Below, one piece after another: positions 1 through 29,809 of a DNA stretch of 29,809 nt (position 1 is its first letter; every line of letters begins with the position of its first letter). The stretch is from a virus: IMG/VR virus record IMGVR_UViG_3300050821_005779, positions 1 to 29,809 of that record; one strand, written 5' to 3'. Both the position numbers and the translations under genes were made by a program. The notes under the pieces were generated by a model that was given only the letters and a program-made list of their open reading frames with translations, had not been told where the DNA came from and searched no databases.

Positions 1-1320
1 CAGCTCCTGGCGGCTGGCCTGGGTGCCGTGGTACCAGTCGGCCTGCCCGGTCAGCGGGTTAGGCAGCGCGGCGGTGTGCGGCTCTTTCGGCTCAAGTCCA
101 GCACGGTGCTCAGGAACGCCAGGGTGCGGTTCGGCACCGTGGTATGGGCCCTTTTCGCCGTCTCTAAACGGCTCATCCTCGTGCGGGGAGTACGCCACGT
201 AGGCATCGACATCATGGCCGGTGTGTTGCGCGGCCTCGGCCCGGTGATGGCCGTCGGCGACCTGGTAGACACCATGTCGGTGGACCAGCACCGACGGCGG
301 GATGTCTTTGCCGCCGTTAGCCTGGTAGCCCTGCATCGCGTGTCGGACCCGGGGATCGTGGCGGCCCGAGGGGGAGAAGTCGATGTGATCGGGGCTGACC
401 CGCTCGCGGTGGAAAACCAGGTCGTGCACCGACGAGCTTTCGCCGTCAGGGTCTTCGGGGCGGTCGTGAGCTAGGTAATTGGCCGCATCGCCGATTCCCG
501 GCCCGTCAGCGTGGTCAGCGGCTTTGCCGTGGATCTCGGAATCCCCGTAGACATGCGGGTGTCGGTCGCCGATCTCATCCCAGGACAGCGTGCCGCTTTC
601 AGCTGAGCTGACACCCGGGCGGCGGCGTGGCATATCGAACAGCTTCTGCTGCATGTCCAGGGCGGCGGTGTGCTCGCCCGGCTCCTGGATGGTCCGGTGC
701 GGTGATCCCCAGGGCTGACCGTCCATCTGCGGCAGGCCGTGCACCCGGTGCCGGTAGTTGTTGACCAGGTTCGTGGCATCGGTGTGGTGCTGGCGGAAGT
801 CAGCCTCGGCCTGGTGGCCCCAGGAGTTTCCGATAATCTTCGCGTAGTTGTGAGCGAAATGATCATCGTGTACGTCGGCGTCGGTCAGGCCGAGGCTCTG
901 GCCCATGACGTGCGGCGGGATGCCCTTCTGCTGGTTGGTGACCAGGTGCGCGGCTTCGTGCGCCATCGTGCCGTAGTCCCAGCGCTGCGGGTGCAGCCCG
1001 ATGCCCGGTGTCTTCTCGTCGGGATCCCAGGCGGTCGAGGAGGCGCTGGCCGTCTCAGGCTTGCGATGCACCCATGCACCAGCGGCCAGGTGCTCGGGGT
1101 AGCCGGCCTTGCGCAGCATGTGCTGGAGCGTGGCACCAGCGTCATCGCTGAAACCGCCGAACCCGGGCTCAGGCAGTTTTGCGTTCATCGTGGGGTGGTC
1201 CCAGCGCGTGCGTTCCTGGGCCTCGCTGATGACGGCCTTGTGCGGGGTGTCTTTGCCCCAGGCGGTCACGGCGTTGAACTCGGCTGAAGCTTCGAAGTGC
1301 CCGAGCTGATCGTCCGCCAT
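1..1320 (-). CDS. Polyvalent-type protein: zincin + ParB-like + start of possible ART domain (partial, C-terminus beyond window)
   Basis: The frame is open from an ATG at 1320 to the window edge (440 codons, no stop). Around residues 119-125 it has MAHEAAH, an HExxH zinc-metallopeptidase motif, followed about 30 residues later by HDDHFAHNY, which could supply the third zinc ligand. Residues about 298-376 look like a ParB/Srx-type domain, with YQVADGHHRAEAA matching the DGxHR core. Near the edge (about 429-433) WYHGT resembles the opening strand of ADP-ribosyltransferase folds. This domain mix is known in polyvalent proteins of phages and conjugative elements, which are thought to enter the recipient with the DNA and modify host targets; that role is inference here. 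No clear Shine-Dalgarno precedes the ATG, and a conserved 18-bp element with a -10-like TAAGCT ends just upstream, so a leaderless transcript is possible. The ART assignment rests on a few residues. Confidence 0.8.
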   Translation of the reverse strand, partial: MADDQLGHFEASAEFNAVTAWGKDTPHKAVISEAQERTRWDHPTMNAKLPEPGFGGFSDDAGATLQHMLRKAGYPEHLAAGAWVHRKPETASASSTAWDPDEKTPGIGLHPQRWDYGTMAHEAAHLVTNQQKGIPPHVMGQSLGLTDADVHDDHFAHNYAKIIGNSWGHQAEADFRQHHTDATNLVNNYRHRVHGLPQMDGQPWGSPHRTIQEPGEHTAALDMQQKLFDMPRRRPGVSSAESGTLSWDEIGDRHPHVYGDSEIHGKAADHADGPGIGDAANYLAHDRPEDPDGESSSVHDLVFHRERVSPDHIDFSPSGRHDPRVRHAMQGYQANGGKDIPPSVLVHRHGVYQVADGHHRAEAAQHTGHDVDAYVAYSPHEDEPFRDGEKGPYHGAEPHPGVPEHRAGLEPKEPHTAALPNPLTGQADWYHGTQASRQEL

Positions 1321-1330
1321 GGATCCAAGC

Positions 1331-1348
1331 TTAGCAACAAAAGCTGTA
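1331..1348 (-). promoter_or_regulatory. 18-bp regulatory element, copy 1, at the start of the polyvalent gene
   Basis: On the minus strand this reads TACAGCTTTTGTTGCTAA, one mismatch from four identical copies at 22.4-26.0 kb. A -10-like TAAGCT (1333-1328) ends 7 nt before the ATG at 1320. The -35 side is poor, so the core is better conserved than the promoter hexamer, as expected for a protein-binding site. Confidence 0.65.
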
Positions 1349-1413
1349 TCTGGCGACACCTGCACAGTCTGGTCCACGGCTGCCCTCCCTATGCCTTCTG
1401 CGGGCAGCGCGGC

Positions 1414-1441
1414 GCCCGGGGCAGCCGCCACTGCCCCGGGC
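1414..1441 (-). terminator. Hairpin terminator candidate after the 73-aa gene
   Basis: A perfect 10-bp GC-rich stem (1414-1423 with 1432-1441) has an 8-nt loop and lies 9 nt after the stop codon of the gene ending at 1450. No U-run follows, so termination is likely but not certain. Confidence 0.5.
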
Positions 1442-1449
1442 TGGGTCGG

Positions 1450-1671
1450 TCAGGAGGCCAGGCGCTCCGGGGCCGGGTCCACGTAATGCTGGCACGGCTC
1501 CTGGCCGGAGCCTCCCGTGCAGGCGAACGCCTGGCAGGAGGTCGAGCCGTTGCCGTGCAGCGCGTACGGGTGACCGCAGCCCTTGCAGCCTGGCCGGGCC
1601 GTCTTGGCGGGACGGTCGCCGAACCTGTCTGCCGGCCGGGCTGGCGTCGCAGGCGGTGCCGTCGGGGCCAT
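1450..1671 (-). CDS. Small cysteine/histidine-rich putative zinc-binding protein
   Basis: Predicted 73 aa with an ATG at 1671 preceded by GAGGA at good spacing. After a Pro/Ala-rich N-terminus (residues 1-27) it has C29-x2-C32, H34, H39, C46, C51, C60 and H62, enough ligands for one or two zinc sites. No family is recognised. It is a single-gene unit between the terminase gene and the polyvalent gene, with its own control region (1695-1726) and a hairpin behind it. Small zinc-knuckle proteins are common in actinophages; the role could be DNA, RNA or protein binding. Confidence 0.65.
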   Translation of the reverse strand: MAPTAPPATPARPADRFGDRPAKTARPGCKGCGHPYALHGNGSTSCQAFACTGGSGQEPCQHYVDPAPERLAS

Positions 1672-1694
1672 TTCGTCCTCAGCTTCCGTTTTGG

Positions 1695-1726
1695 TTAGGC
1701 AACATTCCCTGTAATGGTAAGGGAAT
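1695..1726 (-). promoter_or_regulatory. Promoter/operator region of the 73-aa gene with inverted repeat
   Basis: ATTCCCT (1704-1710) and AGGGAAT (1720-1726) form a perfect 7-bp inverted repeat with a 9-nt spacer. The minus strand reads TTACAGGGAATGTTGCCTAAC, keeping the TACAG and GTTGC/TAA ends of the 18-bp element with a changed middle and one extra base. It may be a diverged copy; support is modest. Confidence 0.4.
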
Positions 1727-1744
1727 CACTCTGTGTAGTGAAGA

Positions 1745-3871
1745 TCAGGAGCGGTGCCGTCTCATTCCCGACACACCTGCCCCGTTCCGCCCAGATGGAA
1801 CACGGCCGCGCAATCCTGGCATTCCGGGGCGCATCCCCCGGGCCAGGCCGGCCCCGGTGTTGCCCTGCCGGTTGCCCAGCGCCGCGGCGTAGGGGTTCAT
1901 GCTCTCGGGCGAGAAGCGGTCCAGGGCGTCGTAGCCGCCCGGCTGGGCCATGTGCGGTCGCTGGGTACGCAGGTCCTTGGCCAGGTACGCCTTCATCTGC
2001 TCGCCCAGCAGGCGGGCGGTGGCGATGGCGATGCAGTCGGCGATGTCCTTGGTCTGGACCGGGCCCGAGGTGGGCGGGATGACCTTCTGGACGTTCTCCG
2101 GCTTCTGCACGAACCGCAGCTCGTCTTTCGCCTCGGCGTGGTGCGGGGCGTGCACGAAGCCCATGTTGAGCGCGGCCTTGAACGTCTCCCAGGTGGACCA
2201 GTTCAGCGCCGCGGTGGCGGTGCGCTCGTAGACCACCACGTTCTTCTGCAGGTGCGCCCCGCGGACCCGCTTCTGCAGGGCCTGGACGGAGGCGACCGAG
2301 TTGAACTGGTCGAACGTCAGCTCGTCCGGCTGGAAGCGCAGCACCACGTTGTCGAAGATCCAGTCCCGGATGTCGTCGTAGTCCAGGATGTGATCCTCGA
2401 AGTCGGCCGGATCCCAGAAGTGGATCAGGTCGAACACCGCGTGCTCCAGGCCGTCGTCCCCGGGCTCGGTGTGGGCCACGGCGAAGCCGAACCGGCAGTT
2501 GACCGAGGACGGGTCGCCGTGCGCGGTGTAGGTGATGCTGAGCGGGCCGCGGGCCTGCATGGTCAGCTCGGGCCGCCCGTACTCCTCCAGGCGCCCGCCC
2601 CACGGGCTGAACATCTCGTCGATCTTGGCCGTGTTCAGGTAGGCGTCCATCGCGGTCGCCCAGTCCGACCGGCGCTCCACCTTGAAGGTGTCCGGGTTGG
2701 CTTTCTCCTCCCGGGCCATCTCCTCGTCGAACGCCTGGATGGCCCCCTTGAGCTGCCTGAGCAGCGGCAGCGCATCCGGCTCGTACTCGCCCAGGTCGCC
2801 GCAGTAGCCGGGCGGGAACAGCGGCAGCAGGTGGGCCCGCTCCCAGTCCTCGTAGATCGCCCAGGACTCCAGCTGGATCATGAACTTGGTGGGGTAGGCC
2901 GGCATGTACTCGCCCGGCTCCGGGGCGGGCTCGCGCTCCAGGGACAGCTGCCACAGCTCGTAGAACTTGCCGATCATCTCCCAGGTCGAGCTGGGCAGCA
3001 CGGTGAAGCCGTCGGTGCCGAACTGGTCCAGGGACGGCTTGGCCGCGCCGTAGACGACGCCGAACTCCCGGGTCACCCCGGCGTTCTTGACGTGGGCGGC
3101 CTCGTCGAACGCCAGGATGCAGCCGGCCGGGCCACGCGGGGCCAGCGGGGTCGATTCACGGGGCAGGATCCGGAAGCTGGCCATGTCCCGGGTGGAGACG
3201 ATGCCGCGGGCGGCCTGCTTGCGCATCCGCACGAAGTCGTACGGGGCGTAGACGGTCAGTGACTCGGCCTGGGCCTCGCTGACGTACGGGGTGAAGCAGG
3301 GCGCGGTGGTAATGACCGAGTAAAGGTCACCCCAAAGGTTCTCCTTGGCCTGCTCTTTCTTGCCGGCGAACACGGCCACGGCCAGCGGCTTGCTGGCGTC
3401 GATGCCGTAGTACTCCTGGGGGTTGCCCTTGGCGATGTAGTTCCACAGCACGTAGGACATGGCCAGGGCCGACAGGTACCCCTTGGAGCCACGGCGGCCG
3501 ATGGCGATGATCAGCTCGGGGAACCAGTGGTAGCCGCGTTTCTTGAGGTAGGCAATCCGCTCGTACAGGTCCGGCTGCAGGCCCTTGGTCTGGGCCGCGA
3601 ACTTGTTGTCCTGGGCCTCGGGATTGGTCTGCCGGAACCGGCTCTGCCAGTCGTCGATCACCTGGCGGTCGAACTCGGTGAACAGGTCATCGCGCAGGAA
3701 GATGATCTTCAGCAGGGTGGCCTGGCGCGGGTACAGGTTGGGCTTGTCCAGCCAGTCCTCGCTGATCACGAACGTGATCGGGTCCGGTACCGGCGGCCCG
3801 TCATACCAGGACAGCACGTCCAGCGGCCCGGCGGCCGTGGTGTCCGGGGCCTCCCAGCGGGAGATCGCCAT
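1745..3871 (-). CDS. Terminase large subunit (TerL), packaging ATPase-nuclease
   Basis: Predicted 708 aa. TerL powers DNA translocation into the prohead and cuts the concatemer. The N-terminal ATPase half shows a deviant Walker A, GRRGSKG (about 125-131), and a Walker B, CILAFDEAAH (251-260), with the DE pair. The C-terminal half has features of the RNase H-like nuclease: an acidic segment near 450-460 (TAHGDPSS), an aspartate-rich stretch around 490-505, and a late acidic motif, TKDIADCIAIATA (about 605-617). The length is somewhat above the usual 450-650 aa, with a Gly/Arg-rich C-terminal tail. The start overlaps the preceding stop as TGATG, so the gene is coupled to the small genes upstream. 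It is the only clear virion-assembly gene in the window. Confidence 0.85.
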   Translation of the reverse strand: MAISRWEAPDTTAAGPLDVLSWYDGPPVPDPITFVISEDWLDKPNLYPRQATLLKIIFLRDDLFTEFDRQVIDDWQSRFRQTNPEAQDNKFAAQTKGLQPDLYERIAYLKKRGYHWFPELIIAIGRRGSKGYLSALAMSYVLWNYIAKGNPQEYYGIDASKPLAVAVFAGKKEQAKENLWGDLYSVITTAPCFTPYVSEAQAESLTVYAPYDFVRMRKQAARGIVSTRDMASFRILPRESTPLAPRGPAGCILAFDEAAHVKNAGVTREFGVVYGAAKPSLDQFGTDGFTVLPSSTWEMIGKFYELWQLSLEREPAPEPGEYMPAYPTKFMIQLESWAIYEDWERAHLLPLFPPGYCGDLGEYEPDALPLLRQLKGAIQAFDEEMAREEKANPDTFKVERRSDWATAMDAYLNTAKIDEMFSPWGGRLEEYGRPELTMQARGPLSITYTAHGDPSSVNCRFGFAVAHTEPGDDGLEHAVFDLIHFWDPADFEDHILDYDDIRDWIFDNVVLRFQPDELTFDQFNSVASVQALQKRVRGAHLQKNVVVYERTATAALNWSTWETFKAALNMGFVHAPHHAEAKDELRFVQKPENVQKVIPPTSGPVQTKDIADCIAIATARLLGEQMKAYLAKDLRTQRPHMAQPGGYDALDRFSPESMNPYAAALGNRQGNTGAGLARGMRPGMPGLRGRVPSGRNGAGVSGMRRHRS

Positions 3872-4170
3872 CAGAGGTAGGCCATCTCCAGGCGGCTCAG
3901 CTCGGAGTTGTCGAGCTGGTAGACCTCATCGGGGATGAGGTACCGGCCCCAGGTGGCGAACGCATCGGCCCGGCCCCGGTGGTGGGCCGCCCGGTCGGTC
4001 ATCGCCTTCACCGGGTCGTTGGTGAGGTTCTGGGGCTGCTCCCCGGCCTCGGTCAGCTGCCGTCCCTGGCCGGCGTAGAACTCCTGGCGGCCTCGGTGGT
4101 ACTCCTCGCGCTCGCGCAGGTGGGCGCGCAGGTCATCGCTGCTGATCCGCAGCTTCATGCCCTCGATCAT
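3871..4170 (-). CDS. Hypothetical protein preceding terminase
   Basis: Predicted 99 aa, charged and probably mostly helical (DLRAHLREREEYHRGR). It contains a repeated HHRGRADAF/YHRGRQEFY-like motif, suggesting two related helical repeats. No cysteines, signal or membrane segment. Its stop overlaps the TerL ATG (TGATG), so it is translationally coupled to packaging. No family recognised; a small structural or packaging accessory role is possible from position only. Confidence 0.7.
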   Translation of the reverse strand: MIEGMKLRISSDDLRAHLREREEYHRGRQEFYAGQGRQLTEAGEQPQNLTNDPVKAMTDRAAHHRGRADAFATWGRYLIPDEVYQLDNSELSRLEMAYL

Positions 4171-4179
4171 GGGTGCCCC

Positions 4180-4662
4180 TCAGTGGTCGTTCAGGTCGCC
4201 GCGGAAGCTGGTGCGCCGGTCGGTCTCGGTCCGCTCGACGGTGATCAGGTACGGGTCCCAGCCGGGACCGTGGCAGGGAGCCAGCGGGCGCGTTAGGCCG
4301 TCCCGGCCGGCCTCCGGGCTGCCGTCCTCGAACGCGAAGTCCTCCATGCGCTCGTGGGTGTCCACGTCGCCCAGGCGGTCGAACAGCCAGCGCAGCCAGG
4401 ACTGGCGGTTGTAGGTGGCCGCGGGCACCGCGAAGTAGTGGCTGACCCGCATCGGCTCGTCCGGGTCGTAGGTGTTCGGCCCGCTGCGCGTCACGATCAG
4501 GGTCAGGCCGCGCGACTCGCCCGTGTGCCGTCCTGGTTTGTCCCGCTGGAAGTCGTCCTCCAGCGCCACGCTCCAGCCCAGGTGCTGGCGGTAGCGCAGA
4601 TTCTGGACCAGCGTGGCCAGCTCGTGCGGGTACGGGGCGACCTGGACCATCGGCTCAGGCAT
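4180..4662 (-). CDS. Conserved-looking actinophage protein of the packaging operon
   Basis: Predicted 160 aa, soluble. It is rich in aromatics and has segments such as YNRQSWLRWLFDRLGDVDTHE and a C-terminal DPYLITVERTETDRRTSFRGD. From memory this resembles a family often found near terminases of actinobacteriophages, but I cannot name it and the function is unknown. It starts inside the end of the previous gene (8-nt overlap, ATGCCTGA) and is followed 9 nt later by the 99-aa gene, so it belongs to the same transcript. Confidence 0.75.
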   Translation of the reverse strand: MPEPMVQVAPYPHELATLVQNLRYRQHLGWSVALEDDFQRDKPGRHTGESRGLTLIVTRSGPNTYDPDEPMRVSHYFAVPAATYNRQSWLRWLFDRLGDVDTHERMEDFAFEDGSPEAGRDGLTRPLAPCHGPGWDPYLITVERTETDRRTSFRGDLNDH

Positions 4663-5062
4663 GGCTGTGTCCGTGGGAGTGGGAGTGGCCGCCGTTGCCG
4701 TCCTTGAAATTCTTGAGCGTGTCCGGGTCGGTCTTGATCCAGCCCTCGTCGCCCAGGCCGAGGACGTCGTGGACGGCCTCGTGCACCTGGCGGTCCGGGT
4801 CCCAGTTGATTTTCATGGTCCGGCCGGTGACGGTGATCTCCGGCATCGCGCCCTCCTGGGGCGTGCCGCCGACGGCGAAGGTGTACCAGTTGACGTCCAC
4901 CGTGAAGCCGATCTCGGCGAACCGGCCGCGGATCTCCCGCTCGAAGTCCCGGTAGTTGTGGCGCTTGTCAGCCGCCCGCTGGTTCAGCACCAGCTGGACG
5001 GCCAGGATCTCCTCGACCTCATGGTCATACAGGTCAGCGATCGAGTCGGTAGCAGTGGTCAC
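4655..5062 (-). CDS. Hypothetical protein with HEAVH motif and His-rich tail
   Basis: Predicted 135 aa. Residues 94-98 read HEAVH, matching the HExxH zinc-metallopeptidase pattern. The last dozen residues are a His/Ser/Gly tail (GGHSHSHGHSHA) expected to bind metal ions. The N-terminal 50 residues look helical and the middle looks like beta strands. HExxH occurs by chance, so protease activity is only a possibility. ATGA overlap with the upstream gene and ATGCCTGA overlap with the downstream one place it in the tightly coupled packaging operon. Confidence 0.7.
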   Translation of the reverse strand: MTTATDSIADLYDHEVEEILAVQLVLNQRAADKRHNYRDFEREIRGRFAEIGFTVDVNWYTFAVGGTPQEGAMPEITVTGRTMKINWDPDRQVHEAVHDVLGLGDEGWIKTDPDTLKNFKDGNGGHSHSHGHSHA

Positions 5063-5685
5063 GGGGCCTCCCCGGGGATGGCGGGCGCGGCGGCGTCACT
5101 CATCACCGCCCGGATCTCGGGGGAGGCGTAGACGTCGCTGACAAACGCCTTCCACTGCCGGGCGTCGAGGTGGCGCCGCACGATCTCGAAAAACGACATA
5201 AAGGCGGCCTGCCAGGCAGTCACCTCTACACCTTCCCCGGCCTGGGCCCTTTCCAGCTGGACCTGCAGCTGCATGGCCCGCAGCACGTCCCGGGCGCCGA
5301 CCTCCAGCTCCCCGCTGGCCAGCTGGACGCCACCCTGGGCGATGATCGCCTTGAGCACGTCGCTCAGGGCGGCCGAGGTGGTGGTGGTGTCCTCACCCCG
5401 CTGGCTGGCGGCCTCCTCGAACGCGATCCGCTGGCGGCGGTGCGGCTCGGCCAGGTGGGCGATGTGGACCCGCAGGATCGCCTCGTTGGGCACGGCCGGA
5501 TGCAGGCCGGCCAGCACCTTGCGCAGATGGCGCAGGGAGTAGCCTTCGGCCAGCATCGAGTCGATCGAGGACAGCCAGGGTGACCGGCACGCCCCGCAGG
5601 CCGGGTCCCAGGGCTTGTCGTATTCTTTGCCGCCGATGACGACCCGGCGGGTGAGCTGCTTAGTCGCCGTCGTCGTGCCCTTCAT
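5059..5685 (-). CDS. Putative terminase small subunit / DNA-binding protein
   Basis: Predicted 208 aa. Near the N-terminus CGAC (about 30-33) could be half of a metal site. It is followed by a helix-turn-helix-like stretch, EGYSLRHLRKVLAGLHPAVPNEAILRVHIAHL (given here in description: residues about 47-79), the arrangement seen when a resolvase- or Mu-type HTH recognises DNA. The middle is helical (residues 120-165) and the C-terminus ends in an Ala/Pro tail. Small terminase subunits combine an N-terminal HTH with a helical oligomerisation region and lie just upstream of TerL, which fits size and position, though three genes intervene. The assignment is inference; a transcriptional regulator is the alternative. 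Confidence 0.55.
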   Translation of the reverse strand: MKGTTTATKQLTRRVVIGGKEYDKPWDPACGACRSPWLSSIDSMLAEGYSLRHLRKVLAGLHPAVPNEAILRVHIAHLAEPHRRQRIAFEEAASQRGEDTTTTSAALSDVLKAIIAQGGVQLASGELEVGARDVLRAMQLQVQLERAQAGEGVEVTAWQAAFMSFFEIVRRHLDARQWKAFVSDVYASPEIRAVMSDAAAPAIPGEAP

Positions 5686-6001
5686 CGCCCGTGTAGGTGT
5701 CCAGGCCGTCCTGGGCCCGGCGCACCGGGTAGTGGCCGTCCCGGCTGTTCAGGTGCGGGTACTTGGGGTTCCAGGCCCGGCCGAACACGCCCCGGCGCAC
5801 CGCCGGGTCGGCCACGCCTGACCCCGGGTAGACCTCGTGGTCCCAGCGGTCCTGCTGCTTCCACGGCGTGAGAATGTCGGACTTGGCGGCCCGGCTGGTC
5901 ACGCCGTCAAGCGACTGCCGGATAAGCTCGTCGGCCTGCGCTTCCAGCTCCCGGCACGTCCCGAACCGGAGGCGCATGTCCCCTTTGCGGTACATCGGCA
6001 T
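5660..6001 (-). CDS. Hypothetical protein, 113 aa
   Basis: ATG at 6001 preceded by GAGGGGAC. The product is charged, with a C-terminal Asp/Gly/His tail (TGDEGHDDGD) and no recognised domain. Codon positions from 6001 onwards look properly coding in this frame, although the sigma-like gene upstream stays open for 95 nt in another frame over the same DNA. It overlaps the next gene by 26 nt. A later start (ATG at about 5977) is possible. Confidence 0.65.
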   Translation of the reverse strand: MPMYRKGDMRLRFGTCRELEAQADELIRQSLDGVTSRAAKSDILTPWKQQDRWDHEVYPGSGVADPAVRRGVFGRAWNPKYPHLNSRDGHYPVRRAQDGLDTYTGDEGHDDGD

Positions 6002-6362
6002 GGTGGTGTCCCCTCTCCCACAGCTGGCCGTCATCCCAGGCGCTGGCCAGCTGCTTGAGTCCCTGTGTGGCGTAGATGGCCACGGGGGTCTCAGGGGACA
6101 GCCCCATCGCCACCGCGGCGTCGGCCTCGCGCATGTCGCAGTACAGGAACATCTCGATGGCACGGGCCCGCTGAGGGGTGAGCAGGGCCTCCCGGATGTC
6201 GTACAAACGGCGCAGGTCGAAGATTGAGTAGATTGTCCCATCTGGCCCTGTTATGGCATCTACCCCTTCTGAGTGGAAAAGGGCCTCGAACTCCTGTAGA
6301 TGCCGGAATAGCTCTCTGAGCACGCGGTGGTCTACTTTGCACCCCCTCAGCGCAAATGCCAC
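5907..6362 (-). CDS. Sigma-70 region 4-like helix-turn-helix protein
   Basis: Predicted 151 aa from a GTG at 6362. Residues about 61-106 read like sigma region 4: LTPQRARAIEMFLYCDMREA, then a DAAVAMGLSPETP recognition-type segment and ATQGLKQL. This fold binds -35 promoter elements or other DNA. No sigma region 2 is visible, so it may be a lone region 4-like activator or DNA-binding protein. It is the first gene after a strong terminator and heads the packaging operon, suggesting late-gene control (inference). The last 30 or so codons overlap the 113-aa gene and look non-coding in this frame, so the true C-terminus may be only about 110-120 residues of folded protein. No good Shine-Dalgarno precedes the GTG, which lies in an inverted repeat. 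Confidence 0.6.
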   Translation of the reverse strand: MAFALRGCKVDHRVLRELFRHLQEFEALFHSEGVDAITGPDGTIYSIFDLRRLYDIREALLTPQRARAIEMFLYCDMREADAAVAMGLSPETPVAIYATQGLKQLASAWDDGQLWERGHHHADVPQRGHAPPVRDVPGAGSAGRRAYPAVA

Positions 6363-6379
6363 GGGAAAGTTATCCGTGG
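6359..6379 (-). repeat. Inverted repeat over the start of the sigma-like gene
   Basis: CCACGG (6359-6364) and CCGTGG (6374-6379) form a 6-bp inverted repeat with a 9-nt spacer. One arm contains the GTG start codon at 6362-6360 and the spacer holds GATAACTTT on the minus strand, a possible -10. It could be an operator or a start-masking hairpin. Confidence 0.35.
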
Positions 6380-6421
6380 GTCGTTCTCGCGGCGATGATA
6401 AAGCATAGAAGGGGAGGAATG

Positions 6422-6462
6422 TAAAAGGCCCGCCCCGGACACGGCCGGAGGCGGGCCTTTTA
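6422..6462. terminator. Strong bidirectional intrinsic terminator
   Basis: A perfect 13-bp stem (6422-6434 with 6450-6462) whose outer ends are TAAAA/TTTTA and whose inner part is GGCCCGCC gives a classical U-tailed hairpin on both strands. It follows the gene ending at 6478 and separates the replication/recombination operon from the packaging operon. Confidence 0.85.
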
Positions 6463-6477
6463 TCGGATATATGCGTT

Positions 6478-7203
6478 TTAACTGGTCAGGGTCCTGAGCA
6501 GCATGGTCTGCAGCACCTCCATCGACTTGATGATGGCGTCCGCCTCCTTGCTGAGAGACGACTGGAGCACCGCGAAATAGCGCTCCTCGATGCTGAATGA
6601 ATGGCCAACCTGGGTCCTGTCCGGAATAGTCGGCTTGCCGGTAATGGCCAATCCGGGCAAGGCATGGAACGCCTTGGCGAACTTCTCCTCCCACATCGCC
6701 TTGGCGAACATGGCCCGCCGCCAGAGAGCGGCCTGGCTGCGCTTCCACTCCATCAGGTGGGTGGTGATCGTGAATAGGAACGCCTCACGGTCGGCGTTGC
6801 TCAGGGCGGTCCAGTCCTCGACCGGGAAGCCGTCGTCGTCGCGCTTCCACACCGGCTCGCCAGCCGAGTACTCGACCTCGCCGGAGCCGTCGTTCTTGAT
6901 CACCGGGATACGCACCGCGCGCCGGATCCGGGCGATCAGTGCGATCGGCGCGGCGAACTCGGCGTCGATGATCTTCCGGGTCAGGTCGTCGATCTCCATC
7001 AGGGCGGTCAGGTCGTCGCCGATCCAGGACTTCCGCATCCGGCTGAACGTGGTGTAGGCGAACCGGTCGCGCTCGGAGGTGCCGTCGGCGCCCTCATCAG
7101 GCTCCAGGGGCTGCTCGGACTCGGCATCGAACGGCCGGTCCTGAGCGGCCAGGACCCCCTCGATCTGCTCGTTCTCGGTCCGGTGGGTGACGGGCGATGG
7201 CAT
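6478..7203 (-). CDS. Hypothetical phage protein, 241 aa
   Basis: A soluble, mainly helical protein with an acidic N-terminal 45 residues and a core rich in Trp, Arg and Lys (for example WKRSQAALWRRAMFAKAMWEEKFAKAF). No catalytic motif or cysteine cluster. It is the last gene before the strong terminator, 13 nt after the RuvC-like gene, so it is probably co-transcribed with recombination genes. Function not recognised. Confidence 0.75.
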   Translation of the reverse strand: MPSPVTHRTENEQIEGVLAAQDRPFDAESEQPLEPDEGADGTSERDRFAYTTFSRMRKSWIGDDLTALMEIDDLTRKIIDAEFAAPIALIARIRRAVRIPVIKNDGSGEVEYSAGEPVWKRDDDGFPVEDWTALSNADREAFLFTITTHLMEWKRSQAALWRRAMFAKAMWEEKFAKAFHALPGLAITGKPTIPDRTQVGHSFSIEERYFAVLQSSLSKEADAIIKSMEVLQTMLLRTLTS

Positions 7204-7216
7204 GAGGATCGTTCTC

Positions 7217-7819
7217 CTATCTGGCGGCGGGAATGAGCAGGTGGGTCAGGCCGGTGGCCAGGGCGTCACGCTGGTGCTCGTTCCAGGTGCGCGCCGCGGC
7301 CTCGGGGCACAGGCGGACCACGGCCTCGCGGATCTTCTTCTTCCGGTCGGCGCTGCGGATCTGGTGCTGCCCCAGCAGGACGGCGGCCACGTGCGTGGCC
7401 GAGACCACCGCTGTCCGCACCGGGTCATGCAGCCACACGAGCATCCCGGCGATGAGGCTGGATTCGGTCCGGTTACCCAGGCTGGCGGCCAGCGGTGCCT
7501 CGACCACCACCTCAGCATCGCACCCACGTCCGACAATCAGGGCGGTCAGCGCGGGCTGCAGCTGGCGGGCCTTGTCCCAGGTCTCCAGGTAGCTCCGGCG
7601 GTCCGTCTCGCAGTTGACCGTGCCGCGGTCGATGATCACGATCCGCTCCCCGCGGACCTCGAACAGCACCCAGCCGCAGTGGGTCAGGGTGGCGTCGAAC
7701 GCCAGCACCCGGCGGCCGGAGGCGAAATCCAGGACCCGGGGCGGGCGCCAGGGCTCAGGACGTGGCTGGAGAGCACGGCGGGCCCGGAGCTGGCCCCGGG
7801 CCCGGTCCACGGCGGTCAT
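7217..7819 (-). CDS. RuvC-like Holliday junction resolvase / RNase H-fold nuclease
   Basis: Predicted 200 aa with an ATG at 7819 overlapping the previous stop as ATGA. The RuvC/RNase H-fold signature is complete in outline: VLAFDATLTHCGWV with D42 on the first strand, EVVVEAPL with E107, and the late helix NEHQRDALATGLTHLL with the H-x2-D-A pattern (D185). Such enzymes resolve four-way junctions arising during phage recombination and before packaging. An N-terminal 35-residue Arg-rich extension precedes the fold. RecA-like and PD-(D/E)XK genes in the same operon support this role. The exact DNA substrate cannot be told from sequence. Confidence 0.8.
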   Translation of the reverse strand: MTAVDRARGQLRARRALQPRPEPWRPPRVLDFASGRRVLAFDATLTHCGWVLFEVRGERIVIIDRGTVNCETDRRSYLETWDKARQLQPALTALIVGRGCDAEVVVEAPLAASLGNRTESSLIAGMLVWLHDPVRTAVVSATHVAAVLLGQHQIRSADRKKKIREAVVRLCPEAAARTWNEHQRDALATGLTHLLIPAAR

Positions 7820-8589
7820 GCCGGCACGTCCAGGATGGTCTCCCCGGCCGCCACCGTCGCCAGCACCCGGCGGTACTTGGCCTCGGTCTGCGCCGCGAAC
7901 ACCGGGTCGAACTCGATGTGAAACTCCTTCATCGTCCAGGGCGTGCCCCACTCCTGGAACAGGACGATGTAGCGCCGCAGCCCGGACAGCCGCATGCACT
8001 CCTGCATCTGGGCCCAGTACTTCGGCCACTTGGCCCGGAACGCCTCGGCGTCCATGTCGCTGATGCCCTTGAGCCCGTAGGGGCGGATTGATTTGAGGTC
8101 GAAGCCGAACGTGCCCTGGACATCGAAGTTGAGGATGCCGTCCATGTGGCAGCGGCTCCGGGTCTCCGGGTCGGCCGCGCCGTGTTCCAGGCAGTACCGG
8201 GCGCTCTGGGGCTTGCCTTTCGGCAGGTACTCCCGGCCGCAGGACGGGCACAGCCCGGCCGGCAGCGGCACCATGACGCCCATCTGGTTCAGCGCGGCCT
8301 CGTAGAAGCCGTGCAGGATGGTGCCCATCAGGACAGCCACCTCGAACTCGTACGACCGCGGCTCCTCGGCGATCAGTTCCGGGTGGGCTATGTACGCCCA
8401 CAGGTCATGCTCGCTGGCCAGCGGGTGCGTGCTGGCGTGGAACCAGCCGTCCGGCGCCCGCCAGCCTGAGCGCTCCAGGTGCAGCTTGAATTTGAACGGC
8501 CGGCCGGAGTCCAGGAAGAACTGGAGCATGACCGGCTTGACCAGGCACCCCTCGGCCGCGTGCTCGGCCACCCCGTCGAATGTCGGCAC
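7816..8589 (-). CDS. PD-(D/E)XK-family exonuclease (Cas4/RecB-like)
   Basis: Predicted 257 aa. The pattern matches RecB/Cas4-type nucleases: GTILHGFYE (H93 region), then HMDGIL (D150), then FGFDLKSI (D164 and K166), the metal-binding and catalytic set. An insertion with C114-x2-C117 and C133 (plus C147) could bind zinc or, as in some Cas4/AddB relatives, an iron-sulfur cluster; only three or four cysteines are seen. The gene lies between the coiled-coil protein and the RuvC-like resolvase. A 5' end-processing role with the RecA-like protein in recombination is the natural inference. Confidence 0.78.
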   Translation of the reverse strand: MPTFDGVAEHAAEGCLVKPVMLQFFLDSGRPFKFKLHLERSGWRAPDGWFHASTHPLASEHDLWAYIAHPELIAEEPRSYEFEVAVLMGTILHGFYEAALNQMGVMVPLPAGLCPSCGREYLPKGKPQSARYCLEHGAADPETRSRCHMDGILNFDVQGTFGFDLKSIRPYGLKGISDMDAEAFRAKWPKYWAQMQECMRLSGLRRYIVLFQEWGTPWTMKEFHIEFDPVFAAQTEAKYRRVLATVAAGETILDVPA

Positions 8590-8593
8590 GTGA

Positions 8594-9400
8594 TCACCCG
8601 AACTCCAGGTCCTGGTCGTCCTGGCACGCCCGTGCGACCAGCTTCCCGTCCGCGTACAGGGAGCCGCGGGGGACCACCAGGTTGTCCAGGATGATCCGGG
8701 GCCGGTTGCCGTGGCCGATCGAGCGCTCGACCACGACCGTCCGGGCGATGCCCTCGGTCCGGGCGCCGTCGGGCCCGTACCGGACCACGGTGGTCACCCC
8801 GCCTTGCTGGTTGATGATCACCCAGGGCAGACCGGGCACGTAGTCCGGGACGGCCCGGGTCACTCGCTGGACCCCGGCGGGCCCGGCCGCCTGGACCTGG
8901 ACCTGGGCGCGCAGCTGGTCGATCTCCTCCTGCATGGCCTGGATCTGTCCGCTGGCCATCGACAGCTGGGACACCGCGCTGCCGGCGTCGGTGGCCGCGG
9001 CCTGGATGGCCTCCTCCAGCTCCCGGTTGCGCTCTCGCAGCCCGGCAGCCTCCCGGGCGGTCTCCAGTACCTCGCCCCAGTCCGACGCCTGTACGGCGAT
9101 CCAGTCGGCGGTGACCTCGCGCAGGTCCTCGGTGCCGTACCAGCGCAGCCCGAGCATCGGCCGCTCGCCCTGGGCGTTCTCGATCTGGGTCTGGATCATG
9201 CCCAGGGTGACAGCGATCTGCTTGCCCTTGGTGGACTTGCCGTCCCAGTTGAACGCGAACGGGTCGTCGTGATGGTTGTAGCCGTCCCCCTGGTCGGCCC
9301 ACTGGTTGCCGCTCGATCGGGTCTTGCGGCCCCCGTTCAGCTCGGCCAGGTACTCCTCGTGCAGCTCGCCCATGCGCTGGGTGGCGGGGCTCGGCGGCAT
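8594..9400 (-). CDS. Recombination-operon protein with central coiled coil
   Basis: Predicted 268 aa. The N-terminal 110 residues have a Lys/Gly motif, GKSTKGKQIAVTLGMI, and an RWYG..DL..VTADWIAV segment. Residues about 118-175 form a probable coiled coil (LRERNRELEEAIQ, QAMQEEIDQLRAQVQVQ). The C-terminal part is beta-rich with VVP and DGKLVARA segments. No enzyme motif is clear. It starts as TAATG on the RecA stop and ends 5 nt before the nuclease start, so it probably acts with them, perhaps as a recombination mediator or nuclease partner (inference). Confidence 0.7.
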   Translation of the reverse strand: MPPSPATQRMGELHEEYLAELNGGRKTRSSGNQWADQGDGYNHHDDPFAFNWDGKSTKGKQIAVTLGMIQTQIENAQGERPMLGLRWYGTEDLREVTADWIAVQASDWGEVLETAREAAGLRERNRELEEAIQAAATDAGSAVSQLSMASGQIQAMQEEIDQLRAQVQVQAAGPAGVQRVTRAVPDYVPGLPWVIINQQGGVTTVVRYGPDGARTEGIARTVVVERSIGHGNRPRIILDNLVVPRGSLYADGKLVARACQDDQDLEFG

Positions 9401-10494
9401 TACGCGACCTCCTCGGTCTCGGGCGTGGCGACGGACTCCCCGTACTCGTCGGTGGGGGCGTCGAACTTCATGGCGGCGCGGATCTCCTTCATCAGGGAGG
9501 GGTTTTCGCGCAGGTAGGTGGCGCAGGCGATCCGGCCGTTGATCCGCTTGCCGCCGGGCAGCGTGTAGTAGCTGCTGGCCTGGGCGATGACGCCCTGCCG
9601 GATCCCCCAGGTCAGGTGCTCGTCGGCCTTGTCCACCCCGGGCGGCCCGTACTCGGCGGTGCCGATCCGGTTGATGAACACCTCGCCAATTCGGCCGGCC
9701 AGCCCATTCTTCATCCGGGAAACCCGCAGCCGGTGCCGCCCGGAGACGATCACCGGGTCATCGTTCTTGTCCAGTTTGAGCTTGCGGACGTCCTCCTCCG
9801 AGCCGCGGGCCGAGAAGTCGATCTTGGCGGTGCTGGAGTGCTGCATCAGCTTGGGCCCGGCACTGATGTCCCCGCCGAAGCCGCCGATGTTGGCGCGGGG
9901 CTGGTTGACCAGGATCAGCGTGCAGCGGTTGGCGGCGCAGGCGTCGATCAGGTCCTTGATCATCTGGGAGATGATCTTGGCGTTGGTGCCCACCTGGTCC
10001 CGGGCCTTCTCGGCCTCTTTGTCGAGCACCTTGTCCGACTCCATGGCGCCCACGGAGTCCACCAGCACGAGCGAGTAGAGACCGGACTTGCACAGGTCCC
10101 GGGCCATGTCGGACGCCTGCTCGCTACTGCGGGCCAGCATCGGCATCCAGCGTCCTTCGGCCTTGGCCGCGTCCGAGCAGTCCAGGCCCATCGCGGTCGC
10201 CCGGCGGGGGTCGAACGTCTTCTCCAGGTTGACCATGCCGTAGCCGCGGTCGGGGTAGAAGCTGGCGAAGCTGATCAGGGCCTCGATGCCGACGGTGGAC
10301 TTGCCGGAGTCCTTGGGGCCCAGGAACTCATAGATCCGGCCCTCCTGGTACCCGCCGACCACCAGGGCGCGGTCGAGCGCCAGGGAGCCGGACGGGACGA
10401 TCACCACAGGCGGACCGTTGGCGATCCGGGTCTCCCCGTACTTGTTGCGGGCTTTGTCGGCGAACTTGGCCAGGTCACTGCGTGCTGGCGGCAT
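9400..10494 (-). CDS. RecA/UvsX-family recombinase
   Basis: Predicted 364 aa, close to bacterial RecA length. The Walker A is GPKDSGKST (59-67), the catalytic glutamate segment is NLEKTFDPRRA (E91, comparable to the RecA DAEHALDP region), and the Walker B is LVLVDSVGAM (142-151). A later segment, RCTLILVNQPRANIGGFGG, corresponds to the L2 region. The C-terminus ends in an acidic tail, as in RecA. It forms nucleoprotein filaments on ssDNA for strand exchange. It differs clearly from host-type RecA (KDSGKST rather than ESSGKTT), marking it as phage-borne. Confidence 0.88.
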   Translation of the reverse strand: MPPARSDLAKFADKARNKYGETRIANGPPVVIVPSGSLALDRALVVGGYQEGRIYEFLGPKDSGKSTVGIEALISFASFYPDRGYGMVNLEKTFDPRRATAMGLDCSDAAKAEGRWMPMLARSSEQASDMARDLCKSGLYSLVLVDSVGAMESDKVLDKEAEKARDQVGTNAKIISQMIKDLIDACAANRCTLILVNQPRANIGGFGGDISAGPKLMQHSSTAKIDFSARGSEEDVRKLKLDKNDDPVIVSGRHRLRVSRMKNGLAGRIGEVFINRIGTAEYGPPGVDKADEHLTWGIRQGVIAQASSYYTLPGGKRINGRIACATYLRENPSLMKEIRAAMKFDAPTDEYGESVATPETEEVA

Positions 10495-10496
10495 CG

Positions 10497-10769
10497 TCAG
10501 TCCTCCCAGATGTCGTTTCGGTCATGGGTTCGGTTGCGGTCCTTGAGGTAGTCGTCCACGTCGGCCCAGAACAGCTCGTTGAGAGTCAGCAGCAGGATGG
10601 CCAGGTCCTCCACCATCGCTGACACGTCATTCAGGGCGTCAGCCGTAAGCGCGGTCTGGACGACGAACAGCGCCACGCCCAGGGCCGCGAATATGCGCCA
10701 CCCCGGGGCTGTGCGCTTGTGCCGCCAGAACGGGCCCCAGTGCTGGCGGATCAGGTGCAGCTTTCGCAT
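10497..10769 (-). CDS. Small membrane protein
   Basis: Predicted 90 aa with an ATG at 10769 preceded by GGAGG. A basic N-terminus (RKLHLIRQHWGPFWRHKR) is followed by hydrophobic segments at about 27-46 and 53-68, giving one clear and one possible transmembrane helix, then a charged C-terminus. It begins within the last 19 nt of the zinc-finger gene and ends 2 nt before the RecA-like gene. Function not recognised. Confidence 0.7.
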   Translation of the reverse strand: MRKLHLIRQHWGPFWRHKRTAPGWRIFAALGVALFVVQTALTADALNDVSAMVEDLAILLLTLNELFWADVDDYLKDRNRTHDRNDIWED

Positions 10770-11005
10770 ATCCACCCTCCGGCTCCATCCGGCCGGATCA
10801 CGGTCCTGCCGGGGCGGATGGCTGAGCTGCAGCCAGGGCAGGTGCCCGGGTAGCGGGCGGTCATCGCCCCCGGCGGGGCCGCCTCGGACGGGTCCTCGTC
10901 GTACTTGACCTCGGCCGGCAGCGTGCGGGTGCCCTGGCGGCAGTGCGCGCAGGTCTCGACCGGCAGGTCGGAGATCGGGCAGTAGCTGGTCTCGAACGTC
11001 GGCAT
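10751..11005 (-). CDS. Small double zinc-motif protein
   Basis: Predicted 84 aa. C9 and C19-x2-C22 make a first Cys group, and CPGC (about 56-59) plus CESC (about 80-83) make a treble-clef or ribbon-like site. A possible nucleic-acid-binding accessory. The ATG overlaps the polymerase stop (TGATG), so it is translated coupled to the polymerase. Confidence 0.7.
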   Translation of the reverse strand: MPTFETSYCPISDLPVETCAHCRQGTRTLPAEVKYDEDPSEAAPPGAMTARYPGTCPGCSSAIRPGRTVIRPDGAGGWICESCT

Positions 11006-14000
11006 CAGGCCCCCACCGGGAAAATGTTCTCCAGCCGCCAGCCGGTCCGGCGGCCCTTGCCCGCGGCCTCATACGACCGCTTGACCACCTCGGCCGACAC
11101 GAGCGTGCCCGGCCGGATGGTGCGCAGTACGGCCGGCAGGTCCGGCTCGTCGTCCCGGCGGGGCGAGAAGCACGCCAGGTCCAGGATGGACACCTCGGTC
11201 ACCAGCGACACCCACCACATCGCGTTCCCGGCGCGCGTGCGGGCCCGGTGGGAGCCGCCGTAGACCGCGGCCAGGGGGTAAGTGCCCTCCGGGGCCCCCG
11301 GGAGCGCCAGGGCGATCTGGCGGGCCTGGGTGCGCAGCGTGCCCAGGCCCTCGAACGGGGCCTCCGACATCCAGGTGCCGTAGGTCTCGTTCTCCTGCCG
11401 GAACAGCTCGCCCGGGGCGTACTCAGCCAGCCCGGAGTAGTCCAGCGAATCCGGCGGGGTGTACCGGCGGCAGTTGATCTTGCAGACTTTCGGCGGCGGC
11501 TTCGGGTCGTTCTTGAGCGGCTTTCCTTTCTTGCCGATCCGGGGCAGCGGCTGGGGCTCGTTCGACCAGTCGTAGGTGCACGGCAGCCCGTTCGGCCCGC
11601 TGGCTTCCGGGTCCTTGTGGACGCACCGGACGTCATCCCCGGCCCGCTCGGCCTCCAGGGACCGCACCAGGCCCCGCCGGGACGGCACCAGGCCGTCCAG
11701 GGCGCCCGCTCGCGCCAGGTCGTAGAGCACCCCGATGTTCACCCCGGACCGCTGCCGGAAGTCCTCCAGCGAGTAGTACGGCTGGCTCCGGGTGATCTGG
11801 TTGATGGCGACCGGGCCGACCCCGGGGATCGAGGACAGGCCGTAGCGGATCGACAGGCCCTCGACGGTGAAGCCCGCCCCGCAGAACCGGACGTCCGGCG
11901 GCAGGATCGTGATGCCGATCCGGCGGGCCTCGGTGGCGAACACCGCCATCCGGTCCATCTTGTCCAGCGTGGTCAAGATGGCGGTGATCATCTCCACCGG
12001 GTAGTGCACCATCATCCAGGCCGTCCAGTAGGACAGCGTGGCGTAGGAGTAGCCGTGCGCCCGGTTGAAGGCGTACTTGCCGAACTCGGCGATCGAGGCC
12101 CACAGCGTGGCCAGCTGCTCCGGGTCGTGGCCGCGCTCGGCACCGCGGCGGGTGAACTCCTCGCCCGCGGCGTCGATCTTCTCGGTCAGCTTCTTGCCCA
12201 GGATCTTGCGTACCCCGTCGGCCTCCAGGTCGTCGTAGCCGCCCAGGGTGCGGACAGCCATCAGGATGTCCTCCTGGTAGAGCATGACGCCCTGGGAGCG
12301 CCGCAGGTGGTCGGCCAGCAGCGGGTGCAGGTCATCGACCGGCTCGCGGCCTTCCAGGCGGCGCAGGTAGCTCTCGGCCGCGCCCGAGTTACGGGGGCCG
12401 GGCCGGATGTAGGTGGTCAGGTCGGCCAGCTGCTCGATCCGGCGGGGCTTGTGCCGCTGGGCGTAGGGCCGGGACAGGCTGGTCTCGATCTGGAACATGC
12501 CCAGGGTCTGGCCGGTGCCGATGTGGTCCCAGACCTGTGGGTCCTCCAGCTCGATGACCCAGTTGCGCGGGTCGAGCGTGACGCCGGTCCGGGCCCGGAC
12601 CAGGCTGACCGCCTCCTGCATGGTGTCCAGGGTGCGGATGGTCAGCAGGTCCAGTTTGAGCAGGCCCAGCTGCTCGGCGATCCGGTAGTCCCACTGGGAG
12701 ATCAGGCCCTGGGCCCCTTCGGCCGTCCGCATCGGCATCGAGCCGGCCAGCGGGATCTGGGGGGAGATGATCAGGCCGGCCGGGTGCTTGCCGTAGCTGT
12801 AGAGCCGCCCGTACAGCTCGGCGGCCACGTCGAACACCGTCGGGTACTTCTCGACGAACGCCTGGATCTCGCGCTCGTCGAGGATGTCAGACCAGGGCAG
12901 GCCCAGGCCCGCGGTGTGGGATTCGGCGTCGTCGATGATCCCGGCGATCTGCCGGGCGTCGGCCTCGGACTCCTGGGGCAGCCGGTCGGACAGGACCGAG
13001 AACAGCTTGTTCAGGATCCCCTTGGCCTTGTAGCGCATCGCGGTGCCGACCCGGACCACGTGGTCCTCGCCGTAGGTGTCGATCACGTGCTGCTGGATCG
13101 CCGTCCGCCAGGAGCTGGGGAAGTCCAGGTCGAAGTCCGGCAGGTCCCGGCGGCCCTCGGTCAGGAACCGCTCGAACAGCAGCCCGGCTGGGATCGGGTC
13201 GATCGAGGTGATGCCCAGCAGGTAGCTCATCAGGGACCCGGCGGCCGACCCGCGGCCCGGCCCGACCAGGGCGCCCTGCTGCAGCACCCAGGAGACGATC
13301 TCCTCGACGATCAGGTAGCAGCCGGCCAGGCCCTTGCGGGAGACCACGCCGAACTCGCGCTCCAGGCGGTCCTCGTAGACGCGCCCGCCCGGGACCTTGC
13401 GCCAGTTGGCCCGGCACATCTCCATCAGCCGGCGGGCGTCGTCGGCCGGGTCACCGGACTTGCTGAACACGGGCGGCTCGGCGCGGCCGTCGATCCGGGC
13501 CGTGCAGCGATCGGCGATCTCCAGGGTGGCGGCCATCGCGGCGTCCACCTGGGCCCGCGGCAGGTAGCCCAGCATCTCCCTCATGCGGGCCTCGGTCAGC
13601 ATCGGCGAGAAGTGCCAGTAGTCGTCTTTGCCCTTGCCGGTCCGGCACTGCATCCACAGCTTGTGCAGGGCGGTGTGGGCCTCGGACGGGTAGTGCGCGT
13701 CGCAGGCGGCCACCAGCGGGACGCCCATGGTCTCACTGATCTCGGCCAGCATGACGTTGAGCCGCCGCTGCTCGGGCAGCTCGTTGGCCTGGATCTCCAG
13801 GTAGAACCGGCCGCGGAAGATCTCCCGGAAGCTCTCCATGCGGTCGAACGCCTGGTTGTAGCGGCCGTTCAGCAGGTCCTGGGAGATCACCCCGCCCAGG
13901 CAGGACGAGGTGACCGTCCAGTCGGCGCCGTACTTGCGCATCAGCTCGTAGTCCATGCGCGGCCGGCCGTAGTGACCGGACACGTACGACTCGGTGCTGG

Positions 14001-14328
14001 CCGCCCACAGGTCGTGCAGGCCCTGCTGGCCCTGGGCCAGGACGATCAGGTGATCGCCGTTGCGCAAAGCGGCCTGGGCTTCCGCATCCCCCGGGGCGGG
14101 GCGGATCAGCCGGTCCGGCTGGAAGTACGCCTCGGTGCCGAAGATCGGCTTGACCCCGGCGGCGTCGCACGCGGCCTGGTGCTCGGGGTGCCCGAAACAG
14201 CCGCCGTGGTCGGTCTGGGCCAGGGCCGGGCAGCCGTCTTCGGCCGCGCGCCCGGCTGCCTCGCGGGCGGTGGTCAGCCCGTCCATGGGCGACCACTCGG
14301 TGTGGTTGTGGATGTGAGCGAACGTCAT
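11005..14328 (-). CDS. dnaE: DNA polymerase III alpha subunit (DnaE-type, C-family) with PHP domain
   Basis: About 1107 aa from ATG 14328, with GGGGTG before it; a GTG at 14337 would add three residues. The PHP domain opens with HIHNHTEW and keeps TDHGG, TEAYF and CDAHY metal-ligand motifs, so PHP proofreading may be active as in actinobacterial DnaE1. The palm has PGRGSAAGSL (about 357-366) and PDFDLDF with the catalytic Asp pair near 398-402; LKLDLL supplies the third Asp region. MFQIE, YQED, YAFNRAHGY and an HhH segment (SIPGVGPVA) follow, then an OB-like C-terminus. Between about 900 and 955 is an unusual four-cysteine insertion (CVHK, C, CKINC) rich in Lys/Pro. Replicates the element; no beta clamp gene is seen here, so a host clamp is presumably used. 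Confidence 0.93.
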   Translation of the reverse strand: MTFAHIHNHTEWSPMDGLTTAREAAGRAAEDGCPALAQTDHGGCFGHPEHQAACDAAGVKPIFGTEAYFQPDRLIRPAPGDAEAQAALRNGDHLIVLAQGQQGLHDLWAASTESYVSGHYGRPRMDYELMRKYGADWTVTSSCLGGVISQDLLNGRYNQAFDRMESFREIFRGRFYLEIQANELPEQRRLNVMLAEISETMGVPLVAACDAHYPSEAHTALHKLWMQCRTGKGKDDYWHFSPMLTEARMREMLGYLPRAQVDAAMAATLEIADRCTARIDGRAEPPVFSKSGDPADDARRLMEMCRANWRKVPGGRVYEDRLEREFGVVSRKGLAGCYLIVEEIVSWVLQQGALVGPGRGSAAGSLMSYLLGITSIDPIPAGLLFERFLTEGRRDLPDFDLDFPSSWRTAIQQHVIDTYGEDHVVRVGTAMRYKAKGILNKLFSVLSDRLPQESEADARQIAGIIDDAESHTAGLGLPWSDILDEREIQAFVEKYPTVFDVAAELYGRLYSYGKHPAGLIISPQIPLAGSMPMRTAEGAQGLISQWDYRIAEQLGLLKLDLLTIRTLDTMQEAVSLVRARTGVTLDPRNWVIELEDPQVWDHIGTGQTLGMFQIETSLSRPYAQRHKPRRIEQLADLTTYIRPGPRNSGAAESYLRRLEGREPVDDLHPLLADHLRRSQGVMLYQEDILMAVRTLGGYDDLEADGVRKILGKKLTEKIDAAGEEFTRRGAERGHDPEQLATLWASIAEFGKYAFNRAHGYSYATLSYWTAWMMVHYPVEMITAILTTLDKMDRMAVFATEARRIGITILPPDVRFCGAGFTVEGLSIRYGLSSIPGVGPVAINQITRSQPYYSLEDFRQRSGVNIGVLYDLARAGALDGLVPSRRGLVRSLEAERAGDDVRCVHKDPEASGPNGLPCTYDWSNEPQPLPRIGKKGKPLKNDPKPPPKVCKINCRRYTPPDSLDYSGLAEYAPGELFRQENETYGTWMSEAPFEGLGTLRTQARQIALALPGAPEGTYPLAAVYGGSHRARTRAGNAMWWVSLVTEVSILDLACFSPRRDDEPDLPAVLRTIRPGTLVSAEVVKRSYEAAGKGRRTGWRLENIFPVGA

Positions 14329-14358
14329 GCAGGGCACCCCGGTGAGGATCGAAGCCGG

Positions 14359-14397
14359 GCCAGGCCGCGCCGGGGAGGGGACCCAGCACGGCCTGGC
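14359..14397 (-). other. Hairpin in the leader of the polymerase gene
   Basis: GCCAGGCC (14359-14366) and GGCCTGGC (14390-14397) form an 8-bp stem with a 23-nt loop in the 92-nt gap before the polymerase start. No U-run follows. It may be a weak terminator, an mRNA processing structure or chance in GC-rich DNA. Confidence 0.3.
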
Positions 14398-14420
14398 GTC
14401 TTACGTGGGAGGGGTGCGGC

Positions 14421-15407
14421 TTACTTGGAGGCCCGCCCGGTCAGGTTGGACCGGAAGCCCTCCAGCGCGGCCGGGTCCACGGCCGGGGCGGCCGGGCTGG
14501 CCTCGGACGAGCTGTTGCTCGCAGCCCCCTCACCCTCGGCAGTGTCGTCGCTCTTACCACGGCCATACCCGCCTTCGGGCTCAGCACCCGGGACGAACCA
14601 CGTGTTGTAGTGATCCTGGGTGGCGTGCGCCAGGATGTACTCCTGCAGGCCCTTGGCGGCGTCGCCGTCACCGAAGCCGACCAGCTTGAGCGCGTTGGTG
14701 TAGACGTCCCAGGTGGGGGCGCCCGGCCGGTGCACGGGGTCGATCTGGACCAGGGCGACGCTGTAGTCCTTGCCCTTGCGGGTGAGCCGGAAGTCGCGCT
14801 CCTCCGCAGTGGCACCTTCCAGGGCGAGGGTCGAGCTGACACCGGCCCAGAAGTTCCCCCATCGCTGCGCGATCATCACAAACTCGGGGATCTGGTGGGT
14901 GGTGCCCGAGGCGTCCTTGTACTCGACCATCTTGTCCACCAGGCCGGTCGCGCCGCCGGAGGCGTTCCGGTGGGTGTCCCGGGTCACCGCCACACCGTAG
15001 GTCAGGTTGGACGGGCGGCCCTTGTCGATGCTCGGGAACTTCTCGTCCTTGACCCCCGTGTAGGTGTCACACAGGTAGCAGTCCCCGTAGCCCTCCTCGA
15101 AGGCGTCGGTGAGGTTGCCATGCTCGTCCCGCAGGCGGAAGATCCGGGACTTGCGGCAGACCGCCCACATCATCCGCGGCCAGTTGTCGCCCGACCACTC
15201 GTCGGGCTTGTCCTTGGTGGGCATGAACTGGTGGGTCTCCACCGTCTGCCAGGCGGTGCGGCCGGTGATCGGCCGGAGCAGACCATCGAAGCCGTCCTTG
15301 ATGGCCAGCTGGTTCATCCGGTACTGGCGGCCGGCCCGGGAGGCGCGCGCCTCCTCGTCCAGCTTCTCGGCAGCGGTCGCTCCGGCGGACGAACTGAAAT
15401 CAGGCAT
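14421..15407 (-). CDS. Putative single-stranded DNA-binding protein (gp32-like arrangement)
   Basis: Predicted 328 aa with SD AGGGAAAAC. It has a basic N-terminal part (RAGRQYRMNQLAIKD), a possible metal site made of H59, C84 and C110-x2-C113 (GDCYLCDTY), a beta-rich centre (DYSVALVQIDP) and a Ser/Ala/acidic flexible tail (residues about 280-315). This order recalls T4 gp32: basic N-terminus, OB-core zinc site of His and three Cys, acidic tail. The gene sits directly upstream of the polymerase. No direct sequence identity to SSB is claimed; a DNA replication accessory is the alternative. Confidence 0.5.
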   Translation of the reverse strand: MPDFSSSAGATAAEKLDEEARASRAGRQYRMNQLAIKDGFDGLLRPITGRTAWQTVETHQFMPTKDKPDEWSGDNWPRMMWAVCRKSRIFRLRDEHGNLTDAFEEGYGDCYLCDTYTGVKDEKFPSIDKGRPSNLTYGVAVTRDTHRNASGGATGLVDKMVEYKDASGTTHQIPEFVMIAQRWGNFWAGVSSTLALEGATAEERDFRLTRKGKDYSVALVQIDPVHRPGAPTWDVYTNALKLVGFGDGDAAKGLQEYILAHATQDHYNTWFVPGAEPEGGYGRGKSDDTAEGEGAASNSSSEASPAAPAVDPAALEGFRSNLTGRASK

Positions 15408-15422
15408 GTTTTCCCTTTCCCG

Positions 15423-16421
15423 TCACTGTTTCCACTGAGCCACAACCCGTCTCACGGCCTCAATTGCCAACTCATGGGTCTGATGCTCGTTTCCGATAAA
15501 GAAGATACAGCATTTATTGCTATCGCGCCAACTCCGTGGCGCGTGTCCCGGCCAGATACCGACCGCGAACGTCATCCGGACCCCCAGCTCGGTGCAGGCC
15601 GTGGCGATCATCGCCTGCCACTCCTGCAGCACCAGCGGGGAAGGCAGGTCCATGGTCCCGCCGAGGTCTGACATCCGGAACCAGCTCCAGTGCCGGTCCC
15701 ACTGGGACAGGGTCGAGCCGAGCGTGCCGGCCTCGCTGCCCAGCGGGGCTGCCTCCCCGGCGTTGCCGCGCAGCCGCTCCCGGGCCTCCTCCGGGGTCAG
15801 GCCGTCCTGCAGTCCCCACTCTTTGAGGACTTCGCCCTGGCTGGTCTCGGGCTCCCAGCCGTCGTTCTCGGCGTTGCGCCGGGACGCCTCCATGGACGCC
15901 TGGCGGCGCAGCACCTCCTGGACGTCACGGTCACCCATGAACAGCCCGCCCAGCGGCATCCGGTCATAGGCGCGCCGGATGATGGGGTTGAGCAGCTGCA
16001 TCAGGGCGTAGTGCAGCCGCTCGTCGGTCTGCTGCGGATCCAGAGTGAGGTAAGTCTCCCTGAGCTGCCTGTTTGTCGCTGCCCAGGGCACGCCCAGGCG
16101 CCGGTAGTAGCCGCATACGTCCCAGATGTAGGTGGGCGTGGGCTCCATCTCCTGGCAGCTCGACGCCACTTCGGGCCCGTCGCCTTCCATGGTCATCCGC
16201 CAGCCCGGGGGCGCCTCCCGCTCCCGTGCGTCCCAGGCGCGCCAGGACGGCGGCTCGTCCTCCTCCGGCGGCGGCAGGGCGGCATAGCCGAGCTGCATGG
16301 CCCGGAACTCCTCCGAGCTGGAATTGAGGATCCCGGTGTAGTGCCGGACGTAGCGCTCGCCCAGGGCCTCGTCCAGCCGGAGGTCGCCGTTTTCGTCCCG
16401 GAACGCGAACGGCTCAGTCAT
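15423..16421 (-). CDS. Protein with degenerate DnaJ-like domain
   Basis: Predicted 332 aa; the ATG at 16421 overlaps the previous stop by 8 nt. Residues about 102-155 follow the J-domain layout: CGYYRRLGVPWAATNRQLRE, then YLTLDPQQTD where HPD should be, then LLNPIIRRAYDRMPLGG matching the NEAY..L..P..R..YDR end. Lacking HPD, it should not stimulate a DnaK ATPase. J-like folds without HPD occur in phage replication proteins and adaptors. The C-terminal region (about 260-332) is compact, Trp-rich, with CCIFFIGNE. Next to the SSB-like and polymerase genes, a helicase-loading or scaffold role is conceivable (inference). Confidence 0.65.
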   Translation of the reverse strand: MTEPFAFRDENGDLRLDEALGERYVRHYTGILNSSSEEFRAMQLGYAALPPPEEDEPPSWRAWDAREREAPPGWRMTMEGDGPEVASSCQEMEPTPTYIWDVCGYYRRLGVPWAATNRQLRETYLTLDPQQTDERLHYALMQLLNPIIRRAYDRMPLGGLFMGDRDVQEVLRRQASMEASRRNAENDGWEPETSQGEVLKEWGLQDGLTPEEARERLRGNAGEAAPLGSEAGTLGSTLSQWDRHWSWFRMSDLGGTMDLPSPLVLQEWQAMIATACTELGVRMTFAVGIWPGHAPRSWRDSNKCCIFFIGNEHQTHELAIEAVRRVVAQWKQ

Positions 16422-16848
16422 CACCGGCCGCGGAGTCGGCCTGCTCGTTCTCCTGCTCCAGGGCCTGCTCCAGGCTCGCGTCGTCGGCCGCGGCCTCGCG
16501 GCTGATGGCGGCATGCTCGACGCCGGTCACGCCCTGGACGTCGGAGGTGCCGTGCTTGCGGATAGCCATTTGATCCCTTTCTTCTGAACGAGTTTCCTTG
16601 CTAATTGTACGATCCAGTGACGATTCTGCCGGCAATGATTCAATCCAGGCGAAACCGCACATTTCACATTTACTGCAGAAATGCCCGGCCATTCCGGATC
16701 GGGGCAGCACCCGCAGGCACGCCCACTGAGGGGCCCCGCCGAACACGACCAGCAGGGGCTCGGCGTGGAAGACGACGGCGGCGCCCTCGGTGCCGCAGAC
16801 CGGGCACGGGTGCGCCGGGTCGTAGGGCCGGACGGCAGGCTCGTTCAC
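16414..16848 (-). CDS. Zinc-ribbon protein with in-frame C-terminal segment (possible nested gene 16414-16569)
   Basis: A GTG at 16848 overlaps the preceding stop (GTGA) and gives 144 aa. CPVCG (about 13-17) and CSKCEMCGFAW (about 52-62) form a zinc ribbon. After it, codons for about 30 residues (16570-16660) are AT-rich and unlike their neighbours. Then comes MAIRKHGTSDV with its own AAAGGGA ribosome site 5 nt before ATG 16569, encoding a 51-aa acidic peptide in the same frame. Either one protein is made, or an upstream ribbon gene has an internal start yielding a separate 51-aa product. The low-GC junction looks like former intergenic DNA. Confidence 0.6.
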   Translation of the reverse strand: MNEPAVRPYDPAHPCPVCGTEGAAVVFHAEPLLVVFGGAPQWACLRVLPRSGMAGHFCSKCEMCGFAWIESLPAESSLDRTISKETRSEERDQMAIRKHGTSDVQGVTGVEHAAISREAAADDASLEQALEQENEQADSAAGDD

Positions 16849-17108
16849 CCGATGGGCCGGCCGGCCGGCACCCCGATGAAGTACTCGCGCGCCACGCGGT
16901 CGCACTCCTCGATCGCCTCGCTGTACTCGGACTGGGCCGCTGCGATCCGGGCCCGCCACTGGCGCAGGTCCGCGCACTCATCCGGGGTGCCGAGCGTGGC
17001 CAGGTGCGCGCAGTCCGGCGGGTTGCGGTGCACCTTGTCCAGCTGCCTCCAGGCTGCCTCCCGGCGCCGGCCCGCGGCCTTCACCGGGTCCTCGTCGTTA
17101 TGTTCCAT
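16845..17108 (-). CDS. Small helical hypothetical protein
   Basis: Predicted 87 aa from ATG 17108; upstream in-frame codons extend to 17261 but cover the operator region, so the shorter start is preferred. The ribosome site is weak (GGGG). Charged and helical, with two cysteines (CAHLATLGTPDEC) and a C-terminal GVPAGRPIG. First gene after the GTGCAC palindromes, hence possibly regulated by them. Function not recognised. Confidence 0.6.
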   Translation of the reverse strand: MEHNDEDPVKAAGRRREAAWRQLDKVHRNPPDCAHLATLGTPDECADLRQWRARIAAAQSEYSEAIEECDRVAREYFIGVPAGRPIG

Positions 17109-17160
17109 TTGCCCCAGTCCCTCCCCAGAGCGATCCGTTCGGGCCCGACGGCCCGGAAGA

Positions 17161-17176
17161 AGTGCACTTGTGCACT
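17161..17176. promoter_or_regulatory. GTGCAC palindrome, operator candidate 1
   Basis: AGTGCAC-TT-GTGCACT is a perfect 7+2+7 inverted repeat. It lies about 53 nt upstream of the 87-aa gene start and downstream of a -10-like TTTTATT on the minus strand, where a bound repressor would block elongation or initiation. Confidence 0.55.
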
Positions 17177-17224
17177 GCTCCCAGGCCAGCCGGGCAAAAC
17201 CGAATAAAAGTTCCGCACTTTGAT

Positions 17225-17241
17225 GTGCACTGGCAGTGCAC
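17225..17241. promoter_or_regulatory. GTGCAC palindrome, operator candidate 2
   Basis: GTGCACTG-G-CAGTGCAC is a perfect 8+1+8 palindrome, 64 bp from the first (start to start, about six helical turns). A TGCACTG half site follows at about 17257. Shared GTGCACT half sites make this a likely binding pair for one dimeric regulator, with the promoter between them. Confidence 0.55.
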
Positions 17242-17265
17242 TTCCGCGAACAAGATTGCACTGGA

Positions 17266-19764
17266 TCAGCTCCCTGGCAGTGGCAGATCGGGCATTTTGA
17301 CCTCCAGGCCGGGGAAGCCGGACCATCCGTTGCCGCGGTGGTGCTCGTGGTTTTTCTTGAGCCGGGTCGTCAGCGCCTTCTGGCCCATCACCGGGTGGCC
17401 TTCCCGCTTGGCCCAGGCGGCGAAGGCGTTCCAGATCTCCGCACTGGACCGGCCCACCGCGCCGTTGACCGGCTTCACGATGCTCAGGCACTCCTCGGCG
17501 AACTGGCCCACGATGTCCTCGTCCCGCTGGTACTCCTCGCGGGCCTGGTGGACCTCCTCCGGCGGGTTCAGGCCCTCCTCGCGCCAGGCCAGGGCCCCGC
17601 GGATGATCCAGGCCAGGATGCCGGCCGCTTCCTCGCGGATCAGCCGGTCCTGCAGGAAGCCGTCGCGCTCCTCCTCGGGGATGATGACTGGCCACCGGAT
17701 CAGGTGGATCCGGCGCCAGGTCGCGCTGTCGTCGGACAGCTTCGGCAGGTGGTTGGTGGTCAGGAAGAACTTGCCGACCGGGCGGAACTCGAAGAACTCG
17801 GCCCGCATGTACCGGGCCGCGATCGTGTCCCCGCCGGTCAGCTGCTTGAGCCGCTGCTCATCCAGGGCCTTGCCGGCCTTGGTCTCGCTCGCGGTCATGA
17901 ACCGGCGGCCGGCCATCCGGGCGATGTCGTTGGGGATCCGGCCTTCCACCGAGCTGGCCATCAGAGTCTCGACCGGCACCGTCTGGGAGTAGGACCCCAG
18001 GATGTGGTCGAGGACCCCCTGCCACACCGACTTGCCGTTGGCCCCCTTGCCGTGCAGCAGGAAAAACGCCTGCTCGCTGGTCAGCGCGGTTGCGGCGTAC
18101 CCGGCGACCCGCTGCAGGTAGGCCCGCATCTTCGGGTCCGGCTGGACCCGCGCCAGGAACGCCTCCCACTGCGGGGCCGGCTCGTCCAGGCCGTGGAACC
18201 GGGCCGCGGCCTGCAGCGTCATCCGCTGCTCAGGGCTGTGCGGCTCCAGCTCCCCGGTGGACAGGTTGACCACCCCGTTGGAGGCGTTCAGCAGCAGCGG
18301 CTCGGCGTCGAACGTGGACTGGGACATCCGCATGCTGGTCAGGCCGGCCGCCAGGTTGGCGGCGGCCGAGACGGCCTTCTGGGTCTGCTGCTTGCCCACC
18401 CACGCGATGAACTCGTCCCGGGGCGAGGGCATCTCCTCGCCCTTGTCGCCCTGGGTCCGGGTGTCGTCGTAGCTCAGGGCCTCGGTCTCCGGCAGGCGCC
18501 GGATCATCATCTGGGCCATCCACAGGCCCGTTTCCTTGACGTCGGTGACCCATACCCCGCCCCCGTAGGTCATCCAGGTCTTGCGCTCGGGGCACCACCG
18601 CAGCTGGTCGCCGTAGTGGTCGAGCATCCGGTCGGCCAGACCGAACTCGGTCCGCGGCCGGATCGCCCACTCGCCCTCCATAGCGTTCCACTGGACGACA
18701 CGGGGGTTTTCCACGCCCTTGCGCCAGCCGGACAGGAACGTGCCGCGGATCTCGCCCATGCCGAGCCCGGCCGCGCTGGCCGCCTCCGACAGGGCCGTCC
18801 AGGCGTCCTCCTCGCTCAGCAGCCCGTTGCCGCCCAGCGTGCCCAGGGAAAAAGCACACTGGTTCAGCGTGTCGTTGCGGGTGCCGGCCTCGGCCTCCCG
18901 CATCCGCTGGGTCTCGGCCTTGAGCGCGGCCTCGACGTACTTGCGGGACGCCCCGTTGGGGGCCGCCTCGGTGGTGCCGGAGACCGACGCGCCCAGCTGG
19001 TCACGGTCGTAAGAGCGGATCAGGTCCAGCAGCCATCCCGGTGCGTCCACCGGGGCGATGTCGTGGGCCGCATTCAGCTCGTAGGCGCCCTTGGCCCCCA
19101 TCGACGGCGGCGCGACCACGAAGCCGTGCTCGCCGCGGATGTCCAGGCCCGCCCCCAGCACCTTGCGCGCGCTGTTGCGGACCTCGAAGCCGGGGTGCCG
19201 CCAGAAGTAGTGCGTGCCGCCGGAGCCAGTCGAGTGGACCCGGGTGGCCGGCAGCGCGCCGTGGCGGCGCTCGTACTGGCCGATCGTCTGGTTGCCGCCC
19301 GCGTAGGTGTCCTCGTCCAGGACCCAGATGCCGGAGTCCCGGCCGGTGACGATGCCGATGTTGGCCTCGGGCCACCACTCGGTGGCGATGTCCCCGGGCG
19401 GCGGCTCCGGCCGCCACCAGTGGGCCACGGTCATCGGATCGCAGCTGGAAACGTTCGGCCAGTCGTCGTGCACCGGGTGCTTACCCGGGTTCGGGCACTC
19501 CTCGCCCCGGATGCAGGAGCAGAAGCCTTCCTCGTTGATCCAGCGGACCGGGATGACCCGCCAGCCGTGGGCGGCGTACCCGAGCGCGGCGTCGCACAGC
19601 TCGTGCCGGCGGGCGTCGCCGATTTCGTCCAGCACGCGGGTAATGCTCGGCAGCTGTTGTGCGTGAAACGCGCCGTCCGTATTCTGTTCATTGACGCTGG
19701 CGGCGTTGTTATCTGGCTGAGCCCCCGCACTGCCCGGTGCGGGGGTCTCGTCGTTTTCAGGCAT
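17266..19764 (-). CDS. Bifunctional primase-polymerase / SF3 (D5-type) helicase
   Basis: Predicted 832 aa. The N-terminal AEP prim-pol domain shows WVLDED (D150/D152, metal binding), STGSGGTHYFW (H185) and GLDIRGEHG (D208), preceded by a Cys/His cluster, CSCIRGEECPNPGKHP (C82, C84, C90, H96), that may bind zinc. A D5-N-like middle leads to the SF3 helicase: Walker A GKGANGKS (about 570-577), Walker B/sensor region with FMTASETKAGK, LKQLTGGD, and FFLTTNHLP with the sensor Asn, then WRRIHLIRWP. The C-terminal 150 residues carry a winged-helix-like end. The protein primes and unwinds at the phage origin. Length and order are typical of phage and plasmid prim-pol helicases. Confidence 0.9.
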   Translation of the reverse strand: MPENDETPAPGSAGAQPDNNAASVNEQNTDGAFHAQQLPSITRVLDEIGDARRHELCDAALGYAAHGWRVIPVRWINEEGFCSCIRGEECPNPGKHPVHDDWPNVSSCDPMTVAHWWRPEPPPGDIATEWWPEANIGIVTGRDSGIWVLDEDTYAGGNQTIGQYERRHGALPATRVHSTGSGGTHYFWRHPGFEVRNSARKVLGAGLDIRGEHGFVVAPPSMGAKGAYELNAAHDIAPVDAPGWLLDLIRSYDRDQLGASVSGTTEAAPNGASRKYVEAALKAETQRMREAEAGTRNDTLNQCAFSLGTLGGNGLLSEEDAWTALSEAASAAGLGMGEIRGTFLSGWRKGVENPRVVQWNAMEGEWAIRPRTEFGLADRMLDHYGDQLRWCPERKTWMTYGGGVWVTDVKETGLWMAQMMIRRLPETEALSYDDTRTQGDKGEEMPSPRDEFIAWVGKQQTQKAVSAAANLAAGLTSMRMSQSTFDAEPLLLNASNGVVNLSTGELEPHSPEQRMTLQAAARFHGLDEPAPQWEAFLARVQPDPKMRAYLQRVAGYAATALTSEQAFFLLHGKGANGKSVWQGVLDHILGSYSQTVPVETLMASSVEGRIPNDIARMAGRRFMTASETKAGKALDEQRLKQLTGGDTIAARYMRAEFFEFRPVGKFFLTTNHLPKLSDDSATWRRIHLIRWPVIIPEEERDGFLQDRLIREEAAGILAWIIRGALAWREEGLNPPEEVHQAREEYQRDEDIVGQFAEECLSIVKPVNGAVGRSSAEIWNAFAAWAKREGHPVMGQKALTTRLKKNHEHHRGNGWSGFPGLEVKMPDLPLPGS

Positions 19765-19787
19765 GGTGGATGGTGCCCCCGATCCGG

Positions 19788-20114
19788 TTAGTGGTCTCCC
19801 TGGATGTCTCGGGCTTCCGCCAGCAGCGGGAGCGAGAAGAACTCGTCATGGCTGGCCTGGAAGCGCAGCACCGTGACCGGAGCACCCTTCCAGAATCCAG
19901 CGTGAGTGCCGAAAATGCGGTCGGCGATAATCCGGCCGTCGGGACCGAAACGCTCCCAGAATCCGGACAGGATCTGGTCCTGATTCCAGACGGGAAGCTG
20001 CGGTCCATGCAGCCGGGCAATTTCGGAGAGAATGTGCGCGGTGAGCCATTCCTGGGTGATCTCGGGAATGGTCCGGGCGGCGCTCTCAGGCGCAAGAAGG
20101 GTCGGCGAAGACAC
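19788..20114 (-). CDS. Hypothetical protein before primase-helicase
   Basis: Predicted 108 aa. The GTG at 20114 is chosen because GGAAGGTGG lies 6 nt upstream; the frame extends to 20156. The product is soluble and mixed alpha/beta (WLTAHILSEIARLHG, then RIFGTHAGFW, then VTVLRFQASHDEFF). No family recognised. It ends 23 nt before the primase-helicase start, so is probably co-transcribed. Confidence 0.6.
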   Translation of the reverse strand: MSSPTLLAPESAARTIPEITQEWLTAHILSEIARLHGPQLPVWNQDQILSGFWERFGPDGRIIADRIFGTHAGFWKGAPVTVLRFQASHDEFFSLPLLAEARDIQGDH

Positions 20115-20233
20115 GGACGGCCACCTTCCGGTTGAGGATCGGAACGGACGTTGCACCCCGCGGTCCGGCGGGGTGATGCAGCTCGCAGGCCGAGGCTAAG
20201 ACTGCCCGGGGCCTGGGTCAAGCTGCGTTTCAG

Positions 20234-21145
20234 CTACCAGAGCACTCCTCTCGACAGCCGCGCGCTGATCCTGGCGAATCCGTACCTATCCAGAAAGTCC
20301 TGAATGTTCCGGCCAGCTGCGGCCGGATCCCACCGGGCCGTTTCGCCCAGCCGGAAGTGGTCCGTTCCCGTCTCGTTCTCCGGGTAGCGCGGCGGCGTTC
20401 TCAGCTCAGAGACGTCCCGCCAGCGTACTACCAGATCCCGGTCTTTAGGGTCAGGGAGGACACTTCCGGGCAAAGGCCATTTGCCCGACGCTTCGGTAAT
20501 GATCCGGGCAGCCGTTTTCGGTCCAATCCCAGGCAGACCCGGGATTCCGTCACTTGCGTCCCCGGCCAGCGCGCGGACCCGGGGAAGCAGGCTGGGCTCG
20601 ACGCCCCAGGCGATCTCCACGTCCGCTCCGGTGGTCACTTCATCGCCCACCAGGGGAACGAGCACGGGGCCCGTCCAGTTCGCTCCCAGGAGCTGGAGCA
20701 TGTCCTGATCGTCGGAGACGAGCACCACCTGGGCGCCCGGGTGCTGGGTGAGCGCGGCCCGGCAGACCGCGGCCATGATGTCGTCGGCCTCGAAGCCGGG
20801 CACCATGATCTGGCGCAGGCCGGCCGAGGCACAGAACTCGTACTGCCGGGTCTGCTCGACCGGGTGGTCGTGCTGGTCAGGACGGGCCGCCTTGTAGCCG
20901 GGCCAGATCTCCTGGCGCCAGGCGCGCGACCGCGGCCCGTCCCAGCACATCACCACGTGCGTGGGCTGCAGCTGGCGCAGCCGCTTGGCCAGGGCGTTGA
21001 TGAACATCATCAGGGAGGCCGTCGGCGTCCCGGCGTAGCTCAGCTCGACGCCCTGGGAGGACCGCAGCGTGCGGACCAGGAGCCCGGTGGCGTCTACCGC
21101 CGCCAGGACGTCCTCGTGGCGCTCAGGGCCGCCCTGGGCCGTCAC
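20234..21145 (-). CDS. 5'-3' exonuclease / flap endonuclease (T5 FEN / Pol I N-domain family)
   Basis: Predicted 303 aa, GTG start overlapping the previous stop (GTGA). The family motifs are in order: VDATGLL (N-terminal Asp), MCWDGPRSRAWRQEIWPGYKAAR (the arch with RR..YKA, residues about 68-90), FEADDIMAA (paired Asp), LVSDDQDMLQLL (metal-binding Asp cluster), and the H3TH segment SDGIPGLPGIGPKTAARII. Removes RNA primers or processes flaps, complementing the C-family polymerase, which lacks this activity. Confidence 0.88.
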   Translation of the reverse strand: MTAQGGPERHEDVLAAVDATGLLVRTLRSSQGVELSYAGTPTASLMMFINALAKRLRQLQPTHVVMCWDGPRSRAWRQEIWPGYKAARPDQHDHPVEQTRQYEFCASAGLRQIMVPGFEADDIMAAVCRAALTQHPGAQVVLVSDDQDMLQLLGANWTGPVLVPLVGDEVTTGADVEIAWGVEPSLLPRVRALAGDASDGIPGLPGIGPKTAARIITEASGKWPLPGSVLPDPKDRDLVVRWRDVSELRTPPRYPENETGTDHFRLGETARWDPAAAGRNIQDFLDRYGFARISARLSRGVLW

Positions 21146-21558
21146 AAGCCTGCCCTGGCGGCCTTGGACTGCCGTTCGTCCTCCAGGAGGCCGTACAGGT
21201 CCGCCTGGGCCTTCACGACCTTGAGGATCAGGGCCAGGCGCTTGCCGTCGATCCGGTGGAACCGGAACAGCGACCGGGCCATGACCTCGATGTCCGACAG
21301 CAGGAACTGCCGGGCGCTCTCGGGGTTGTCCGGGTCCTTGCGGCGGAAGACCATCGGGCTCCCGTCCTCGTGCACGAACCAGGTGTTGGGGTGCTCCTTG
21401 TCCGGGGTGAGCATGAGGCGGATCCAGCTGTTCGACATGGCGAAGAACACTCGCGCCACCTCGTGCACGGAATACGCCGGGATCTGGCCGCGGCCCCAGT
21501 CACGGCTCACGATTGTGGCTTCCGTGACGATGGGCGGCGGGGTCTCTGTCTGGGCCAT
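21142..21558 (-). CDS. MerR-like helix-turn-helix candidate
   Basis: Predicted 138 aa with a strong AGGAGGAAA ribosome site. Residues about 29-50, YSVHEVARVFFAMSNSWIRLM, match the MerR-type opening (Y-s-v-x-E-v-A ... s-x-x-W-I-R). FLLSDIEVMARSLFRFHRID resembles the wing and following helix, and a long C-terminal helix ends in a basic tail. It may bind DNA as a regulator or replication accessory; it is coupled to the exonuclease by GTGA. Confidence 0.55.
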   Translation of the reverse strand: MAQTETPPPIVTEATIVSRDWGRGQIPAYSVHEVARVFFAMSNSWIRLMLTPDKEHPNTWFVHEDGSPMVFRRKDPDNPESARQFLLSDIEVMARSLFRFHRIDGKRLALILKVVKAQADLYGLLEDERQSKAARAGL

Positions 21559-21587
21559 GCCGTCTTTCCTCCTGCGGATATGCGGAT

Positions 21588-21609
21588 GGCCCCGGGTTGC
21601 CCCGGGGCC
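21588..21609 (-). terminator. GC hairpin between genes, attenuator candidate
   Basis: GGCCCCGGG (21588-21596) and CCCGGGGCC (21601-21609) make a 9-bp stem with a 4-nt loop just after the gene ending at 21633. No U-run follows, so partial termination or mRNA protection is more likely than a full stop. Confidence 0.45.
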
Positions 21610-21632
21610 GGCCGCTGGTTGTGTGGTTGGGC

Positions 21633-22409
21633 TTACTTCGAGCTGGCCGCGCGGGCCGGCTTCTTGGGCGGGTAGAGCGACGCCGACGGCGCGCCCTTCT
21701 TGGTGATGCTGGCCAGGATCTGCAGGAACCGGCCAGGGTTCTTGCGGATGGCCACGGCCATCTTGTCCTTGTCCAGGACCCGGGTGGTCCGGGTCATGGC
21801 GTTGAACTCGGCCTGGGTGATGGCGCCGGACAGGACCAGCTTGGCCAGAATCTTGGCGTCCACCGTGGACGAGCCCTTGACGTACCGCTGCTGCCAGGCG
21901 TCCTCGTAGCCGGGGACCGTGACGTTGTGCGGGTCCCCAGGACCAGCCAGCAGCCAGTGGCCAGCCGCCTTGCCCTCGGCGATCCGGGTCTTGCCCTCGG
22001 TCTTGCCCAGGCGCTCGGCCTCGACATCCATGTGGACCCGGGCGTACTCGGCGATCTGCTCGCGCCGCTTGCTCAGCAGATCGGTCAGCGCGTCGATCAC
22101 GTTGATCTCGTCCGACAGGCCGGTCAGCTCACTGGGCTCCAGCTCGCGCCGGGTCTCCGGGCTGACCTTGGCGAACACCGACGGCAGCTGGCGCATCCGC
22201 GCCTTCACCGCGTCGGTGATGCTGAGCTTGGCCGGGACGTCCGGGAACCTGGCGTCCCGGTCCATCGCGCGGTCCGGCTCGACCAGGAGGTCAAGCAGCT
22301 TGTCCACGGTGAAATCGCCGTTGCCGGCGATCTCCGCGATCAGGCCCGGGGCTACCTGCACCAGCTCGTCGGCGGTTGCAGTGCCCGAGGTCTCGGTCGT
22401 GGCGGTCAT
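21633..22409 (-). CDS. Hypothetical phage protein, 258 aa
   Basis: Preceded by AAGGAGA at 7 nt. Helical, charged protein with an N-terminal Thr-rich tail, a DLLSKRREQIAEYARVHMDVEAERLGK helix region (residues about 112-138), a HWLLAGPGDPHNVTVPGYE segment and a Lys-rich C-terminus (PPKKPARAASSK). No cysteines and no catalytic motif. It is the first gene behind element copy 3 and begins the run leading to the replication genes; it may be an abundant DNA-associated protein (inference). Family not recognised. Confidence 0.75.
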   Translation of the reverse strand: MTATTETSGTATADELVQVAPGLIAEIAGNGDFTVDKLLDLLVEPDRAMDRDARFPDVPAKLSITDAVKARMRQLPSVFAKVSPETRRELEPSELTGLSDEINVIDALTDLLSKRREQIAEYARVHMDVEAERLGKTEGKTRIAEGKAAGHWLLAGPGDPHNVTVPGYEDAWQQRYVKGSSTVDAKILAKLVLSGAITQAEFNAMTRTTRVLDKDKMAVAIRKNPGRFLQILASITKKGAPSASLYPPKKPARAASSK

Positions 22410-22448
22410 CTGGTCTCCTTCGGTTGTCGGTGATGACCTGACACCGAA

Positions 22449-22477
22449 AGATTAGCAAGAAAAGCTGTAGACCGCAA
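22449..22477 (-). promoter_or_regulatory. Promoter with 18-bp element, copy 3
   Basis: On the minus strand: -35 TTGCGG (22477-22472), 17-bp spacer, -10 TAATCT (22454-22449). The spacer and -10 contain the exact 18-bp core TACAGCTTTTCTTGCTAA (22469-22452). Drives the gene starting at 22409, with a roughly 30-nt leader. Confidence 0.7.
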
Positions 22478-22497
22478 CCCCGCCCGGAACCGGCGCG

Positions 22498-22953
22498 TCA
22501 GCTGGCGGCGGCGACCGCGGCCAGCCAGAGCATGGCGAGGTGGAACGCCTGGTCCATCGAGTGGGCCCCGGTGCCCAGCACCTGGTTGTCGTCCTTGCCC
22601 GGCCGCGGGGATCCCAGCTCCCAGAATCCGCGGTGGCCGGTGGCGACGGCCAGGCGGGCCAGTCCGCGCGGCGGGTCGAGCTGGCGCCGGTCGGCCCAGT
22701 AGTGGCTGGCGGCGTCCAGGGCGAGGGCCACCCCGGCGCGCCGCCAGGCCAGGCGCCGACCGGACACGGCCAGGAGGCTCAGGGAGACCGCCTTGGCGGC
22801 CGTGAGGCTGGCGACGTGGGCGGCGCAGGCCCGGCGGCCCTGGGCGCCTTCCAGGCCCTTCTCGCGGGCCTGCTGGTCGGTCTGCAGCCAGTAGTCGCCC
22901 ACCTGGTGGCCGGCGAACAGGGCGGTGAAGATCTCGGCGCTGGTGGCGTACAT
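22498..22953 (-). CDS. DUF3307-like integral membrane protein
   Basis: Predicted 151 aa with ATG 22953. The pattern fits DUF3307: FTALFAGHQVGDYWLQTD at the start (the H..GD..LQTD signature), a middle LALDAASHYWADRR, and a final HSMDQAFHLAMLWLA with DQ..H. Several hydrophobic segments make it a membrane protein; the family's biochemical role is unknown. Its Shine-Dalgarno AGGGAG, 5 nt before the ATG, lies inside a 17-bp hairpin stem (see 22958-23005). An in-frame upstream ATG inside that hairpin could add 13 residues. Confidence 0.72.
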   Translation of the reverse strand: MYATSAEIFTALFAGHQVGDYWLQTDQQAREKGLEGAQGRRACAAHVASLTAAKAVSLSLLAVSGRRLAWRRAGVALALDAASHYWADRRQLDPPRGLARLAVATGHRGFWELGSPRPGKDDNQVLGTGAHSMDQAFHLAMLWLAAVAAAS

Positions 22954-22957
22954 GGGT

Positions 22958-23005
22958 GCTCCCTGGTGCGATGGGGCTTTCTTGCCATCCATCGCACCAG
23001 GGAGC
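22958..23005 (-). promoter_or_regulatory. Perfect 17-bp hairpin masking the ribosome site of the DUF3307-like gene
   Basis: Arms 22958-22974 and 22989-23005 are exact reverse complements (17 bp) with a 14-nt loop that itself can pair GGC/GCC. In the minus-strand mRNA the second arm contains AGGGAG, the only ribosome site for the ATG at 22953. No U-run follows, so it is not a standard terminator. It fits a translation switch. Confidence 0.7.
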
Positions 23006-23057
23006 AGCTGATATGAATCCGTCAAATGACGGGTTCTGGGTGTCTCATCTGAGACGG

Positions 23058-23363
23058 TCAGGAACGCAGGTCCCCGCTACCGATCAGGGTGGCCGCCTGG
23101 ATCAGCCGGGCCGCGCCGTGGGCCCTGATCGAGCCGGCCACGTCGCCAGCGGCGTACCGGCTGGCGCTGATGTCGGCCCACAGGCCCACGATGTCCTCGC
23201 GCTGGTCGGTGACCCCGGCCTCCTCGGCCGCCAGCCCCTCGGCCTGCTCGGCCTTCTCGCGCAGCTCGGCCACGTAGTCCCGGACCCACTTCGGCTGCCT
23301 GGCCAGGTCGTAGTCCTTGTCGCCGACCCGCACGACGTCGGGCTCGGGCTTGTCCTTGGCCAT
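23058..23363 (-). CDS. Hypothetical protein, 101 aa
   Basis: Acidic and mainly helical (VAELREKAEQAEGLAAEEAGV), with a small N-terminal beta part (VVRVGDKDYDLA). No domain recognised. Start overlaps the previous stop (TAATG). Last gene of the small operon 24427-23058, before the hairpin-controlled gene. Confidence 0.7.
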   Translation of the reverse strand: MAKDKPEPDVVRVGDKDYDLARQPKWVRDYVAELREKAEQAEGLAAEEAGVTDQREDIVGLWADISASRYAAGDVAGSIRAHGAARLIQAATLIGSGDLRS

Positions 23364-23578
23364 TACCGCACCACCTTCCAGTGGGACTCGAACACGAACC
23401 GGTTGACGGACAGGGGGAGGACGGCCAGCTGGGTTACGCCGTTGAACTCGACCAGGAGCTGGCCGTCCTTGAGGGTGACGTCGAACGAGCCGTCCACCTG
23501 GGGCCCGTTGAACCGGATGGTCTGGCCGTCGGGGATGGCCAGTGTGCCGTCTTCCTGGGTGCCGTAGCCGTCATCCAT
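23363..23578 (-). CDS. Hypothetical beta-rich small protein
   Basis: Predicted 71 aa, ATG 23578 after AGGAGG at 5 nt and overlapping the preceding stop (TGATG). The sequence alternates as in a small beta sandwich (GQTIRFNG, GSFDVTLKDGQLLVEFNG, NRFVFESHWKVV). Function not recognised. Confidence 0.68.
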   Translation of the reverse strand: MDDGYGTQEDGTLAIPDGQTIRFNGPQVDGSFDVTLKDGQLLVEFNGVTQLAVLPLSVNRFVFESHWKVVR

Positions 23579-24027
23579 CAGGCCCTCCTGGTCAGATCTT
23601 CGATACGGGCATCCACACGGTCCCGGAGGACGCGGAGGTCGGCCAGCCGCCACTCGGAGCTGGTGGTGCCGTGGCCGTTGCTGGTCACCAGGGCGGTGTC
23701 GCCCGGGGTCCAGTCGCTCTCGGTGAACCGGATGTCGGTGTACCGCGGCTGCTCCTGGGCGTGCCGCCAGAGGATGGCCGCGATGGCGGTCTCGTAGGTC
23801 ACGTCACCGGTCAGCTGCTCGTCCGACGGGGTGTAGGTGGCCGGGTGCTTGGCGTCCCAGGCGAAGTACCGCTCGGGGTCCTTGGAGACCTGGAACGCCC
23901 GGCCGATCACGGTGCCCTCGGGCGTGCGGACGTTGGTGTATCCGTTGGAGTAGGTCAGGGTGGCCACGATCTCGCCGTCCCGGCGGACGGTGTGGCCCCG
24001 GATGTCGAGGACGGACTCGGTGGTCAT
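23578..24027 (-). CDS. Hypothetical protein, 149 aa
   Basis: ATG 24027 overlaps the previous stop (ATGA) and has GGAG 7 nt upstream. N-terminal beta segments (VLDIRGHTVRRDGEIVATLTY) are followed by a helix-rich region. No motif recognised. Part of the tightly coupled five-gene unit starting at 24427. Confidence 0.7.
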   Translation of the reverse strand: MTTESVLDIRGHTVRRDGEIVATLTYSNGYTNVRTPEGTVIGRAFQVSKDPERYFAWDAKHPATYTPSDEQLTGDVTYETAIAAILWRHAQEQPRYTDIRFTESDWTPGDTALVTSNGHGTTSSEWRLADLRVLRDRVDARIEDLTRRA

Positions 24028-24230
24028 GAGGATGCTCCGATCAGCTGGGCGGTCTTGGGGACAAAACGGCCGTCCGGGGTCCGGAACGGCAGTTCGGCAG
24101 GGATGACCCCGCAGCTCGGGCACAGGCGGGTCTTGCCGCCGCGGTTCTTGATCCGGCGCTCCTCGTAGCGGTCGCCGGGCCAGGTGCGGGCCAGGTGCCA
24201 GCCGATGTTCTGCTCGGCCAGCACGGCCAT
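24024..24230 (-). CDS. Small putative zinc-binding protein
   Basis: Predicted 68 aa from ATG 24230 (TGATG overlap with the gene before). It has an Arg-rich patch (RYEERRIKNRGGKTR) and one CPSCG motif; H15 could be a third ligand. May bind nucleic acid; too short to assign. Confidence 0.6.
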   Translation of the reverse strand: MAVLAEQNIGWHLARTWPGDRYEERRIKNRGGKTRLCPSCGVIPAELPFRTPDGRFVPKTAQLIGASS

Positions 24231-24427
24231 CAGGCGGGCCCCGTTGCCGGGCAGTCCTCGTCGTAGTGACGGTCCTTGGGGTCGTGCGACTCGCGGCAAG
24301 GCGCAGCCGGGCAGGCCGGCTGCAGCGGGATCCGGACGATCACGAACAGCTGCGGGGCGGGCGCGTCGCGGTCGTCGATAACCTCCTGCAGGCCCTCGCG
24401 TGCGATGTCCTGGTCGTTCTCGTACAT
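24230..24427 (-). CDS. Small hypothetical protein with Cys/His tail
   Basis: Predicted 65 aa with AGGAGGA 6 nt before ATG 24427. N-terminal acidic helix (MYENDQDIAREGLQEVIDD), a beta strand (LFVIVRIP) and a C-terminal part with three Cys and two His (CPAAPCRESHDPKDRHYDEDC). First gene after element copy 4. Function unknown. Confidence 0.65.
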   Translation of the reverse strand: MYENDQDIAREGLQEVIDDRDAPAPQLFVIVRIPLQPACPAAPCRESHDPKDRHYDEDCPATGPA

Positions 24428-24464
24428 GGCGTCCTCCTCGCTGCGATGATTCCCTGCACCACTG

Positions 24465-24493
24465 ACATTAGCAAGAAAAGCTGTAATGCGCAA
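24465..24493 (-). promoter_or_regulatory. Promoter with 18-bp element, copy 4
   Basis: Minus strand: -35 TTGCGC (24493-24488), 17-bp spacer, -10 TAATGT (24470-24465), with the exact core at 24485-24468. It begins 6 bp after the terminator hairpin of the gene upstream and drives the unit starting at 24427. Confidence 0.75.
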
Positions 24494-24499
24494 CAGGAA

Positions 24500-24527
24500 A
24501 CCCCGGGCCCGCTGAGAGGCCCGGGGT
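24500..24527 (-). terminator. Intrinsic terminator of the 25657-24540 unit
   Basis: Ten-bp GC stem (24500-24509 with 24518-24527), 8-nt loop, followed in the minus-strand transcript by UUUCCU. Sits 12 nt after the stop codon at 24540. Confidence 0.72.
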
Positions 24528-24539
24528 CCTAGGGACTGG

Positions 24540-25103
24540 TCAGTGGCGGCGGCGGGCGGACCGGTAGAGGCTGACCTGGGCCGCCAGCTCCCGGCGGTCG
24601 GCGGAGTCGGCCTCGGCCCGGGGCATCCAGTGCTCCCCGAAGCCTTCGGGGTCCCAGCCTTCAACGCCCGCCCGGTGCGGGCAGTCTTCCGGCGTGAACA
24701 GCACGACCCAGTAGCCGGCCGGGATCGAGTACGAGCCGCGGCGCCCGCCGAAGTTCAGCCGCCCCGGGTCGGCGGACCAGCTGGCGCTCTCGGCGTGATC
24801 CTGCAGCCAGCCGACGATGACCTGGTGGTTGTTCTCGGTGACCTGGACGGCCCACGCCAGCTGGCGCGTGCCGTTGACGTAGGGCACCCGGGAGGCGAAC
24901 CGGGCGGCCGGGCCCGGGTCGGCCTCTGCGGGCCGGTCAGCTTCCGGCAGCGGGGCGATAGTGGCGATCCGCACGCCGTCCAGGGTCAGGTAGGCGGTCT
25001 GGCCGGCGTCCCGGGCCTGCTCGGCCGCGGTCAGGATGGCGTCGGTCTCGTCGTGGTCGAACCGGCCGCCCATGGCCATGTCGATAGCGATCTCGGTGCT
25101 CAT
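24540..25103 (-). CDS. Hypothetical protein, 187 aa
   Basis: ATG 25103 with GAGGAGA 7 nt upstream, overlapping the previous stop (ATGA). Two parts: a small N-terminal region with a helix and strand pair (DAILTAAEQARDAG, TAYLTLDGVRIATI), then a mixed C-terminal region ending in a basic helix (YRSARRRH). SYSIPAGYWVVLFTPEDCPHRAG is a hydrophobic core segment. No family recognised. Confidence 0.7.
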   Translation of the reverse strand: MSTEIAIDMAMGGRFDHDETDAILTAAEQARDAGQTAYLTLDGVRIATIAPLPEADRPAEADPGPAARFASRVPYVNGTRQLAWAVQVTENNHQVIVGWLQDHAESASWSADPGRLNFGGRRGSYSIPAGYWVVLFTPEDCPHRAGVEGWDPEGFGEHWMPRAEADSADRRELAAQVSLYRSARRRH

Positions 25104-25657
25104 CGGGCGATCTCCTCGGGCTCGGCGGTCACGGTCAGTCCGTAGGCGCTGATCTCGCTGGCCGCGATGTCATCCAGGAACGGGGTCAGGCCGGAGTACT
25201 GATCGGCCTGGCCGGTGCCATCTTCGGTGAAGTAACCGCCGATGGCGTACAGGATCTGAGCACGCTTGCCGCGGTCGTCAGCGTCGGCAGCACGGGCCAG
25301 GTCGCCAAATTCGCCGGCCAGGTTGCTGATGATTCCCAGGTGACCGCTCGGGTCCAGCAGAACCAGGCCGTGCTCGGTGGCCGCGATGGCCAGGCAAAGC
25401 CAGCGGACCTGGTGCCATTTGGTGACGGCTTCCCTGCGCACGCAGCTGTCCGGGTTCAGGGACTCGACGTAGATCAGGGTGGCCAGCCGGTCGGCTGCTG
25501 CCGCCATCTCGGTCAGGGCCTCGTAGCGCTCGGACGGGAACGTGGCTTCGCCCAGTTCGCGCAGGGCCTCGTTGTACCTCTCCTCGTAGGTGGGCGACTC
25601 GATCAGGGTGCGGCTGCGGAACAGTCCGGTGATCTCGGTGATGGACGGGAGACGCAT
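25100..25657 (-). CDS. Hypothetical helical protein, 185 aa
   Basis: ATG 25657 with GGAAGG upstream. Helix-rich, with regular charged heptads (EERYNEALRELGEA, ALTEMAAAADRLATLIYVE). No catalytic motif; WHQVRWLCLAIAATEHGLVLL is a hydrophobic core rather than a membrane span. First gene behind element copy 5 and coupled to the 187-aa gene. Confidence 0.7.
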   Translation of the reverse strand: MRLPSITEITGLFRSRTLIESPTYEERYNEALRELGEATFPSERYEALTEMAAAADRLATLIYVESLNPDSCVRREAVTKWHQVRWLCLAIAATEHGLVLLDPSGHLGIISNLAGEFGDLARAADADDRGKRAQILYAIGGYFTEDGTGQADQYSGLTPFLDDIAASEISAYGLTVTAEPEEIAR

Positions 25658-25694
25658 GGCGGCGGGCCTTCCTGGTCGGGAGTACGTAGGATCA

Positions 25695-25722
25695 ACATTA
25701 GCAAGAAAAGCTGTATTGTCAA
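25695..25722 (-). promoter_or_regulatory. Strong promoter with 18-bp element, copy 5
   Basis: Minus strand: consensus -35 TTGACA (25722-25717), 16-bp spacer, -10 TAATGT (25700-25695), exact core at 25715-25698. The -35 overlaps the end of the preceding terminator palindrome. Confidence 0.82.
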
Positions 25723-25752
25723 CAGCCCCGGACTGCAGTCCGGGGCTGTTGA
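25719..25752. terminator. Perfect 34-nt palindrome, terminator of the 68-aa gene
   Basis: An uninterrupted palindrome centred on CTGCAG, 17 bp per arm, with GC-rich middle. It begins 8 nt after the stop at 25760. In RNA it forms a long hairpin; its left edge contains the -35 of the next promoter. Confidence 0.7.
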
Positions 25753-25759
25753 TAGGTCA

Positions 25760-25966
25760 TCATTCAGCTGGGTTACGGATCTCGAACCGAGCGTTCGCCG
25801 AGAACACGCGCTCCTGGCCGTCTGCCCGGGTGATAGCCACGCGCCCGTGCAACCGCGGGATCGCCTGCGTAACGGTCTGGTAGTCCAGCCAGTACTCGTA
25901 CGGTGCGTACTTGCGAATGACGTCCCCGACCTTGATCTTGCTGGCGGTTTTGGTGTTGCGTTCCAC
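25760..25966 (-). CDS. Small hypothetical protein, 68 aa
   Basis: GTG start at 25966 with AAGGAGC 5 nt upstream. A basic N-terminus (MERNTKTASKIKVGDVIRKY) leads into beta-type segments (RVAITRADGQERVFSANARFEI), like a small SH3/OB-type barrel. A single-gene unit with its own promoter (copy 6) and terminator. Possibly nucleic-acid binding; unassigned. Confidence 0.68.
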   Translation of the reverse strand: MERNTKTASKIKVGDVIRKYAPYEYWLDYQTVTQAIPRLHGRVAITRADGQERVFSANARFEIRNPAE

Positions 25967-25996
25967 GGTCGCTCCTTAGTACGTTGACTAACTTCA

Positions 25997-26024
25997 ACAT
26001 TAGCAAGAAAAGCTGTATTGTCAA
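25997..26024 (-). promoter_or_regulatory. Strong promoter with 18-bp element, copy 6
   Basis: Minus strand: TTGACA (26024-26019), 16-bp spacer, TAATGT (26002-25997), core at 26017-26000. Identical across all 28 positions to copy 5, while the DNA on both sides differs. Confidence 0.82.
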
Positions 26025-26036
26025 CAGACCGGGAAA

Positions 26037-26063
26037 AGCCCCGGCCCACTGGGGACCGGGGCT
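26037..26063 (-). terminator. Intrinsic terminator of the 29077-26074 unit
   Basis: AGCCCCGG (26037-26044) pairs with CCGGGGCT (26056-26063); the minus-strand transcript continues with UUUUCCC. Located 10 nt after the stop at 26074. Confidence 0.75.
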
Positions 26064-26073
26064 CCTCCTGCGG

Positions 26074-27933
26074 TCAGCCGTTGGGGTTGTTGGACACGTC
26101 CCACGCCTGCTCGTTGGTGCGGGGCTCCCGCTGGCGGGCCAGGTCGTGCTCGTGCGCGGCCTCGTAGATGCCGATGCCCTCCCTGGAGTGCTCGGCCATC
26201 TGGTGCAGCTGGGTCAGCAGCGACTCGTAGTGGTCGGCCACGGCCGGCTCCAGCGGGTACTCCTCGCGGAGCCGGGTGATCATGGCCTGCAGCGCGTTGC
26301 CCTGCTCGGTGAAGAACTCCGGCAGGTCGTTGAGCCAGTCGCCGACCGGCGCCATGTGCTCGGGGTCGTAGCTGCCGATGGCCTCCTGGACCGCTTCGGT
26401 GGCCTGGGCGATGGGGCTATGCATGGTGCTGGTACCTCCAGGGTGATAGGCGGGCCCGCGACCGGCTGGCGGCGGGTCCTGGGTCTGGCTGTGCGGTGCC
26501 GGGTCCGGCATCCGCGGGCCGGTGGTGTTCTGGCCGGTGCCGGCCGGGGTGCCGCCGCCCAGGGGCTGGGTGGGCTGGCGGACGTAGTAGCGGAACGGTG
26601 CCCGCTGCTGCTTGCGCCGCCACGGCCGCCAGGACTTCGCGCGGGACCAGGCCCGGCGGTGCCAGCGCGGCCGGTTCAGGGTGACCTTCGGCGCCGCGTG
26701 CGAGGCCGGGGTCGTCCTGGACCAGGGAGCCCAGCGGCGGTAGGTGGAGCGGGCCCGGCGGTAACGGGCCCCGGCCGCCCGGATCCACCGGTGGTTCTGC
26801 TTGCCGGTCGCCCGGGGGGTCCCGGGCTGAGCCTTGTGCCCCCGGGGTGGCGGGGCGTGCCGGGCCCTGGCCGCCTTCCGGGCCGCGGATTTGGCCTTGC
26901 CCTTCCGCCACGCCCAGCCGCCTGCAGCGGCGGCCCCGGCCAGCGGCAGGCCGAGCGTCCACCAGGCCGCCTTGCCCGCCCTCGACTTGGGCGACCACCG
27001 CTTCTTCGGGGTGCCCTTGGTGCCGGGCTTGCCGGTGGTGCCCGGACGGCTCCCGGTGCCGCTACCCTTGCCGCCGCTCGCGCCGCCAGGACGGCGGCCC
27101 CGGAACGGGATGAAGCGACGGCCTGGCCGGCGCCCGGCGTTGGCGTTGCCGCGCCGGCCCGTGCCGCCCTTGCCGGAACCGGCGGACTTGCGCCCGCCCG
27201 GCCCGGTGGTACGGGCGTTGCGCTTGCCGCCCAGGGGGTGGCGCAGCGAACGGGACCCGCGGCCCCTGGCCGTGCCGATCCCCTTACGCCGGCCCGTGCC
27301 GGGACCGGTGCCCTTGGCGCCGCCCTTACGGCCCAGGATGCCCCGGCGCGTGCCACCGGCCTTCGGGCCGCCTGTGCCACCCGTGCCGGTCTTGGACCGG
27401 CGCGCCAGGCCCTTACGTGCTGACGCGCCACCTTTCGCGCCACCGCGGCGCGCCAGGAACGAGCCAGCGCGCGTGCCACCGGCACGCCCGGCACGGCCGC
27501 CGGAAGCCATCGAGCCTTTGCGCCGCGTGCCAGACAGGCCCTTGCCTCCCGCCCCGGCACGGCCGCCACCGCGCCGGGACGAAAGGAGCCCTTTGCCGGG
27601 CATGCCCCGGCGCGCTCCGGCACCGGACGGCCCGAGCCGGCGCGTGCGCGTGGTCCGGGTCCGGCGTGTCCTGACCCGCTTGCCGGTCGAGCCGAAGTGC
27701 TTGCGCAGCCTCGGCAGGTACCGCAGCAGGAGAAACAGCAGGAACAGCGCGACCGCGGCGATCAGCACGACCACCAGGGCGCCGCCGCCCAGCTTATGGG
27801 CCAGCAGGGCGCCGCCGACGACCAGGAGCGCGAGCACCATGCCCACGCGCCTGAGCGTCGAGCCGCCGCTGCGGCCCTCCGGGGCACCCTCCGGAGACGA
27901 GGTGGTCTCCGGAGGGGCCTTGGTGTCAGCCAC
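26074..27933 (-). CDS. Membrane protein with long basic Gly/Arg/Lys-rich body (possible nested gene 26074-26424)
   Basis: Predicted 619 aa from a GTG at 27933, overlapping the DUF2637 gene by 8 nt. Two adjacent transmembrane helices (about residues 31-48 and 52-70) are followed by about 390 residues of low-complexity Arg/Lys/Gly/Thr sequence, with a hydrophobic AWWTLGLPLAGAAAAGGW near 320-340. A Trp/Arg-rich part and a Pro/Gly linker come next, then a helical acidic C-terminal domain. That domain begins at MHSPIAQ, ATG 26424, with GGAGGT 9 nt upstream, so it may also be made separately (116 aa). The basic body could bind DNA or RNA at the membrane. With the SpdB-like neighbour, a role in DNA transfer or spread is plausible, not proven. 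Confidence 0.75.
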   Translation of the reverse strand: MADTKAPPETTSSPEGAPEGRSGGSTLRRVGMVLALLVVGGALLAHKLGGGALVVVLIAAVALFLLFLLLRYLPRLRKHFGSTGKRVRTRRTRTTRTRRLGPSGAGARRGMPGKGLLSSRRGGGRAGAGGKGLSGTRRKGSMASGGRAGRAGGTRAGSFLARRGGAKGGASARKGLARRSKTGTGGTGGPKAGGTRRGILGRKGGAKGTGPGTGRRKGIGTARGRGSRSLRHPLGGKRNARTTGPGGRKSAGSGKGGTGRRGNANAGRRPGRRFIPFRGRRPGGASGGKGSGTGSRPGTTGKPGTKGTPKKRWSPKSRAGKAAWWTLGLPLAGAAAAGGWAWRKGKAKSAARKAARARHAPPPRGHKAQPGTPRATGKQNHRWIRAAGARYRRARSTYRRWAPWSRTTPASHAAPKVTLNRPRWHRRAWSRAKSWRPWRRKQQRAPFRYYVRQPTQPLGGGTPAGTGQNTTGPRMPDPAPHSQTQDPPPAGRGPAYHPGGTSTMHSPIAQATEAVQEAIGSYDPEHMAPVGDWLNDLPEFFTEQGNALQAMITRLREEYPLEPAVADHYESLLTQLHQMAEHSREGIGIYEAAHEHDLARQREPRTNEQAWDVSNNPNG

Positions 27934-29077
27934 TCATTTCACCTCCACCTGGCAGCGTCGAGGCCGGGCGTGCGATGAGCTGCGCCTGGTCCGGGCGGGG
28001 CTGCCGGGGCTGGGCCGGGAGCTGGGGTGCCCCGGCCGGGTCTGTGTCCTGGGCGGGGATGCCCAGCGATTCGAGGTCCAGGCGGGCCTGGTCGGTGATC
28101 CGCTCGTCATAGAGGTTCTTGGCCAGGCGCCGTTGGTCGGACTCGCTGTCCAGCTCGCGGGCAATGGCGCGCTTAGTGGGCAGCTCGTTGATCGGGAAGC
28201 CAGCCAGCCATTTCCTCACCTCGTCAATGCGCTCCTGCGGGGGGCGCTTGGAATTGCCGGCCGAAAAGGACGCCGCCGCGGAAAGATGCGCCTCCGAGGT
28301 CGGGCCCGGGGCGGGAGCCGCTGGCACGGCCGGCTCTGGCACGCCTGGCACGGGCTGCGCCGGCACAGGTGCCACTGGCACGGCCTCGATCGCTGGCACG
28401 TCCGGCTGCGCCACCGCTGGCACGGGCTCGGGGACTGGCACGGCCTGCGGCGCGCCAGGGAGCGTACCGCGCGCCGGCCCGGCTGGCACGAGGGTGCCCC
28501 AGCCGCGGTCCTCGAACGCGCCGATGGCGCGCTGCGGGTCGGTCTCGCCGACCCAGGTGGCGCGGAACATGACCTTGGCGGACCGGTACATGTGCCAGAG
28601 CCAGCGGGTCGCGCCGAGCCGGACCGCGTGCTCCTCGACCAGGCCGCGCTCCATCAGCTTGTCCCGGGAGGCCCGGCGGGTGTGGATACCCCACAGCCAG
28701 GGGGACAGCGCCGACATCAGGCCCAGCCCAACGGCCAGGGCGTTGGGGTGCCAGTCACGGGCGTAGTGGGAGTAGTTCATGGCGCCGATGACCAGGGCGA
28801 ACAGGTACGCGGCCAGCTTGAGCCGGGACGCGGAGTCGTTGGCCAGCTGCGCCAGGTGCGCGTGCCAGGCCAGGTAGACGGCGACCGACTCGACGGCGAC
28901 CGAGAACAGGACCTGACCTGGGATGATCCATGGCACGTGCTGGAGCGTCCAGGCGAACTGCCCGATGAACGCGGTGCTGTTGACCAGCACGATTGGCACG
29001 GCCGCGGCGGTGGTCTTGGCGATGGCACGGGTAACCGGAGCGTTGTACCAGTGCGACGTGGCGGCGTCGTCGGACAT
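27926..29077 (-). CDS. DUF2637 / SpdB-like membrane protein
   Basis: Predicted 383 aa, SD AAGGAGGAG. The N-terminal 150 residues hold about four hydrophobic segments in the DUF2637 pattern: NSTAFIGQFAWTLQ, GQVLFSVAVESVAVYLAWHAH, YLFALVIGAMNYSHY, and LSPWLWGIHTRRASRDKL. DUF2637 occurs in Streptomyces plasmid spread (SpdB-type) proteins and related elements. A Pro/Val/Ala repeat linker (about 205-250) leads to a C-terminal region with PPQERIDEVRKWLAG and LPTKRAIARELDSESDQRRLAKNL, a helix-turn-helix-like DNA-binding segment. This layout joins membrane and DNA binding. It is first in the operon behind element copy 7. Confidence 0.78.
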   Translation of the reverse strand: MSDDAATSHWYNAPVTRAIAKTTAAAVPIVLVNSTAFIGQFAWTLQHVPWIIPGQVLFSVAVESVAVYLAWHAHLAQLANDSASRLKLAAYLFALVIGAMNYSHYARDWHPNALAVGLGLMSALSPWLWGIHTRRASRDKLMERGLVEEHAVRLGATRWLWHMYRSAKVMFRATWVGETDPQRAIGAFEDRGWGTLVPAGPARGTLPGAPQAVPVPEPVPAVAQPDVPAIEAVPVAPVPAQPVPGVPEPAVPAAPAPGPTSEAHLSAAASFSAGNSKRPPQERIDEVRKWLAGFPINELPTKRAIARELDSESDQRRLAKNLYDERITDQARLDLESLGIPAQDTDPAGAPQLPAQPRQPRPDQAQLIARPASTLPGGGEMSG

Positions 29078-29113
29078 CTGTCTCCTCCTTGCGTCTGCTG
29101 GGGTAATGGCTCT

Positions 29114-29142
29114 ACATTATCAAGAAAGCCTATATTCGTCCA
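29114..29142 (-). promoter_or_regulatory. Promoter of the DUF2637 operon with diverged element, copy 7
   Basis: Minus strand: TGGACG (29142-29137), 17-bp spacer, TAATGT (29119-29114). The core at 29134-29117 matches the 18-bp consensus at 14 positions, keeping TTTCTTG and TAA. Confidence 0.6.
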
Positions 29143-29224
29143 CCGTGACTGGCGGTTACAGATTCGGCGCGAAGCCATTTCCGGCCGCCCTGGAGGTGCA
29201 AGATCACAGTCACAAGCAATTGAC

Positions 29225-29240
29225 CTGCGCAAATGCGCAG
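29225..29240. repeat. Palindrome CTGCGC-AAAT-GCGCAG
   Basis: A perfect 6+4+6 inverted repeat in the divergent region, far from both promoters; a regulator site or small structured element. Confidence 0.45.
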
Positions 29241-29269
29241 ATGTGATCGGGGTCCTTGTGAGCAACGAA

Positions 29270-29287
29270 TAGATAGGTTTCTATCTA
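29270..29287. repeat. Inverted repeat AGATAG-GTTT-CTATCT
   Basis: A 7-bp stem (TAGATAG with CTATCTA) and 4-nt loop; AT-rich, unlike the surrounding DNA. Could be an operator or a helically unstable site. Confidence 0.45.
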
Positions 29288-29293
29288 ACAGAG

Positions 29294-29340
29294 GGTCACA
29301 GATCACGCCTCTCGGTCACACCGAAACCGGGCAGATCACA
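29294..29340. repeat. Three direct TCACA repeats at exact 20-bp spacing
   Basis: GGTCACA at 29294 and 29314 and GATCACA at 29334 are phased by 20 bp, about two helical turns. Further related heptamers are GATCACA at 29202, AGTCACA at 29208 and inverted TGTGATC at 29242. Phasing suggests cooperative binding on one DNA face: iterons or operators. Confidence 0.6.
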
Positions 29341-29362
29341 GCGTCTGGGCCGGCGCTCAGTG

Positions 29363-29388
29363 ACTGTTAGCAACAAAAACAGTAATCT
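29363..29388 (+). promoter_or_regulatory. Plus-strand promoter overlapped by element copy 8
   Basis: A -10 TAATCT (29383-29388) with AGTGAC about 18 bp upstream could start the plus-strand transcript about 40 nt before the GTG at 29433. The copy-8 core (29367-29384, three mismatches) lies between them in the opposite orientation, and ACTGTT/AACAGT (29363-29368 and 29378-29383) makes it an inverted repeat. Confidence 0.5.
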
Positions 29389-29432
29389 CGGTGTTACCCC
29401 CTTACCGGGGTTCACCTACAGGAGGAACGGAC

Positions 29433-29809
29433 GTGAGGGACCACAAGGTCACCGCAGAGATCGTCGTTTTCGCGTGCTGCAGCGCGCTGGCGGCTCTGGC
29501 CGTGCTGCCCGGGGCCTGGATTGTCCCGGCCGCCGAGATCGTCCTGGGCCTGGTCACCATGGGCGCGGTGTGGGCGATGACCGGGGCGGCCTTCCTGGCC
29601 CTGTTCTGGGGCACCTTCGGGACCGTCCTGGGCATCTGGACCATCTGGGCGTCCCACCGGCTGTGGCATGTCGTCACGTTTTTCGCCCTGTTCGTCATCA
29701 CCGTGGTGGCGGCCCCGGTCGCCGTGCACGCGGTCCGGAAGGCCACTCCGGTCCCGCTCCCGGAGCCTGAGCCGGCCCGGCAGCAGCTCGACGACGGCCT
29801 GACCCCCGA
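29433..29809 (+). CDS. Multi-span membrane protein, 5' part (runs off the window)
   Basis: The only plus-strand gene. A GTG at 29433 follows a strong AGGAGG (29420-29425), and the frame stays open to the window end (125 codons). Hydrophobic stretches at about residues 9-32, 34-60, 62-73 and 79-97 predict three or four transmembrane helices, with a Pro/Glu-rich cytoplasmic segment starting near 102 (PVPLPEPEPARQQL). Small membrane proteins with such tails occur in actinobacterial plasmids and phages, but no family is recognised. It is divergent from the DUF2637 operon and shares its control region. Confidence 0.72.
   Translation, partial: MRDHKVTAEIVVFACCSALAALAVLPGAWIVPAAEIVLGLVTMGAVWAMTGAAFLALFWGTFGTVLGIWTIWASHRLWHVVTFFALFVITVVAAPVAVHAVRKATPVPLPEPEPARQQLDDGLTP

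Follow-up and report, generated by a model that had tools for sequence, protein, structure and literature searches.

A near-identical asymmetric element of about 18 bp recurs throughout the genomes of a family of large, uncultured soil phages and, judging by its sequence context, is a predicted operator occupying the spacer of sigma-A-type promoters in either orientation. One phage-encoded protein would bind all of these sites. Seated between the −35 and −10 boxes, it would keep the host RNA polymerase off the promoter, and much of the phage gene set (replication, methylase, accessory and some structural genes) would be shut or timed jointly. Exclusion of the polymerase by a phage-encoded regulator on such spacer operators, at ~30 sites per ~165-kb genome, is considered reasonably probable; the simplest guess at its purpose is early-gene shut-off or timing.

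Copies of the element in the window

The window, that is, the whole stretch of DNA analysed, is a 29.8-kb IMG/VR virus record with a GC content of 0.69, whose minus-strand genes include a DnaE-like polymerase, a primase/helicase, an exonuclease and a UvsX-like protein. It contains four exact copies of the element and five graded ones (Table 1), against a chance expectation of 0.00 at up to three mismatches in dinucleotide shuffles of the window. The initial annotation gave correct coordinates and strands for all the copies it listed, be they exact, one-mismatch or diverged, but overlooked the two on the plus strand, one of them weak. It had also placed a gene-start promoter at every minus-strand copy. 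The promoters are indeed there, but two of eight copies are antisense to the gene served, and these two are the key to the nature of the element.

Table 1. Predicted operators and a doubtful further copy in the window, with the promoters and genes at these sites (PWM, position-weight score)
Coordinates	Strand	Feature	Match	Promoter	Gene	Orientation
1331–1348	−	operator	one mismatch	−10 TAAGCT, poor −35	1–1320 (−)	on the gene's strand
15506–15523	+	operator	three mismatches	TTGGCG-18-TATCTT (−), overlapped	14421–15407	antisense to its gene
16587–16604	+	weak degenerate copy, doubtful	PWM 20			
22452–22469	−	operator	exact	TTGCGG-17-TAATCT	21633–22409	
24468–24485	−	operator	exact	TTGCGC-17-TAATGT	24230–24427	
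25698–25715	−	operator	exact	TTGACA-16-TAATGT	25100–25657	
26000–26017	−	operator	exact	TTGACA-16-TAATGT	25760–25966	
29117–29134	−	operator	diverged, reads TATAGGCTTTCTTGATAA	TGGACG-17-TAATGT	27926–29077	
29367–29384	−	diverged operator	three mismatches	GTGACT-17-TAATCT (+), overlapped, facing the gene	29433–29807 (+)	antisense to its gene

Several of these sites recur in related phages. The site at 22452 is found upstream of 7/7 orthologs of its gene and the diverged site at 29117 upstream of 8/8. Antisense sites like that at 15506 precede all seven orthologs of gene 14421–15407, and one like that at 29367 precedes four of the eight orthologs of gene 29433–29807, which is the 5′ part of an FtsK-like gene (its ortholog is FtsK/SpoIIIE-like).

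The FtsK/SpoIIIE-like gene is divergent from gene 27926–29077 (−), which encodes a membrane protein with a weak match to DUF2637 (E = 0.0012, below the cut-off). It is distantly similar to TraB of Streptomyces plasmids (36.9 bits, far below the cut-off) and in record G005 is followed by a DivIVA-like gene. This set (counterpart region in G005, 82850–87012) resembles genes for plasmid transfer in mycelia, here on a large phage, and gives a hint that the host may be mycelial.

Distribution in the phage family

The window is one piece of a genome from a family of ~165-kb actinophages, relatives of the cluster C mycobacteriophages (Ceeclamvirinae). It has 20–24 genes in common with each of four other records (G001, G005, G006 and G007). 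The major capsid and portal proteins of the family, neither of which is encoded in the window, are 59% and 36–38% identical to those of Myrna-type phages. The full genomes span 162–166 kb and match the Ceeclamvirinae-like size of ~150–165 kb; genomes are called near-complete from this length alone, which is like that of Myrna.

The consensus of the element is TACAGSNTTTCTTGMTAW. Across 15 records, it occurs in about 25–35 copies per full genome, nearly all of them intergenic, with zero to two matches in reversed controls. Whole-record searches at up to three mismatches gave 6–24 sites per record and none for the reversed pattern, and eight further records with the element were added. In nine records, position-weight scoring gave 182 sites, 174 of them intergenic, and almost none in the controls, while six unseen records yielded 113 sites (103 intergenic) against 0 in the reversed control. 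Random scatter of the copies within genes, the outcome that the initial annotation had named as speaking against a regulatory site, is not what these scans reveal. Element sites also recur consistently at the genes of two helicases (7/7 and 6/7), of a 1495-aa protein (12/14) and of a C5-methylase-like protein (7/13), and an element promoter serves a widely conserved DUF6011-like protein of 183 aa in 12 of 13 genomes.

In a pattern scan of IMG/VR, the element turned up on contigs rich in GC and up to 165 kb long; scattered low-GC hits were dismissed as chance or coding matches with no relation to it. Related cultured phages gave no match spanning the 18-mer, the first 50 kb of Myrna hold no site (best PWM score 5), and a search for related loci with the window's polymerase as query returned no result. 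Across the genomes of 84,980 species of bacteria and archaea, the exact 18-mer has 10 scattered, unrelated matches with no sign of use, and it was rejected as a host promoter element on that ground. The 166-kb record G011 (L162) encodes a BldC protein and has only four weak sites, two of which read TACAAGGTTCCTTGATAA; its operator specificity has possibly diverged.

Promoter geometry and two orientation classes

The promoters follow the pattern −35 TTGnnn, 17–18 bp, −10 TAnnnT, in part with an additional GCAAGG, and their relation to the element defines two classes. The sense class comprises 58 sites with the gene on the element's strand and its start within 60 nt, as placed by a simple purpose-made gene caller whose single distances may err; the class statistics are independent of single genes. 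Here, the end of the element provides TAwnnT, and a TTG lies 17–18 bp upstream. In the antisense class (34 sites, gene on the opposite strand), TAwnnT is provided by the opposite end of the element, with a TTG 17 bp upstream of it. In both classes TTG peaks at 17–18 bp along the direction of the gene. The −35 box is weak in many sense-class promoters and good in the antisense class. At a few sites the surroundings do not resemble a promoter, and the gene starts are uncertain there.

Core positions 0–17 are about equally conserved in the two classes, whereas conservation of the −35 and −10 letters is confined to the strand that carries the gene served. The last base of the −10 box is T in 95% of sense sites versus 21% of antisense sites (Fisher p = 1e-13), and its antisense counterpart is found in 82% of antisense versus 10% of sense sites (Fisher p = 3e-12). 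A core-only search of held-out genomes gave 97% versus 12% and 75% versus 14%, respectively. In one third to half of the leadered promoters of both classes, GCAAGG begins 7 nt past the −10 box. All 33 TAnnnT-N7-GCAAGG strings in 15 records have an element, which supports antisense-class promoters that face the gene.

In many sense promoters the predicted transcription start coincides with the ATG, and others have leaders of ~30 nt. Gene 1–1320 (−) of the window, with its ATG at 1320, 10 nt past the element, is apparently leaderless. Such mRNAs appear to be common in the family (e.g. at window 1331, G005 80880 and G006 5071). Positions 5–6 of the element are mostly CT in sense-class operators and GG in antisense-class ones, and position 14 is C or A, varying by genome. 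Inverted-repeat structure within the element is weak.

Operators inverted in place

In six ortholog families, the operator has opposite orientations in different phages, at a similar distance to the gene start and with the promoter flanks kept, though some of these families are only 30–40% identical, and in those a re-created site looks the same as an inverted one. For example, a promoter that reads TTGCGCAT-TACAGGGTTTCTTGCTAA-TGTTGGTCTTGCAGGGA in G005 reads TTGTGCA-TTAGCAAGGAACCCTGTA-ATGTAGGTCTTGCAAGGGA in G002. By separating operator from promoter, the flips constitute the strongest single argument for what appears to be a kept protein-binding site. A core kept both ways, boxes that follow the strand of the gene and inversions in place together make the element a predicted protein-binding operator and not a sigma determinant, and the orientation classes and flips rule out a reading as promoter only. 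The proposal of the initial annotation that a DNA-binding protein's site is involved, rather than a promoter alone, is strongly supported.

A BldC homologue as candidate binder

Pfam scans covered most non-structural proteins of G005, and the strongest conserved DNA-binding protein in them is HTH_17/MerR-like. It scores over the cut-off in G001, G002, G005, G007, G008 and G009 and is also present in G010, G012, G013 and G014. The protein belongs to the BldC family (NCBIfam HTH_BldC, 103 bits versus a cut-off of 77), its top PDB match is Streptomyces BldC (6ama, E = 4e-25; 6amk also matches), and its DNA-reading part is almost identical to that of host BldC. The homologue is found in 5/5 near-complete genomes (over the cut-off or by tblastn); neither of two partial sequences, G006 (82 kb) and the window, showed it, and it is absent from the cultured relatives searched, as is the element. 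Other candidates were discarded: a 74-aa MarR-like protein for poor conservation and inconsistent placement, HTH_23 proteins for weak matches that in part overlap BldC-like genes, and the 183-aa DUF6011-like protein for want of a recognisable DNA-binding domain.

In seven records, an element lies at or just past the 3′ end of the BldC gene, and next to it comes a small ORF with the promoter TTGn-17/18-TAnnnT; G005 and G002/G009 carry a further element 140–220 bp upstream of the gene. The BldC-adjacent element is located upstream of the −35 box and outside any spacer, which suits repression less well. A conserved ORF of ~35–45 codons with its own promoter is found between this element and a tRNA-like sequence in G001 (from 87107), G005, G002 and G007.

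BldC molecules line up head to tail on asymmetric 9-bp direct repeats (PMC5859096), and the protein acts both as a repressor and as an activator (PMC5859096, PMC6428758). When set against the 9-bp repeat AATT(N3-4)(C/G), the element reads AATA-CAG-S and then TTTC-TTG-M, 9 bp apart; its best direct self-similarity lag is also 9, a weak signal with negative similarity. Among the loci compared, records with A at position 14 have WAAA[KR]PPR in BldC and those with C have WA[KR][SA]G[KR], a correspondence confounded by ancestry. Taken together, the BldC homologue, a MerR-like winged-helix protein, may be the binder of the element, a tentative assignment. The link is circumstantial because one phage family is involved, and the association could be mere shared ancestry.

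Repression and its alternatives

The −35 boxes are good, particularly in the antisense class, and this argues that the promoters can do without an activator, which agrees with a spacer-bound regulator that excludes the polymerase. Points against such a repressor are that no classical repressor was recognised, that lysogeny genes were not found and that a lytic-looking phage would have to repress so many promoters. A spacer-bound activator that aids the polymerase, either by MerR-like distortion or by MotA-like sigma appropriation, and thereby marks a class of middle-gene promoters, is the less likely arrangement, but it has several points in its favour: the site lies between the boxes, as with MerR; BldC is MerR-like, distorts DNA and is able to activate; many sense-class promoters have a weak −35; and the BldC-adjacent copy upstream of the −35 is in an activator-like location. 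However, an asymmetric site is used equally both ways, in-place inversions included, the 17–18 bp spacers are optimal already, the antisense-class −35 boxes are good, and no MotA/AsiA-like gene came to notice in searches with other targets. Recognition of the 18-mer as an extended −10/−35 by a phage sigma factor or an altered polymerase is highly improbable, even though the 3′ end of sense-class elements forms an extended −10 (TTGmTAwnnT) and the element is always at promoters. A sigma-specific class has its determinant in a single orientation relative to the start site, whereas in antisense-class promoters the core is reversed while ordinary −35 and −10 boxes face the gene. Sigma-70 region 2 was not found in 10 records, four near-complete genomes included, and a phage sigma factor was rejected.

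Lysogeny, which the initial annotation had assumed, finds no counterpart in the gene content: no tyrosine integrase, resolvase, ParA or CI-type (HTH_3) repressor scored over the cut-off. With these and a sigma factor lacking, lysogeny of the L5 style is unsupported, and an immunity system built on sites like the L5 stoperators or the C1 operators of P1 is very improbable. Tens of asymmetric sites per genome are what such systems have (over 20 in L5, 22 in P1, and SPbeta likewise), but no tyrosine or serine integrase accompanies them here, the orientation is free, unlike in L5, and the cultured relatives, cluster C mycobacteriophages, are lytic, which was counted against immunity. Least credible is binding by a host regulator, such as host BldC, through which phage promoters would track the developmental state of the host; the near-identity of the DNA-reading parts and the mycelial host suggested by Tra/DivIVA-like genes fit it, but the exact element is not in use in the bacterial and archaeal genomes searched.

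Implications

Polymerase exclusion by a phage-encoded regulator would make the element part of a genome-wide control system, apparently undescribed, in uncultured soil phages. Evolution has here performed a natural experiment by inverting operators within otherwise unchanged promoters, so that control of polymerase by a spacer-bound protein, and the running of a phage by a captured host developmental regulator, are testable. A fuller scenario, in which a lytic actinophage family took BldC over from its host and turned it into a highly specific master regulator that controls about 30 promoters through orientation-free operators in their spacers, is rather unlikely. In that scenario, infection may be linked to the developmental state of the host, since the two BldC proteins read DNA in the same way. 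The element consensus also flags promoters in contigs without expression data.

Comparison with known systems

T4 middle promoters, which are controlled by MotA, have an extended −10, a weak −35 and a protein-bound box just upstream. The MotA box has a single orientation and takes the place of the −35, whereas the element is freely inverted and the −35 is usually present. Phage P1 persists as a plasmid prophage and has partition genes. Its C1 repressor has 22 dispersed asymmetric 17-bp operators (PMC8546580), a similar arrangement, but the sequence is unrelated and no ParA or integrase was found in the element phages.

The stoperators of L5-type phages likewise repeat a single asymmetric sequence many times over an actinophage genome, both in promoters and between genes (PMC9283540). 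They are 13 bp long, number over 20 per genome and are oriented with transcription, and their reversal abolishes function (PMC9283540). In the L5 system, sites also lie in short gaps between genes that have no promoter, where they block elongation; few element sites lack a promoter-like context, and the gene starts at these are uncertain. The element matches them in having many asymmetric sites, about 30 per full genome, but differs in length (18 bp), in sequence, in its nearly constant location in promoter spacers and in its free orientation, with both classes frequent and six in-place flips. Since reversed L5 sites lose function (PMC9283540), the stoperators with which the initial annotation compared the element do not include it as a member. 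The L5 system also has a repressor with an HTH plus a Stoperator domain, in a temperate phage; no L5-type repressor was recognised in the searches for integrase, resolvase and HTH_3, which gave nothing over the cut-off.

In phage SPbeta, a ~15-bp element (SPBRE), repeated in promoter regions and bound by MrpR, was found in silico decades ahead of its repressor (PMC10516654). SPBRE differs in having about ten sites, a recombinase-fold repressor and a temperate Bacillus phage as its carrier. Streptomyces BldC sites (whiI, smeA) are similar in being asymmetric 9-bp direct repeats, AT-rich and then C/G (PMC5859096), and the DNA-reading residues are shared by phage and Streptomyces BldC; however, the Streptomyces sites are degenerate, not predictable and much looser (PMC6428758), whereas the element is almost invariant over 18 bp. 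Genome-wide asymmetric operators are therefore already known from L5, P1 and SPbeta. What is new is the predicted spacer-filling geometry with free orientation, its occurrence in a lytic-looking phage family and the possible role of BldC as master regulator.
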